64,000 nt of DNA, from NCBI GenBank assembly GCA_022844125.1, contig JALHMI010000011.1, forward strand, positions 62,001 through 126,000, written 5' to 3'. Position 1 is the first letter of the stretch. Every line of letters starts with the position of its first letter. The notes beneath the pieces were generated by a model. That model worked only from the letters and a program-made list of their open reading frames with translations, ran no database searches and was not told where the DNA came from. The stretch is from Pirellulales bacterium (GTDB taxonomy: Bacteria > Planctomycetota > Planctomycetia > Pirellulales > PALSA-1355). Position numbers and translations under genes: made by a program. Shown here piece after piece: positions 1-64,000 of the stretch.

Positions 1-2
1 CC

Positions 3-299
3 GAGCGAGTGCTGCGTCGCGAGATCGAGCGGACACCCGAGGTAGCGCTAACGTTGGTTCGCGAGACACTGGAGCTCTCCACGGCCGGAGATGCGAAGCT
101 GCATCTGCATCCCGAGGACATTCGCTGTTTGGGTCCGCAGCTTGAATCGCTGCTGGCAGAGCTCGGACGCACGTCTGCCGTTACGTTGATCGCCGACGGA
201 ACAATCACGCGCGGCGGCTGCCGGCTTGACACGCGGCTTGGCTCGATCGATCAGCAGCTCGAGGCTCAGCTCGCGCGGATCGAAGAAGAGCTTCGTTGA
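3..299 (+). CDS. fliH: Flagellar assembly protein FliH, C-terminal part (cut by window start)
   Basis: About 98 residues of a C-terminal FliH domain; the frame is open to the left edge, so the true start lies outside the window. FliH is the cytoplasmic stator-like regulator that binds the export ATPase FliI and brings it to the export gate. The visible part has the FliH/HrpE pattern: a helix, then LHLHPEDI, a strand with LIAD, and the closing G-GGCRLDTRLGSID segment that leads to a final amphipathic helix. The fliI gene follows 28 bases later, the usual neighbour. The assignment rests on this domain pattern plus gene order. Confidence 0.85.
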   Translation, partial: ERVLRREIERTPEVALTLVRETLELSTAGDAKLHLHPEDIRCLGPQLESLLAELGRTSAVTLIADGTITRGGCRLDTRLGSIDQQLEAQLARIEEELR

Positions 300-327
300 A
301 CCAACCTCAGGGGCTCCGGCCGATCTC

Positions 328-1653
328 ATGACCCTAGTCAGCGAAGATATTTCTGCCCGGCTTCGCGGTGTGCTCCCCGCCGACGTTCGGGGGCGCGTCG
401 TCCGGACCAGTGGTTTGACCGCGGCAGTGGCCGGTTTTCCGGCACCCGTCGGAGCATTGGTAAGCATCGATCGCCAGGCAGGTGAACCGCTGGCCGGCGA
501 AGTGATTGGCTTCCTCGATGATCTAACGCTCGTGTACCTGCTCGATCCGGCCGCCGGTTTGCGACACGGAGACCGCGTGCGACTCGTGAGCACGGCACGT
601 TCGATTCGTGTCGGCGAGGGACTCCTGGGCCGCGTCGTCAACGCCCGCGGCGAGTGCATCGATGGCCGAGCGCAGCCGGCACTCGCCCAGCGGGTGCCGC
701 TCGATCGGCCCGCACCCGCGGCGACGAGCCGACCGCGGATCTGCAAGCCGCTTTCGACTGGAGTCCGCGCGATCGACGGACTGCTTACCTGCGGACAAGG
801 CCAGCGTCTGGGCCTCTTTGCCGGCGCAGGCGTGGGCAAGAGCGTCACTTTGGGGATGATCGCCCGCTATACTTCGGCCGATGTTCGCGTGGTGGCGCTG
901 GTTGGCGAGCGTGGCCGCGAAGTGAATGAATTCATCGAGCGAGATCTTGGACCATCGCTGGCAAGCAGTGTGGTGGTCGTCGCCACGAGCGATGAGCCGG
1001 CGCTGGCCCGCGTGCAGGCGGCTTTGGCGGCAACGAGCATCGCCGAGTACTTTCGCGACTGCGGCAAGAATGTGCTATTACTGGTGGACTCGCTTACCAG
1101 GATGGCACTCGCCCAGCGCGAGATCGGTCTGGCGGCGGGCGAACCTCCGACCACGCGCGGCTTTCCACCGTCCACGTTCTCCGTCCTGCCGCGATTGCTC
1201 GAACGCGCCGGTCGCACGACTGCTGGCAGCATCACGGGTATCTACACGGTCCTGGTGGAAGGGGACGACCCGCAAGAGCCAATTGCCGACTCGGCCCGCT
1301 CGCTGCTCGATGGTCATGTGTGGCTCTCGCGGAAACTTGCCTCCGGAGGGCACTATCCGGCGATCGATGTGCTGGAAAGTCTCAGCCGGTTGATGAACTC
1401 AATCGTCGACGATGAACATTGCTCCGCGGCAACCGCGGTTCGTCGCGCGCTCGCGACTTATCGCGACCACGAGGACTTGATCTCGGTGGGTGCGTATCGC
1501 GCGGGGAGCAATCCCGCGGTCGACCATGCCATCCGCTTTCAAGCCGAAGTTGTGGAGATCTTGCGTCAGCCAATCCAGCAGCGCTCGAGCATCGACCAAT
1601 CGCGCGCGGATTTCATGCGGCTGGCGGCGCGAATGGCCGAGGCCGCCGCATGA
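328..1653 (+). CDS. fliI: Flagellum-specific export ATPase FliI
   Basis: A 441-residue type III export ATPase that hydrolyses ATP at the cytoplasmic face of the flagellar basal body to help unfold and deliver export substrates. The Walker A loop GAGVGKS lies at about residues 171-177, and the Walker B region LLLVDSLTR and the ATPase segment GEPPTTRGFPPSTFS follow, all as in FliI/SctN. The ATG at 328 is preferred over an in-frame upstream start at 226, because that one would overlap fliH by about 70 bases and add residues without family similarity; 441 residues is the normal length. It overlaps fliJ by 4 bases (ATGA), implying translational coupling. Confidence 0.95.
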   Translation: MTLVSEDISARLRGVLPADVRGRVVRTSGLTAAVAGFPAPVGALVSIDRQAGEPLAGEVIGFLDDLTLVYLLDPAAGLRHGDRVRLVSTARSIRVGEGLLGRVVNARGECIDGRAQPALAQRVPLDRPAPAATSRPRICKPLSTGVRAIDGLLTCGQGQRLGLFAGAGVGKSVTLGMIARYTSADVRVVALVGERGREVNEFIERDLGPSLASSVVVVATSDEPALARVQAALAATSIAEYFRDCGKNVLLLVDSLTRMALAQREIGLAAGEPPTTRGFPPSTFSVLPRLLERAGRTTAGSITGIYTVLVEGDDPQEPIADSARSLLDGHVWLSRKLASGGHYPAIDVLESLSRLMNSIVDDEHCSAATAVRRALATYRDHEDLISVGAYRAGSNPAVDHAIRFQAEVVEILRQPIQQRSSIDQSRADFMRLAARMAEAAA

Positions 1654-2096
1654 AGCCGTTTTGCTTCCCTCTGGAGTCGCTGCTGCGTTTGCGCGAGGCC
1701 TTTCGTGATTCGCGTCGTGTGGAACTGGCCCAGGCGCTGGCCGCGCAAGAACATCTGCGAGCCGAACTCGGAGCAGTTGCTCAACAGCTTGCCGCGAGCC
1801 GGCAGCAAGACCGCGAACGACGAAGATCGTTGCCTCTCACGCTCGTCCAACTGCGGCAGTCCGAATCCCGCCGCCAGTCACTGGCGGCCGAACAGACTCG
1901 AATCACGTCGGCCGCACGGGCGATGGCATTGCAAGTCGACGCATGCCAGCTGAGCCTGGCAACCGCCGAGTGTGAGTACCAGGCGGTGGCCAGACTACGA
2001 GCCTCTCGCCTGATGGAGTACCAACGCGAAGTGGTGCGCGAGGAATCGAAATTGTCCGACGAGGCGGCCGGAAGGGCTTTTCGCCGCGCGGCTTGA
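1650..2096 (+). CDS. fliJ: Flagellar export protein FliJ
   Basis: A 148-residue, highly charged, almost entirely helical protein with the FliJ opening (F-PLESLLRLRE) and long Arg/Glu/Gln-rich coiled-coil stretches. FliJ forms an antiparallel coiled coil that inserts into the FliI hexamer and touches FlhA, linking ATP hydrolysis to proton-driven export. The ATG overlaps the fliI stop codon. Low sequence conservation is normal for FliJ; identification depends on the N-terminal signature, length, coiled-coil character and position right after fliI. Confidence 0.85.
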   Translation: MKPFCFPLESLLRLREAFRDSRRVELAQALAAQEHLRAELGAVAQQLAASRQQDRERRRSLPLTLVQLRQSESRRQSLAAEQTRITSAARAMALQVDACQLSLATAECEYQAVARLRASRLMEYQREVVREESKLSDEAAGRAFRRAA

Positions 2097-2382
2097 GCCA
2101 GCAGTGCTAGCCGAAACCTCGCGCCCGAACCCATGGCATCAATTCGGACTGATCGGTACCAGCATTTCCGTTGACCTGCTCTTGATTGAAAGAGTCATTT
2201 CGAGGACAACTCCGCCGCCTTCGGCCCACATACACCTCTCTGCCGCGGGCGCGTCCTTCGACACGTTAATTTTCTCTACCAATCGCACTGGCCTGGGCGG
2301 ACTATCACGCACCTTCGGCGGTTCACGCGAGAACTGCCGGTGCGACGGCCACCGCGGCTGGTTTTAGCCAGGATACACCAGC

Positions 2383-2631
2383 ATGGTTGATCGAATGCCG
2401 CCGGCGCGGGGCGACCGAAATCTGCGCATCGAACTGGGACACGTGCACTTGCCGTGGGAGAAGGTTTCTGAACTCAGCGTTGGCAAAGTGGTCTCGCTGG
2501 AGAGCCTGGTCGACGAACCTGTCGATCTGTTCGTCGGCGAGCGGCTGATCGGACGCGGCGAAGTGTTGGTGCTCGACGGTTGCTTCTGCATCCGCGTGAC
2601 ACAACTGCCGCGGCAATCCAAGTCCACCTAA
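2383..2631 (+). CDS. fliN: FliN-type flagellar switch protein, single SpoA domain
   Basis: An 82-residue protein consisting of little more than one SpoA (surface presentation of antigens) domain: a VGKVVSLE-L-EPVDLFVGERLIGRGEVLVLDG core, as in the C-terminus of FliN/FliY. FliN lies at the bottom of the C-ring and also docks FliH-FliI. It is shorter than most FliN proteins (about 100-140 residues), since the N-terminal chemotaxis-phosphatase or linker region is absent; an in-frame TAG at 2365-2367 rules out an upstream extension. The 286 bases between fliJ and this gene hold nothing recognised. Confidence 0.85.
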   Translation: MVDRMPPARGDRNLRIELGHVHLPWEKVSELSVGKVVSLESLVDEPVDLFVGERLIGRGEVLVLDGCFCIRVTQLPRQSKST

Positions 2632-2667
2632 GCGGACACAACCAGACATCTGAAAAGGACGATAGAG

Positions 2668-3393
2668 ATGGCAAGGATGCCGCTCATCACTAAAATCGCC
2701 GGACTGGCCGCAATAGCGATCGGGATGGAGCTGCAGGCCACGGACGCTCTGGCTGATCTTCCCCCGCGTCCCTTGGATCAAGCGCAGCGTCATGCTGCGC
2801 CGCCGCAGGTCCCCTGGACTGGCGGCAACGCACAAGCGGCCGAGCCCCGCCGCTTGATGCCGACGGCATATCAGTCGCCGGTTGCAGGTGTCGCCGCTCC
2901 GGCGCCACTGCAGCAACCACTGCCGCTTACACCTCCGCAAGATGTAGGTGGAGTGAATGCCGGCAATCAGAATCTCAAACCGTTGGCCACCGGGGCCGCA
3001 AGCCTGGGACTTGTGCTTGGGCTGTTTCTGCTGGTGGTGTGGTCCGTGCGGCGCGGCATGCCTAAGGGGGCTGGCGTGCTTCCCGCCGAGGCCGTCGAAG
3101 TACTGGGTCGGGCACCAATCGCCGGCCGTCAGCACGTGCACCTGGTGCGCTGCGGCAACAAACTGGTGCTCTTGAGCGCCACTGGCGCCGGCGTCGAAAC
3201 ACTCACGGAAATCAGCGATCCGGCTGAAGTCGCCCGACTGCAGGAAATCTGCCGCCACACGACCTCACCGGCCGGCGCGTTCAAACAGTTGTTCGGGCGG
3301 ATTGGTCCACCATCGTTCACAACAAGTCCCGCTGACGCCAACGAGCATCTCGACTTCGATCATTTGCACTCGACGGCTTACCGTCGGGCCTGA
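2668..3393 (+). CDS. fliO: Flagellar biosynthesis protein FliO (long periplasmic N-terminus)
   Basis: A 241-residue protein with an N-terminal hydrophobic stretch (probable signal peptide, residues about 6-30), a Pro/Ala/Gln-rich linker to about residue 105, one membrane helix (LGLVLGLFLLVVWSV, about 113-127) and a cytoplasmic FliO domain (EAVEVLGRAPIAGRQHVHLVRCGNKLVLL). FliO helps assemble the FliP pore ring. A clear ribosome site (AAAGGA) precedes the ATG. Position immediately before fliP is canonical. The exported Pro-rich arm is longer than in enteric FliO. Confidence 0.87.
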   Translation: MARMPLITKIAGLAAIAIGMELQATDALADLPPRPLDQAQRHAAPPQVPWTGGNAQAAEPRRLMPTAYQSPVAGVAAPAPLQQPLPLTPPQDVGGVNAGNQNLKPLATGAASLGLVLGLFLLVVWSVRRGMPKGAGVLPAEAVEVLGRAPIAGRQHVHLVRCGNKLVLLSATGAGVETLTEISDPAEVARLQEICRHTTSPAGAFKQLFGRIGPPSFTTSPADANEHLDFDHLHSTAYRRA

Positions 3394-3405
3394 GGAGGCG
3401 CGAGC

Positions 3406-4470
3406 ATGTTGCCGAAGCCTGCTGCAGCATCAGTCCGAGGTATGATATCCGCTCTCGCGGTTGTCGCGGCGCTTTCGTTCACGGCTCACGGGGCCGCGGC
3501 AATGCCGATGCCGCAACCCTCGGTGCCGGCCGACGCCGTGCCGATGGGGCCACCGCAGGTGCTCACGACCACCACGCACATACGCCCGCCGGCGCCCCTG
3601 CCGAAAGCGGCGGCCAACGCGGCACCCCTTCCGGTCGAATCGAACGTGAGGCCCGTTTCCAGCGAACAGGCTGTCTCCGGTGAGCCGATTCAACGAGAAG
3701 TGTCCACGCCACCAGCCGTGCACGAGGCCCCGGCCAAACTCGACCAGTCACCCGGCTTCGAGGCGTTGCAGCTTCCCGGTGGGCTCGGCGGTCCGGCCGA
3801 GTGGACAAGTCCCGAGGGGCTCTCTTCAGCGCTGCAAAGCCTGGCCCTGCTCACGGTGGTCAGCCTCGCGCCGGCCGTGCTGATGATGACGACCTGCTTC
3901 GTGCGGATCGCGCTCGTGTTAGGTCTGCTGCGGCAGTCGCTGGGGACTCAGCAGCTCCCTTCGAACCAGGTCGTCACTTCGCTGGCGATGTTTATGACGC
4001 TGCTGGTGATGGCGCCGACCTGGCAAAAGGTCTATCACGATGCTGTCCTGCCGTACACCTCGCACGAAGTCACGGTTGAAGAGGCCTGGGACGCGGGTGT
4101 CAAACCTGTGCGGGCATTCATGTGTGCCCAGATTCAAAGCACGGGGAACGGCGCCGACATCATGTTGTTCTACAAGTATCTGCCGGCCGACACGCCTTCG
4201 CCGCAGAACTACGACGACGTTCCCTTGACCGTGCTGCTGCCGGCTTTCATGCTCAGCGAACTGAAGACGGCGTTCCTGATCGGCTTTCAAATCTTTCTGC
4301 CATTCCTCGTGATCGACCTGGTCGTGGCCAGTGTGACGATCTCGATGGGCATGTTCATGCTGCCGCCGGCGCTCGTTTCGTTGCCGCTCAAGCTGCTGCT
4401 GTTCGTGCTGGTCGACGGCTGGCATCTGGTGGTTGGCATGCTGCTCGATAGTTTTCAAATAGTTACGTAG
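3406..4470 (+). CDS. fliP: Flagellar export gate protein FliP with extended N-terminus
   Basis: A 354-residue core component of the FliP5-FliQ4-FliR1 export gate. Residues about 140-354 carry the FliP family core: [22 protein letters not shown], then [12 protein letters not shown], and the C-terminal [22 protein letters not shown] and LFVLVDGW motifs. The first ~130 residues are an apparent signal peptide (to about residue 33) and a Pro/Ala/Val-rich low-complexity arm. Typical FliP is about 245 residues, so the extension adds around 110. GAGGAGG precedes the ATG. fliO lies 12 bases upstream and fliQ 24 bases downstream. Confidence 0.95.
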
Positions 4471-4494
4471 GAACGGTTTCGCAAGGATGTCGCA

Positions 4495-4761
4495 ATGAAC
4501 GCTCAAGATGCCGTCGATCTGGGACAGCGGGCCGCCACGATTGCGCTGATGCTCGGCGGCCCAGTAATGCTCGTCGCGCTCGTCGTTGGATTGGTCATCG
4601 GGCTGCTGCAAGCGATGACGCAGGTCCAGGAGCAGACCGTCTCCTTCGTGCCCAAGCTGGTGGCCGTGGTGGCGGCGATCGTGCTGATGCTTCCCTGGCT
4701 GCTCGATCGGCTGGTCGAGTACTCGCACGACCTGATTGCGAACATTCCGAATACACTCTAG
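4495..4761 (+). CDS. fliQ: Flagellar export gate protein FliQ
   Basis: An 88-residue protein with two membrane helices, the standard size and topology of FliQ, and the family hallmark GLVIGLLQAMTQVQEQTVSF-PK. FliQ packs as a helical hairpin around the FliP/FliR core of the export gate. It starts with ATG behind an AAGGA ribosome site. Gene order fliP-fliQ-fliR is as in most flagellated bacteria. Confidence 0.96.
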   Translation: MNAQDAVDLGQRAATIALMLGGPVMLVALVVGLVIGLLQAMTQVQEQTVSFVPKLVAVVAAIVLMLPWLLDRLVEYSHDLIANIPNTL

Positions 4762-4786
4762 TCCGCAGATCGCTGAGTCTTGAACG

Positions 4787-5566
4787 ATGTCCTGGTCGCC
4801 CGAAAACCTGAACGAGCACCTCGCTGCCGGCGGGCTCGTTTTCGTTCGGGTGGCGGCGCTAATGTTGATTGCGCCCGTGCTGGGGCCGTTCGAACTGGCG
4901 GCGCGGTGGCGGCTCGCCGTGGCGGTTGCGCTGGCAGTCCTGCTCACGCCGCTGGCCGTGGGCAGGGTCGAGTCGCCGCCCAATACACTCGCCGCTTGGC
5001 TCGCCGTTGCCGGGGGCGAAGCGCTTGTCGGCCTGATGCTGGGGCTAGGTGTTCGCATTATGTTCACCGGATTAGAAGTCGCCGGCGGACTCATTAGCCA
5101 GATGAGTGGCTTGCAATTGGCCGAGGTCTTTAACCCGTCGATGGGTGGCAATGTCCCGGTGTTCTCGCAACTTCTGCTGCTGGTGGCGACGGCCGTGTTC
5201 TTGCTGATCGGCGGTCATCGGCAGATGATCGAGGCGCTGCTCGATTCGTTCACCACAGTGCCGACCGGCCATGCCACGTTTTCCGCCTCGGCAGTACAGG
5301 GAGTGACCACGCTCGTGGCGAACAGCTTCGCCCTGGGCCTGCGTGCCGCGGTGCCGGCCGTCGTGGCCTTGCTGCTGGCGACACTCGTCGTCGGCTTCAT
5401 TGGTCGTACCTTGCCGCAGCTCAACGTGATGTCGCTTGGATTTGGCATTAACGTGCTAACGGCGCTCGTGGCGTTCGGCGTTTCGCTGGGCGGCGCCTGC
5501 TGGCTGTTTCAAGATGCGCTGGGACCAACGATCCTGACGTCGCTTGAAGCCCTCCGCTCACCATAG
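4787..5566 (+). CDS. fliR: Flagellar export gate protein FliR
   Basis: A 259-residue multi-pass membrane protein with the FliR pattern: an N-terminal R-AAL-L-APVLG, the central G-MFTGLEVAGGLISQMSGL followed by VFNPSMGGNVPVFSQLLLL, and a C-terminal GRTLPQLNVMSLGFGINVL motif. FliR completes the FliP/FliQ helical gate and contacts FlhB. Length is normal. The start at 4787 follows fliQ by 25 bases, and flhB follows after 18 bases. Confidence 0.96.
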   Translation: MSWSPENLNEHLAAGGLVFVRVAALMLIAPVLGPFELAARWRLAVAVALAVLLTPLAVGRVESPPNTLAAWLAVAGGEALVGLMLGLGVRIMFTGLEVAGGLISQMSGLQLAEVFNPSMGGNVPVFSQLLLLVATAVFLLIGGHRQMIEALLDSFTTVPTGHATFSASAVQGVTTLVANSFALGLRAAVPAVVALLLATLVVGFIGRTLPQLNVMSLGFGINVLTALVAFGVSLGGACWLFQDALGPTILTSLEALRSP

Positions 5567-5584
5567 TCAGAGTCCCTAGAGATC

Positions 5585-6445
5585 ATGGCCGATCGCGAAG
5601 ATAAGACGCTTGCCCCCACCCCGCGCCGCAGGCAGCAGGCCCGCGAAGCCGGGCAGGTGGCAAAAAGCCATGACCTGGTCTCGGCCGTGCTGATGCTCGG
5701 TTCGCTGGGCATGCTGGTCTTCGCCGGCGGGAATTTGCTGGCCTACCTGGCCGAGTTTCTCAGACACTCGCTCGGCGGCGGCGCCTGGCAGCAAGCGCTC
5801 GAGGCCGCTTCGGTGCGCGATGCCGTCGTCGATAGCTCCCAGAGCTTGTCATTAGAACTTGGCCGGCGGTTAGTTCCGCTCATCGGTGGCGCCGGCGTAC
5901 TCGCGCTTGTGGCGCACCTCGTACAGTCGGGCCTGTTATTTCTGCCTGGGAGAGTACTGCCTGACCTGTCGAGGGTGAATCCTGCCCGGGGGCTTGGCAA
6001 CGTTTCGAGTGGCTCGAATTTTGCGCGACTGGCGTTCGGGCTGGGGAAGGTCGCCGTCGTTCTGGCAGTGGGCGCGGCAGGCCTCTGGAGTCGGCGCGAG
6101 GATGTCGTTCAACTCGCGGCATTCGACGCTGCCGATCTCGGCGGCAAAGCCTGGGAGCTGTGCCTTGTCTCGTGCCTGGAGATGGGCGCCGCGATGCTGG
6201 CCTTGGCGTCGCTCGACTACGTGTATCAGCGGTGGCGACTCGAGCGCGACTTGCAAATGTCACCGCAAGAGTTCCGCGAAGAACTGCGCGAAATGCAAGG
6301 CGACCCCCGCCTGGCCGCGCGGCGACGCGACCTGGCGCGGCAGCGAGCCGCCCCAGGCAATGTACACGGCGAATCGCTGCCAACGGAGCGACGCCCGCTG
6401 GCGACGACGCCCGCGAACATCAGCGGCGTGGATTCGATCCGCTAA
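5585..6445 (+). CDS. flhB: FlhB export switch protein lacking the C-terminal autocleavage domain
   Basis: A 286-residue FlhB-like protein. The N-terminal signature (TPRRRQQAREAGQVAKSHDL) and four membrane helices to about residue 215 match FlhB, and the cytoplasmic linker MSPQEFREELREMQGDPRLAARRR is present. FlhB is normally about 350-380 residues: after this linker comes the NPTH motif that cleaves itself and allows the switch from rod/hook to filament substrates. Here the protein ends in about 40 unrelated residues with no NPTH. The other two frames show none either, and an inverted sulfotransferase gene ends 29 bases downstream, so there is no room for a shifted continuation. It is either a damaged gene or a split protein whose C-domain is elsewhere. 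Confidence 0.88.
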   Translation: MADREDKTLAPTPRRRQQAREAGQVAKSHDLVSAVLMLGSLGMLVFAGGNLLAYLAEFLRHSLGGGAWQQALEAASVRDAVVDSSQSLSLELGRRLVPLIGGAGVLALVAHLVQSGLLFLPGRVLPDLSRVNPARGLGNVSSGSNFARLAFGLGKVAVVLAVGAAGLWSRREDVVQLAAFDAADLGGKAWELCLVSCLEMGAAMLALASLDYVYQRWRLERDLQMSPQEFREELREMQGDPRLAARRRDLARQRAAPGNVHGESLPTERRPLATTPANISGVDSIR

Positions 6446-6473
6446 GCTCGCCCTTCGGCCCTGTTCGATCGCC

Positions 6474-7772
6474 TTAACCGGCCGCTTGTTGCGGAGTTGA
6501 CTGGCAGTAGCCGAATCTGCGCATGTAGGGACCCCAGCGGCGATCGATCTGATCGCGCAGCTCGTCGGGGATCTGGTAACTATCGGTGCGATAGTCCTGG
6601 CGATCCTTGAAGTAGGCTTCGAGCTTCGGCCGCGCGACATCGAATTCGCCCAGGCCGAAGTGGCTATAGATATGCTCCATCTTCGTGATCGGATCGCGGA
6701 CCAGGTCTTCAAACCGCACTTCGTATAGCCGCGCGGGATCAACCAGGTGGCGGTCCTGCTCGTACTGGCCGTACATCTGCTCGAAGCACGAGAAAACGTA
6801 CTCCTCCAGGTTCTTGTGCTTCGCGTCCTGCAGGGCTTCAAACTTGTAGAGTGTCTTCCAGAGCTTCACCGTGGAGCCGAACAGGGGATAAGGATCGCGC
6901 ACAATGTGCACGAATCGGGCGTCGGGAAAGATCTCGAGCAGGCGTTTGACGCGGCCGGTATGTGGCGGTGACTTCAGGATGATCCGTTTGGGATCGCGGA
7001 ACGTCACGCGTCGCAGGAACCACTCAAGCCCTTGCTTCCATTCGGTGAGTTCTTCGTTGCTGAGCCCCTGCATCGTCAGATACTTCTGATCGGCAGGCGG
7101 CTGATTCGGAAACGCCATCGTGCGGTAGGGAGATGGCAGACCCATGTTGCAAAGTGCGAACTCGTCTTCCTGCGGCTTGTCGAAGCCCGCTTCCATGTTG
7201 TCCATGGGCCGCTTGGCCGGCAGCAGGAACTTGAGCTTGGTGAGGAACCACTCGCTGATCAGAAAGTGGCTGGGCACCAGGCACTGGTATGTCGTGGGAT
7301 ATGTGTAGCGGCCGTCGAGGACCATCAGCTCGTGCAGGAGCGTGGTGCCAGAGCGCCAGTGTCCGATGATGAAAATCGGGGCGTCCTTGATTTGCATCCG
7401 CTCCAGATGGCGGCCCAGCAGCAGTTGCTGGAGCGGTCTCAGGGCCGAGTTCATCAGCGAGGCGAAGGTGACCGTTGATGCCAGCCCCAGCTTGGTGGGC
7501 CCGATGCGAAACTGGTTCTGGGCGACGAGCTTCATCCAGGTGCCAAACGTCATGCCGTGCCAAAACCTGGCGTTCCAAAAGTGATAGGGGTTCACTTCGA
7601 CACGCTTGGGCTTCGTCGCGCTGCTCGTTGTGGTGGGTGTGCTTGTGGTCATGCCTTGCTCCGCCGGAGTTGGGCTGGCTTCCGCCGGCTCGGGCCAGAT
7701 TCGCAGCTTATTCGCCGACTCTGGATTGCTTGCCATGATGGATTGTGGCCGCCTTGTGGGGGATTTCTGCAT
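6474..7772 (-). CDS. Sulfotransferase family protein
   Basis: About 432 residues. The PAPS-binding motifs are clear: a 5'-phosphosulfate loop IIGHWRSGTTLLHELM around residue 140 and a 3'-phosphate motif HIVRDPYPLFGST around residue 290. The family (Sulfotransfer_3) moves sulfate from PAPS to carbohydrate, peptide or small-molecule acceptors; the acceptor cannot be read from sequence. An ATG at 7772 has a GAAGG-like ribosome site; an adjacent GTG (7781) and a downstream ATG (7736) are alternatives, and the first ~55 residues are low complexity. Such genes are abundant in planctomycetes. It is inverted relative to the flagellar genes and lies between flhB and flhA. Confidence 0.9.
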   Translation of the reverse strand: MQKSPTRRPQSIMASNPESANKLRIWPEPAEASPTPAEQGMTTSTPTTTSSATKPKRVEVNPYHFWNARFWHGMTFGTWMKLVAQNQFRIGPTKLGLASTVTFASLMNSALRPLQQLLLGRHLERMQIKDAPIFIIGHWRSGTTLLHELMVLDGRYTYPTTYQCLVPSHFLISEWFLTKLKFLLPAKRPMDNMEAGFDKPQEDEFALCNMGLPSPYRTMAFPNQPPADQKYLTMQGLSNEELTEWKQGLEWFLRRVTFRDPKRIILKSPPHTGRVKRLLEIFPDARFVHIVRDPYPLFGSTVKLWKTLYKFEALQDAKHKNLEEYVFSCFEQMYGQYEQDRHLVDPARLYEVRFEDLVRDPITKMEHIYSHFGLGEFDVARPKLEAYFKDRQDYRTDSYQIPDELRDQIDRRWGPYMRRFGYCQSTPQQAAG

Positions 7773-7840
7773 GGCGGCCACCTTCAGCTTTCAAGATAGC
7801 AGCCGACCGCCCGTCGCACTACCGAGGGTGAGTCTCGCCG

Positions 7841-8341
7841 TTATTGCCGCTGAATTCTTGAGGAACTGTTGCGTCTGGCGACATGCTGCAGCGCAGCCTG
7901 CATCGCCATCAGAACTTCATGGCCCGCACGCTTGCCCACGACCCGTTCCAGCGGGACGCCACGCGGCGAGAGGAACAGCAACGTGGGGTACGCCGGCACC
8001 TGCAGTTCGCGACAAACGTGTTGCTCGGCGTCGGCATCCACACGCACGCAGACGAACTGCCGGCCAAGCCGGACGACTTTCGGGTCGAGAAGCGCTTCGT
8101 CCGCCATTTGATGGCAGTAGTCACACCAACTGGCGGTAAAGAACACCAGCAGCGGCTTGCCTTGCTGCGCGGCTTCCGACAAACCTTGCTGGTACCCGTC
8201 GATGAACGCCAGCTTGGGTGAGGTACCCCGCTGCTTTGCAGCTCGCGGAGCTGAGTCTGGAGGAGCGGTGCCGATCTCGCATCCTGCCAGAAGAAGTGCC
8301 AGCATCGCTACTGCGCCGGCTCGAAGCTTAACGGACGTCAT
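7841..8341 (-). CDS. Thioredoxin-fold lipoprotein
   Basis: 166 residues. A signal peptide ends in a lipobox-like LLAGC at about residues 17-21, so the protein is probably a lipid-anchored envelope protein. The thioredoxin fold follows with the active site ASWCDYC (CxxC), the cis-proline segment VPAYPTLLFL and a typical C-terminal helix. It resembles DUF255/thioredoxin_7 proteins that reduce disulfides outside the cytoplasm; the partner is unknown. It is transcribed away from flhA and upstream of the sulfotransferase, on the same strand. Confidence 0.85.
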   Translation of the reverse strand: MTSVKLRAGAVAMLALLLAGCEIGTAPPDSAPRAAKQRGTSPKLAFIDGYQQGLSEAAQQGKPLLVFFTASWCDYCHQMADEALLDPKVVRLGRQFVCVRVDADAEQHVCRELQVPAYPTLLFLSPRGVPLERVVGKRAGHEVLMAMQAALQHVARRNSSSRIQRQ

Positions 8342-8749
8342 CAGGTGCCAATCATTCGCGATGGGAGAAGGATGCGCGGCTGTTCCCTGAACGTCGCCGG
8401 CAGAGCACTATCGGGAAAGGAAGAGCGCGGAGCTCAATGCGACGTATCGACGTCGGCCAATGTTCGACTTGACGCCAGAATGCTAGCAGCAGCCGTGTCT
8501 TCCGTAGACTGCGCCGGTTGCCAATTGGGCACACTGAGTGCCAGTGTTGCTAGCGGACTGCCCACGACTTGTGCAAGAGTAGTTTGGTCCTAACACGATC
8601 TGTGCAAGACCGGAAAATTTCACACTGCGGGCCCGCGCGATTCCGACCTGGACACCCGCGGGTGCTTTCAGTAATTTCCCGCCTCCCATCTGGGCCACCG
8701 TGGCCTGTCGCTCTGACAATGACGTTCTTTCCCCCAGGAAACCCTCGGG
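8342..8749. other. Intergenic region between the thioredoxin gene and flhA
   Basis: 408 bases between divergent genes, so it should carry promoters for both. The 9-base word TGTGCAAGA occurs twice, near 8570 and 8602. A ribosome-site-like AGGA precedes flhA. No convincing protein, RNA or terminator was seen. Confidence 0.4.
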
Positions 8750-10849
8750 ATGGCTACCGCCACCGTGCCTCGCGCGTCGCATTGGCTTGCCGGGTGGCAG
8801 GACTTGGTCCTGCCGCTGGCGGTCGTTGCTAGCGTTCTGGTGGTTTTGGTGCCGTTGCCGACGCCGGTTCTCGATGTGCTGTTGGCAGCGAACATCGCGA
8901 TCGCGGTGCTCGTGCTGCTGACGACCATCTACGTCCGCACTCCTCTGGAGTTCAGTATCTTCCCGACGCTGCTCCTGGCCTGCACACTTGCGCGGCTGGT
9001 GCTCAACGTCGCTACCACGCGGTTGATCCTTTCGGATGCGGGCAGCCTGGGCAGTGACGCGGCGGGCGCCGTGGTCGAAGGCTTTGGCAATTTCGTCGCC
9101 GGCGACAAGCTCGTGGTGGGCTTCGTGATTTTTGCGATCATCATCGTCATCCAATTCGTCGTGATTACTAAAGGGGCGACGCGAATCAGCGAAGTCGCCG
9201 CCCGTTTCGCGCTCGACGGGATGCCCGGCCGGCAGATGGCGATCGATTCCGACTTGGCCGCCGGCAACATCAATGAGTCACAGGCCCAAACGCGCCGCCT
9301 CGAAGTTACCCAGCAGGCCGAGTTCTTTGGCGCGATGGATGGCGCCAGCAAATTCGTGCGTGGTGACGCCATCGCCGGCATCCTGATCACCTTGGTCAAC
9401 GTTATCGGTGGGCTCGTGATCGGCGTCGTCGAGTATGACATGGGAGTTGCCGAGGCCGCGGACCTTTATACCCGGTTGACGATCGGTGACGGCCTGGTGA
9501 CGCAGGTTCCCGCGTTCCTAATCGCGCTTGCCGCGGGCCTCCTGGTGACGCGCAGTTCCAGTCGCGTAAATCTGCCGGTGCAGTTTCTCGACCAACTGTT
9601 CTCGAAGCCGCAAACCTTGTTCGTTACCGCAGGGTTCCTGGGGCTGTTGATCTTTACCAAGCTACCCGCGCTGCCGCTATTGGCCCTGGGCGGCGGTTGC
9701 ATCGCACTTGCGACGCTACTCACGCGACGAGAGAAAGAAACTGCCGCCGCGACCGCGAAAGCGGCAATTCCCGCCATTGAAACGCCCCGCGAGCAACGCG
9801 TCGAGGACTTCCTGACGGTTGATCCCATGGAGCTTGAGATCGGGGCGGGCCTGATTCGCCTCGCCGATCCACAGCGGGGCGGCGACCTGCTCGATCGGAT
9901 TCAAAAAGCTCGCCACGCCATCGCCACGGAGCTGGGCATTCTGATGCCGAAAGTGCGGATTCGCGACAATCTGCGGCTGGGCGCGCGGCACTATCGCATC
10001 AAGATCTCAGACGTCCCGGTTGCGGAAGGTGAACTTCAGCCCGGCATGCTGCTGGCCGTCGACGGTGGTTCGGCGAGCGGAAGCCTCACCGGCATTGCCA
10101 CGCGTGAGCAGGCGTTTGATTTGCCTGCAGTCTGGATCGATCCGGCCGCTCGCGCCAAGGCCGACTCACAGGGCTACCAGGTCGTTGAACCGATTAGCGT
10201 GCTCGTCACCCATCTCACCGAGACGGTTCGAGCGCACGCCGACGAGCTGCTCACGCGAGATTCAGCCCGGCTGCTCATCGACGAGCTACGCAAGACTTCG
10301 CCCGCCGCCGTCGACGAGCTCATTCCAGGGCAGATGAAACTGGTGGAAGTTCAGCAGGTTCTGCAGCTCTTGCTGCGCGAGCAGGTTCCCGTCCGGCAAC
10401 TCGCACTGATTCTGGAAGTGCTGGGCGAAGAGGCGCCGCATACGAAGCATCCCGTACAACTTGCCGAACGCGTGCGGCAGCGGCTGGCCCGCGTGATTTC
10501 CACTCGCTATCGCGACAAGTCCGGCCGGCTGGCCGTCTTGACGCTCGATCCGGCACTCGAAGACTGTATTCTTGCGGCGATCGAACCGGGCGAACGCGAG
10601 GTGCGTGTCCGCCTGGCGCCGCAGCTTGTCGAGTCAATCTGCCAGCGAATCGGGACCGCACTCACTCAACATGCCGCCGAGAGCCGCACGTCGCCGGTGC
10701 TGCTGGTGAGCCCCGAGCTGCGCCCCGCGGTCAAGCAGTTCACGGCAAGTTCGCTGCCGCGACTGGTCGTGCTGAGCTACGACGAAGTGACGCGCGACAC
10801 GCGGCTGGAATCGCTGGGGCTCGTCGAGCTGGAAGTTCTGCACGCATAA
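8750..10849 (+). CDS. flhA: Flagellar export gate protein FlhA
   Basis: A 699-residue FlhA. The N-terminal half has about eight membrane helices with the FHIPEP-family signatures (PLEFSIFPTLLLACTLARL-LN, then the cytoplasmic loop TKGATRISEVAARFALDGMPGRQMAIDSDL). The soluble half (from about residue 340) builds the nonameric ring that receives substrate-chaperone complexes. FlhA couples the proton gradient to export. Length and motifs are normal, and a CAGGAA ribosome site precedes the ATG. It is separated from flhB by two inverted genes and is followed after 28 bases by the FlhF/FlhG-like gene. Confidence 0.97.
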   Translation: MATATVPRASHWLAGWQDLVLPLAVVASVLVVLVPLPTPVLDVLLAANIAIAVLVLLTTIYVRTPLEFSIFPTLLLACTLARLVLNVATTRLILSDAGSLGSDAAGAVVEGFGNFVAGDKLVVGFVIFAIIIVIQFVVITKGATRISEVAARFALDGMPGRQMAIDSDLAAGNINESQAQTRRLEVTQQAEFFGAMDGASKFVRGDAIAGILITLVNVIGGLVIGVVEYDMGVAEAADLYTRLTIGDGLVTQVPAFLIALAAGLLVTRSSSRVNLPVQFLDQLFSKPQTLFVTAGFLGLLIFTKLPALPLLALGGGCIALATLLTRREKETAAATAKAAIPAIETPREQRVEDFLTVDPMELEIGAGLIRLADPQRGGDLLDRIQKARHAIATELGILMPKVRIRDNLRLGARHYRIKISDVPVAEGELQPGMLLAVDGGSASGSLTGIATREQAFDLPAVWIDPAARAKADSQGYQVVEPISVLVTHLTETVRAHADELLTRDSARLLIDELRKTSPAAVDELIPGQMKLVEVQQVLQLLLREQVPVRQLALILEVLGEEAPHTKHPVQLAERVRQRLARVISTRYRDKSGRLAVLTLDPALEDCILAAIEPGEREVRVRLAPQLVESICQRIGTALTQHAAESRTSPVLLVSPELRPAVKQFTASSLPRLVVLSYDEVTRDTRLESLGLVELEVLHA

Positions 10850-10877
10850 CCGAAGCACTTTGCAAAATCGAACTGTC

Positions 10878-11996
10878 ATGACTGTGAAGACCTACCGAGC
10901 CCGAACGATGCAGGAAGCCCTGGCGCTGGTGCGCCAGGAGTTGGGCTCGCAGGCAGCGGTACTGCACACCCGCGAAGTGCGCTCGCGCGGGTTGGCGCGA
11001 CTGTGGGGAGGCGGCGAGCTGATCGAGGTTGTTGCTTCCGATAATGTGTCCGTGCCAGGCCGGCTCCCCGATCCGTACTCGAAAGTTCGCGAGCCAGTGT
11101 CGCCGCATTCGTCCACCGGAATCGACCTGACGGAGATTGCGTCACCGCGGGGGGATCATATCGAACCGCAGTTTGCGCCTCGCTCGCGCGCAGCGGCCTA
11201 CATCGAACAGGGCCTGCGGCCACTAGTCACAGTCGGTGAGAATCAGAGTCAGTTCGCTCACGCCGGCGGCGGAGCTCCGCTGGTGTTGATATGCGGCGCA
11301 AGCGGAGCCGGTGCAACGACCGTTTCATGGAAGCTCGCGCAAGCGCTTGCCGGCCAGGGACGCCGCGCGGTGTGGGTCGACGCCGACCTGAGTTCCCGTG
11401 AGTGTTCTCCTGCACCGAATCGCGAAGGATCTCTGGCGGATGTGCTGACTGGTCGCCGAACGGTTCACGAAGTGCTTACGCTTGGTCCCGACGGCGTGCA
11501 GTGCGTTCGCCGCGCACAAGGTGATCGCCCAATCGCGCTATCCGGATCCGATGCGAATCGGTGCGTGCAGCAGCTCAAGGGCCTTTCACCCCACGCTGAG
11601 GTGGTAATCGTCGATGCCGGTAGCGAGATGAACTTGTTGGGGTCCAAGTTGTGGCACGCTGCGAACGCCGTATGCGTGGTCGTGACGCCCGCCGACGAAG
11701 CGATCTTGGCTGGCTACGCGAACATCAAGAAACAGCGCCAGCAATTGCCCGACATTGAGCTCGTCACGTTCGTCAATCGCGCCGGACACACCGAGGCCGA
11801 ATGCGTTTCCCAACGGCTGGCCAGGGCCTGCCGACAATTCCTGGATGTGAGTCTCAAACTGGCGGGACATCTGCCCACACACGACGAGCGGTCGACAGGG
11901 TTCGACCTTGATACCGCGGCCGATCGGCTGTGGGAGTTGCTCTATTCCAGCGAACATCGGGCCGACAGCGGCGCTGCCAGCACCCAGAATCTCTAA
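10878..11996 (+). CDS. Chimera: FlhF-type N-domain joined to FlhG/MinD-like domain with altered P-loop
   Basis: 372 residues. Residues 1-50 match the start of FlhF (VKTYRARTMQEALALVRQELG, LHTREVRSRGL). The SRP-type NG GTPase domain that should follow is absent. After a variable linker (about 60-135) comes a MinD/FlhG-like fold: VWVDADL, GSLADVLTGRRTVHEVL, VVIVDAGSEMN, ANAVCVVVTPADEAI. The P-loop reads CGASGAGATT: the conserved lysine of Walker A (GKT/GKS) is alanine and the MinD signature lysine is also missing, so ATP hydrolysis is doubtful. FlhF and FlhG set flagellar position and number and are usually neighbours after flhA, which explains how a fusion could arise. An upstream TTG at 10860 is an alternative start; the ATG at 10878 matches the FlhF start. 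Confidence 0.8.
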   Translation: MTVKTYRARTMQEALALVRQELGSQAAVLHTREVRSRGLARLWGGGELIEVVASDNVSVPGRLPDPYSKVREPVSPHSSTGIDLTEIASPRGDHIEPQFAPRSRAAAYIEQGLRPLVTVGENQSQFAHAGGGAPLVLICGASGAGATTVSWKLAQALAGQGRRAVWVDADLSSRECSPAPNREGSLADVLTGRRTVHEVLTLGPDGVQCVRRAQGDRPIALSGSDANRCVQQLKGLSPHAEVVIVDAGSEMNLLGSKLWHAANAVCVVVTPADEAILAGYANIKKQRQQLPDIELVTFVNRAGHTEAECVSQRLARACRQFLDVSLKLAGHLPTHDERSTGFDLDTAADRLWELLYSSEHRADSGAASTQNL

Positions 11997-12357
11997 AAAA
12001 CCTCAACCCCGGGCCGGTTGCCCGCCGATACCATGCGACACCTCTTTCAACCGCCACAGTCGATAATCTTTGACGGTTGCGGAAAGTTTACCGCCGAACA
12101 AGCAGTGAGGTACGCGTGCGCCAATGCCATTCCGGCAACCGGGGCGAGAGGCCCCATCCAGACGCGACGTGTGAACCGCTTCCCGTTCCCTAGCGAGGGA
12201 CCAGCGGGGCCAACTGAGTCTCAGCAAGGCCGCAAGAAAAATTTGTATTAACGAACGTTAGCGCCCGCGCGCTCTAAGCGTCAGGACGACGCCTCGGAGC
12301 CTGCAGGCTCATCAGCGACAAGATAACGCCAGACGCGAGAAATCACGGAGGATTGGA
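11997..12357. other. Intergenic region upstream of fliA
   Basis: 361 bases between the FlhF/FlhG-like gene and fliA. A short open frame (12018-12251) has no family features and no ribosome site. The palindrome AACGTT occurs near 12256, and a strong CGGAGGA ribosome site sits just before fliA. No clear terminator or promoter was recognised. Confidence 0.35.
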
Positions 12358-13143
12358 ATGGCGATGACCACTTTGGCGCCCGAAGATGTGGCGCAGATCT
12401 GGCAAGAGTTCAAGCAGGATCCGCACAACCAGGACCTGCGCAATCGCCTGGTCGAAATGTATCTGCCGTTGGTCAAGTACAACGGCGAACGGATCTGGTC
12501 GCGTCTGCCTGAAGGCGTCGAGCTGGACGACCTGGTCTCGGCCGGCGTGTTCGGCCTGATGGATGCGATCGACGCATTCGATCTCTCTCGCGGCGTCAAG
12601 TTCGAGACGTATTGCGTGCCGCGAATCCGCGGCGCCATGCTCGACGAGCTCCGCACCATGGACTGGGTTCCGCGCCTCGTGCGCTCCAAGGCCAGCAAGC
12701 TCAACGAGAGCCTGAAGACGCTCGAAACCCGGCTGGGCCGCGCCCCCAGCGAAATCGAACTCGCCGAGCAGATGGGCATCTCGGTGCCCGAACTCGAGAA
12801 GATGGTCATGGAGGCCAACGCGGTCAACCTGATCAGTCTCAATAAGAAGTGGTACGAAACGGACAGTTACAAAGACGTCCGCGAGATCGACATTCTCGAA
12901 GATAAGAAGGGCGAAGACCCCACGCGGCGCATCCAGAAACACGACCTGATGCGGCTGGTAACGAAGGGACTCAATCGCAATGAGCGGCTGATCATCATCC
13001 TCTATTACTACGAAGAGCTGACGATGAAGGAGATCGGCGCGACGCTCGATCTCTCGGAAAGCCGCGTGAGCCAGATGCACAGCTCGATCGTGCAGCGGCT
13101 GCAAAGCCAGCTCCAGCGCCGCCGGCCGGAGTTCGGCACCTAG
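12358..13143 (+). CDS. fliA: RNA polymerase sigma factor FliA (sigma-28, FliA/WhiG family)
   Basis: 261 residues with sigma region 2 (LVEMYLPLVKY, DDLVSAGVFGLMDAIDAFD, VKFETYCVPRIRGAMLDELR), region 3 (GRAPSEIELAEQMGIS) and region 4 (LNRNERLIIILYYYEELTMKEIGATLDLSESRVSQMH). This is the sigma-28 type that transcribes late flagellar and motility genes. The ATG follows an excellent CGGAGGA ribosome site. It closes the flagellar block and ends in a strong terminator. No FlgM anti-sigma gene is seen in the window. Confidence 0.95.
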   Translation: MAMTTLAPEDVAQIWQEFKQDPHNQDLRNRLVEMYLPLVKYNGERIWSRLPEGVELDDLVSAGVFGLMDAIDAFDLSRGVKFETYCVPRIRGAMLDELRTMDWVPRLVRSKASKLNESLKTLETRLGRAPSEIELAEQMGISVPELEKMVMEANAVNLISLNKKWYETDSYKDVREIDILEDKKGEDPTRRIQKHDLMRLVTKGLNRNERLIIILYYYEELTMKEIGATLDLSESRVSQMHSSIVQRLQSQLQRRRPEFGT

Positions 13144-13196
13144 TACGAACTCGACTGGCCGACCGCGTGTCGGCCCGGACAGGCAGACGTTTTCAT

Positions 13197-13270
13197 CCGC
13201 CCGAAGCGCCCGTGAGGAAGCCGCGAAAAACGTGGTTTGCCTGACGAGCGCTTCGGGCGGTTGTGTTTTT
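13197..13270 (+). terminator. Rho-independent terminator after fliA
   Basis: A perfect 13-base inverted repeat (CCGCCCGAAGCGC at 13197-13209 and its complement at 13248-13260) is followed by TTGTGTTTTT at 13261-13270. The loop is long (38 bases) and contains a smaller possible hairpin. Position 54 bases after the fliA stop and the T-rich tail support termination of the flagellar transcript. Confidence 0.8.
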
Positions 13271-13278
13271 GGTCGGTT

Positions 13279-13307
13279 TTGCCCCATGTCGCGGGGCGAG
13301 GTAGAAT
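13279..13307 (+). promoter_or_regulatory. Putative promoter of the toxin-antitoxin pair
   Basis: TTGCCC (13279-13284), a 17-base spacer and TAGAAT (13302-13307), 35 bases before the antitoxin start and just after the fliA terminator. It resembles a sigma-70-type promoter; read by eye. Confidence 0.45.
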
Positions 13308-13342
13308 TAGCGAGGGATTCCGCCACGTGAGGGTTCAGGGCC

Positions 13343-13579
13343 ATGAATCAAAAGCTAGTCAAGCACGGCGACGAATTGGCGCTGGTAGTGGATCCTGCGC
13401 TCCTGGTGCGACTCGGGATCAATGAGTCGTCCGCATTCGAGGTTTCTGTTGAGCAGGGGGTCCTGCAGTTCAGGCCCGTTCCTCGCGAAGGCGTTTCCGA
13501 GGAGCGTCTGGCGGAACTGCACGATTCAATCAGCCAGAGGTACGCGAAGACGTTTCGGCGGCTCGCGGACGAGTCGTGA
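13343..13579 (+). CDS. AbrB/MazE-type antitoxin
   Basis: 78 residues. The N-terminus has the swapped-hairpin AbrB/MazE pattern (KLVKHGDELALVVDPALLVRLGIN-SSAFEVSVEQGVLQFRP): two short strands, a helix start and a second strand pair. This fold binds operator DNA. The C-terminal 25 residues (EERLAELHDSISQRYAKTFRRLADES) should be the toxin-neutralising tail. The stop codon overlaps the Doc start by 4 bases (GTGA), typical for an antitoxin-toxin pair. Autoregulation of its own promoter is expected but not shown. Confidence 0.8.
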   Translation: MNQKLVKHGDELALVVDPALLVRLGINESSAFEVSVEQGVLQFRPVPREGVSEERLAELHDSISQRYAKTFRRLADES

Positions 13580-13944
13580 GCACCGTCTTTCTTTCGGTGG
13601 AGAATGTGCTCATCATCCACCGCCGGCAACTCGACGTGACCGGTGGACTCGCTGGCGTACGCGATCAAGCTCTCTTGGAGTCGGCGGTAGCGACCCCGCA
13701 AGCGTCGTTTTCCGGGCAGTATCTGCATCGTGATCTGGCTGAAATGGCGGCCGCCTACCTGTTCCATCTGGCAAAGAACCATCCGTTCTTCGACGGCAAC
13801 AAGCGAGTTGCAGCCGCGGCAGCGGCGGTGTTTCTCGAAGCGAATGGGCAGTTGTTCGCAGCCGATCCGGACGAGTATGCGGAGTCGGTCCTTGAAGTCG
13901 CTCGCGGCAACGCCGACAAACCCGCTATCGCACATCCGCGATAA
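13576..13944 (+). CDS. doc: Doc-type toxin (Fic-fold death-on-curing protein)
   Basis: 122 residues with a full Doc signature: an N-terminal helix region with HRRQLDVTGGLAGVRDQALLESA, then AYLFHLAKNHPFFDGNKRVAAAAA, which contains the catalytic HPFxDGNKR loop. Doc phosphorylates elongation factor Tu and halts translation until neutralised. It starts with GTG inside the antitoxin stop codon, so the two are translationally coupled. Doc is usually paired with Phd; here the partner is AbrB/MazE-like. The active site looks intact. Confidence 0.88.
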   Translation: MSTVFLSVENVLIIHRRQLDVTGGLAGVRDQALLESAVATPQASFSGQYLHRDLAEMAAAYLFHLAKNHPFFDGNKRVAAAAAAVFLEANGQLFAADPDEYAESVLEVARGNADKPAIAHPR

Positions 13945-14085
13945 CGCTCGGCCGGTCTGAAGTTCGCACCGACCAGCCATGTCTGCCTCGCATGGCCCGC
14001 CACACCGGCCTGTGGTATAAGTTGGCAACTTGGCGGTCGCCCCTCACCGCTCAACGTGCCCAGGCCCCCGGCAGTCCACTCGCGC

Positions 14086-15399
14086 ATGTCAGACTCCGCC
14101 ACACCGTCCCCTGTGCGTCCCAAGAATCAACGTGGCGAGATCATCGCCTGGTGCTTGTACGACTGGGCCAACAGCGCCTATTCGACGATGTACATCACGG
14201 TTCTGGTGCTGTACCTGCAGGGCGCGGTGCTGACAGGCGACTCCGGCGTCACGATCTACGGCTGGGGTATCGGCCTCACGACCGCCGCCTGCGCCATTCT
14301 GTCGCCGATCCTGGGAGCGATCGCCGATGCCCATGCCAACAAACGTACCTGGCTGGCGATCACGACGATGCTGGGCGCCGGGGCGTCGGCGCTGATGTTC
14401 TTCGGCACACCGCAGCATCCCTGGTGGTTCGTCGCGATGTTCCTGATCGCGAACTTGAACTACGAGCTCGTGCAGAGTTTCTATAACGCCTTTCTGCCCG
14501 AGATCGCCGACGACGACCGGATGAGCAACGTCTCGGCCTGGGGATACGGCACCGGTTATGTCGGTGGCGGATTGATGCTGGTGGTTGCGCTGGTGCTGGT
14601 CTCGTTCGGCGAATCGTGGGGGCTGCCCACGGAGGACCATTTTCTGCCGCGGCTCACACTGCTGGTGATGGGCATCTGGTGGGCCGTGTTTTCGCTGCCG
14701 ATGCTGCTCCTGGTACGCGATCGGGCGGCGCCACGCCACGCCGGAAGGTCGCTTGTCAGTACGGCAATGACAGGCCTCCGCGAGGTGAAGGCCACGCTGC
14801 TCGAGATCCGCCGCTACAAGATGCTGGCGATCTTCCTGATTGGCTTTTTGATCTTCAACGACGGGGTGATGACCGTCATTTCCCAGGCCTCGGTCTATGC
14901 CCAGAAAAAGTTCAACCTGACCCAGGAGGAATTGATTCCGATCTTCCTGATGATTCAGTTCGTCGCCTTGCCGGGCGCGCTGTTCATGGGCTGGTTCGCC
15001 AATAAGATCGGCCAAAAGAATGCACTGCACATCTGCCTGGCCATTTGGGTCGTCGTGCTCTTCAGCGGCTTTCTGATTACCGAAGTCTGGCAATTCCGGA
15101 TCATGGCCGCGCTCACCGCGCTCGTGATGGGAAGCACCCAGTCGGTGAGCCGCACGATCATGGGGCTGATGACGCCCGAGGAAAGAACGGGAGAGTTTTT
15201 CGGATTCTTCAATCTCTCGGGCAAGGCCTTTAGCATGCTGGGGCCGATCATGTTCGCCGAGATTCTCACCCGCACCGGCAGTGCCAATTGGGCGATCTTG
15301 AGTTTGCTGGTGTTCTTTGTCGTCGGCTGGCTGATTATCGCGCCGCTCGACATCAAGAAGGGGCAGCAGCAGGCCGGCAAAGATGGCTCGGTGCGTTAA
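14086..15399 (+). CDS. MFS transporter, UMF1/Atg22-like family
   Basis: 437 residues with about 12 membrane helices. The start (IIAWCLYDWANSAYSTMYITVL) and the GYVGGGLMLVVAL segment are typical of the bacterial Atg22-like branch of the major facilitator superfamily. In fungi Atg22 exports amino acids from the vacuole; bacterial substrates are not established. The ATG at 14086 was chosen over a GTG at 14056 because homologous sequence begins close to it. It is convergent with the VWA gene. No operon partners are evident. Confidence 0.88.
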   Translation: MSDSATPSPVRPKNQRGEIIAWCLYDWANSAYSTMYITVLVLYLQGAVLTGDSGVTIYGWGIGLTTAACAILSPILGAIADAHANKRTWLAITTMLGAGASALMFFGTPQHPWWFVAMFLIANLNYELVQSFYNAFLPEIADDDRMSNVSAWGYGTGYVGGGLMLVVALVLVSFGESWGLPTEDHFLPRLTLLVMGIWWAVFSLPMLLLVRDRAAPRHAGRSLVSTAMTGLREVKATLLEIRRYKMLAIFLIGFLIFNDGVMTVISQASVYAQKKFNLTQEELIPIFLMIQFVALPGALFMGWFANKIGQKNALHICLAIWVVVLFSGFLITEVWQFRIMAALTALVMGSTQSVSRTIMGLMTPEERTGEFFGFFNLSGKAFSMLGPIMFAEILTRTGSANWAILSLLVFFVVGWLIIAPLDIKKGQQQAGKDGSVR

Positions 15400-15419
15400 A
15401 AACTGTGCGCTAGAAACGC

Positions 15420-17474
15420 CTACCGCAGCCGATCGGCCTGTTCGATAAGTCGCACCAGTTCGCGGTACTCAGGAGACTCGGCGGCGGCCGGCTGCACCTG
15501 CTGGGCAAACTCCAGAAGCTGACCTATGCGACGTGTCCCGCTGGCGAAGTAGCTGCCTTTGAGCGACTCGGCCGCCCGCGCCGCAATCACGCCTTGCTGC
15601 AACCAGGCCGGCGCCTTGGCGAACGAAGGCGCCAGTTGTGCCGGTCCAAGCTGTAGGACGCGGCGCTGCGGTTGACCGCTCGTCGGATGGCGCCAGGTAA
15701 CTTCGGCCGTGCCGATGTTCAGCGGCACGGGGCCGTTCTTCGTCTGCTCGGGTGGATTGAGTACGAGCTCATACATGCAGGTCGGTGTCTGACCGGCATG
15801 CAGCTCGATCTCTAAAGGATCGCTGGCGCTGCCCGTGAGCGTAGCCGCTTCGTGGCCAAGCAACCGGTAACCGGCCACCTGCTTCGGATTGAAGTGAACG
15901 CGTAGCGAAAGGTTCTGGGCCAGGCGCGTCGGCCGTCCGTGGAGCGCCTCGAGACAAGTAGCGAGCAGCGCCTCGCTGGAGCTGCAAACGCTGGTCGTAC
16001 CGCGACTGGCGGTCGCGAGATCTTGCCAGGGCGATTCCCCGCCCTGGTTGCGCAACTCAACCAGTGACCAAGGCGTGCCAGTGGCGGCAATCTTCGCCAA
16101 GGCCTCGCGCGCGGCGGAACGTTGTTGGCCGGCGAGGTCACTACCTGCGGTGACAAATACCACGCGGCGGGTCTCCGCGGCAGGGGATCCGATCACTGCG
16201 TCGGCTGCGGCCTGAATAGCGGAGAGCAAGTCGCCGCCACCACCACCCGGTTCGAGTCCGCCCGAGGCGGCCAGCAACATCAAGTCCTTGCCCGAGGCGT
16301 TCTCCAATAGCACGCGCGGCGAATCCGCATAGCCGATGAGCGTGAGCCGATCGTCGCTGCGCATCTGCCGGCCAAGCTTAGCCAGGGCGCGCGTCACTTG
16401 CTTGGCCCGGGCGTCCGCCGTCATCGCGATCGAAGTGTCAATCACCGCGATGAGTCGCATCGCGGGGCGATTGCGTTCGGGCAAATCGCCGCCTTGCACA
16501 ACGACTTGCAGGAGCTGCCGGTCAACCTGACCGAGCGGAGCAGGGCAGGCTGCCGCATGCACGGCCACACTGCCGGCCGGCACCGCGGGAAGTTGGTAAT
16601 CCTGCGCCGCGAGAAAATCCTCGACGCGAATATCTTGTTTCGTGGGCAGCCGGCCGCTGGCCACTCGCGCTGCCGCACGGTCGTAACTGGCCGTTTGCAG
16701 AGTCAGCGGGGCTGGGCTGATCTCCAGGGCCTTGTCGGCCGCTGGCGCAACCAGCGGGTGTTCGCCGTGACGCAACTGGAACAGAAGGTCATATCCCCGT
16801 ACGCGCGGCGGAGAGATTCCGCGGGCGACGGGCGTTTCCAGCATCGCCAGATCCGGCAGCGGTTCGAGCTGACCGGCCGAACCCAAGGCGAATTTGGCCC
16901 GCCGTTGAGCTTCGATCGCTTGCCGGAGCGAGGAGCCAAGAGCGTTCATGTTTTCCACCAGACCGCCCGCGGACTTTGGCTGATCGCCGAGCGCCACGGT
17001 GACGGGCTTTTGCAGCTTGGGCGTCGTGCGGCGTGTTTCGACCGACTGCGAGGCGTTCGATTCCACCAACGCCTGGACCGGTGGCTGGGGTGTGGGTTGC
17101 TGTGGGGCAGGGTCTGGCTGTTGCGCGACCGGGGGCCCGGCCGGCTCCATGTTCCACAGGGCGAGGGTCGCTCCGGCGCCGGCGAAGATCAGCACCGAGG
17201 CCGCGGCCGCCCACATGTCGCGGGGCACACGCCGCCAGGCCGTGAAAATCTTCGGTCGCGCGATGGCTCTCAAACGCCCTTGGAAGCCGCGCGGGATTTC
17301 AACGCTGCGCAGCGTGCGGTCGATTCGCCCATCGCTGGGGGCGAGTTGCGGCCGCGCGATTTCTCGCCCGGCACTTGGACCGGCAATGTCCCGCAAGCGC
17401 GCATCGAGATCGCGCGGCACGGGGACGTTGCGCAGCTGGTCGTCCATCCAGTCGTCGAAGCCGAAGTCTGGCAT
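15420..17474 (-). CDS. Membrane-anchored von Willebrand factor A domain protein (anti-sigma-like partner)
   Basis: 684 residues from the ATG at 17474. The short acidic N-terminus (DWMDDQLRNVPVPRDLDARLR) occurs twice in related form in the first 75 residues and resembles the sigma-facing part of planctomycete membrane partners of ECF factors. One membrane helix (AAAASVLIFAGAGATLALW) lies at about residues 90-112. After a Pro/Gln linker follows a VWA domain around residues 340-540 with the metal site LIAVIDTSIAM; the third MIDAS serine is alanine. The C-terminal part is probably extracytoplasmic. It lies directly downstream of the sigma gene on the same strand. A longer GTG form (17576) is possible. 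Confidence 0.8.
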   Translation of the reverse strand: MPDFGFDDWMDDQLRNVPVPRDLDARLRDIAGPSAGREIARPQLAPSDGRIDRTLRSVEIPRGFQGRLRAIARPKIFTAWRRVPRDMWAAAASVLIFAGAGATLALWNMEPAGPPVAQQPDPAPQQPTPQPPVQALVESNASQSVETRRTTPKLQKPVTVALGDQPKSAGGLVENMNALGSSLRQAIEAQRRAKFALGSAGQLEPLPDLAMLETPVARGISPPRVRGYDLLFQLRHGEHPLVAPAADKALEISPAPLTLQTASYDRAAARVASGRLPTKQDIRVEDFLAAQDYQLPAVPAGSVAVHAAACPAPLGQVDRQLLQVVVQGGDLPERNRPAMRLIAVIDTSIAMTADARAKQVTRALAKLGRQMRSDDRLTLIGYADSPRVLLENASGKDLMLLAASGGLEPGGGGGDLLSAIQAAADAVIGSPAAETRRVVFVTAGSDLAGQQRSAAREALAKIAATGTPWSLVELRNQGGESPWQDLATASRGTTSVCSSSEALLATCLEALHGRPTRLAQNLSLRVHFNPKQVAGYRLLGHEAATLTGSASDPLEIELHAGQTPTCMYELVLNPPEQTKNGPVPLNIGTAEVTWRHPTSGQPQRRVLQLGPAQLAPSFAKAPAWLQQGVIAARAAESLKGSYFASGTRRIGQLLEFAQQVQPAAAESPEYRELVRLIEQADRLR

Positions 17475-17553
17475 CTCGTTCGTACTGTCTACAGGCAGGG
17501 CTTTTCCAGCGGGAATCACCGTGCTGGTGCCTACGCACCCAGACGATGATGAA

Positions 17554-18072
17554 CTAGCCGGCCATGCTCTTGGCACTCACGAGAAGGTATTCTCGCAATC
17601 GCCCTCGGGCACGGCTCACTCTCGAGAGCACCGTTCCCAGCGGCACTCCCAACATGTCGGCCACTTCCTGGTGAGTCAGCTCGCCCACGACCACGAGTAG
17701 CAAGGACTCGCGAAGTTCCGTCGGCAATCGACTCAGTCCGTGTTGCATTTCATCGGTAAACTCGTGGGCCGTGGGGTCCACGCCGTTCACCTCAACATCC
17801 AGGGTGAAGTCGCCGCCGGTTGCCGCGGGGGCCGGGTGCCTCCGCCAGCGATCAACGACTCTTCGCCGCAAGATCGAAGCCAACCACGCCCGTTGGCTAT
17901 GGCCCGCCTCGTAACCTTTTCGGCTGCTCCATGCGGACCGAAAAGTTTCTTGCACGATGTCTTCTGCCTCGTGCCGGTCACCCAACATACGGTAGGCCAT
18001 GCGATACAAGGCCGCGCTATGTTCGGATACCAAGCCGTCGAAGGCTGCCTGTGTCAGTGCCACGCTCTGCAC
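17554..18072 (-). CDS. ECF-type RNA polymerase sigma factor
   Basis: 172 residues with sigma region 2 (LYRMAYRMLGDRHEAEDIVQETFRSAWSSR) and region 4 (LPTELRESLLLVVVGELTHQEVADMLGVPLGTVLSRVSRARGRLREYL); region 3 is missing as in all ECF factors. It starts with GTG (18072); another GTG nine bases later (18063) is better spaced from a GGGGA ribosome site. The VWA protein follows on the same strand, suggesting a sigma/membrane-partner pair that responds to an envelope signal. The target promoters cannot be read here. Confidence 0.92.
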   Translation of the reverse strand: MQSVALTQAAFDGLVSEHSAALYRMAYRMLGDRHEAEDIVQETFRSAWSSRKGYEAGHSQRAWLASILRRRVVDRWRRHPAPAATGGDFTLDVEVNGVDPTAHEFTDEMQHGLSRLPTELRESLLLVVVGELTHQEVADMLGVPLGTVLSRVSRARGRLREYLLVSAKSMAG

Positions 18073-18478
18073 TCCCCGTTCAGGAGGCCGTGATCTTCGA
18101 TGTGGGGACCTGGCTCAGGCTCCCTGTAGTTCGCCCCTGCCAGCCAGGTTTATTCCGCGTACGAGATGTGACGGATATCGAAGATGGGCCTAAAAAACGC
18201 ATTTCTCAGAAGCGATCTGAGTCCCTTCGCGTCAGCGGTTCAATCTACAGCAATACGCAACAACTCGGCAAGCGTTCTGGAAAATTTTTCTCGAAGTAAG
18301 TCAAACGCTCACCACGGTTTATGGTTACCGAACGGTAGGTACGTCGGGCCGCGGATGGCATAATTCGAGGTCAGCCAGAGTGGCGTGTAACTACACAATT
18401 CCGGTGTATTTCCCGGGAAATTCGGCAGATTCCGCACGCCGAGCGGTGCCCGGAATTGTCGCTCGACACGTGAAAAAT
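18073..18478. other. Intergenic region between ruvB end and the ECF sigma gene
   Basis: 406 bases between two leftward genes. It should contain the ruvB 3' end signal and the sigma gene promoter. AT-rich patches (AAAATTTTT near 18280) and a nested inverted repeat at 18395-18459 are the only structures seen. No convincing protein frame. Confidence 0.4.
18395..18459. repeat. Nested inverted repeat downstream of ruvB
   Basis: A perfect 10-base inverted repeat ACAATTCCGG (18395-18404) / CCGGAATTGT (18450-18459) encloses a 14-base perfect palindrome ATTTCCCGGGAAAT (18408-18421) and a CGGC/GCCG pair. It begins 20 bases past the ruvB stop codon. It could be a terminator, an RNA structure or a protein-binding site; a clear T-tract is missing. 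Confidence 0.5.
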
Positions 18479-19504
18479 TTAAAACAGCGCCCGCTGGTTA
18501 TCTTCCGGCAGCCGAGGCGTTAGCGAGAGATGCTCAAAAGCTTTGGCGGTCACTCTCCGCCCCCGCGGCGTGCGGATCACGAGTTCGGTCCGCAATAGGA
18601 ACGGCTCGATCTCATCTTCCAGCGTGTCGGTTGCCAGGTTCATCGTGTGCGCCACCGCCTCCACACCGACCGGGCCGCCGTGAAACACCCGGGCGATCGT
18701 TTCCAGATAGCGGCGATCTTGACCGTCTAGCCCGAGGCGATCGATGCCTTGCATGTTGAGCGCGGCGTGCGCGAGCTCGAGCGTCACGCGGCCGTCGGCC
18801 TTGCTGGTCACGTAGTCGCGCACCCAGCGCAGGCGATTGTTCGCCAGTCGCGGCGTGCCCCGGCTGCGCGAGGCGATCTCCTTGGCCGCGTCAGACACGA
18901 TCTCAGTCTTCAGCTTCTTGGCGTTGCGGACGACGATCTCGGTGAGCTCATCCACCGTGTAGAAGTCCAGATGTTCACGAATCTGGAAGCGATCTCGCAG
19001 CGGGGCTGAAAGCAGGCCGGCCCGAGTCGTGGCGCCAATTAGCGTAAACGGTCGCAGCGCCATGTTGATCGTGCGGGCGTTCATCCCGTCGCCCAGGACG
19101 ATGTCGATCCGGAAGTCCTCCATCGCCGGATAGAGGAATTCTTCTACGGCCTTGGGCAGCCGATGGATCTCGTCGACGAACAGCACCGAGTTTTCCTCGG
19201 CGTTCGTCAGGTAGGGAACCAGATCTTTCGGGGCCGCCAGCGTGGCGCCGCTGGCGATCTGGACGGCGACGCCCATATCGCGCGGGATGCAGGTGGCGAA
19301 GGTCGTCTTGCCCAGGCCCGGCGGGCCATCGAACAGGATGTGCCCCAGCGTGCCGCCGCGCTTGCGGGTGGCATCGACCGCGATCTCCAACCGGGCGAAG
19401 ACTTCCCGTTGGCCGACCATGTCCTGCATCCGCTGGGGTCGCAGGTCGCGGTCGGCGTCGTCGGTGGTCTCAACTCCCTTAAGCACCGGCTCGCGCACGG
19501 CCAT
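18479..19504 (-). CDS. ruvB: Holliday junction branch-migration ATPase RuvB
   Basis: 341 residues, the normal RuvB length. RuvB is the AAA+ motor that, with RuvA, drives branch migration of Holliday junctions. The start MAVREPVL is followed by LRPQRMQDMVGQ, Walker A FDGPPGLGKTT, Walker B LFVDEIHRL, sensor region RPFTLIGATTRAGLLSAPLRDRF and the C-terminal winged helix. The ATG at 19504 fits family alignments; the frame is open 43 codons further upstream without similarity. ruvA lies about 0.6 kb upstream with an inverted gene between. Confidence 0.97.
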   Translation of the reverse strand: MAVREPVLKGVETTDDADRDLRPQRMQDMVGQREVFARLEIAVDATRKRGGTLGHILFDGPPGLGKTTFATCIPRDMGVAVQIASGATLAAPKDLVPYLTNAEENSVLFVDEIHRLPKAVEEFLYPAMEDFRIDIVLGDGMNARTINMALRPFTLIGATTRAGLLSAPLRDRFQIREHLDFYTVDELTEIVVRNAKKLKTEIVSDAAKEIASRSRGTPRLANNRLRWVRDYVTSKADGRVTLELAHAALNMQGIDRLGLDGQDRRYLETIARVFHGGPVGVEAVAHTMNLATDTLEDEIEPFLLRTELVIRTPRGRRVTAKAFEHLSLTPRLPEDNQRALF

Positions 19505-19541
19505 CCCCTCGCTCAGCGAAACGGAACAGATGAACACCAGT

Positions 19542-19572
19542 AATATACCCGGTGTAAGGGCAGGGACGTCAA
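19542..19572 (-). promoter_or_regulatory. Putative ruvB promoter
   Basis: Reading leftward: TTGACG (19567-19572), a 19-base spacer and TATATT (19542-19547), about 40 bases before the ruvB start. The spacer is longer than ideal. A separate promoter is plausible since ruvB is cut off from ruvC-ruvA by an inverted gene. Confidence 0.4.
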
Positions 19573-19631
19573 GCGGAGCGCGGCAGTGAGGCTTGCTAGA
19601 ATGGCCGTGACTCGACCGCCGGAGCGTCAGC

Positions 19632-20087
19632 ATGACTATTGAGCCATTACCGACTGAACGCGACTTCGACCCCTACGGAGGCGATCTCGACGCCCAGTGC
19701 GCCTGGAAGAACATGGGCGGCCTGACCCTTGAGCAGGCTCGACAAAGATTCGAGGAGAATCCTTTGTACTACCAAGAGGATTTCATGTGGATGGGGCCGC
19801 GCGCGTTCATATTTTACTTCCCCGTGATCGAAGGCTATCTGCTGTCAACGACCGAGTGCGATGACTATGACGACCGTCAGGCGTGGATTTTGGCCCACGC
19901 GATTCGTCAGCAACTGACGAACGACGCGACAACCTCAGTGGCGACCCTCGTACAACGGATGCGTTCATTGGCCGGTTTTGTTCGAGGCAACCTCCAGTTG
20001 TTCGCGCCGACACCTGCCGAGCGTGCGCGAATCGATGCGGCGTGGGCGGACGTCGAAGGTGAGATCGAATCAATCGCCGATCGCTAG
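19632..20087 (+). CDS. Conserved-type hypothetical protein between ruvA and ruvB
   Basis: 151 residues, no family recognised. It is acidic and aromatic-rich (ENPLYYQEDFMWMGPRAFIFYFPVIEGYL), soluble, without signal peptide or membrane helix, and predicted mixed alpha/beta then helical. Protein-like composition, an ATG and tight fit between divergent and convergent neighbours support a real gene. It runs against the ruv genes and its end lies 10 bases from the ruvA stop. The layout resembles SUKH-like or immunity-type small proteins, but I see no defining motif, so no function is given. Confidence 0.7.
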   Translation: MTIEPLPTERDFDPYGGDLDAQCAWKNMGGLTLEQARQRFEENPLYYQEDFMWMGPRAFIFYFPVIEGYLLSTTECDDYDDRQAWILAHAIRQQLTNDATTSVATLVQRMRSLAGFVRGNLQLFAPTPAERARIDAAWADVEGEIESIADR

Positions 20088-20097
20088 GGCGACACGC

Positions 20098-20721
20098 TCA
20101 CCCCTGGCTTTGCTGATAAATCGCTTGCAGCATGTCCTCGACGCTCTTGTATTTCTTTTTCTGGCCGAGCGCCGCGTCGAGCAGCCGCCGGGCGTCGCTT
20201 TCGCTGTGGCCGAGCTTGCGCAGGACTTCGTAGGTCTCGCTGACGATGTCGGTCTCGACGTCCGCTTCGCGCGGTTCGTCGCGCGAAGCCAAGAGCGCGA
20301 ACTTCGGCATCTTGCGGCGCAGCTTCGCCACAATCCGCTCCGAAGTCGCCGGCCCAATGCCAGGGAGCGCTGAAAGTCCCTTGAGGTCCTGCTCCTCGAT
20401 CGCAGTGGCCACTTCGCGCACGGGGCGGACCATCGCGCGGAGCGCTTTCTTTACGCCCACCCCATCCACGGAGCAAAACAACTCAAAAAACTCGCGTTCG
20501 ATCTCCGAGAGGAACCCGATCAGCCGTGGCGTCATCCGCCCCTGCATCGGATTGCCTTCGAGGTATTCGATCGTGTGCAGGCGGACTTCACTGTGCAATT
20601 GGTTCTGAAGCTGCCGCCGCGAGAACTCGGGAATCAGCACCTCGTATTCGAACGCGCCGACGCCGAGGCTGAGCGTCTCCTCATCGAGCGATAACAACTG
20701 ACCGGTGATCTTGGTAATCAA
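20098..20721 (-). CDS. ruvA: Holliday junction DNA-binding protein RuvA
   Basis: 207 residues. RuvA forms tetramers that hold the Holliday junction and load RuvB. The OB-fold start [28 protein letters not shown], the helix-hairpin-helix region with GVGVKKALR and [15 protein letters not shown], and a C-terminal RuvB-contacting domain ([21 protein letters not shown]) are all visible. The start codon is TTG (20719-20721), supported by an AAGGA ribosome site 7 bases away and by the family start. It follows ruvC with a 40-base gap. Confidence 0.96.
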
Positions 20722-20740
20722 GTGAGCAATCCTTCGTTGG

Positions 20741-20761
20741 AAACGGTTCCTGGCACCGTTT
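20741..20761 (+). repeat. Short hairpin with T-rich tail at the ruvC end
   Basis: AAACGGT (20741-20747) pairs with ACCGTTT (20755-20761) around a 7-base loop, followed on the plus strand by TTATTTTTC. The T-tract is on the wrong strand to terminate the leftward ruv genes, and no plus-strand gene ends here. It may be a stray terminator or a REP-like repeat unit. Confidence 0.45.
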
Positions 20762-21286
20762 TTATTTTTCCAGCAATTCGCGGCGGGTTTTCAGGTAATA
20801 GTGACACAGCGCGATCGCCAGGGCGTCGGCCACGTCGGGCGGTTCGGGCACCTCGGCTAGTTGCAGTTCGCGGCGAATCGCCTGTTGCATCTGAATCTTG
20901 GGGGCGCGGCCGTTGCCGGTCAGCACCTTTTTGATCTGCGTGGCCGAGTACGATATCACCGGCACGGCGACTTGCGCGGCAGCAAGGCAGATCACGCCCC
21001 GCGCGTGTCCCATCAGGATCGCCGTGCGCGGATGCTTGTAGTGGGCGTAAAGCTGCTCGAGGGCCATCGCCTCGGGCTTGAGCGATTCGATCACGTCGGT
21101 TACGCCAGCGTGAATCTCGGCCAGCCGTGCGGCCATCGATTGTTTGGTGCGACCGCGCACGACGCCGGCTTCGCAAACCTTCACCGTGTTGCGGCTGACT
21201 TCCAGCACGCCGTAGCCGGTGATGTTCAGCCCGGGATCAATTCCCAATATTCTTACAGGGCCCAGTGTCCGTACGGGGCTTGCCAT
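20762..21286 (-). CDS. ruvC: Holliday junction resolvase RuvC
   Basis: 174 residues. RuvC cuts Holliday junctions symmetrically. Catalytic acidic positions are visible: D in [15 protein letters not shown] in [20 protein letters not shown], and the C-terminal pair in [13 protein letters not shown]. Length is typical. It starts with ATG at 21286, 10 bases after the cysS stop, so ruvC may be co-transcribed with cysS. ruvA follows. Confidence 0.97.
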
Positions 21287-21296
21287 CCGTCGCCCC

Positions 21297-22898
<1,602 letters not shown>

Positions 22899-23067
22899 CT
22901 CAATCCTTTGAGAGGTTGTTCAGGTGGGTGGAGTTGTGTTTCGGTCAGGAGTGAACTGGGTGGCAGCGACAACTTGTTGTCGGTGTTGCTTGCAACAAGA
23001 GGTCTCACGAAGATCGCCATCTAATTGCAGGCTCGGTTCTTAGGAAACGCGATTGCAGGTCCCTCCT

Positions 23068-23097
23068 GTGCCGAAGGCACCCTGACAAATGTCAGGG
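23068..23097. repeat. Tandem hairpins downstream of ispF
   Basis: GTGCC-GAA-GGCAC (23068-23080) abuts CCCTGAC-AAAT-GTCAGGG (23080-23097). Both stems are perfect. They lie 33 bases past the ispF stop codon and 170 bases before cysS. No T-tract follows in either direction. They may act as a terminator or transcript-stabilising structure, or belong to a dispersed repeat family. Confidence 0.5.
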
Positions 23098-23130
23098 CCA
23101 CCCAACAATGCTCCTTCGTCACCCTTTGAG

Positions 23131-23616
23131 CTAATTCGTTTTCTCCAGCAGCACGACGGACTCGGCCATCACGGCTTCTTCGCGTCCCACGGGCCCCACG
23201 GCTTCGCCCGTCTTGGCTTTCACTCCCACGCACTCCACCGGCAACTCAAGCAGCGTCGCAATCCGCTCGCGAATCGCCTGTTTGTGTGGCGAAAGCTTCG
23301 GGCTCTGCAGGAACACGATGCAGTCGAGGTTGACGATCCGATGGCCCGCTTTACGCACTTCGGCATGGGCCAGACGGAGCATCTCGCCTGAGTCGCGGCC
23401 GCGGTTGGCCGGATCAGTATTGGGAAACATCTCGCCGATGTCTCCCCGTGAAGCGGCCCCCAGCAGGGCATCGGTCACGGCATGCAGCAGGACGTCAGCG
23501 TCACTGTGTCCGATGGCGTGGACTTCGGCCGGGATGTCGACTCCCCCCAGCCGCAGCGGTCCAGGCGCCGCCAGGCGATGCGTGTCGTGGCCGATTCCGA
23601 TGCGTAGCGCAGACGT
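23131..23616 (-). CDS. ispF: 2-C-methyl-D-erythritol 2,4-cyclodiphosphate synthase with apparent ACG start
   Basis: 161 residues if read from an ACG at 23614-23616. IspF closes the cyclodiphosphate ring in the non-mevalonate isoprenoid pathway. The metal and active-site motifs are complete: [43 protein letters not shown], and the C-terminal [17 protein letters not shown]. The first canonical start codon in frame (23478) would remove the essential GHDTHR and GHSDAD motifs. Between the upstream in-frame stop and GHDTHR there is no ATG, GTG or TTG; ACG lies exactly 7 bases after a GGAGGG ribosome site. Either ACG is used, or it is a base change from ATG. Confidence 0.93.
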
Positions 23617-23623
23617 AGGACTT

Positions 23624-23629
23624 CCCTCC
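23624..23629 (-). promoter_or_regulatory. Ribosome-binding site that fixes the ispF start
   Basis: GGAGGG on the minus strand, 7 bases before the ACG codon. It is the strongest ribosome site in this part of the window and supports initiation at ACG instead of at the internal GTG 138 bases downstream. Confidence 0.75.
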
Positions 23630-23763
23630 GGACGGTCGCGGAATACTACTCAAACTGTGTGATCGGCCGGGATTATACCCCGCCCCCGATTTACCGACAA
23701 CGCGAGCCGATCGCCGGCAAGGCTTGTGTGCACCGCCCGCTTTCCCCCGCACATCGCCCCCTC

Positions 23764-23769
23764 TATAAT
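23764..23769 (+). promoter_or_regulatory. -10 element TATAAT next to the ABC transporter start
   Basis: A perfect TATAAT lies only 9 bases before the ATG at 23779; transcription would begin at about 23776, giving a leaderless or nearly leaderless mRNA. The -35 position (TTTCCC) is weak. No ribosome site is seen before this ATG. Confidence 0.45.
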
Positions 23770-23778
23770 CCTCCACCT

Positions 23779-24795
23779 ATGGCCATCATCGAGATTGAAG
23801 GGCTGGCAAAGTCCTACCGCATCTACCAGAAGCAGGAGGGACTGCTGGCTTCGGTACGCGGACTCTTCCGCCGCAAGTACCGCGACGTCGAGGCGGTCCG
23901 CGGCATCGACCTCACCGTCGAGTCGGGCGAGTTCGTCGCCTTTCTCGGGCCGAACGGCGCCGGCAAGACCACCACGCTCAAGCTCCTCTCCGGCGTAATC
24001 AGCCCCTCGGCCGGCACCGCCCGGGTGATGGGTTTCACACCGTGGAAGCGCGAGAACGCTTATCGTCGGCGATTCGCCCTGGTGATGGGGCAGAAGAATC
24101 AGCTCTGGTGGGATCTGCCCGCTCAGGAATCGTTTCGGCTGCATCAGCAGATTTACTGCATCGAGCCGGCGCAGTTCGATCGCCGCCTCGACGAGCTCGT
24201 CGACCTGCTCACGGTGCGCAACCTGCTTGCTCAGCCCGTGCGCGAGCTGTCGCTTGGCGAGCGGATGAAGATGGAGCTGATCGCGGCGCTGCTGCACTCG
24301 CCCGAGGTGTTGTTCCTGGACGAACCAACGATCGGGCTGGACGTGGTGGCTCAGCACAACATTCAATCGTTCCTGCGGTTTTACCAGCAACAGCGGAAGA
24401 TGACCGTGCTGCTGACGAGCCACTATATGAAGGACGTCGCCGCGCTTTGCCGCAGGGTGGTGATCATCGCCGGTGGCATGATCATGTACGACGGCTCGCT
24501 GTCGGGGATCATCGATCGCTTCAGCGGACACAAGGTGATTACGTTGGTATTTCCGGGCGAGAAGCCGCCGGGCGACCTTAGCCGCTTCGGCGAGATTGTT
24601 GAAGAGCAGGGGCCCAAGGTGAAGCTGAAGGTCGACCGCAACGGGATCGGCGGCGCGCTTTCGACGATTCTGGCCAAGCACACCGTCGAAGACGTGAGCG
24701 TCGAGGATCCGCCGCTCGAGGAAGTGATCGCCGAGATGTTCTCGCTGGCGACCGAACAGGTGAAGGGGCGCGAGCCCCGGCCACAGCTCGCTTAA
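23779..24795 (+). CDS. ABC-2 type exporter, ATP-binding protein
   Basis: 338 residues. Walker [11 protein letters not shown]-loop region [14 protein letters not shown], a signature motif in the form [11 protein letters not shown] (instead of LSGGQ), Walker [13 protein letters not shown] and the switch histidine in [10 protein letters not shown] are all present. A C-terminal extension of about 90 residues follows. This type powers ABC-2 exporters whose permeases belong to the DUF990 group, which is what follows. The substrate is unknown; relatives move drugs, glycans or lipids. The start is the first residue of family similarity ([13 protein letters not shown]). Confidence 0.93.
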
Positions 24796-24826
24796 GTTCA
24801 ACCCGCGCGTGCTTTGCGAAATCACC

Positions 24827-25720
24827 ATGTCGTTACCAGCCAACTATGCTCCCGGGTTCGAGGCAGGCGATCATTCGCTGGCCCGGCCAAACCGGCTGCG
24901 CATCTGGGCGACGGTGCTGCGGATCTCGATCGAAGAGCGGCTGGTCTACCGCGGCGACTTTGCCCTCGGGACGCTGATGCGGTTCCTGCCGCTGCTCACG
25001 CAGGTCTTTATGTGGAGCGCAATCTTCTATGCCGTCCGCCGCGCCGACGGCGCGAGCACCATCGCTGGCTTCACCTACGAGGAGATGATCGCTTACTACC
25101 TGTTGACGCAGGTCAGCCGGGCGTTCAGCAGCATGCCAGGACTGGCCTCGATGATTGCCTTGCAGATTCGCAACGGCGAAATCAAGAAATACCTGATCCA
25201 GCCCGTCGATTTGATTGGCTTTCTGCTTTTAGGCCGGATCGCCCATAAGCTGGTGTACTACGTCGTCGCAGCGGGGCCATTCGCGCTGGTGTTTTATCTG
25301 TGCCGCGACTACTTCAGCGGCTGGCCCGACGCCACCACGATGCTGGCCTTCCTCGCGTCGCTGGTGATGGCCTTCATCATGGGCTTCTTCATGGAGGCGA
25401 CCCTGGGGCTGCTCGGCTTCTGGCTGCTCGAAGTCAGTTCGCTGCTGTTCATCTATATGCTGTTCACGTTCTTCTTCTCCGGCCACATGTTTCCGATCGA
25501 CATGCTCGATGGGCTGCCCTGGCATCTGGGGACGATCGTCAGGGCGATTCCGCTCCAGTACCTGGCCTACTTTCCGGCCGCGGTATTCCTGGGCAAAATT
25601 CAAGGCGCCGACCTGGCCTGGGGACTGGGGCTGCAACTGTTCTGGACCGTGACGTTCATTGTGCTCTGCCGGGTGACGTTCAACTTGGGCGTGCGACGCT
25701 ACAGTGGATACGGGGGATGA
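24827..25720 (+). CDS. ABC-2 type exporter permease (DUF990 family), first subunit
   Basis: 297 residues with six predicted membrane helices and the DUF990 features: an N-terminal RISIEERLVYRGDF, FMWSAIFY, then EEMIAYYLLTQVSRAF and ALQIRNGEIKKYLIQPVDL. It should form a heterodimeric channel with the next gene. The ATG at 24827 was preferred over a GTG at 24809. It starts 31 bases after the ATPase gene and ends 3 bases before the second permease. Confidence 0.88.
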   Translation: MSLPANYAPGFEAGDHSLARPNRLRIWATVLRISIEERLVYRGDFALGTLMRFLPLLTQVFMWSAIFYAVRRADGASTIAGFTYEEMIAYYLLTQVSRAFSSMPGLASMIALQIRNGEIKKYLIQPVDLIGFLLLGRIAHKLVYYVVAAGPFALVFYLCRDYFSGWPDATTMLAFLASLVMAFIMGFFMEATLGLLGFWLLEVSSLLFIYMLFTFFFSGHMFPIDMLDGLPWHLGTIVRAIPLQYLAYFPAAVFLGKIQGADLAWGLGLQLFWTVTFIVLCRVTFNLGVRRYSGYGG

Positions 25721-25723
25721 TGG

Positions 25724-26581
25724 ATGAGTGACGTCGTGACGAGCACGATTGGAGATCACGCCCCTGCGTTTCGGCCATCGTACACGAAGGTGTTTCTCGC
25801 ATTCGCGCGCAACAGCCTCGTGCGCGACATGACGTTCCGCTCGAACTTCATCATCGAGAGCATTACGTCGCTGTCCTGGATGGCGATGAACCTGGCGTAC
25901 TACATCCTGATCTACCAGTTCACGGTCTCGATCGCCGGCTGGTCGAAGATGGAGTATTTCCTCTTTCTGGCCACGACGCTGTTCGTCAATGCGATCGTGC
26001 AGGCCCTGTTCATGCCGAACTGCGAGGAGTTCAGCGAGTTGATTCGTACCGGCGGGTTGGACTTCGCCCTGCTCAAACCGATCGACACGCAATTCCTCGT
26101 TTCGCTGCACAAGATCAACTGGTCGTCGCTGTGGGGCGCTCTGTTTGCCGCGGGGCTGATGGGCTACGCGCTGTGGTATCTGCCAGAGACGCCGAGCCCG
26201 GTCGCATTTCTGCTCTATCCGTTCTACCTGGCGTGCGGCGTGGCAATCATGTACAGCCTGATGATCGCGCTGGCCGCCACCAGCGTCTGGCTGGGCCGCA
26301 ATCAAACGCTCTACGACTTCTGGTTCTACATCACGAACTTTTCGCGCTATCCTCTGGAGATTTACAGCGGTGCCGTCGGCGATCCGATCCGGGTGCTGTT
26401 CACGTTCATCATTCCGGTGCTGATCGTAGTGAACGTGCCCGCCCGACTGCTGGCCAAGCCTCTCGACGGGCAGAACTGGCCACTGGCCGTTTTTGCCCTG
26501 TTTGCGACGGCGGCCTCGCTCTGGCTTTCGCGTCTCGTGTTCACCAAGGCCATGCGCAGCTACCGCAGCGCGAGCAGCTAG
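25724..26581 (+). CDS. ABC-2 type exporter permease (DUF990 family), second subunit
   Basis: 285 residues, six predicted helices, related in layout to the preceding permease: KVFLAFARNSLVRDMTFRSNFIIESI, then LFVNAIVQALFMPNCEEFSELIRTGGLDFALLKP, which is the family motif for the cytoplasmic coupling region. It starts with ATG behind GGGGGA, 3 bases after the first permease. Three genes in a row make one exporter; no substrate-binding protein is present, consistent with export. Confidence 0.88.
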   Translation: MSDVVTSTIGDHAPAFRPSYTKVFLAFARNSLVRDMTFRSNFIIESITSLSWMAMNLAYYILIYQFTVSIAGWSKMEYFLFLATTLFVNAIVQALFMPNCEEFSELIRTGGLDFALLKPIDTQFLVSLHKINWSSLWGALFAAGLMGYALWYLPETPSPVAFLLYPFYLACGVAIMYSLMIALAATSVWLGRNQTLYDFWFYITNFSRYPLEIYSGAVGDPIRVLFTFIIPVLIVVNVPARLLAKPLDGQNWPLAVFALFATAASLWLSRLVFTKAMRSYRSASS

Positions 26582-26818
26582 AGTTGTGTGGACAGAAGTG
26601 TCTCGATGGCCCGAAACCTGCGCGCCGATCGCTCACCTCCCGGAATTCCCGGCCGAATAGGCTGAATCTGTCGTTTATCTCGCGGGTTGCCGCAGGCCAC
26701 ACGGCTCTCCGGCTTCCTCGGCTGGCTACAATAGCTCTACGGGGCGGTCGCATGTCCGTTAGCTGGCCGCGACCGCGGTCGCGCTCCCCTGCGCCGCCAG
26801 TTCCGCCCGGAGAGGATT

Positions 26819-29491
26819 ATGCAACGAGTCACTTTCTCCTGGGTGTCCTATTTGGGCGCCATCCTTGCCGTTGCCGTCGCCGGCGCGATGGGGGCCCTGT
26901 TGGCTCCCACGTTCAGCGAGAACATCTACTACGTCACCTTCTTCACCGCCGTGGCGCTGGTGAGCTGGTTCGGCGGCTTGCGGCCGGCGCTGTTGACCAT
27001 TGGGCTGATTTATCTGGTGGCCAATCTATATGTGCTCGAAAAGGATCGCCAGTTCCGCTTCGACACCGGCACCGTGGCGTTCCTGTTCGTGTGCCTGGCG
27101 CTGGCGATGTTCAGCGAGATCGCCCGGCGGGCTCGGCTCCGGGCTGCTACCAGCGCCCAGCAGGTTGTGTCGGTCGTTGAGAGCATCGCCGATGGGTTCA
27201 TTGCCGTTGACAGTCGCTGGCGCTGCACGTATCTGAATCGTGCGGCCGAAGAACTGTCGCGACGCGAATTGGAATTAACCCCTGAGACGACCTTGTGGGA
27301 CGTTTTCCCGCTGGCCGATAACGAGCTGGCCGCAGCCAGGATTCGCCAGGCGGCGACCCTGCGCGAAACGGTTGAATTCGAATGCTTTCACGAGCCCTGG
27401 CAGGTCTGGTTCGAGGTCAAGGTCTCTCCGGCCGAAGATCGCACGCTCGCGGTATTCTTTCGCGACATCACCGAACGCAAGCTGGGACAAATGGCGCTCG
27501 CCCAGAGCGAAGAACGCTTGCGGCTGGCTCAGTCGGGCGCTCGCGCCGGCCTGTGGGACTGGGACATGGTAAACGACACCATCACCTGGTCGCAGGAGTT
27601 TTACGAAATCAACGGGCTCGATCCAAAGCTGACGCCTTCGCAGGGCGCCTATCTCGAGCGGATCTTGCCTGAGGATCGCGAAGGGGTCCTCACGCTCGTA
27701 AACGAGGCGCTCGCGAACAAGGGTCCCATCGACGTGCAGTATCGGATCGAGCATCCGCTGCAAGGCATCCGCTGGATCGCGGTGCGCGGCAAATCGACGT
27801 TCGACGACAGTGGTCGCGTGCTGCGCACGACAGGCATCGCGCTCGACATCACGGATCGTAAACGGGCCGAAACGGCTCTCGCGTTTCTGTCCGAAGCGGG
27901 CAATGTCCTCTCAGCGCTACTCGACTTCACGAGCACGGTGCAAAGCGTGGCCCGACTGGCCGTGCGGTTCGTGGCCGACTACTGTCTGATCGACATGGTC
28001 AACGAACGCGGGCGGATCGAACGCGTTGCGCACGCCCATCGCAACGCGGCGCAGGAGCCGCTACTGCGGAGGGCGCTGGAGCTCAATCCGCTGGACTGGG
28101 ATTCGCCTGGCCCCGTGGTACAGGTGCTGCGGACGCGCGAGCCGCTGCTGGTGGCGGAAGTTGAGGGCGAGTTTCTGGAGAGCATCGCCCGCAGCGACGA
28201 GCATCGCCGCGTGCTTGAACAACTAGGGCCGGCGACCTGGATGGTCGTGCCGCTCGTGGTTCGCGACAAGGTGATCGGCGCGATCACGCTGGTGGGCACC
28301 GATCCGCGGCAGCGTTACTCCCAAGCGGAGCTCGAACTGCTGAGCGAACTGGGACGCCGCGTGGCTTCGGCCAGCGACAACGTTCGGCTGTACACCGAGC
28401 TGTGCGAGTCGCAGCGGCAGAAAGACGACTTCCTGGCGATGCTGGCCCACGAGCTGCGCAATCCGCTAGCCGCGATCCAGTATGCAAATCAGCTCGCCAC
28501 GCTGACCCAGACAGACGATAACCCGGCCACGGAAGTCATCGATCGACAGGTGAAAAACCTGGCGCACCTGATCGACGACCTCCTGGACGTCTCGCGAATC
28601 ACGCGCGACAAGATCCAACTCCGCAAGGAGCCGGTCGACGGTCGCGTGCTGATCGAACGGGCCCTGGCGACCGTGGGTCCGGCCATCGCCGAACGGCGTC
28701 ACCAACTGGCCCCGGACATCGCCCAGATGCCGCTGCCGCTGCACGTCGACCCGGTGCGTGTCGAGCAGATTCTGGTGAACTTGCTGTCAAACGCGGCTAA
28801 GTACACGCCCGAAGGAGGCCAGCTCAGTGTCCGCGCATATGCACTTGATGGACAGGTAATCTATAAGATCAAAGACACGGGTGTGGGCATTACCAGCGAA
28901 ATGCTGCCGCGCGTGTTCGAACTGTTCACGCAGGTCAATCGTTCGCTCGATCGTTCGCAGGGCGGACTAGGCATCGGCCTCACCGTCGTCCGCAAACTGG
29001 CCGAAATGCACGGCGGCAGCGTCTCGGCCACCAGCGAAGGTTTGGGGCAGGGGAGTGAGTTCACCGTTCGGCTGCCGCTGGTCACGGCGACGCCAGAAGT
29101 CGCAGCCGAGCCGAAACTGAACGCGCCTGTTGGTCCACTGAAAATCCTGGTAGTGGACGACAACGTCGACATGGCGAATACGCTCGCGAAGTTGCTCGAA
29201 CAGGCCGGGCATACAATCACGATGGCTCATGATGGACTCGCGGCGCTGGCGGCCGCGCGGCGCTCGACGCCGGATGCCGTGGTGCTCGACATCGGCCTGC
29301 CGGGTCTCGATGGGTATCGCGTGGCCGAAGCGCTGCGCCGTGAACCAGCCTTTGCCAACGTCCGGCTGGTGGCCGTCTCAGGCTATGGCCAGGCTGAAGA
29401 CCGCAGCCGCGCTAAAGCCGCCGGCTTCGATCATCATCTCGTCAAACCCGTCGACCTCCGGCAACTCGTCTCGGCGCTGGCGCCAAATTGA
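26819..29491 (+). CDS. Hybrid sensor histidine kinase (membrane sensor, two PAS, GAF, kinase, receiver)
   Basis: 890 residues. In order: about four membrane helices of DUF4118 (KdpD-like) type (1-105), PAS (about 110-225), PAS/PAC (230-350, ending DITDRKRAE), GAF-like (about 360-525), HisKA with phospho-acceptor His in FLAMLAHELRNPLAAIQ (about 545), HATPase with NLLSNAAKYTPEGG, DTGVGI and GGLGIGLTVV, and a C-terminal receiver with phospho-acceptor Asp in AVVLDIGLPGLDGY and the conserved Lys in HHLVKP. It starts with ATG after GGAGAGGA. No separate output regulator is adjacent, so signalling probably goes through a partner elsewhere. The signal is unknown. Confidence 0.94.
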   Translation: MQRVTFSWVSYLGAILAVAVAGAMGALLAPTFSENIYYVTFFTAVALVSWFGGLRPALLTIGLIYLVANLYVLEKDRQFRFDTGTVAFLFVCLALAMFSEIARRARLRAATSAQQVVSVVESIADGFIAVDSRWRCTYLNRAAEELSRRELELTPETTLWDVFPLADNELAAARIRQAATLRETVEFECFHEPWQVWFEVKVSPAEDRTLAVFFRDITERKLGQMALAQSEERLRLAQSGARAGLWDWDMVNDTITWSQEFYEINGLDPKLTPSQGAYLERILPEDREGVLTLVNEALANKGPIDVQYRIEHPLQGIRWIAVRGKSTFDDSGRVLRTTGIALDITDRKRAETALAFLSEAGNVLSALLDFTSTVQSVARLAVRFVADYCLIDMVNERGRIERVAHAHRNAAQEPLLRRALELNPLDWDSPGPVVQVLRTREPLLVAEVEGEFLESIARSDEHRRVLEQLGPATWMVVPLVVRDKVIGAITLVGTDPRQRYSQAELELLSELGRRVASASDNVRLYTELCESQRQKDDFLAMLAHELRNPLAAIQYANQLATLTQTDDNPATEVIDRQVKNLAHLIDDLLDVSRITRDKIQLRKEPVDGRVLIERALATVGPAIAERRHQLAPDIAQMPLPLHVDPVRVEQILVNLLSNAAKYTPEGGQLSVRAYALDGQVIYKIKDTGVGITSEMLPRVFELFTQVNRSLDRSQGGLGIGLTVVRKLAEMHGGSVSATSEGLGQGSEFTVRLPLVTATPEVAAEPKLNAPVGPLKILVVDDNVDMANTLAKLLEQAGHTITMAHDGLAALAAARRSTPDAVVLDIGLPGLDGYRVAEALRREPAFANVRLVAVSGYGQAEDRSRAKAAGFDHHLVKPVDLRQLVSALAPN

Positions 29492-29507
29492 TCCGCGGGC
29501 TAAACGA

Positions 29508-30830
29508 CTAAATCCCGAACTGCCGCAGGACGAGATCGAACACGTCCGTGTCGGCAATCGCGGAGCCGACCAACACGCCTTTCTCGCTCGAGATGATGAT
29601 TCCGCGCTGCGTCTCATCGCGCGCCGGCGCGCCGTGCGAACCGCGCACCAGCGTCGCATCCAGCGGCGTGCTGCGAGTTGCCATGTTCAAATGCATCTCG
29701 ACGGGGTCATAGCCCGGCTTGCGGTGGATGTCGACCGTGCTGGCGTACTTCGGCGCAAGCGCGTCGTCGAACCACCAGTAATAAGCCTGCCAGCTATTCG
29801 ACTTGGAAACCAGCACCACCTCGCCGGCCCGCTCGTGGTCGAGTTCGTAGCGGCCACGATCCTCGCCAACCAGCACTTCAGCGATGCCTTCGCGCCCGCG
29901 GAACAACTTGGCCACTTTCGCAATGTCGTTCGGGTTCTGCACAAACACATGCGAGAATTGATGATCGACGAGGGCCCAGGCCCGACTGCCGGCGAAATCT
30001 AGTTGCTCGCGAACGTCGGCGTCGTTGTTCACGGCGAGCAGGCCAGCCTCGCGGAGCACGCGATTGGGATACTCGACGTGGTCGACCGGCACGATCGCGT
30101 ACTCGCTGGCTACGAGCCACAGCGGAGCACCATCCTGATAGGCGGCGTTCACACCTGCAAAGAGCCGGGCCAGCACTTCGTCGAGTTCACCCAGGGCCTT
30201 GATCGCCTGCTCGCTGTCGGGCCCAAACTTTTGAGCCGCATAGTCCAGATGCGGCAGATAGACGTACGAGAATCGCGGCTGGTACTGCTTCGCGGCCCAA
30301 ACGGCGGAGTCGCAAATCCAGCCCGTCGATTTGATGTTCGACAGCGGGCCCCAGAAGTGCTGGAGTGGAAAGTGTCCTAGCGTGTCGCGGAGCGTGCCGT
30401 ACATCTCGGTCGGCTTCGTGTAACACCACAACGACTCTGTGCCGTCGGGGTTATGAATCGGGGCCGGCGTGCAGATGTAGTCGGCCCCACAGCCTTTGCT
30501 GTGCAGTGGAAACCACACGGCGCTGGTCAGCGCCGGATCGTGCTGGTGCAGCACGTCCCAGATTTGTGGCTGCAGGATGCAGTCGTTCCAGGCTGTCCAC
30601 ATTTCGACTTCGTGCTTGTTGCGCCAGTAGAATCCGTTGGCAATCACGCCGTGCTCGCGCGGCGTGCGGCCTGTGGTCATGTTGGCCTGCACCGGACAGG
30701 TGACCGCCGGAAAGCTCGGCACCAGGCTCGTCTGATCGCCGGCCACGGCCAGCCTGGCCAGCGCCGGCATACATTCGAGGTCCTGTTTCCGCAAACCAGG
30801 AATTGAGAGCAGCACAACGCGGTCGGTCAT
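29508..30830 (-). CDS. Alkaline phosphatase-superfamily phosphodiesterase-like protein (EboF-type), altered metal site
   Basis: 440 residues of the nucleotide pyrophosphatase/phosphodiesterase fold. The nucleophile region [25 protein letters not shown] is kept, as is a late HG (RGSHGAP). Other expected metal ligands are changed: the first Asp (usually in D-G) reads SIPGLR; the D-x-x-GH motif reads LDYAAQKFG; the S-DHG motif reads VASEYAI. It may therefore be catalytically weak or act as a binding protein. No signal peptide, so probably cytoplasmic. It is 19 bases downstream of the UbiA-like gene, as in Ebo clusters, where such a protein is one of the conserved members. Confidence 0.85.
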
Positions 30831-30849
30831 CGGTGAAACGTCCCTTCGT

Positions 30850-31752
30850 TCAGGTTGAATAGATCCAACGACCCAGAATAAGCATCGGAGCGAGCAGGGC
30901 CAGGATCAAAATCGCCCACAGATAGTCCTGCGTGGCGAGCACCATTCCGGCGTCGATAACAACCAGCGAAAAGATCGCGTTCTTCACCGCGGGCTGCACA
31001 CGCTCGGGCCTCGGGTCGAGCACGGCTCGCAGGCATCGCTGTCCAATCAGCGCGGCCATCACCGCCCAGAACAGATACCAATTGCCGGGCGGGTTGATCG
31101 CCGGCCATTCGCCGCCCGTGGCCCAGTGCGGCAGCGATGCCACGACGCCCAGCCCCGCCAGCAAAATCGCCAGTCCGAGTGCAAGTTGAACGCGGCCGCT
31201 TTCACGGGCTTCGCTGCGGGCAAACGTCGTGACGCCGACAATGTACACGCCCACACCGATCGCCGCGGCGTAGTGCGCGCCCGTCCAAGGATCGAGCGAA
31301 GCGCTCATGCCCAGCAGCACGTTTAGCGTTCGGCACAGCCCCATCACGACGGGCGCGACCGGCATCGGCTTCACAACGCCGTCATACACATACACGGCGC
31401 CAGCCAGCAGCGTCGCCACAACCCCCGGCCAGAACGAGCCGGCGGCGGCCCCGGCCAACCACCCCAGCGTGACGCCAGCCGCGAGCAAACCAAACCCCAA
31501 ACGCTGGGCAGTTCGCTCCGAGATGCGGCCCGAGGGAATCGGACGGAACGGCCGCTCGCGCGCGTCCTGCTCGCGATCGAAGTAGTCGTTCAACACCATG
31601 CCCGCCGTGTACAGACACACGCTGGCAGCCAGCAGCAAGGCAAACACGTACCACGGCTCGAGCGAGCGGTGCGTCAGCAGAAAGCCGAGCAGGATGTCGG
31701 CCATCGCCGTGAAGACGTTCGGCAGGCGAAATAGCTGGAGGTAAGCGCGCAA
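30850..31752 (-). CDS. eboC: UbiA-like prenyltransferase family protein EboC
   Basis: 300 residues with about eight membrane helices. The first Asp-rich motif of UbiA enzymes is present ([24 protein letters not shown]), while a second clear Asp-rich motif is not. The opening [18 protein letters not shown] is characteristic of EboC. In cyanobacteria the Ebo genes are needed for moving a scytonemin precursor to the periplasm; the prenyl chemistry of EboC is unproven. The only start in frame is TTG at 31750-31752, since an in-frame stop lies four codons upstream. The phosphodiesterase-like gene follows. Confidence 0.85.
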
Positions 31753-31816
31753 TGGAAAACGTCAGATGAATGAAGGTGGAATACGACCATGCAGCACGTG
31801 TGCCGTGCCCAGTAGT

Positions 31817-32671
31817 CTAAGCGATCCCGAGCTTCTTCAGTAGCGCCGAAAGATACTGATGCGCTTCGCGGGCGGCCGCATCGGGGCTTTCGATGTACGG
31901 ATAGAGCTCTACGGTCAGCCAGCCGTCGTAGCCGGTCTCTTGGATCGCGCGGACCGTGGCCTCGAAATCAATCGCGCCGCGGCCCGGAATCAGGTGCTTG
32001 TGGACCCGCGTATCGGCGATGTCTTCCAGGTGGTAGTGCACCGTGTGCGGCGCCATTTGGGCGACCCAGTCCTGCGGTTCTTCGCCCACGCAGTAGGCGT
32101 GTCCGATATCGAAATTCAGGCCCACCCAAGGCGAGTCGATCCGCGAGACGAACTCCAGGTACTCGCCGAACCGCTCGATCAGCAGCTCCGGTTCCGGCTC
32201 AATCAGCAGCTTCACCTGCACCTGCTCGGCGACTTCCACGCAAGGCATCAGCTCATCGTAAAAGATTTGCGCCGCGTCGTTCCACGACACGCCCGCCGCC
32301 AGCTTGCCGCCCGGCTCGGTCGTGATGTTCGGCGCGCCCAGCTCGGCGGCCAGCTTCAAAGCCCGCTTGGTGTGTTCGCGGCGAATCGCCCGATAGTTCG
32401 GCTCGGGATCGGTCCAGCCGGGATACCAATAAGGCTGGCGCGGGTCGGCCACGGCGTTCATCATGAAGGCGTTCACGTTCGAGATCACCAGCTTGTGCTT
32501 CTCGAGCGTGCGGCGAATCGAGTCCTTGCGCTCGGGGAGCAAGCCCGCGGGCCAGGCGTGCGGCACGTCGGCCAGGATTTCGATGCCCTGGTAACCCAGG
32601 CTGGCGATCTTCTCGATTGTGTCTTCAATCGAAAAGTGCATGTACGCATTGGAACTGAAGGCAAGCTTCAT
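31817..32671 (-). CDS. Sugar phosphate isomerase/epimerase-type TIM barrel protein
   Basis: About 285 residues of the xylose-isomerase-like TIM barrel (AP_endonuc_2). Metal-binding positions are visible: E in LLIEPEPELLI, D/H in LNFDIGHAY, H in VHYHLEDI and E near the end in TVELYPY. The substrate cannot be told. It lies 64 bases upstream of eboC on the same strand, in the place where Ebo clusters carry a TIM-barrel gene (EboE), but it is shorter than typical EboE and may be a general sugar isomerase. Starts at 32686 (ATG) and 32689 (TTG) are also open; MKLAFSSNAY fits the family best. Confidence 0.85.
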   Translation of the reverse strand: MKLAFSSNAYMHFSIEDTIEKIASLGYQGIEILADVPHAWPAGLLPERKDSIRRTLEKHKLVISNVNAFMMNAVADPRQPYWYPGWTDPEPNYRAIRREHTKRALKLAAELGAPNITTEPGGKLAAGVSWNDAAQIFYDELMPCVEVAEQVQVKLLIEPEPELLIERFGEYLEFVSRIDSPWVGLNFDIGHAYCVGEEPQDWVAQMAPHTVHYHLEDIADTRVHKHLIPGRGAIDFEATVRAIQETGYDGWLTVELYPYIESPDAAAREAHQYLSALLKKLGIA

Positions 32672-32774
32672 CGGCGGGAGGCTCATCAAGCGGCGGAGGG
32701 GATGTTCGTCAGCAGAGGCGGCGGGGCAGACATGCAGAATTGTACCTCGCGCAGCGCGGGCGCGGGAGGGCCGA

Positions 32775-34046
32775 TCAACGGGCGTCGGCCGGCGCCGGCA
32801 GTTCCGGCCGACTTTTGGCGCCTTTCGCCCCGCGAATTTTCACATTCACGAAGCCTGAATTGTCCGCGAGCGCGTTCCAGTCGTCGCGACAGCGCAAATA
32901 AAGCCGGCCATCCTCCGGTGCCGTGAACGTGCCATTTTCGCCAAGCGGAAACGGCTCGCTGAGCTGAAAATCGCTTAGCACCACGCCCTCGAGTCTCCCC
33001 TGGCCACGGAAGTCTCCATCGGCCTTCGTGGCTTCAGCGTCCGCCGCGCTGCGCCAGGTGCCGCTGGCCGCGTAGGCATACTGCTGACCTTCCTTGAGGA
33101 TCGCGCCCGAGGGTTGCCAGCCGCGCTGGGCCAAGATGCGCGCCGAGGTCTGCGTTTTCGCCGCATCTTGAAACTTCCGCTGCCAGTCCCAGCGGCACAA
33201 GTCCGCCCGGTAGCCCTGCTCGACGTGGGCGGTGAACTCGCGCAGTTCGAAGTCGATCTCATCGAGTTGGCCGGCAAAGACTTGTTCGAATCGCGGTTTT
33301 GCGCCGCTGAGGTAGTTCAATCCGAGCGCGCGAAACCTGCCCGCGTAGTTTTCGTTGTTTACCAGCAGATGGCACAGCGCCCAGCGACGAGCATAAGCTT
33401 GCCACGAATCGCCTGTTTGGGCGCCAGCTTTCGCCTCGCCATCGGCGGCATCGTCAGCCACAATCTCCTGCGCACTCAAGGCGGCGAGTGAATGCAGGTA
33501 GTCGACCATGTGCTGCTTCACCTGCACGCCGCGCTGGCCTTCCTGCCAAAACTGCCCCAGCTCGGCCATGCCCTCGGAATACCACAAAGGACCGGTGCCA
33601 CCGAACGTCTGGCCACAGTAGGCGTGCACGATCTCGTGCTGGGGTGTGCTGTCGCGGGCGGTAGCATAGACAATCGACTTGCCGCGAATGAAGCGGCCGC
33701 GGTTGCTGATGGTCTGCGTCGTGGTGACGCCCGAGCGATTGGCGATTTTCGCACGGCCCAGCGGCGAGAGCACGCCCGCCGGCCAGGCGTCGAGTTGGTC
33801 GACGACGTAACATTCCAGCTCGCCGGCCAGCGGCTGCCCCCAGTATTTGGCGATCAGCCCCAGGATCGTTTCGAACCGCGCCAGCAGGGCACGGGCGTCG
33901 TCCGGCGCAAGATCGGTGTGCAGCAGGACGTGCGCGCTGCGATAGTCTGCCGGCTCGCGCAGCGTGTCACGCGGCGCTTGAGCGGCGGCGCTCAGGCAGA
34001 AAGCCACGACGGCAAAGCAGAACGGCAGTGCGCGCTGGCAACGCAT
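32775..34046 (-). CDS. Secreted gluzincin-like metallopeptidase (HExxH)
   Basis: 423 residues. A signal peptide ends near AAAQA (about residue 24). The zinc motif HEIVHAYCG is followed 20 residues later by an EGMAE segment whose Glu is the expected third ligand, so the metallopeptidase site looks complete. Planctomycete proteins of this DUF1570-like type are extracellular and poorly known. The C-terminal 110 residues (beta-rich, with GTFTAPEDGRLYLRCRDDWNAL) resemble a carbohydrate-binding or jelly-roll domain. The ATG at 34046 was selected because the signal peptide starts there. Confidence 0.8.
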   Translation of the reverse strand: MRCQRALPFCFAVVAFCLSAAAQAPRDTLREPADYRSAHVLLHTDLAPDDARALLARFETILGLIAKYWGQPLAGELECYVVDQLDAWPAGVLSPLGRAKIANRSGVTTTQTISNRGRFIRGKSIVYATARDSTPQHEIVHAYCGQTFGGTGPLWYSEGMAELGQFWQEGQRGVQVKQHMVDYLHSLAALSAQEIVADDAADGEAKAGAQTGDSWQAYARRWALCHLLVNNENYAGRFRALGLNYLSGAKPRFEQVFAGQLDEIDFELREFTAHVEQGYRADLCRWDWQRKFQDAAKTQTSARILAQRGWQPSGAILKEGQQYAYAASGTWRSAADAEATKADGDFRGQGRLEGVVLSDFQLSEPFPLGENGTFTAPEDGRLYLRCRDDWNALADNSGFVNVKIRGAKGAKSRPELPAPADAR

Positions 34047-34217
34047 TCGCGGGAAGACCTCGTCGGCGAAAGTTCCGTAGCACTCCATTGTACTTTACGG
34101 CTGCCGAACACCGGTTTCGAGATGATCGGGGCAACACCAAAAAACAACCGGCGGCCCGAAGCACCCTGTAAGGCTTCGAACCGCCGGTATTTGCTGCGCC
34201 TGCAAGTTGCACTGGGA

Positions 34218-34916
34218 CTACTTGTCCTCGGCCTTGGCTTCCGTCTTTTCTTCTGCCGGCTTGTCTTCGCCTTCGGCAGCGTCATCGCCGGCCATCGCGA
34301 TCTTGAAGGTCGACTGGAACTGATCGTAAATCGTCACGATGCAGTTGCCTTCGTTGTCCTCGAGATCCTTGACTTCGATCGCCAGCGGCATGGTGCCGGG
34401 GCCGAAGCCTTCGGCAATCGGAGCGTCCAGCACCGGCTTGTCTTCCGAGCCGTAGCCGTACAGGTGCCAGGCGTCGTCGTCCGTGTGACGGGCCGTCAGC
34501 AGCAGGGCATAAACCGTCTGTTCGGTGCCGTCCTGGCCCGTGACCTTCAGTTCCTTCAGCTTTGCCTTGTCGAGCGGCTTGCCGTCCACCACCGGCGAGA
34601 AGACCGACGACATGAACAGTACGCCCATCGGTGCGCCAGGATCGCTGTTCACGGCCTCGGGGATCTCTTCCGGCTTGAGGTCCTTCTGCGGAATGAGAAT
34701 CAGGCCGACCGTTTCCTTGAACACGCCGGAGCACTTCTCCAGATCGCACTCAATCTTCACGGGCGGATTTTCAATCTTGTCGACCGCTTCACCGAGCACC
34801 TGGGCAAAGGCCTGGGCGATTTGCGGATCGAGAATTTCCAAATCTTCAGCCACGGCCGAAGCGGCGCCAAACGCGCCCGCCGTCAACACGGCAAGTCCAC
34901 ACCAGAAGTTCCTCAT
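34218..34916 (-). CDS. Secreted hypothetical protein with acidic C-terminus
   Basis: 232 residues, not recognised. A clear signal peptide (cleavage after about ASAVA, residue 23) predicts export. The mature part is acidic, contains two cysteines close together (ECDLEKCSG), and ends in a Glu/Lys/Ala-rich tail (residues about 210-232). A GGGAGGG ribosome site precedes the ATG. No enzymatic motif is seen. It is followed downstream by the metallopeptidase gene on the same strand (about 170 bases apart); a link is possible but unproven. Confidence 0.75.
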   Translation of the reverse strand: MRNFWCGLAVLTAGAFGAASAVAEDLEILDPQIAQAFAQVLGEAVDKIENPPVKIECDLEKCSGVFKETVGLILIPQKDLKPEEIPEAVNSDPGAPMGVLFMSSVFSPVVDGKPLDKAKLKELKVTGQDGTEQTVYALLLTARHTDDDAWHLYGYGSEDKPVLDAPIAEGFGPGTMPLAIEVKDLEDNEGNCIVTIYDQFQSTFKIAMAGDDAAEGEDKPAEEKTEAKAEDK

Positions 34917-35473
34917 CGAACCCTCCCGTTAAATGCAGAATCAGAAAAGTGAATCGTCAAGAAGTTGCGTTATTCGTGGCGCGGCTCGCGCCGGAATTCA
35001 TTCACTGGAGATGTGACCGGCCGCCGTGCGTGCTGCATGACCAAATCGTGGGGGGCGATTCTCGGTTGTCGCTTCCTCAGTCACAGGCAACGACGACAGT
35101 CCACAATGACCTCGTTGCGACAACCAGCGGTCCAGCTGACTCCCATCAAGATAACCCCCGCACCGCGCCCTGCAAGCTTTTAGCCCTCGCACCCGCGTTT
35201 TTCTCGGACAATCATGCTGTCACCCGTTTTTCTCTGCCGCCCGCCGCGGAATCAAAGAGTCCGGTCTGAAAGTTTCTCCCTCTGCGGTGACTGGCCGGCG
35301 AGTGTAGAATACACCCACAGGCCAAAAGTACATCCGGACTCGGCCGATGGCGTGCGAAGGCATATTCGCCGCCGGGCTGCCAGTATTGGCCGGACACATT
35401 GGCTGGTGGGCGGGGCTCGCCGCAACCCGTGCTGCCTGACGCGTCGAGAGCGAAAGGGAGTTCGCGTATTCCG
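34917..35473. other. Intergenic region between divergent secreted-protein and msrB genes
   Basis: 557 bases. A small inverted repeat GTGTA-GAA-TACAC (35302-35314) that includes a TAGAAT hexamer is the only structured element noted. It should contain promoters for both neighbours. No protein or RNA gene was recognised. Confidence 0.35.
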
Positions 35474-36061
35474 ATGGGCAATTCTATTTCATCGCGCTGG
35501 AAAGTTCGCCGCGGAGCGACCGCGACCGGGCTGATCGCTCTGTCCGCCGTGCTGGTAGCGCTGGTCCTGATGCTCGTGGTCGCGGGCCGACCGACCGACT
35601 CGCTTGTAGCCCCGGCCGAGGTTTCCTCCGCCAAAGGTGTGACGAATATGACCCAAGATCAAAAGTCCGACGACGAGTGGCGCGCAAAGCTGACGCCCGA
35701 GCAGTTCTATGTCACGCGGCAGAAGGGAACCGAACGGCCCTACTCCGGCGAGTTCTGGGATCACAAGGAGGCTGGTCAATACAAATGTGTGTGCTGCGGC
35801 GCGGAGTTGTTCACTTCGGACACGAAGTACGATTCGCACTGCGGCTGGCCCAGCTTCTACGCCGCGGACGGGAAGGCGAACATCCTCGAGGAAACGGATC
35901 GCTCTCATGGCATGATCCGCACCGAGGTGATCTGCAAGAAATGCGGGGCCCATTTGGGGCACCTCTTCGACGACGGCCCCCAGCCGACCGGCATGCGGTA
36001 CTGCATCAACTCGGCTTCGCTGGCGTTCGAAAAGAAGCCGGAAGAAAAAGCCGAGAAGTAA
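35474..36061 (+). CDS. msrB: Membrane-anchored peptide methionine sulfoxide reductase MsrB
   Basis: 195 residues. An N-terminal membrane anchor ([19 protein letters not shown], about residues 20-38) is followed by a full MsrB domain. The zinc site is two CxxC motifs (CVCCG, CKKCG); the substrate signature is [11 protein letters not shown], and the catalytic cysteine lies in [11 protein letters not shown] near the C-terminus. MsrB reduces methionine-R-sulfoxide in proteins. The anchor places the enzyme outside the cytoplasm, where it could repair oxidised envelope proteins. The ATG at 35474 has a GGGAG ribosome site. Confidence 0.93.
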
Positions 36062-36148
36062 GCTTTGGGCCAAGATCCCGTCCGAAGCGACGAATACAAG
36101 GACGGTCGCGATCCGTCCAGCACCGCAACAATGGGGAGCCCCGTTGCC

Positions 36149-36457
36149 ATGGAACAGCTACTTATCGACAACCCCTGGCTGGTCGTCATCCTGCTGGGGG
36201 CCATCGTGATCGTGGCCTGCACGGCCATCGTGTTCGTCACCGAACACGTGCAGAAGTCGCAGAAGCTTGAAATCGAGGCGGCCCTCAAGCAGGACATGCT
36301 CAATCGCGGCATGTCGGCCGAGGATATCAAAACCGTGCTCGAAGCCAGCACCGACGGCGCTGCCCTGAAGAACGCCCTGGCCAATCAGGGGGTCCACCTC
36401 GGCCTCGGCAAATTCAAACTCGAACTGGGCGCGATCCGCGACAACGCGAAAGCCTGA
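36149..36457 (+). CDS. Small single-span membrane protein
   Basis: About 102 residues, no family recognised. A membrane helix (PWLVVILLGAIVIVACTAIVFV, about residues 9-30) is followed by a cytoplasmic-looking helical stretch with a SHOCT/UBA-like pattern (EIEAALKQDMLNRGMSAEDIKTVLEAS). ATG codons at 36131 and 36149 are both possible; the second has a GGGGAG upstream. It follows msrB by about 85 bases on the same strand and may share its transcript. Confidence 0.7.
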   Translation: MEQLLIDNPWLVVILLGAIVIVACTAIVFVTEHVQKSQKLEIEAALKQDMLNRGMSAEDIKTVLEASTDGAALKNALANQGVHLGLGKFKLELGAIRDNAKA

Positions 36458-36522
36458 TTCGCGGCGCTAACATTCGCCGACCACCCTCAAGCCCAGAGAC
36501 TGCTGTCCCTGGGTTATCGCTG

Positions 36523-38001
36523 CTACTTCTTCGGATCCAGGTTCTGCGTCAGGTCTTCTTCCGTGACCTTCGACTCGACGCCCCCTTCGGGCACTTCGGC
36601 GCCGGCCGTCCACAGCAGGGCGTTCAAGACGAACTTGCGGAAGTCATCGTTGCGCCAGTTCTCGTGATTGTGGCCGCCGGTGAAGCCGAACCCGCGGCCC
36701 CCTTCAGGTCGTTCCACGGCCCAGGCCACGACTTCTGCCCGGCCCGGGTGGGCCTTGGCCGCTTCGGTACCGCGTGAACGATCCGGCGGCGTGGCCACGA
36801 GCAGCGGCTTGGCCGGCGAGTTCTCCGGGAAGCGGATGTTGTAGTACCACTCGTCGTTGATCGTGAACGGGCGCACGCCCCTCGTGATCGCGTGCTCGGG
36901 CAGGTTTGAGAACTCGGCGTCCCAGTGCGGGTTGATCGAGTAGCCGGTCTCGTAGTAGCCGCCGATCCACTTGGTCAGGTCGGGGCCACCCTTTTCCTTC
37001 GGCACTTCCACGGCATAGTGCGCACAGGCCATGCCCACGCCGCGCTTCATAAGCTGATCGATTTCCGTCAGGCGATTGCGCTGGATCACGGGGTGTCCGC
37101 CGCCGCCGTCCATGTAGAGCAGGATCGTGTCGGCATTGTCGAATGCCGTGGGATCCTTCGGCCAGCCGTTGAAGTACGAAGCCGTGATGATGCCCTGCTT
37201 ATCGGCCAGGCACTTGTCGAGCAGCTTCACGCCGGCGTTGAACTCGTGGTCGCCCTTGGCGTGACTCGGCGTGCCGGCCACCATCACGATCTTTTTGCCG
37301 TCTTCGAGTTTCGTGCGCTTGAGTTCGATGTCCTTGAACTGCACGACCATCGGCGGACCGGCATGCAGCTGCAGAGCGAGGATGCCGCTCTTGGCCGCCT
37401 TGTCCGACTGGTTGTCGATCACTTCGCTGGTGACGTGGCCGTTGATCTTGTGCGTCAGGTGGTTCCCTTTGGCCGTGATCTCGTACTCGTTCCAGTCCTC
37501 TTTCTTGATGTGCGACTGCAATTCCTTCGTGTCGCCGATCTGCTCTTCGGTCTTCTTGCCGTCTGCGCCGATCGTGACCTTCTGTCCGCGAAGGGCGAGG
37601 ATGCCGCGGCCGCGTTCTTCGTAATTGATGCCGCTGAACATGTCGCCGGCTTCAAAGTCGCCCTGATAGCCGCCGACGACCCAGTCGCCCAGGTCCTTGC
37701 TGCGGTACTGGATGCCCGAGTTACCGCCGACGATCTTGTACTTGAGCTTCAGCACGAAGTCATCGACCGGTCCGTCGCGCCAGATGAGGAACGTGTTCCC
37801 CTTGGTCGGATTTTCTTTCGTCGTACGGCCGGTGATCGTGCCGTCTTCGACGCTCCAGAACTTCGGGTTGCCGTCCCAGCCTTCGAGGTCCTTGCCGTTG
37901 AAGATCGGCTTGAAGCCGTCCTCGGCAAATGTGAGCCGCGTCGAACCGATCGCGACGAGTGCGATCAGAGTGAGGAAGGCAAGCTTGTGGAAGCGAAGCA
38001 T
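36523..38001 (-). CDS. Secreted DUF1080 domain fused to ThuA-like domain
   Basis: 492 residues. A signal peptide (about 1-26) is followed by a DUF1080 (3-keto-disaccharide hydrolase-like) domain at about 28-225: FKPIFNGKDLEGWDG, NSGIQYRSKDLG, WNEYEITAKGNH. A ThuA-like, class-I-glutamine-amidotransferase-fold domain follows at about 230-470 (KIVMVAGTPSHAKGDHEF, VGMACAHYAVEVP, GYYETGY). Both domains are very common in planctomycete exported proteins and are tied to sugar breakdown. Their fusion in one chain suggests a joint substrate. No catalytic assignment can be made from sequence alone. Confidence 0.88.
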   Translation of the reverse strand: MLRFHKLAFLTLIALVAIGSTRLTFAEDGFKPIFNGKDLEGWDGNPKFWSVEDGTITGRTTKENPTKGNTFLIWRDGPVDDFVLKLKYKIVGGNSGIQYRSKDLGDWVVGGYQGDFEAGDMFSGINYEERGRGILALRGQKVTIGADGKKTEEQIGDTKELQSHIKKEDWNEYEITAKGNHLTHKINGHVTSEVIDNQSDKAAKSGILALQLHAGPPMVVQFKDIELKRTKLEDGKKIVMVAGTPSHAKGDHEFNAGVKLLDKCLADKQGIITASYFNGWPKDPTAFDNADTILLYMDGGGGHPVIQRNRLTEIDQLMKRGVGMACAHYAVEVPKEKGGPDLTKWIGGYYETGYSINPHWDAEFSNLPEHAITRGVRPFTINDEWYYNIRFPENSPAKPLLVATPPDRSRGTEAAKAHPGRAEVVAWAVERPEGGRGFGFTGGHNHENWRNDDFRKFVLNALLWTAGAEVPEGGVESKVTEEDLTQNLDPKK

Positions 38002-38203
38002 GGTTTCGAACCCTTATCGTCTATGGGGAGAGTCGCAATTGTGGTGGGCAGGATGGCCGTTGCCGTGCACCAGAATTCTACCTGCAACCGTGGACGTTTG
38101 CAGCAGGGTAGACGCGAGCCACGCGGAATGCTCTGTGCGCGCTGGCTGTCTAACAGGGCACAGGTGAGCCGCAACGTGGCCACCTGTGGCACACTCCGCG
38201 GAT

Positions 38204-39034
38204 TCAACCCACCGCTTCGTACGTTTCCGGCGGCGTGAAGTCGAAGTTCCGGCTCTGGCTGAAGAACTTGACGGGGTTCTCATAGACCACGCGGCGGATC
38301 AGGCTTTCCCCGTGGCCACGCAGCCGCATCGCCAGAATGAAGTCGGGCACCGCCGTCGGCTTGGAAGGGCCCCAGTCGCCGGCCGAGTTCACCATCAGCC
38401 GTTCGGGACCATACATCTCGATCATGTCCACGGCCCGCTCGGGCGTGCACTTGCTGGTGGGATAGAGTGTCATGCCGGCCCAGTAACCGTCGTCGAGCAC
38501 GGCGCGAATCGTGTGCTCTTCGACGTGATCGACCAGCACGCGGTGATGCTCCAGGCGGCGGTCGTCATTGAGCATGTCCAGGATCATGCGGGTGCCCTGG
38601 TACTTGTCTTCCAGGTGCGGCGTGTGGATCAGGATCAGTTCGTCGGTCTTGGCCGCCAGGTCCAGGTGCTCGAGAAAGATCGTGGCTTCGTTCTTGGTGT
38701 TCTTGTTCAGCCCGATCTCGCCGATGCCCAGCACGCCGGGCTTGTCGAGAAACTCGGGGATCATGGCGATCACTTCTCGCGAGAGGCTCACATTCTCGGC
38801 TTCTTTAGCGTTGATACACAGCCACGTGTAGTGCTGGATGCCATACCAACTGGCCCGCTTGGTTTCAAACTCCGTGAGCTGGCGGAAGTAGTCGCGAAAG
38901 CCATCGACGCTGCCGCGGTCGAAGCCGGCCCAGAACGCAGGCTCACTGACCGCAACGCAACCCATCTTGGCGAGCGTCTCGTAGTCGTCGGTGACGCGCG
39001 AGACCATGTGAATGTGCGGATCGAGGTAATACAT
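38204..39034 (-). CDS. TatD-like metal-dependent hydrolase (EboB-type)
   Basis: 276 residues of the amidohydrolase superfamily. Metal ligands are in place: HIH at residues 7-9, E in LGIGEIGLNK, H in LILIHTPH, H in VLVDHVEEHT and D in VNSAGDWGP. Such TatD-like enzymes are members of Ebo clusters (EboB); others of this set lie about 6 kb downstream at 29.5-32.7 kb. The cytoplasmic substrate is unknown. It lies between a small helical protein gene and the DUF1080-ThuA gene on the same strand. Confidence 0.85.
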   Translation of the reverse strand: MYYLDPHIHMVSRVTDDYETLAKMGCVAVSEPAFWAGFDRGSVDGFRDYFRQLTEFETKRASWYGIQHYTWLCINAKEAENVSLSREVIAMIPEFLDKPGVLGIGEIGLNKNTKNEATIFLEHLDLAAKTDELILIHTPHLEDKYQGTRMILDMLNDDRRLEHHRVLVDHVEEHTIRAVLDDGYWAGMTLYPTSKCTPERAVDMIEMYGPERLMVNSAGDWGPSKPTAVPDFILAMRLRGHGESLIRRVVYENPVKFFSQSRNFDFTPPETYEAVG

Positions 39035-39092
39035 GATCGACTTGTTCTAACTTACCTTTCGCCGCGCCGCGGGAATGTTCGCGAAGCCTCGG

Positions 39093-39359
39093 TTAGCCGC
39101 GCCGCTCGACGCCCAGAGACTTCACCCAGTTCGCGTCGTATGGCCGAGAGAACAGGAGCTGAATCCGTTCGGCCCGCTCGGACTCAACACCGCCAAGAAT
39201 CTCCAGCCCCGCGCGAATCTTCGCCAGCCGCGGATCATCGTGCACCGCGCCTTCGGCCCGATCAAGCCGGTCGAGCGAAGCAGCCAGGTGCAAGAGCCGC
39301 GCGCGGATTTCCAGAAACTCGCGATTGAGGACTTCGGCGGCATCGAGCGGAATGGGCAT
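39093..39359 (-). CDS. Small helical hypothetical protein upstream of the TatD-like gene
   Basis: 88 residues from the ATG at 39357-39359. It is Arg/Leu/Glu-rich and largely helical (AAEVLNREFLEIRARLLHLAASLDRLDR), with no membrane segment, and ends in LLFSRPYDANWVKSLG. Not recognised. It precedes the TatD-like gene by 58 bases on the same strand, so a shared transcript and role are likely. A longer TTG-started form (39413) is less convincing. Confidence 0.65.
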   Translation of the reverse strand: MPIPLDAAEVLNREFLEIRARLLHLAASLDRLDRAEGAVHDDPRLAKIRAGLEILGGVESERAERIQLLFSRPYDANWVKSLGVERRG

Positions 39360-39428
39360 CGAATCAAGTTTCCCCGCGCGGACGCGCGAAATCAACCCGC
39401 GCTTGCGAGTCAATCGCTGTGGCGCAAT

Positions 39429-40844
39429 CTACTCGCGCGGCACGGTAGGCCGGGTGCGGCGATACTCGTCCGGTTGTCCGGTGCCGCGAATCACTCGCTG
39501 CGTACCGGTGGGGAGCCGCGGCTTAAAGTCGGCCGGATTCGCTGCCTTGCCGAGATTCACCGTACGCTCCTGGCCTTTGTAGCCCATGTAATCCAAAAAC
39601 TCGCTCACGGCGATCGTCTTCACACCGAGCTTCTCGGCTTCGGTGATCATCTCGCCAAACGAGGCAATGTCGCCTTCGTTCGGGGTCGTTCCCTCGGCGC
39701 CGGGCCGTTCGCCCATCACCAGGTACTTGGTGTCGAGGGACATCGTGCCGGTCTTCTTGCCCTCGACCACCTGGGCGTCGATCACCCCGCCGTTCAGCGT
39801 AATCAGATCGTGAATTAGCTGCGTGTCGTCCACACCGTCCTCGTTGATGTCCATCGCGCCGACGAGCGCGAAATGTTCCTGGCGACCGGCGTCCCAGACG
39901 GTCGAGAAGATCAAATCGCCCGGCATGATCGGGTTTGAAAGGTCGTCTTCGACGATGCGTGCTTCGGCCTGGTGGTCGTCGGTCAGTCGAACGACCTGGA
40001 TCATGCCTTTCGGCTTCGACTTCACCGGATTGCCATCCTCCGGGGCCACGATTACAAACGACGTCTGAGTCCGCAGTCCATCGGCCGGGCCGACGTTCAG
40101 CCACACCAGCCGCGTGCGCTGGTTGACCCGCGTGATCTTGCCGTCCGGATACTCGTTGGCTTTGGCATCGATCTCTTTTTCGTTTCGCATCCGCTCGAGC
40201 AGTTCTTCGCTGCGTTTGAGTTCGCCCGAGAGCGAGGCAATTTGCCCCGAGGTTTGCTGAGCGACTTGCTCGCGTTCGGCGGTTGCGGATTGGAACTTGG
40301 TGTTGAGTTGTTCCATCTGCCCCTTTAGCTCCGTGCGATGCTCGCCGAACTTGGTCCGCTCGCCCTGCAGGTCTGTGGCAGTGGCCGTGAGCTTTTCGGT
40401 GTACTGGGCCACTTCGGCCTGCGAGGCCTGCTGATTGGTTCCCAGCTGGGCGTTGAGCGCCGCATTGTCGGCGGTCAGCTTTGTTTTCGATTCCTGCAGC
40501 TCGCGAATCTTGGCGGCCATCACTTCGACCAGCGAGCGATAGTTCTGCTTCGACTCGACTGGATTGTCGCCGTGTGTCTGAATGTCCACGCGTGCAGATT
40601 CCTTCAGAGCGTCCAGCGCGATGGCCGGGTCGCCTGCCAGTAGCTTCTTGATCTCTTCGGATTCGGCGATGGCCTTTTGCGTGGCGTTATTGGCGGCGGT
40701 ATTCTGTTCGGCCAGGCTCTTGGCCCGATCTCGCTCCTGCGAGTAGCTGCTGAAGAACATGTAAGTGGTCACGATCAGGATGATCGTGAGAATCACGAAG
40801 ATGATCAGCGCGATCTGTAAGCCTTGGTTTTCGCGAGCGGCCAT
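39429..40844 (-). CDS. Membrane-anchored coiled-coil protein, planctomycete type
   Basis: 471 residues, family not recognised by name. A membrane helix (IALIIFVILTIILIVTTYMFF, about residues 11-31) is followed by a long coiled coil (about 35-225, Glu/Gln/Lys/Ala-rich), then a compact C-terminal region (about 230-430) with KITRVNQRTRLVWLNVGPADGLR and NPIMPGDLIFSTVWDAG, and a calcium-loop-like stretch MDINEDGVDD. The tail is basic and disordered. The topology suits an envelope spacer or scaffold. The transcript likely begins far upstream at a consensus-like promoter. Confidence 0.82.
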   Translation of the reverse strand: MAARENQGLQIALIIFVILTIILIVTTYMFFSSYSQERDRAKSLAEQNTAANNATQKAIAESEEIKKLLAGDPAIALDALKESARVDIQTHGDNPVESKQNYRSLVEVMAAKIRELQESKTKLTADNAALNAQLGTNQQASQAEVAQYTEKLTATATDLQGERTKFGEHRTELKGQMEQLNTKFQSATAEREQVAQQTSGQIASLSGELKRSEELLERMRNEKEIDAKANEYPDGKITRVNQRTRLVWLNVGPADGLRTQTSFVIVAPEDGNPVKSKPKGMIQVVRLTDDHQAEARIVEDDLSNPIMPGDLIFSTVWDAGRQEHFALVGAMDINEDGVDDTQLIHDLITLNGGVIDAQVVEGKKTGTMSLDTKYLVMGERPGAEGTTPNEGDIASFGEMITEAEKLGVKTIAVSEFLDYMGYKGQERTVNLGKAANPADFKPRLPTGTQRVIRGTGQPDEYRRTRPTVPRE

Positions 40845-41149
40845 CGAGAGTGTGCTCCTCGAGGAGATTTGCCTCGCTAGCGACGATTGCCTCGATCGGC
40901 AGCCGCGGTGCGGACAAACTCAGTTGGGACGGGATCGAAGAATCTTGTTGCGGTGACGCGCCACATTCGACCGCGGCCACGCCTCGGTGTCCCGTATTCC
41001 TTGAGAGGACCCGCCATCCTTAGAGCGGCCGCTGACAGCCGGCATAACCGGCGCGGCCCAACCGAGCGCAACGTCAAGACTTTATTGTAATTAGCACCGC
41101 TCGGCTGTCAAATTTCACAGCCCCGGAATCCGACCCCCAGGGGGCCCGC
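40845..41149. other. Long leader region of the coiled-coil protein gene
   Basis: 305 bases between the coiled-coil gene and the UVR-motif gene. A leftward promoter lies at 41084-41111, implying a leader of about 230 bases. CTCCTCGAGGAG (40850-40861) is a perfect palindrome just before the start codon and could fold over the GGAG ribosome site. No protein frame is convincing. Confidence 0.45.
41084..41111 (-). promoter_or_regulatory. Consensus-like sigma-70 promoter of the coiled-coil protein gene
   Basis: Reading leftward: TTGACA (41106-41111), a 16-base spacer, TACAAT (41084-41089). Both hexamers are at or next to consensus. Transcription would begin around 41077, so the leader of the gene starting at 40844 would be about 230 bases long. 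Confidence 0.65.
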
Positions 41150-41953
41150 TTATTCGCTGCCCGACGAAGGCTTTTTCGTCATTTGACGCTGCTGCCGGAT
41201 CGAGTCTCGCAGCCGGGCCGCGTCCTCGAATCGTTCCTCGCGGATGGCCTCGTCCAACTCCGCCTGCAGACTGGCCACCGGGTCGAACGGCATCGGCCGA
41301 TCCTCGCCCGCGGTCTTGGCTGAGAGGTCCTCGCGCCACTTTTCCAGGTACGTGAGCTCGTTGCAGTTTTTGGCATTCTGCGTCTGGTTGTACTCCGAGA
41401 GAAACTCGCGAATGCCGTCGATCGCCGCATCGATCGCTCCCAGGGCCGCCGCGTACTCGCGCATCGCAACCAGCGGCGTGGCCACCGCCCGGGCGTGCAT
41501 CATCATGATATACGGCCGCCATTGGTCGAACTGCAGCTTGTCCTTCTCGTCGCGGGCGTATTTGCGGATGAAGGCCAAGAGTCGCAGGTTGCGGTTCGTA
41601 TCGCGGGCGCACAGCTCAAAGCGCTCCAGATGCCAGAAACTCACGTAGCGGTGGTAGTACTGGATCCCCTCGCGCAGCAGCCGCTGGCAATCCTCGTTTT
41701 CGAGCATGAACGGTTCGTCGTCGTTTTCCGCAGCCGAGTGTTTTTTGGCCTGCTTCTCGTAGAACTCGAGCCAGGATGTGCTGCCGGCGATCTTCTTGCC
41801 GTCGGGCCGACCGTCGAAATCCATCTGCAAGAGGCCCAGTTCGAGCCGCATCTGGATCTTCTCGCGGCCATCGTCCCCCTTCACGATTCGCACGGAAATC
41901 TTCTCTGGATCGTAGTCCCAGCCGTCGAGCGAGTTGGAGATATCCTTGGACAA
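41150..41953 (-). CDS. UVR-motif protein of planctomycete type
   Basis: 267 residues. The C-terminus has a UvrB/UvrC-type UVR motif (LQAELDEAIREERFEDAARLRDSI), a helical hairpin for protein contacts. The N-terminal part (ISNSLDGWDYDPEKISVRIVKG-DGREKIQMRLELGLLQM) and the middle helical region are typical of a planctomycete family of unknown role. The start codon is TTG (41951-41953); no ATG gives the conserved opening MSKDISN. No nuclease motif is seen, so a link to DNA repair cannot be claimed. Confidence 0.85.
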   Translation of the reverse strand: MSKDISNSLDGWDYDPEKISVRIVKGDDGREKIQMRLELGLLQMDFDGRPDGKKIAGSTSWLEFYEKQAKKHSAAENDDEPFMLENEDCQRLLREGIQYYHRYVSFWHLERFELCARDTNRNLRLLAFIRKYARDEKDKLQFDQWRPYIMMMHARAVATPLVAMREYAAALGAIDAAIDGIREFLSEYNQTQNAKNCNELTYLEKWREDLSAKTAGEDRPMPFDPVASLQAELDEAIREERFEDAARLRDSIRQQRQMTKKPSSGSE

Positions 41954-42161
41954 GGGAGCGCTTCTTGGGGCCAGGTGGAAGAAGTCTTAGGTCGCTAGAC
42001 CAAGTCTATCCCACAGACCAGCAAGCGGCGAGAGCGCACGCCGTGGAGGCCAGATGCTAACGACCGCGATCCGCCGGAAAAGAAACAAGCCCGCGAATGT
42101 GGGAACTCCGCCGCCGCCGTCCCCCTCAGGGACTATCGAGCCTGCCAAAAGTCGCTCGATT

Positions 42162-43364
42162 CTACTCGCCCGATTCGCGGGTCATTGGTTCCATGACCTT
42201 CGTGTTTCGCTCAACGGCCAGCACGATCGTGCGCTGCTCGACGCCGTTGGCCGCGCTGGCCACGACCGGAATCACTTGCCGCTGGTTGGGCAGGCTCATT
42301 CGCACCGTGAAGCTGCCATCGGGACGAATCTTCACCGGTTCGCCGCGGAGGCTGACCCGGCTGTCGGGATTCGTGACGCCGTAGACGATCATCTCGGCGT
42401 CGACTTCGAACTTGAGCGTTTCATTGTTCGAGATCATCGGCGACATGCCGCCACCGAACTGCGTGACGACGGGCGCGCCCATCGGGCGCCGCAGTCGTTC
42501 TTCAAAGAGCTCTTGCAGCTCGAGACTGTTGTTGTCCGTCGAATAGCCGCCGCTCATGGCGTAAATCTTGTCAAAGTTCTCGGCCACATCGGTCCAATTC
42601 TCGTCAATCGCGTCGCTCGCGCCGGGTTCGGGCGTGGTCACGATGTTCGATCGCACCAGCGGATAGAACTTGCCGCTGGATCCGAGATAACCGAGTTCCA
42701 GCCGATAGCTAGCGGGCGAATTGTCGACGTGGACATACCAGTTGCAGACGCCGCCGTGGACCTCGATGTCGCGCGACACTCGCTCACTGGCGCTGCTGCC
42801 GCTATCGTGAATTTCAATCAATCGCAGGAAGGGCCGGGCGGTGTGCCATTCCTGGCTCATCGCGGCTTGCACGCGCTCCACGCTCTGACGCTTGATCTCC
42901 CAGTAAGCGTGCAACCAGAACGGATCGCGGACCATGACGACGATCCGCTCTTTCATTGAGGCTCGTTCTTGCTTGCCAACCGAGGCCAGGTTCTTGTAGC
43001 GATCGAGCTTCTCGCGGATCTTGCTCAGGTGGCGCTGCACGCGGGGGCTCGACTTGCTGGCGGTCGACGCGCCGTTGGCGCCATTCCGGCTGGAAGTCGC
43101 CACACCGTTGGCGCCATTGCGGGCGACGGTCGAACGGGCTTTGCTGCTGGTGGCAGTTACGGTCGACGCGGCGGGGCGTCTTGCCGAAGACACCTTCTTG
43201 TTCGATTGCGACTTGAGTTGCGGGCCGGACTTCGACTTGGCCGAGGCCAACAGGGCTTTCACCAACTGATCCTTTCGCATGCTGTGCCAGCCGCGGACGC
43301 CGCCGCGTTTGGCCATCTGCGCCAAGTCTTTGTGGGAGTAGGAGCTGAGAGATGCTGGGGTCAT
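42162..43364 (-). CDS. Rho_N-like domain plus DUF4912 protein
   Basis: 400 residues. Residues about 1-40 (SYSHKDLAQMAKRGGVRGWHSMRKDQLVKALL) form a SAP/Rho_N-like helical domain, often nucleic-acid binding. A Ser/Ala/Lys/Asn-rich, low-complexity linker with a repeated RNGANG motif follows (about 45-105). The DUF4912 domain begins at about 140 (RIVVMVRDPFWLHAYWEI) and includes the surface-binding-like GVCNWYVHVDNSPASYRLELGY. The C-terminal region (about 330-400) contains a beta sandwich-like SRVSLRGEPVKIRPDGSFTVRM. The ATG at 43364 is taken; a TTG three bases upstream is possible. Confidence 0.85.
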   Translation of the reverse strand: MTPASLSSYSHKDLAQMAKRGGVRGWHSMRKDQLVKALLASAKSKSGPQLKSQSNKKVSSARRPAASTVTATSSKARSTVARNGANGVATSSRNGANGASTASKSSPRVQRHLSKIREKLDRYKNLASVGKQERASMKERIVVMVRDPFWLHAYWEIKRQSVERVQAAMSQEWHTARPFLRLIEIHDSGSSASERVSRDIEVHGGVCNWYVHVDNSPASYRLELGYLGSSGKFYPLVRSNIVTTPEPGASDAIDENWTDVAENFDKIYAMSGGYSTDNNSLELQELFEERLRRPMGAPVVTQFGGGMSPMISNNETLKFEVDAEMIVYGVTNPDSRVSLRGEPVKIRPDGSFTVRMSLPNQRQVIPVVASAANGVEQRTIVLAVERNTKVMEPMTRESGE

Positions 43365-44259
43365 CAAAGAACTGGCCTCCGCGTTGTCGCAGCACGCCCT
43401 GCGCTTGTCTTAAGCTCTGCAGACGCGTGGGGCAGGGAAAATCGGGTTGGAGCGTCGTCCGTGACCGTTGGCTACGCTCACACAACCTCACGCGGGCAGT
43501 CCTTGGCCAGATGAGGCGACGCCGGGTCGTTCTGAAGCCTTGTGGGGCTTGCGAACAGGCCTTGCGTCCGTCGGAACTTCTGAGGGCTCTCTCCGGTCCG
43601 ACGGGTTATCGGAACGGCGCGGTGGGGCAGGAGCCGCACGTCAATGACTCCCTGCAAGAAGCAGCGGCTGGGGGTGCCGCGATCGGCGCGCCTTGCAATT
43701 GACCGACTCCGCCAAGGTGGGGTGCTCAGGCGCTTCAGGCAGTCTCCGCCAGGGAACGGTACTGCTCGCCCTCGCACATCAACCTCGCACTTCTGAGTGT
43801 ACTTAGAACGACGCGAAAACGCAACGCCCCCACAGAAGGTGGGTGAGCATGCCGGAACCGTTGCGCCTGCTAGCTTTACGTACATTGCCCGACCCGCAGA
43901 GTGGAGCTTCCGGCGCGCCTGATCGCTCGCCGGAAGACTGTTCTCGAAGCGAAAAAGCTCCCCCTCGCTCTCTTCATCGGGCGACTGGCAGGTGGTCGAA
44001 AATCACCCCTGCAAAACGATTTGACTGAGGCCGCTCAGACCCCGACAATGACTTTGTGAAAAAAAACACGAATTCGACCCAGAGGCCAATTGACACTCGA
44101 TTTACGGCCTATTAGGATGCCAGCCTTACAGGTTTGACAGCGACTGCGAGCTGCTTCCAGGCGGAGCGGGAAAGAGTCCTTTCGGGGCTTCCTGCCGAGC
44201 CGTTTTTGGCAGAAAGTTGCCCCATATCTGTGGTACCTCCCGCAGACGACCGATCGGCG
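43365..44259. other. Long non-coding stretch upstream of the ATP synthase operon
   Basis: 895 bases between divergent genes. It contains a near-consensus rightward promoter (44090-44118). Several GC-rich self-complementary pieces lie in 43600-43840, for example CCCAC-AGAAG-GTGGG near 43830, and two CTCCGCC words near 43705 and 43744. Open frames here have no family features. I tested it by eye for RNase P, tmRNA and SRP RNA cores and found none. Confidence 0.4.
44090..44118 (+). promoter_or_regulatory. Promoter of the ATP synthase operon
   Basis: TTGACA (44090-44095), an exact 17-base spacer and TAGGAT (44113-44118), 142 bases before the first atp gene. The -35 is perfect and the -10 matches 4 of 6 bases. 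It is the best promoter-like sequence in the long gap before the operon. Confidence 0.6.
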
Positions 44260-44574
44260 ATGGCAGTCGCCTTCGAGTGGGCCGCAACCGCAATGACCAT
44301 TTCTGGCGAAATGGTCCTGCCCGGGCTGTTGGGCTATTTGCTCGACCAGTATCTCGGCACGCGGGTCCTGTTCCTGTTTATTGGGTTCGCCTTGGGTGGC
44401 CTGTTGGCAACGCTCAGCCTGATGCGAATTGCCAAGAGCGGGGGAAAGTTGCCACGAAGGGCTGGTTCGAGTGGCCAGTCGGGTGCCGATAAGCCGGCGG
44501 CCGGCCCGTCGGGAAATCAAGAGTCCGGTGCAGCGAGTCATGACAAACGGTCCAGGCCAGACGCTGAAGGCTAG
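44260..44574 (+). CDS. AtpZ/AtpI-type small membrane protein of ATP synthase
   Basis: 104 residues with two membrane helices (ISGEMVLPGLLGYLLDQYLG and VLFLFIGFALGGLLATLSLMRI), the pattern of the AtpZ/AtpI family (F0F1-ATPase subunit 1). These proteins precede atp operons and help assembly of the c-ring or supply Mg2+. The start is the ATG at 44260, with no strong ribosome site. The tail (residues about 65-104) is Gly/Ser/Arg-rich. It overlaps the next gene by 35 bases. Confidence 0.82.
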   Translation: MAVAFEWAATAMTISGEMVLPGLLGYLLDQYLGTRVLFLFIGFALGGLLATLSLMRIAKSGGKLPRRAGSSGQSGADKPAAGPSGNQESGAASHDKRSRPDAEG

Positions 44575-44980
44575 ATTGGCACGCCTGGGGCTTGTCGCCC
44601 AGTCGATGTTCATCGCCGCTGCGCTCGCCGGGGCCTTTCTGCTGCTAGCTCCCTTGGCTTACGGCGTTTCGGGGTTGTTTGGCCTGAAGGTCGCCTTGCT
44701 CGCCGCTTTGCTCTGCTGGATGGGCGCCCTGTTCTCCCTTTCAATCTCGGCTCTGATTCGCGGCGGCGTCTCTGTGATGAATCGCCTGGCCTTGGGGATG
44801 ACCGCCCGGGCCATGGTGCCGCTGGTGCTGGGTGTCGGCCTGCACATGAAGCATGCCGACCTGGCCGGCGCCGGGCTGATCTTCTACGTCCTCGTGTTCT
44901 ACATGGTTACGCTCGCGGCCGACACGGCGCTGCTTGTGTCTCAGGTGCCGCAGCCGCTGGTTCCCAGGAAGGCTCACTAA
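44540..44980 (+). CDS. Second ATP synthase-associated membrane protein (AtpI-like)
   Basis: 146 residues with four predicted membrane helices, the size and topology of AtpI / ATP synthase I chain. It lies between the AtpZ-type gene and atpB, overlapping the first by 35 bases and ending 4 bases before atpB. AtpI proteins are poorly conserved, so the name rests on topology and position. An earlier in-frame start exists, but the ATG at 44540 keeps the overlap short. Confidence 0.72.
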   Translation: MTNGPGQTLKARLARLGLVAQSMFIAAALAGAFLLLAPLAYGVSGLFGLKVALLAALLCWMGALFSLSISALIRGGVSVMNRLALGMTARAMVPLVLGVGLHMKHADLAGAGLIFYVLVFYMVTLAADTALLVSQVPQPLVPRKAH

Positions 44981-44984
44981 GGCG

Positions 44985-45974
44985 ATGGCCGATCCTCACG
45001 AAACACCCGCCGACGCTCACGACGATGCTCATGCTGCGGACGCGCATGGACATGCCGACGCACATGCGGCGCACGGCGATGCTCACCACGCGCATGATCC
45101 GCTCGACGCGGCGCACTTGATTGGTCACGTCAAGGACGCGACGTACTTCGAGTTCCCGCGGTTCATGGGCGGCAAGGTCGAGATTCCGCAGATCTACGAA
45201 GGCCCGACGCTCGCCACGATTAGCGTGGGCTTCAAGCCGATCGACGACCGTATCATGCCGATTCAGGGCAGGATCACGAAGTTCATGGTGCTCGAGGCGA
45301 TTGTCGCCTTGCTCCTGATTTTGGTCTTCAGTTGGCTGGCCTTGCGGCTGCGTCGCTCGGATCGACCGAAGGGCGCGCTGACGAACCTGCTTGAGTCGAT
45401 GATCGTCTTCATTCGCGACGACGTGGCTCGCCCGGCTATCGGCCATCACGATGCCGATAAGTTCATGCCGTTACTGCTGACAATTTTCTTCTTCGTACTC
45501 GGTTGCAACCTGTTCGGCATGCTGCCCTGGATGGGCTCGCCGACGGGGGCCCTGGCCACAACCGGCGCGCTGGCGTTCATCACGCTCTGCACTGTGTGTA
45601 TCTCGGGCATGGCCAAGCTGGGGCCTGTGGGGTTCTGGGTGGGCCAGGTGCCGCACATGGACCTGCCGCTGGCGCTGGCGATCCTGCTCAAGCCGATGAT
45701 CTTCGTCATCGAACTGATGGGCATGGGCATCAAGCACTTCATTCTGGCCATGCGTCTTCTGGCCAACATGATGGCGGGCCACCTGGTGCAGGCCGTGATT
45801 ATGGCCTTCATTGCCGCCAGTGCGGCGAGCGCCGCCTGGTATGCCGTAACTCCCGCGAGTCTGCTCGGCGCCGTGGCGCTCAGCCTGCTCGAACTGTTCG
45901 TGGCCTTCCTGCAGGCTTATATTTTCACCTTTTTGTCGGCCCTGTTCATCGGCATGGCGGTGCATCCGCACTAG
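44985..45974 (+). CDS. atpB: ATP synthase F0 subunit a with His-rich N-terminus
   Basis: 329 residues; forms the proton half-channels beside the c-ring. Residues 1-48 hold 12 histidines by my count (DAHDDAHAADAHGHADAHAA), an unusual His/Asp/Ala tail before the first membrane helix. The family core is normal: FMPLLLTIFFFVLGCNLFGMLPW, and the essential Arg region LAMRLLANMMAGHLV. A longer subunit a than in E. coli (271), mostly because of this N-terminal part. ATG at 44985, 4 bases after the previous gene. Confidence 0.96.
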   Translation: MADPHETPADAHDDAHAADAHGHADAHAAHGDAHHAHDPLDAAHLIGHVKDATYFEFPRFMGGKVEIPQIYEGPTLATISVGFKPIDDRIMPIQGRITKFMVLEAIVALLLILVFSWLALRLRRSDRPKGALTNLLESMIVFIRDDVARPAIGHHDADKFMPLLLTIFFFVLGCNLFGMLPWMGSPTGALATTGALAFITLCTVCISGMAKLGPVGFWVGQVPHMDLPLALAILLKPMIFVIELMGMGIKHFILAMRLLANMMAGHLVQAVIMAFIAASAASAAWYAVTPASLLGAVALSLLELFVAFLQAYIFTFLSALFIGMAVHPH

Positions 45975-46044
45975 CCGTTCTGCTGACTTCGCTGTTAGGC
46001 GTTTAACTTCGACTTAACCATCTTCTTCGTTACGAGATTTCTAG

Positions 46045-46374
<330 letters not shown>

Positions 46375-46409
46375 TTTCGTTTCCCTTTTTGCGACGCTGC
46401 GAGGGCGCT

Positions 46410-47078
46410 ATGGGCCTGGCTCGTTGGACAATTTGTGTTGCGCTTGCGTTCGCCGCCGTGGGCTTTTCGGCCCAGATGGCTGCCGCGCAGGATGTGGAGA
46501 AGGCCTTGGAGCATGCCGGGGAGGAAGTGCACGAAGCGGCCACGACTGATCCCAGTCATGGCGGCGGTTCGACCGATCCGTTGGAGGTGGCTCCCGATCT
46601 GGCGATCTTCACGTTCATCGTGTTTGTGATCCTGCTGGTCGTGCTCCGCAAGTTTGCCTGGGGCCCGATCATGGAGGCTCTCGAACGGCGTGAACAAAAC
46701 GTCGCCGAGCACATCGCTCAGGCGGAGCGCAATCACGAGCAGGCCCGGCAGTTGCTGGTCGAATATGAGCAGCGGCTGGCAGGTGCGGCCAACGAAGTCC
46801 GCGAGCTGTTGGAAGAAGCTCGCCGCGACGCCGAAGGCACCAAGCAGTCGATCCTGGCCGAAGCTCGCCAGGGCGCCGAAGCCGAGAAGGCCCGGGCCCT
46901 GCGGGATATCGAGGCAGCGACCGATGCCGCGCTCGAAACGATCGCGCACCGCAGCACCGATCTGGCGGTCGAACTGGCTGGCAAGATCGTGGGCGCCAAG
47001 CTCACTAAAGACGAGCACGCCCGACTGATTCAGGATGCGGTGGCCAAGTTCCCGGCCTCGAGCGCCAGCTCGAATTAG
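46410..47078 (+). CDS. atpF: ATP synthase F0 subunit b, with signal-like N-terminus
   Basis: 222 residues; the peripheral stalk that holds F1 to F0. A first hydrophobic segment (about 5-24, ending AAAQ) looks like a signal peptide, then an acidic linker, the membrane helix LAIFTFIVFVILLVVLRKFAW and a long charged helix (ALERREQNVAEHIAQAERN) that dimerises. Subunit b is normally about 156-170 residues. The first segment and linker account for the extra length. GAGGG precedes the ATG. Confidence 0.95.
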   Translation: MGLARWTICVALAFAAVGFSAQMAAAQDVEKALEHAGEEVHEAATTDPSHGGGSTDPLEVAPDLAIFTFIVFVILLVVLRKFAWGPIMEALERREQNVAEHIAQAERNHEQARQLLVEYEQRLAGAANEVRELLEEARRDAEGTKQSILAEARQGAEAEKARALRDIEAATDAALETIAHRSTDLAVELAGKIVGAKLTKDEHARLIQDAVAKFPASSASSN

Positions 47079-47104
47079 GAGTGCAGAGCGCCAGCTCGAA
47101 CTAG
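47060..47104 (+). repeat. Direct repeat duplicating the end of atpF
   Basis: GAGCGCCAGCTCGAATTAG (47060-47078) and GAGCGCCAGCTCGAACTAG (47086-47104) differ at one of 19 bases and are 26 bases apart. The first copy contains the atpF stop; the second lies in the gap before atpH. It looks like a recent tandem duplication. Confidence 0.7.
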
Positions 47105-47157
47105 TTGTGGAAGAGAGTTCATCACCAGGTTCGTTTTAGCCCTTACAGGTTCTGGCA

Positions 47158-47793
47158 ATGATCGACAAAGCCGCCAAGCACCAGGCCAAAGCCGTCAACG
47201 TCGGCGCGCAGCGCGTGGCGGCCGTGTATGCCAAGGCCTTGCTCGGCGCCGCTGAAACCAAGGGGCAGACCGACGCGGTGCTGGGCGAACTGCAGGCCGT
47301 GGCGGGTGCCATCGCGGCCTATCCCAAGTTCGAGGATGTGCTGGCCTCGGCCCTGGTGCCGCACGAAGAAAAAGTCCGGATTCTCGAGCGCACCTTCGCG
47401 AGCAAGGTCTCGCCGCTGGTGCTCGACTTTCTCAAGGTTCTTTCGCATCACGGCCGGTTGGAAATCACCCGCGCCGTGGCAGACGTTTATGAGCAGCTTT
47501 TCAACGAGCTGCGGGGCAGGGTGCCGGTTTCGGTGCTCACCGCCACGCCGCTCGATGCCGGCCAAGCGCAATCCCTGGAAGCCTCACTCAGGCGGATTCT
47601 GGGTGGCGAGCCCGTCATGCAGCCGGATGTCGATCCGGCCCTGATCGGCGGCGTGGTCTTGCGCGTTGGCGATACCGTTTACGATGGCTCGGTGGCCCGG
47701 CAACTCCAGCAGGTCCGCGAGCAGATGATCAACAGGAGCGTCCATGAAATTCAGAGCCGACGAGATCGCTTCCGTCATTCAGGCGGAAATTGA
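47158..47793 (+). CDS. atpH: ATP synthase F1 subunit delta
   Basis: 211 residues; caps the F1 head and binds the b stalk. Family features: [14 protein letters not shown] near the start, [21 protein letters not shown] in the middle, and [31 protein letters not shown] toward the end. The last 17 codons overlap atpA by 50 bases in a different frame, longer than a usual coupling overlap. ATG at 47158 with no strong ribosome site. Confidence 0.95.
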
Positions 47794-49279
47794 AAACTAC
47801 CAGTCCCAGATCGACGTTCGCGAGGTAGGTCGCGTACTCGAGGTGGGCGACGGCATCGCGCGTGTCTACGGCCTCTCTGGCGTCATGGCCGGCGAAATGG
47901 TCGAGTTCCCCGGCGGAATCATCGGGTTGGCCTTCAACCTCGAAGAAAACTCCGTGGGCGTGATCATTCTCGGTGACTTCCTCAAGATCACCGAAGGCGA
48001 CGAAGTCAAAAGCACGGGCAAGCTGCTCAGCGTGCCGGTGGGTGACGCCGTGATCGGCCGCGTGGTCGACCCGCTCGGCAACCCGCTCGACGGCAAGGGC
48101 CCGATCATCACCAGCGAGCGCCGCGACGTCGAAACCATGGCTCCCGGCGTGGCCGAGCGCCAGCCGGTCAAGCAGCCGCTGCAAACCGGGATCAAGGCCA
48201 TCGACTCGATGACCCCCATCGGACGCGGCCAGCGCGAGCTCATCATCGGTGACCGCAAGACGGGCAAGACCGCCATCGGCATCGACGCCATCATCAATCA
48301 GAAGAACTCGGGCGTGAAGTGCTTCTACGTCGCTGTCGGTCAGAAAGAGTCGACCGTCGCCGGTACGATCGAAGTGCTGCGTGCCACGGGTGCCATGGAC
48401 TACACCACGGTCATCATCGCCAGTGCTTCGGATCCCGCTCCGCTGCAGTACGTCGCTCCGTACGCCGGCACGTCGATGGCCGAGTACTTCATGTACAAGG
48501 GCGAGCACACGCTGATCGTCTATGACGACTTGTCGAAGCAGGCCTCGGCCTATCGCCAGTTGTCGTTGCTCATGCGTCGTCCGCCGGGCCGCGAAGCCTA
48601 CCCGGGCGACGTGTTCTATGCCCACAGCCGCCTGCTCGAACGTTCGGCCAAGCTGAGCGATGCTCTAGGCGGCGGCTCGCTCACCTCGCTGCCGATCATC
48701 GAAACGCTCGAAGGCGAAGTCTCTGCGTACATTCCCACAAACGTGATCTCGATCACCGACGGTCAGATTTACCTGCAGCCCGACTTGTTCTTCTCCGGTA
48801 TTCGTCCGGCCATGAACGTGGGCGTGTCGGTCTCTCGCGTGGGCGGTTCGGCCCAGATCAAGGCGATGCGTAAGGTCGCCGGCGGCTTGCGACTGGACCT
48901 GGCAGCCTTCCGCGAACTGGAAGCGTTCGCCCAACTCGGTACGGATCTCGACCCGGCCACGCAGTCCCGCTTGGACCGCGGTTACCGGATGGTCGAAATC
49001 CTCAAACAGGGTCAGTACGAGCCGCTCGATGTGATCGACCAGGTGTTGATCATCTTCGCCGGCACCCGCGGCTTCCTCGACAAGGTTCCGGTGAAGGAAG
49101 TTTCGCAGTGGGAGAAGCAGTTCCTCACGTTCATGCGTGACCAGAAGCCGGAGATTCGCCATAAGATCGAGGAGACGCAGGATCTGGACGAAGCGACGAT
49201 GGCGGCGATTACCTCCGCGATCGGCGAATTCAACGCGCAGTACACCAACAAGGGAGCAGCCGCCACCGCTCGCGTGTAA
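47744..49279 (+). CDS. atpA: ATP synthase F1 subunit alpha
   Basis: 511 residues; non-catalytic nucleotide-binding subunit of the F1 hexamer. The opening [19 protein letters not shown] is canonical, as are the P-loop [11 protein letters not shown], the [10 protein letters not shown] and [29 protein letters not shown] segments and the conserved arginine region in [13 protein letters not shown]. An AGGAG ribosome site lies within the end of atpH. Length is standard. Confidence 0.98.
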
Positions 49280-49306
49280 GCAAGCGGCAGTGCCCTGGAT
49301 TGAACA

Positions 49307-51707
<2,401 letters not shown>

Positions 51708-51779
51708 CCTCAGAATTGACGTGAACTCTCTGCGAGCGGTATCCGCACCGCTTGCGGCATAGCAGGATCGACAACCGCC

Positions 51780-52211
51780 ATGGCCCAACTCAACCTGATC
51801 GTCGTCACGCCCGAGTCCACGGTGCTGGAAACCTCGGCCGAGTTCGTGGCCTTGCCGCTGTACGACGGCGAGATCGGCATCCTCCCCGGCCGGGCGCCGC
51901 TGATCGGTCGCCTGGGCTACGGCGAGCTGCGCGTCGAAGTGGGCGGCCAGACCACGCGGTTCTATGTCGACGGCGGCTTCGTGCAGGTGGCGGACAATGT
52001 GGTTTCGGTGCTCACCAACCGCGCGGTGCCGGCAACGGCGCTCGATGCCAAGGTGGCTCGCGAGCTGCTCCAAGCGGCCCAGGCTCGCAAAGCCGACACC
52101 GACGAGTTGATCGCCATTCGCGATCGGCTGGAACGTCAAGCCCGCGCCCAGCTTCGCCTGGCCGAACGTGCCGGCACGGGCGGTAGTGCGAGCCGCGCGG
52201 CCCATCACTAA
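51780..52211 (+). CDS. atpC: ATP synthase F1 subunit epsilon
   Basis: 143 residues. The beta-sandwich part (VVTPESTVLETSAEFVALPLYDGEIGILPGRAPLIGRLGYGELRV) and the C-terminal helical hairpin (RQARAQLRLAERAG) are typical. Subunit epsilon binds gamma and can inhibit ATP hydrolysis. It ends the operon; an IS630-type element begins about 190 bases downstream. Confidence 0.95.
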   Translation: MAQLNLIVVTPESTVLETSAEFVALPLYDGEIGILPGRAPLIGRLGYGELRVEVGGQTTRFYVDGGFVQVADNVVSVLTNRAVPATALDAKVARELLQAAQARKADTDELIAIRDRLERQARAQLRLAERAGTGGSASRAAHH

Positions 52212-52257
52212 GCGGGTATCGCTCCGTCCGGCGGGCTCTCTACTGGCCTTGGGTGCG

Positions 52258-52334
52258 ATGCTCACGCGCTGCGCGAGCATGCTGAGCCTGCCAAGTCGCT
52301 TGAAGTAGGGCATACTCCCGCTGCGCGTGAGCAT
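52258..52334. repeat. Inverted repeat after the ATP synthase operon
   Basis: ATGCTCACGCGC (52258-52269) and its exact complement GCGCGTGAGCAT (52323-52334), 12 bases per arm with a 53-base loop; the left arm can also fold locally (TGCTC/GAGCA). No T-tract follows. It may end the atp transcript or be a repeat remnant. Confidence 0.45.
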
Positions 52335-52416
52335 GGCACCTCAGCTCGCATCGGATTTTCGCACTCGGCTGGCCTATTGCCGTATCACGGAACATGGACG
52401 CTAGAGCGGTTTCATT

Positions 52417-53073
52417 TTAGGTATGGCGGTATCCGCAGTGTTGAAAGTAGTTTCGACACTCGTGTTCTGTGAAGGTGTCGAGGATGCTTCCGCAGAGCGT
52501 CCAGAGTTTGTCGACAGTCCGTTCGGCTCCGTCGCGGAGGAGTTTCTTGAACTTGGAAAACGCCAGTTCGATGGGGTTCAGGTCGGGCGAGTAGGGAGGC
52601 AGGTAGCGTAGTTCGGCGCCGACTGCTTCGATGGCTTGGCGAACTCCAGCGACTTTGTGGCTGGAGAGATTGTCCATCACCACGATGTCGCCCCTTCGCA
52701 AGACCGGTGCCAGATGTTGCTCGACCCAGGCTCGAAACAACTCGCCGTTGATCCCGCCTTCAACGGTCAGCGGAGCGACGAAACCCTCGACCCTCAAGGC
52801 CCCCAGAAAAGTCGTCGTCTGCCAACGCCCACACGGCGCTTTGTCGACCAGACGCGTGCCGCGATCCGAGCGGCCATAGCTGCGCGTCATATTGGTTTTG
52901 GCCCACGTTTCGTCGATGAAGACGACTTTCTCAGGATCGATCTGCAACTGCGAATCGCGCCACGCCGTGCGTTGCTCGACGACATCGGGACGATCTTGTT
53001 CGCTGGCAATCAACGTCTTTTTTTTCGCGATTGATCCAATGCTCGACAGGCCGCGCAGAGCGTTCCCAAACAA
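52417..53073 (-). CDS. IS630 transposase, catalytic part (downstream frame)
   Basis: The catalytic DDE region: first Asp in [13 protein letters not shown], second Asp in [14 protein letters not shown] and the final Glu in [16 protein letters not shown]. The frame is most likely made only as a fusion with the upstream frame by a -1 slip; the fusion would be about 313 residues. Its own apparent start (53073) has no family match until the [15 protein letters not shown] segment, which supports expression by frameshift. All three catalytic residues are present. Confidence 0.92.
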
Positions 53074-53357
53074 ACATCGATGCCGCGCTCTTGCTTCAAG
53101 TCGGCTTGCAGTTCACGCAGGTAAATGTCCGGCCGAGCAGCGATCTTCGCGACCAGCCAATCCGCCCAGGCCTGCCACTTGGGCTGACGCGGCGCGGCTT
53201 TTTTTGGCGCGACCTGGCCGGTCTCGCGACGTTGCTGCTGAATCCGCCGCAACCAAGATTCCGAAACCTGGAAACGCAACGCGATCAACCGTCGCTCTTC
53301 GTTCGTATCACACGCGGCGAGCACCTCGCCACGAAACTCCGCATCATACGGTTCCAT
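53010..53357 (-). CDS. IS630 transposase, DNA-binding part (upstream frame)
   Basis: 115 residues. Helix-turn-helix regions typical of IS630 transposases: [21 protein letters not shown], then [25 protein letters not shown]. It ends in RKKRR just past the A8 slip site. An AAGGAGG ribosome site lies 7 bases before the ATG at 53357. Unshifted translation gives only this DNA-binding half, which may act as a repressor. Confidence 0.9.
53018..53025 (-). promoter_or_regulatory. A8 slippery site for -1 frameshifting
   Basis: Eight consecutive A on the minus strand. The upstream frame reads CGA AAA AAA AGA CGT TGA and stops; sliding back one base gives AAA AAG ACG TTG, which enters the catalytic frame. 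This fits programmed frameshifting known in many IS630 elements. Confidence 0.75.
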
Positions 53358-53507
53358 TCGATTCACCTCCTTGAGATGAACCCACTTTACCCGCCTCGCC
53401 TAGATCGCGCTAGACCTACGGTGAAACCGCTCTAAATTGGCGAGTGCCCTCGAAGCGCGCCTTGGGCGGGTGTCGAGTATTAACGCCGATCCGAGGGCTA
53501 CCTCTCA

Positions 53508-57215
<3,708 letters not shown>

Positions 57216-57592
57216 GGGGTCTCATATAGATAGTGAAGAGCGGGGGGCTCAGGGTGTTTGTCGTTCGGCCCCTGGCCAGACCGCGCTTGAAGGCTAACCG
57301 CTTTTGCGGGAGTAGCTTGCGCTTTAGAGAACTATCGCACACTGCCGCGCCGCCTGCAACCGCCGCCCACGGTTCAGCTTAGGACCATAAGAGCTAGCGG
57401 CCAGCGGAATGGTTCGCGCCGCGGGGCTGGCAGGCAAGTCGCCTCAAACTCGCCAGTCGCCGCAAGCGTAAGAAGGCTCAAGATCGTTACCACCCACGCC
57501 CGATATCAACTGCCAGTCGGCGTAGCGCGCGCTTCGTGCCTCGCGGCTGCGCCTCGACCAGATTATCCAATCCTCAACCGCACGGATGAACG
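57216..57592. other. Intergenic region between metH and the envelope operon
   Basis: 377 bases between divergent genes; promoters for both are expected. The metH leader was checked for cobalamin, SAM and SAH riboswitch cores without a match. Several short GC-rich hairpins are possible but none is distinctive. Confidence 0.35.
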
Positions 57593-58393
57593 ATGGCTGC
57601 GTTCCATACCACGCCGCATGGCGCTGCCCCGGCCACCGGCGACGTCGGGCCGGCTGTGATCAATGTCCGCCGTCCTCGGGCCGCTACGAGCGACGCGCCG
57701 ATCCCGTCTGAACTCGTACTCAACAAGGCTGATGACGCACTGCCGCCAACGGCGCTGCGGCTACCGAACCTGGCAGCGATTCCGGCTCCGCCCAGCACGC
57801 TTAACAAGATCTTCTCGATCCTGCACTGGTGCTTCATCGGTCTGGGATCGCTGATCGCGCTGTGGCTCATCTTTGGCGGTCGCGGCGGACCGAAGCCCAC
57901 GGGCGAAGACATTCCTGCAGCGCCAGCCCGCGCGCAGGTCGATTCGACCCCGGCTTGGAATCCGCCAGCGCTGGATACTGCCGGCGATTCGGACGCCCCC
58001 AAGTGGACGCCACCGCCTGCCAGCACAGCGACCACTGCCGAGGCTGCAGCGCCGCCCAGCATGGAGATCGCGCCGCCTGCGGCTGCACCTGCCGCTAGTG
58101 CGCCGGTTGCATCCGAGTCGGACGCCCCGAGCTACGACGCCTGGCCGCAAGGCGACGCGAAGTTGCCTGCAGCGCCGGCGGCTGAGCCAACCCAGCCGGA
58201 AGCCGCAGCGCCAGAGGCGTCTCCAGAACCCGAGCTGCCCGCCGCCCCGGCCTGGCAAGAGGCCAGTGCGCCGCCTGCGGCTGCCACTGCGGGGCCGGTC
58301 GCTCGAACCGCCGCTCGCGAAACGCCGGTCGCCGATCCGGTGCCAGGTGGCGAAGCCCATCCCCTTGATCTAACCGTGCCGGTGCCGCAATGA
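57593..58393 (+). CDS. Single-span membrane protein with Ala/Pro-rich periplasmic domain
   Basis: 266 residues, family not recognised. A cytoplasmic N-terminus of about 75 residues is followed by one membrane helix (LHWCFIGLGSLIALWLIFG, about 77-95) and an Ala/Pro/Glu-rich low-complexity region to the end (over half alanine plus proline), including repeated AAPEA and PPAA patterns. It could be a periplasmic spacer that reaches the outer envelope, as TonB-like proteins do, but no TonB domain is seen. It overlaps the next gene by 4 bases (ATGA), so both are co-translated. Confidence 0.78.
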   Translation: MAAFHTTPHGAAPATGDVGPAVINVRRPRAATSDAPIPSELVLNKADDALPPTALRLPNLAAIPAPPSTLNKIFSILHWCFIGLGSLIALWLIFGGRGGPKPTGEDIPAAPARAQVDSTPAWNPPALDTAGDSDAPKWTPPPASTATTAEAAAPPSMEIAPPAAAPAASAPVASESDAPSYDAWPQGDAKLPAAPAAEPTQPEAAAPEASPEPELPAAPAWQEASAPPAAATAGPVARTAARETPVADPVPGGEAHPLDLTVPVPQ

Positions 58394-59352
58394 CCAGCTT
58401 CGACAAATCGTTCATCAAGGCCTTCACCGACCAGCCGCATGTGGCTGCGCCCAGCGCGCGCGTCTCCGCGCCTCCGCACATTGTCTCCCCGACGCCTGCT
58501 CCGGCCCGCGAGCGAAGGTTGAGCGGAGCCGCCACGCGTGTGGAGGATCAACCGCCGGCCCGCCGGGACACCAGCGAAAGCTTGCCCCTCAGCAGCTACA
58601 CCCCGCGGCCGAAGGTGCACGACTCCTGGCGGGCGATGCTGGAAGTCGATCGCTTTCCCTGGCCGGCTTGTTGCGAAGAACTGCTTGTGCGGGTGCGCCC
58701 GCATTGGGATCGCTTCGCCGACACGATCATCGAAGCCATGGCCAGCGGCCAGAAATGCCTGGGCATCAGTTCGCTGCATCGTAACGTCGGCCGCACGACG
58801 ACGCTGCTCGCCCTGTCAAAGATTCTCGCCAACCGCGGCATGCGGCCGGTGTTGGTCGATGCCGATTGCATTCGCCCCGAGCTTGCGGAGGCCTGCGGTG
58901 TCGTGGTTCAGACTGGCTGGGACGACCTGCTGGCCAGCGAACTGGCGCTCGGCGAATCGCTGATCGCCGCAGTCGAAGACGGCGTCACGCTCCTGCCGTG
59001 GCGCTCGGCCGTGACGAGCGGCGCCGTGCTGCCCACCTCACTCAAGGCTGGCGGAATCTTCGGCACGTTGCGCGAACACTATGACCTGGTGCTCGTCGAT
59101 CTGCCGCCGCTGGGCACCAAGCCCTCGGTCGTGGAACTCGCGGCCTTCGCCTCCACGGTTCATCTCGATCGGCTGTACCTGGTTGACGATCTGCGCGATC
59201 ACGACCGCGACGCACTGGCCAGCACCTGCAACAAGCTGGCGCGCGCGGGCCTTGCCGTTGCGGGCATCATCGAAAACTTTGCCGCCGGGCCGGATCATCC
59301 CCGCGGCGCGAATCATCCGGGCGTCCGTCGACCGGCGGCCGTCGGCTCTTAA
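58390..59352 (+). CDS. CpsD/BY-kinase-like P-loop protein with altered Walker A
   Basis: 320 residues. The C-terminal 220 residues follow the fold of CpsD/Wzc-type tyrosine kinases: SSLHRNVGRTTTLLALSKILA (Walker A), VLVDADCIRPELAEACGV (Walker A') and YDLVLVDLPPLG (Walker B). The Walker A lysine is replaced by arginine (GRT in place of GKT). No tyrosine cluster is present at the C-terminus. The first 90 residues are variable. Family members control export and chain length of surface polysaccharide. Here it may be a regulator and not an active kinase. It overlaps its upstream neighbour. Confidence 0.82.
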   Translation: MTSFDKSFIKAFTDQPHVAAPSARVSAPPHIVSPTPAPARERRLSGAATRVEDQPPARRDTSESLPLSSYTPRPKVHDSWRAMLEVDRFPWPACCEELLVRVRPHWDRFADTIIEAMASGQKCLGISSLHRNVGRTTTLLALSKILANRGMRPVLVDADCIRPELAEACGVVVQTGWDDLLASELALGESLIAAVEDGVTLLPWRSAVTSGAVLPTSLKAGGIFGTLREHYDLVLVDLPPLGTKPSVVELAAFASTVHLDRLYLVDDLRDHDRDALASTCNKLARAGLAVAGIIENFAAGPDHPRGANHPGVRRPAAVGS

Positions 59353-59373
59353 ACTTGCTGCGGGGGGAATGCG

Positions 59374-60195
59374 GTGTACGAATTGTATTGGCAATTGCAA
59401 TCGCGCCCGTTCGAAAACTGCACGGACGCCAAGTTCTATTACCCCAGCGAAGTCCACCAAGGCGCGCTGCTCAAGCTGCGCTACACGGTCGAGAACCGCC
59501 GCGGCGCGGCGCTCCTGGCCGGCGCCGCGGGTGTGGGCAAGACGCTGCTCATCAACTCGCTTCGCCGGCAGGTCAGCCCCAACTGCACGCCGTTCGTGCA
59601 CCTGGTGTTTCCGCAAATGTCCGTTGGCGAACTGCTCAACTACCTCGCCGCCGAGCTCGGAGCCCTGACAACCACAACTTCGGCCACTACGGTCGACGAA
59701 AGCGTGCGCCGCATCCAGAAATTCCTGGAAGACAACACCCGCAAAGGTTCGCATGCCGTGGTGGCGATCGACGAAGCCCAACTCCTGCTCGAGACGGAAT
59801 CGCTCGATACGCTGCGGCTGCTGCTCAACTTCGAATCGCAATCGCAGCCGGCGCTCACCTTGATCCTGGCCGGTCAACCGCACCTGTTGCCGGCGATCGC
59901 GAGGCTGCCGGGTTTTGAGGCCCGGTTGGGTGTGAAGTGCCTCTTGCGGCCGCTGCATCTCGAAGAGACCGTCAGCTACGTGAATCACCGCATGCAAGCG
60001 GCGGGCGCCACGCGCGAAATCTTCACCAGCGAGGCACTCACCACGCTGCACGAACTGGCCGGCGGCAACCCTCGTCGGATCAACCGACTTTGCGATCTGG
60101 CGCTGCTCATTGGTTATGCCGAGGAACAAGTGCGGATCAACGCCCCACAAATCGAGGCCGTGTGCAACGAACTCGTCACGGTCGCCCCCGAGTAG
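59374..60195 (+). CDS. ExeA/GspA-type AAA ATPase
   Basis: 273 residues starting with GTG after GGGGG. The opening YELYWQLQSRPFENCTDAKFYYPS is the ExeA-family start, followed by Walker A LAGAAGVGKTLL, Walker B AVVAIDEAQLLLE and a sensor region TLILAGQPHLLPAIARL. This family includes ATPases near type II secretion genes and the ATPase of exosortase/PEP-CTERM polysaccharide loci. Beside a CpsD-like protein and a glycosyltransferase, the latter role is more likely. No peptidoglycan-binding domain is attached. Confidence 0.88.
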   Translation: MYELYWQLQSRPFENCTDAKFYYPSEVHQGALLKLRYTVENRRGAALLAGAAGVGKTLLINSLRRQVSPNCTPFVHLVFPQMSVGELLNYLAAELGALTTTTSATTVDESVRRIQKFLEDNTRKGSHAVVAIDEAQLLLETESLDTLRLLLNFESQSQPALTLILAGQPHLLPAIARLPGFEARLGVKCLLRPLHLEETVSYVNHRMQAAGATREIFTSEALTTLHELAGGNPRRINRLCDLALLIGYAEEQVRINAPQIEAVCNELVTVAPE

Positions 60196-60207
60196 CACTG
60201 GCGGAAG

Positions 60208-61773
60208 ATGCTACAATCGGCCGATGTGAATGGCGCTTCTCGAACGCGCGATCTGGCGGTCTCTTTAGCCGTGGCGATTTGCTGCGCGCTGTTGCTGCTC
60301 CTCACCTCACCCTCAATCCCGATCGTCTGGGATGAAGGTGACACGATCTTCCGGGCCGAATCGCTGGCGGCTGGCGATGATCCCTGGCCGTACACCACCC
60401 TGCGCGAGGGGCATCCGCCCCTGTCCGGCATCCTCGTCACGCTGGGCGAGCGAATCGCTCCCGGGTGGCTCGCTCCGCTGACTCGCTATCGACTCGGTCC
60501 ATGCATGTTCTTCGCGCTAGCCGCCGGGGCGATGTTCTATCGACTGCGGCGCGACTATGCGCTGTGGATCGTGCCGATCGTGGCGGTGGGCGTGCTGCTC
60601 ACCATGCCGCGGATGTTCGCTCATGCCCATTTCGCGACGCTTGACGGTCCGCTGACCGCAGCCTGGGTGCTGGCCTGGGCAGCGTTTGCGCCCGCGCGGC
60701 GATGTTGGTACTTCGCACCGCTTTTCGGCGCGGCGCTTGGTCTGACGCTGGCGGCCAAGTTCACCGGCTGGCTGGCGATCACACCTTTCGTCACTTGGGC
60801 GATTCTATATCGCGACCGAGGCGCGGCGACTGCCTTGGCAATTGCCGCCCCCGTGGCGATCGCGGTGTTCATCGCCTTAAACCCGCCGCTGTGGAACGAC
60901 CCGCTCTCGGGGCTGCAGTCGTTCTTCGAACTCAACCTGGGCCGCGCGGACCATCGCGGCCTCAACATCACCACGCAGTTCTTCGGCCGGATGTACGATC
61001 TTGATCATCCGTTGCCGTTTTACAACACGCTCGTGTGGACGATGATCGTCGTCTCGCCCATGTCGCTGGTGCTCGCCGGCGTTGGCATCGTGGCCACCAT
61101 GCGGCGTTGGCGGACCGATCCGGTTTCCATGCTGCTCGTGCTGCAATGGCTAACGCTCATGGTCGTCCGGGCCACCCCCTGGGCGCCGCCGCACGACGGC
61201 ATCCGCCTGTTCCTGCCAAGCTTTGCGTTCCTGGCCGCGCTAGCCGGCGTGGGGGCGGGCAGGGGACTCTATCGCGAAACTCTCTACAGCGCGGAGAAGA
61301 TCGTCGCGCAGGGCTGGGCCAAGGTCACCATCGGCATCGTGCTCACAATGGGCACCGTCGATGCCATCAGCTACTTTCCGCACGGATTGTCCTTCTACAA
61401 TCGGCTGATCGGAGGACTGCGCGGAGCGACGTCGCTCGGCATGGAGCCGACCTACTGGTGGGACTCGCTCGACGACGAAACGCTCCAATGGTTGGCTCGC
61501 AATACGGGCCCCGGTGAGAAGGTCGCCTTCGCCGCCGCACCGCCGAAGAACCTCGAGCTACTCAAGCGTTGGGGTCGGCTCATGAACGTGCCGAGCGATC
61601 GGGGAACGTTCCGCTGGTATGTCATCCAGCGACGCCCCAGCGCGTGGTCACCCGTCGATCGGCGACTAATTGAGCGTGCCAAGCCGGCATATCAGCACAC
61701 ATTCAAAGGCGTGCCGCTACTCGACGTTTACGACTATGCGGACTACGAACGGCTAAAGGCGGAAGAACGATAG
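60208..61773 (+). CDS. Membrane glycosyltransferase of the GT39/PMT-like superfamily
   Basis: 521 residues with about ten membrane helices. The first periplasmic loop has the catalytic-type acidic pair (IPIVWDEGDTIFRAESL), followed by REGHPPLSGIL, as in ArnT/PMT-like (GT-C) enzymes. Such enzymes transfer sugars from lipid carriers to lipids, glycans or proteins at the outer face of the membrane. The soluble C-terminus (about residues 400-521) ends with KGVPLLDVYDYADYERLK. It follows the AAA ATPase by 12 bases, probably in one operon. Confidence 0.88.
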   Translation: MLQSADVNGASRTRDLAVSLAVAICCALLLLLTSPSIPIVWDEGDTIFRAESLAAGDDPWPYTTLREGHPPLSGILVTLGERIAPGWLAPLTRYRLGPCMFFALAAGAMFYRLRRDYALWIVPIVAVGVLLTMPRMFAHAHFATLDGPLTAAWVLAWAAFAPARRCWYFAPLFGAALGLTLAAKFTGWLAITPFVTWAILYRDRGAATALAIAAPVAIAVFIALNPPLWNDPLSGLQSFFELNLGRADHRGLNITTQFFGRMYDLDHPLPFYNTLVWTMIVVSPMSLVLAGVGIVATMRRWRTDPVSMLLVLQWLTLMVVRATPWAPPHDGIRLFLPSFAFLAALAGVGAGRGLYRETLYSAEKIVAQGWAKVTIGIVLTMGTVDAISYFPHGLSFYNRLIGGLRGATSLGMEPTYWWDSLDDETLQWLARNTGPGEKVAFAAAPPKNLELLKRWGRLMNVPSDRGTFRWYVIQRRPSAWSPVDRRLIERAKPAYQHTFKGVPLLDVYDYADYERLKAEER

Positions 61774-61816
61774 CCCACAAGACCAGGGGATGCTTTCCCT
61801 GAGCTTACTTAAGCGA

Positions 61817-63025
61817 TTAGCTTGGCGGAAACCTCCTATAGAGATCGAGCCCCTCGCGATCCCCTAAGATCGCGAAAACCTTGCGAATCTGTTCGTATCC
61901 CTCGGCGATCCGAAAGTGGCTGTCGCGGCCGCGGCTCTTAGCGCCCAGGACATAGAAATCCCGCTCGGCGGTGATGACGCCGGTCGGGTCGAGGGTCTGG
62001 ATCGCGCCTGTCGCGGCCGCTCGCCCGAGTTGTAGTTCGTCCAGCAGGGCGTACTCTCCGCGATAGCCCACGTTCGCCACGATGCGGTCGAATTGCTGTT
62101 CAATCTCTTCGCCGCTCAGCCGGACCCCAAAGCGGTCGAGATCGGCATGCCACGAGACACTACACACGGTCTGCCCGGGCAGATGCGTCACGTGGTTGGC
62201 GTCCCCTTCGGCGAGCTGCCGCGCGCGGGCGTGCAAGCGGGCGGAGGCCGTCTGATCGTAACCCGCCGTAGCACGCTCGGACCCTTCCGGCGGCTTCCGT
62301 GTAAGCCATGTAATCCAGGTATCCGATGTCTGGGAGGCCAGTTCCGCGAGCGCTACCAGGGTGCTGACGGCCGAATCGCCATCGCCCACCAGCAAGACAC
62401 TGCGCCCCGCGTACCGCCCGCGAGCGCTCCCCAAGACATCGGGCAGGCCGTACTCGATGTGCGATCGGGCTGCCATTTCGCCCGCGGCAGGCAAGCCGTC
62501 GGCGCCCAACCAGTTCCCGCAGCCGTACGTGCCCGTTGTGTCGATGACCGCTTCGGCCGAGAAGATCTTTTCGTGCAGGTGACCGCCGGCGTCGCGCTCG
62601 CGTACAAGCAGGCGGAAGTCGCTGTCCGCGCGGTCGTCACTCCCGGCTCCTTCACCGCGGAGCCAACCCTCGCGGCCAATCGCCAGCACCTCGGTATGGG
62701 CGTGGACACAGTCCACGATCAGGTCCGACTTCGCGAGCGGCATGAGGTACCGCGCGGCATATTCGCGACCGGTAAGAAACGCGTCATCGGCCGGAGGCTG
62801 CCACTGCGAATCTTGGGCGGTGAGCGCCGCAAGCGCGAGCGGAGTGCAGTTCTCGCCAAATGGCGTGAACATCCGCACATGCCCCCAGTGCCGCACGTGC
62901 TCGGCCAATTCGCCGCGTTCGAACAAGTCGACGTCGTAGCCCAGGTAGCGGGCATAGAGCGCCGCTTCGAGTCCGATGGGACCCGCGCCGATGATGGCAA
63001 TCTTTGCGGGGGTATCAATGGCCAT
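61817..63025 (-). CDS. FAD-dependent oxidoreductase (flavin monooxygenase-like)
   Basis: 402 residues. The N-terminal FAD-binding Rossmann motif reads IAIIGAGPIGLEAALYARYLG, and a second dinucleotide site is VLLVGDGDSAVSTL around residue 220. No disulfide or Cys-x-x-x-x-Cys active site is visible, so it is not a typical thioredoxin or lipoamide reductase. The substrate is unknown. It starts 13 bases after the ThiO-type gene on the same strand and is probably co-transcribed. A link with thiamine synthesis or amine oxidation is only suggested by this neighbour. Confidence 0.85.
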   Translation of the reverse strand: MAIDTPAKIAIIGAGPIGLEAALYARYLGYDVDLFERGELAEHVRHWGHVRMFTPFGENCTPLALAALTAQDSQWQPPADDAFLTGREYAARYLMPLAKSDLIVDCVHAHTEVLAIGREGWLRGEGAGSDDRADSDFRLLVRERDAGGHLHEKIFSAEAVIDTTGTYGCGNWLGADGLPAAGEMAARSHIEYGLPDVLGSARGRYAGRSVLLVGDGDSAVSTLVALAELASQTSDTWITWLTRKPPEGSERATAGYDQTASARLHARARQLAEGDANHVTHLPGQTVCSVSWHADLDRFGVRLSGEEIEQQFDRIVANVGYRGEYALLDELQLGRAAATGAIQTLDPTGVITAERDFYVLGAKSRGRDSHFRIAEGYEQIRKVFAILGDREGLDLYRRFPPS

Positions 63026-63037
63026 GCTGGAACCCGT

Positions 63038-64000
63038 TTAATTGGCAGCCGAGGCTTCGGCGCCGGCGTGGCGACCGGGCCGAAACTGGCTGAGATCAAT
63101 CGTGGGCGGCTTCCCCGCGAGCAAGTCGTTGATCACGACCGCGGTTCCTGGCGAAAGCTGCAGGCCGCTGCGAAAATGCCCCGCCGCGACGAAGGCATTC
63201 TCCAGTTCTGGCACCTGCCCCAGGTAGGGCAGCCCGTCGCGCGATGCCGGTCGCAAACCGGCCCAGCTCTTTTCGAGCGGCGCTTCCGACAACTGGGGAA
63301 CCAGGCTCGCGGCGAACTCGATCAGCCCGGCAATGATGTCTTCCGAAGTCGAGTGGTCGAACCCCGCGTCCTCTTCCGTTGAACCGACGATCACCCGGCC
63401 GTCCAGCCGTGGCACGAGATAACGTTTCCCCTCATTCACGATCCGCGAGAACAGCGGGCGCTCGCACTTGAGGAGAGCGATCTGCCCGCGGATCGGTTTG
63501 ATCGCCAGCCGCAGCCGCAGCTTACGAGCCAGCGCCGTCGTCCAGCTCCCAGCGGCCAGGCAGTATTGGTCAGCGACGAAATTTCCGCTCTCGGTGCGAA
63601 CCGAGGCAAGGCGGCTGCCTTTAATCTCGAAGTCCTCGGCCGCTGCCGCGGGAACGATCTCCACGCCGCGCTGCCGGCATCCTTCCATCAAGGCTTTGAG
63701 GTGCCTTGGGTTGCGAAGCTGGCATTCGCCGGGCAGCAGTGCCGCGTCGACGCGCCCGCCCGTGGGCCGCAGCGCCGGCTCGATCCGCGTCAGCTCGCCG
63801 CGCGGCAGCGGCTCAATCGCAACGTCCTCGGCCGATGCCCAGGTGTGCAATCTTCCCAGCTCCTCGCGAGTCGGCTCGTCACGAGCTACGTACAACCCTC
63901 CGCACGGTTGATAGCCGTTGTCGATACCGGTCGTGTTTTGAAATTCTGCCGCCCAAACGCGATGCAAGCGGTTACTGAGCGCCGTCAGTTGTTCCAGGGG
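63038..64000 (-). CDS. thiO: Glycine oxidase ThiO-type FAD oxidase, N-terminus cut by window end
   Basis: About 320 visible residues; the frame stays open to the window edge and the N-terminal FAD motif is outside. The DAO-family core is present: PALRPTGGRVDAALLPGECQLRNPRHLKAL, AAGSWTTAL, PIRGQIALLKCERP, the GSTEEDAGFDHSTSEDII segment, and the C-terminal FAD-contacting GLRPASRDGLPYLG and GHFRSGLQLSPGTA. ThiO oxidises glycine to dehydroglycine for the thiazole of thiamine; other amine oxidases of this family are possible. No thiamine riboswitch can be judged as the 5' region is missing. Confidence 0.88.
   Translation of the reverse strand, partial: PLEQLTALSNRLHRVWAAEFQNTTGIDNGYQPCGGLYVARDEPTREELGRLHTWASAEDVAIEPLPRGELTRIEPALRPTGGRVDAALLPGECQLRNPRHLKALMEGCRQRGVEIVPAAAAEDFEIKGSRLASVRTESGNFVADQYCLAAGSWTTALARKLRLRLAIKPIRGQIALLKCERPLFSRIVNEGKRYLVPRLDGRVIVGSTEEDAGFDHSTSEDIIAGLIEFAASLVPQLSEAPLEKSWAGLRPASRDGLPYLGQVPELENAFVAAGHFRSGLQLSPGTAVVINDLLAGKPPTIDLSQFRPGRHAGAEASAAN

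Follow-up and report, generated by a model that had tools for sequence, protein, structure and literature searches.

A Pirellulales genome (G000) encodes a single 372-residue protein in which the FliG-interaction domain (FID) of FlhF is followed by a MinD-type domain derived from FlhG, with no FlhF GTPase. Its gene lies in the window, the 64,000-nucleotide stretch of DNA analyzed here, flanked by flhA on one side and a FliA/WhiG-type sigma factor gene on the other (Table 1). We propose, with a probability of roughly 0.55, that the gene was born of an approximately 0.9-kb deletion and that its product is an adaptor free of a nucleotide switch and independent of GTP, which would bind FliG in an export apparatus without a flagellum.

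The original prediction, made from the letters of the window, described an FlhF start followed by a MinD/FlhG-like fold, the absence of the SRP-type GTPase, and the P-loop CGASGAGATT (residues 139 to 148) without a lysine, and this description was borne out by profile and structure searches. The NCBIfam FlhF model TIGR03499 matches residues 1 to 54 (E = 1.9e-11) over positions 1 to 50 of its 286 only, with a score of 44.5 bits compared to the NCBIfam cut-off of 174.15 bits, and the MinD model covers residues 136 to 310 (E = 3e-10). Pfam and NCBIfam profile searches found neither the N nor the G domain of FlhF in the protein; a hidden GTPase domain was ruled out by these results, in which Pfam SRP54 gave a P-loop-sized match alone (residues 136 to 170) at 13.8 bits, below the cut-off of 22.7. 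An FID profile built from 18 sequences, the fusion among them, retrieved the solved FlhF FID (PDB 9en1, E = 9.6e-6). When the FlhG half was compared with PDB sequences, FleN entries came out on top (5j1j, E = 1.9e-17), followed by FlhG (4rz2, E = 8.7e-9), which was also the top-ranked Foldseek match. According to the AF2 model, residues 1 to 60 (block means of 77 to 94) fold as strand-helix-strand-strand, agreeing with the three strands and one helix described for the FlhF FID (PMC11236974). Residues 68 to 132 form a linker modeled with low confidence, the FlhG half is Rossmann-type at only moderate confidence, and a helix predicted at residues 344 to 363, also with moderate confidence, is a candidate for the C-terminal membrane-targeting helix of FlhG. 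The fusion of an FID to FlhG without the FlhF GTPase is therefore a confirmed observation.

Table 1. Features of the fusion gene and its neighborhood, in window coordinates
Feature	Position	Strand	Basis and remarks
fliI, fliJ (below Pfam cut-off), 82-aa FliN-type protein, fliO, fliP	226..4470	+	Profiles
fliQ	4495..4761	+	Named from position and similarity to relatives' frames only
fliR	4787..5566	+	Profile
flhB without C-terminal cytoplasmic domain	5585..6445	+	Pfam profile positions 1-240 of 335
flhA, export gate, intact	8750..10849	+	PF00771, E 9.7e-241; 28 bp upstream of fusion
FID-FlhG fusion gene	10878..11996	+	ATG 10878, TAA 11994-11996, 372 aa; relatives have flhF and flhG at the same place
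FlhF FliG-interaction domain (FID), residues 1-56	10878..11045	+	TIGR03499, FID profile, AF2
Linker motif GIDLT, residues 81-85	11118..11132	+	Like motif in G045 fusion and both stand-alone FIDs
FlhG-derived MinD-type domain, residues 105-372	11190..11993	+	Profile, alignment, PDB sequence and fold matches
Degenerate remnant YIEQGLR, residues 108-114, of FlhG enhancer helix DQAxxLR	11199..11219	+	Alignment
Lysine-less P-loop CGASGAGATT, residues 139-148	11292..11321	+	Sequence, alignment
FliA/WhiG-family sigma factor	12358..13143	+	TIGR02479, 264.9 bits vs cut-off 189.6

A deletion between flhF and flhG, as originally predicted, is the origin suggested by the relatives, because all three other genomes of the family f1 that were compared (G001, G002, and G003) have separate, adjacent, full-length copies of both genes and none of these close relatives carries the fusion. 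The start of the fusion (residues 1 to 83 up to 1 to 110) is 52 to 56% identical to their FlhF proteins, and residues from about 115 to 335 are 40 to 42% identical to their separate FlhG proteins. In G001 the starts of flhF and flhG are 1,193 nt apart, and the FlhG part of the fusion begins about 312 nt past the start codon, which by arithmetic leaves about 880 nt missing compared to G001. A deletion of this size, removing the N and G domains of FlhF and putting FlhG in the FlhF frame, would explain the gene as it now stands.

The original prediction had also asked for separate copies elsewhere in the genome, and neither a second flhF nor a second flhG was found there by protein or FlhF-profile searches. 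Besides itself, the fusion protein drew three weak matches in its own genome, two in FtsY and Ffh and one on contig C20 (34 residues, E = 0.086). In the FlhF-profile search, the two best-scoring candidates for a separate flhF, which alone ranked above the fusion, turned out to be FtsY (C16) and Ffh (C3), and 40 further matches were all partial at an E value of 2.2e-6 or worse, identities having been read for the top two. A scan of contigs across genomes turned up no further fusion; besides the three family members already known, it recovered one additional record, in which the two genes are separate. An artefact of assembly or binning could in principle have joined two genes in a draft of 27 contigs, but we consider this very unlikely: the junction is in frame, the FlhG half is itself without DQAxxLR and has diverged to about 40% identity, and the same architecture appears again in another family (G045, below).

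The original prediction placed the loss of the P-loop lysine after the fusion, and here the separate FlhG proteins tell a different story. Among 37 of these (36 from genomes of the order, plus L043 from a different planctomycete record), the canonical Walker A lysine occurs in none, so the lysine-less P-loop was not caused by the fusion; judged from this comparison, its loss is old and shared. The first (signature) lysine is found at or near its position in 23 of the 37 and is missing too in 14, the P-loop pattern having had no match in five of the 37, and the fusion lacks both lysines. Three FlhG proteins of rod-bearing genomes (L064, L066, and L070, from G006, G009, and G014) have no recognizable P-loop at all and keep DQAxxLR. 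By alignment, the mark specific to the fusions is the loss of DQAxxLR rather than of lysine, since the motif is present in 37/37 separate FlhG proteins and in neither of two fusions (G000 and G045); this loss, together with the retained unit predicted to bind FliG, had been overlooked in the first reading of the DNA. In DQAxxLR it is the glutamine that stimulates the GTPase of FlhF (PMC12826062), and with that GTPase gone the motif is left without a client. The FleN protein of pseudomonads likewise lacks it (PMC12713375).

Loss of the GTPase switch seems to have happened independently in a second lineage. An FID was found in 16 of 80 scanned genomes, a set mostly picked for want of a high-scoring FlhF (a few had one near or over the cut-off) and covering only part of the 135 genomes of the order without an FlhF over the cut-off, with most of family f8 left out. 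Four of the 16 appear to be without an FlhF GTPase: G000 and three members of family f18. One of these (G045) encodes a second FID-FlhG fusion, with the P-loop GAASGVGATT, and two (G020 and G036) encode a stand-alone FID of 81 residues with no adjoining FlhG, located between flhA and the sigma factor gene in G020 and ahead of the sigma factor gene, at the start of a contig, in G036. For G020, G036, and G045, absence of a GTPase-bearing FlhF was judged from their best FlhF-profile matches (E = 2.1e-17, 5.5e-21, and 8.5e-19), which score much as FtsY does in G000 (5.8e-16). Eleven other FID-positive genomes were judged to have a full, often divergent FlhF from the length of the frame (367 to 617 aa) and the FlhF survey of the order, and G072 was dropped as evidence, its FID-bearing frame being cut by the end of a contig. 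Among the homologues, the fusion recurs in G045 and is absent from G001 to G003, and the lysine-less P-loop is common to unfused FlhG proteins.

The FlhA tree favors an independent origin of the fusion in G045. In it, G000 is sister to G001 within f1 (support of 100/99), G045 is grouped with f18, f16, and f20 (99/94), and a single clade of G000 and G045 is rejected (AU test, p = 0.030). The tree of the FlhG half, from whose FlhG rows the duplicates L023, L026, and L039 were dropped, lacks resolution and pairs the two fusions at a support of 34/5, and therefore neither shows nor excludes one origin. All four GTPase-less proteins (G000, G045, G020, and G036) contain a linker of the form G[IL]DL[TS], so that the unit retained each time is the FID plus this linker. 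A looser motif, G[ILVFM][DE]L, occurs in the linkers of 6 of 38 full-length FlhF proteins compared to 0.12 expected from shuffles, an excess that gives no probability because FlhF sequences are related; four FlhF proteins without the expected P-loop string and three duplicate loci were dropped from this count. As a separate observation, G036 (L091 79-324) has five rod/hook matches, a strong FliM, and a full FlhB; apart from the 81-residue FID no FlhF was detected in it, and the interval from the FID to the sigma factor gene holds no FlhG.

In this genome the cluster around the fusion encodes FliF, FliG, FliH, FliI, FliJ, a FliN-type protein, FliO, FliP, FliQ, FliR, FlhB, FlhA, and the sigma factor. 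The genes fliF and fliG (FliG at C11:60968) and the first part of fliH directly precede the window, and FliM is encoded apart from the cluster (C3:230333, E = 9.3e-23). This FliM has an N-terminal EIxxLL stretch, also found in G045, which we take to resemble a known FliM motif. FlhA is 67% identical to that of G003 and 69% identical to that of G001, and the sigma factor is 93 to 94% identical in G002 and G003. Neither flagellin (PF00669) nor rod/hook proteins (PF06429) were matched in any of the four family genomes (G000 to G003), each profile being positive in 4 of 14 controls. We infer that G000 has a working export apparatus.

An export apparatus without a flagellum may be far from exceptional among these bacteria. 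FlhA (at an E value of 1e-50 or better) was found in 280 of the 296 genomes of the order, rod/hook proteins in 158, and an FlhF over the cut-off in 161; as 4 of the 16 genomes in which FlhA was missing have rod/hook matches, 126/296 have FlhA without a rod/hook match, which points to such an apparatus being widespread in the order. Of 35 rodless genomes, 22 (from seven families, G000 included) have an FlhB without its C-terminal third (profile end at or before 244 of 335), 12 have a complete or almost complete FlhB, and 1 gave no FlhB match, compared to complete FlhB in 20/20 rod-bearing genomes; the Fisher value for this truncation is descriptive because the 55 genomes were chosen by hand. 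G045, which carries the second fusion, is rodless and has a full FlhB. FlhB of G002 and G003 keeps its C-terminal domain, with NSAG and NPAE, which presumably stand at the site of the NPTH cleavage motif. FliG was detected in all 16 FID-positive genomes compared to 37 of 64 FID-negative genomes (p = 0.0008), an association driven in part by family f8, without which the Fisher p value is 0.097. In three rod-bearing genomes (G124, G223, and G199; L046, L048, and L049), small profiles built from f1 matched neither FlhF nor FlhG within the 4.2 kb that follow flhA. Flagellum-less bacteria with a functional flagellar export apparatus have precedent in Lysobacter: the nonflagellated L. enzymogenes OH11 likewise keeps the apparatus, which is reported to be functional there (PMC7277350), but belongs to a different lineage, and the abstract mentions no FlhF-FlhG fusion.

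Decay of the FlhG half is a serious rival to the adaptor reading. After loss of the flagellum the flhF-flhG pair could be eroding piecemeal, with the fusion a functionless passing stage, an explanation that we regard as possible rather than probable. The FlhG half does evolve fast, with a dN of 0.62 to 0.76 between G000 and its relatives compared to 0.27 to 0.36 among those relatives, and three-way arithmetic makes its branch about three times longer in G000 than in G001 (0.53 versus 0.18). The G000 branch is also longer for the FID (0.14 versus 0.07, from few codons) and for FlhA (0.54 versus 0.35). Erosion would further agree with the absence of an adjoining FlhG in G020 and G036, the missing C-terminal domain of FlhB, and the lack of flagellin and rod/hook matches in the family, and as FlhA is kept in 56 of the 64 FID-negative genomes, the export gate can be retained without a detectable FID and the pair is dispensable for it. 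Yet the frame is intact over 372 codons, the FID of G000 stays close to those of its relatives (dN of 0.21 for G000-G001 versus 0.20 for G001-G003), and FlhA, FliI, and the sigma factor are well conserved. Third-position G+C content, at 0.77 for the FID, 0.69 for the FlhG half, and 0.71 to 0.84 for neighboring genes, is still that of a gene, more weakly so in the FlhG half. Under neutral drift the probability of finding no stop codon in the FlhG half falls from 0.58 at 0.05 substitutions per site to 0.026 at 0.5, and if the fusion is recent, drift may have left that half open. The stand-alone FIDs of f18 also speak against decay: between G020 and G036 dS is 0.65 and dN is 0.20, a ratio of 0.31 (0.08 for FlhA of the same pair), and with this ratio they look constrained, as under purifying selection.

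According to the adaptor reading, the FID would grip FliG and help the FliF-FliG ring to assemble, and the FlhG half, without its GTPase-triggering helix and P-loop lysines, would be capable of binding at most, plausibly to FliM/FliN, in an export apparatus that has no flagellum and no need for polar placement. In Shewanella, FlhF binds FliG through a domain made of its first 44 residues, FliG bound by FlhF can engage FliF and not FliM/FliN, the NG (GTPase) part attaches to the pole marker HubP, and FlhG interacts with FliM/FliN and is proposed to admit them (PMC11236974). By homology to that FID, the FID of the fusion probably binds FliG, and the FlhG half perhaps binds FliM/FliN. Compared to FlhF of Shewanella putrefaciens (PMC11236974, PDB 9en1), the fusion shares the FID in sequence and predicted fold and the position after flhA but lacks the N and G domains, and hence GTP binding, dimerization, and HubP anchoring. 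Compared to the MinD-type ATPases FlhG/FleN/YlxH (4rz2 and 5j1j), it has the same fold and the same place before a FliA-type sigma factor gene but a degenerate DQAxxLR helix, no P-loop lysines, and an attached FID. Alternatively, the function could reside in the FlhG half, which might restrain a transcription activator as FleN does or regulate flagellar number, with the FID as passive baggage. The top PDB sequence matches are indeed FleN, which has been solved also with FleQ; we nevertheless find this improbable, as it is the FID that is conserved and that is kept alone in G020 and G036, and the FlhG half is the one that changes fast.

The original prediction of spatial control by one protein is also unlikely, because the published polar anchor is the FlhF GTPase domain (PMC11236974, PMC12713375), gone here, and filament and rod genes are unmatched in the four family genomes. 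Where a genome has no filament to position, loss of placement and of its timer is to be expected. In Pseudomonas aeruginosa, FlhF deprived of its GTPase still allows a flagellum to form, nonpolar in about 65% of cells, and the NG or G part alone gives no flagella (PMC12713375). The construct FlhF-BN from that work, likewise GTPase-less and supporting flagella mostly at nonpolar sites, is a laboratory analogue of the fusion but differs in being engineered, in retaining the N domain, and in being unlinked to FlhG.

More tentatively, the FID may be the part of FlhF that cannot be dispensed with, a self-sufficient FliG chaperone or ring nucleator, with the GTPase switch and its trigger shed repeatedly in planctomycetes whose flagellum became an export machine without a filament, so as to leave the FID alone or tethered to a nucleotide-free FlhG that would bridge FliG to FliM/FliN. 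The titles and abstract openings surveyed describe no FID-FlhG fusion, stand-alone FID, or planctomycete FlhB truncation. These genomes offer a natural experiment that parts two jobs of FlhF, the predicted grip on FliG, which is kept, and GTP-controlled polar placement, which is lost, and they make natural minimal FIDs available for biochemistry.

One further feature of the window lies between flhB and flhA, where the minus strand (positions 6474 to 8341) encodes a conserved 435-aa sulfotransferase-like protein and a thioredoxin-like protein, both recognized by eye. The former had no match in NCBIfam, and the same pair occupies the same place in all four family genomes (G000, G001, G002, and G003).
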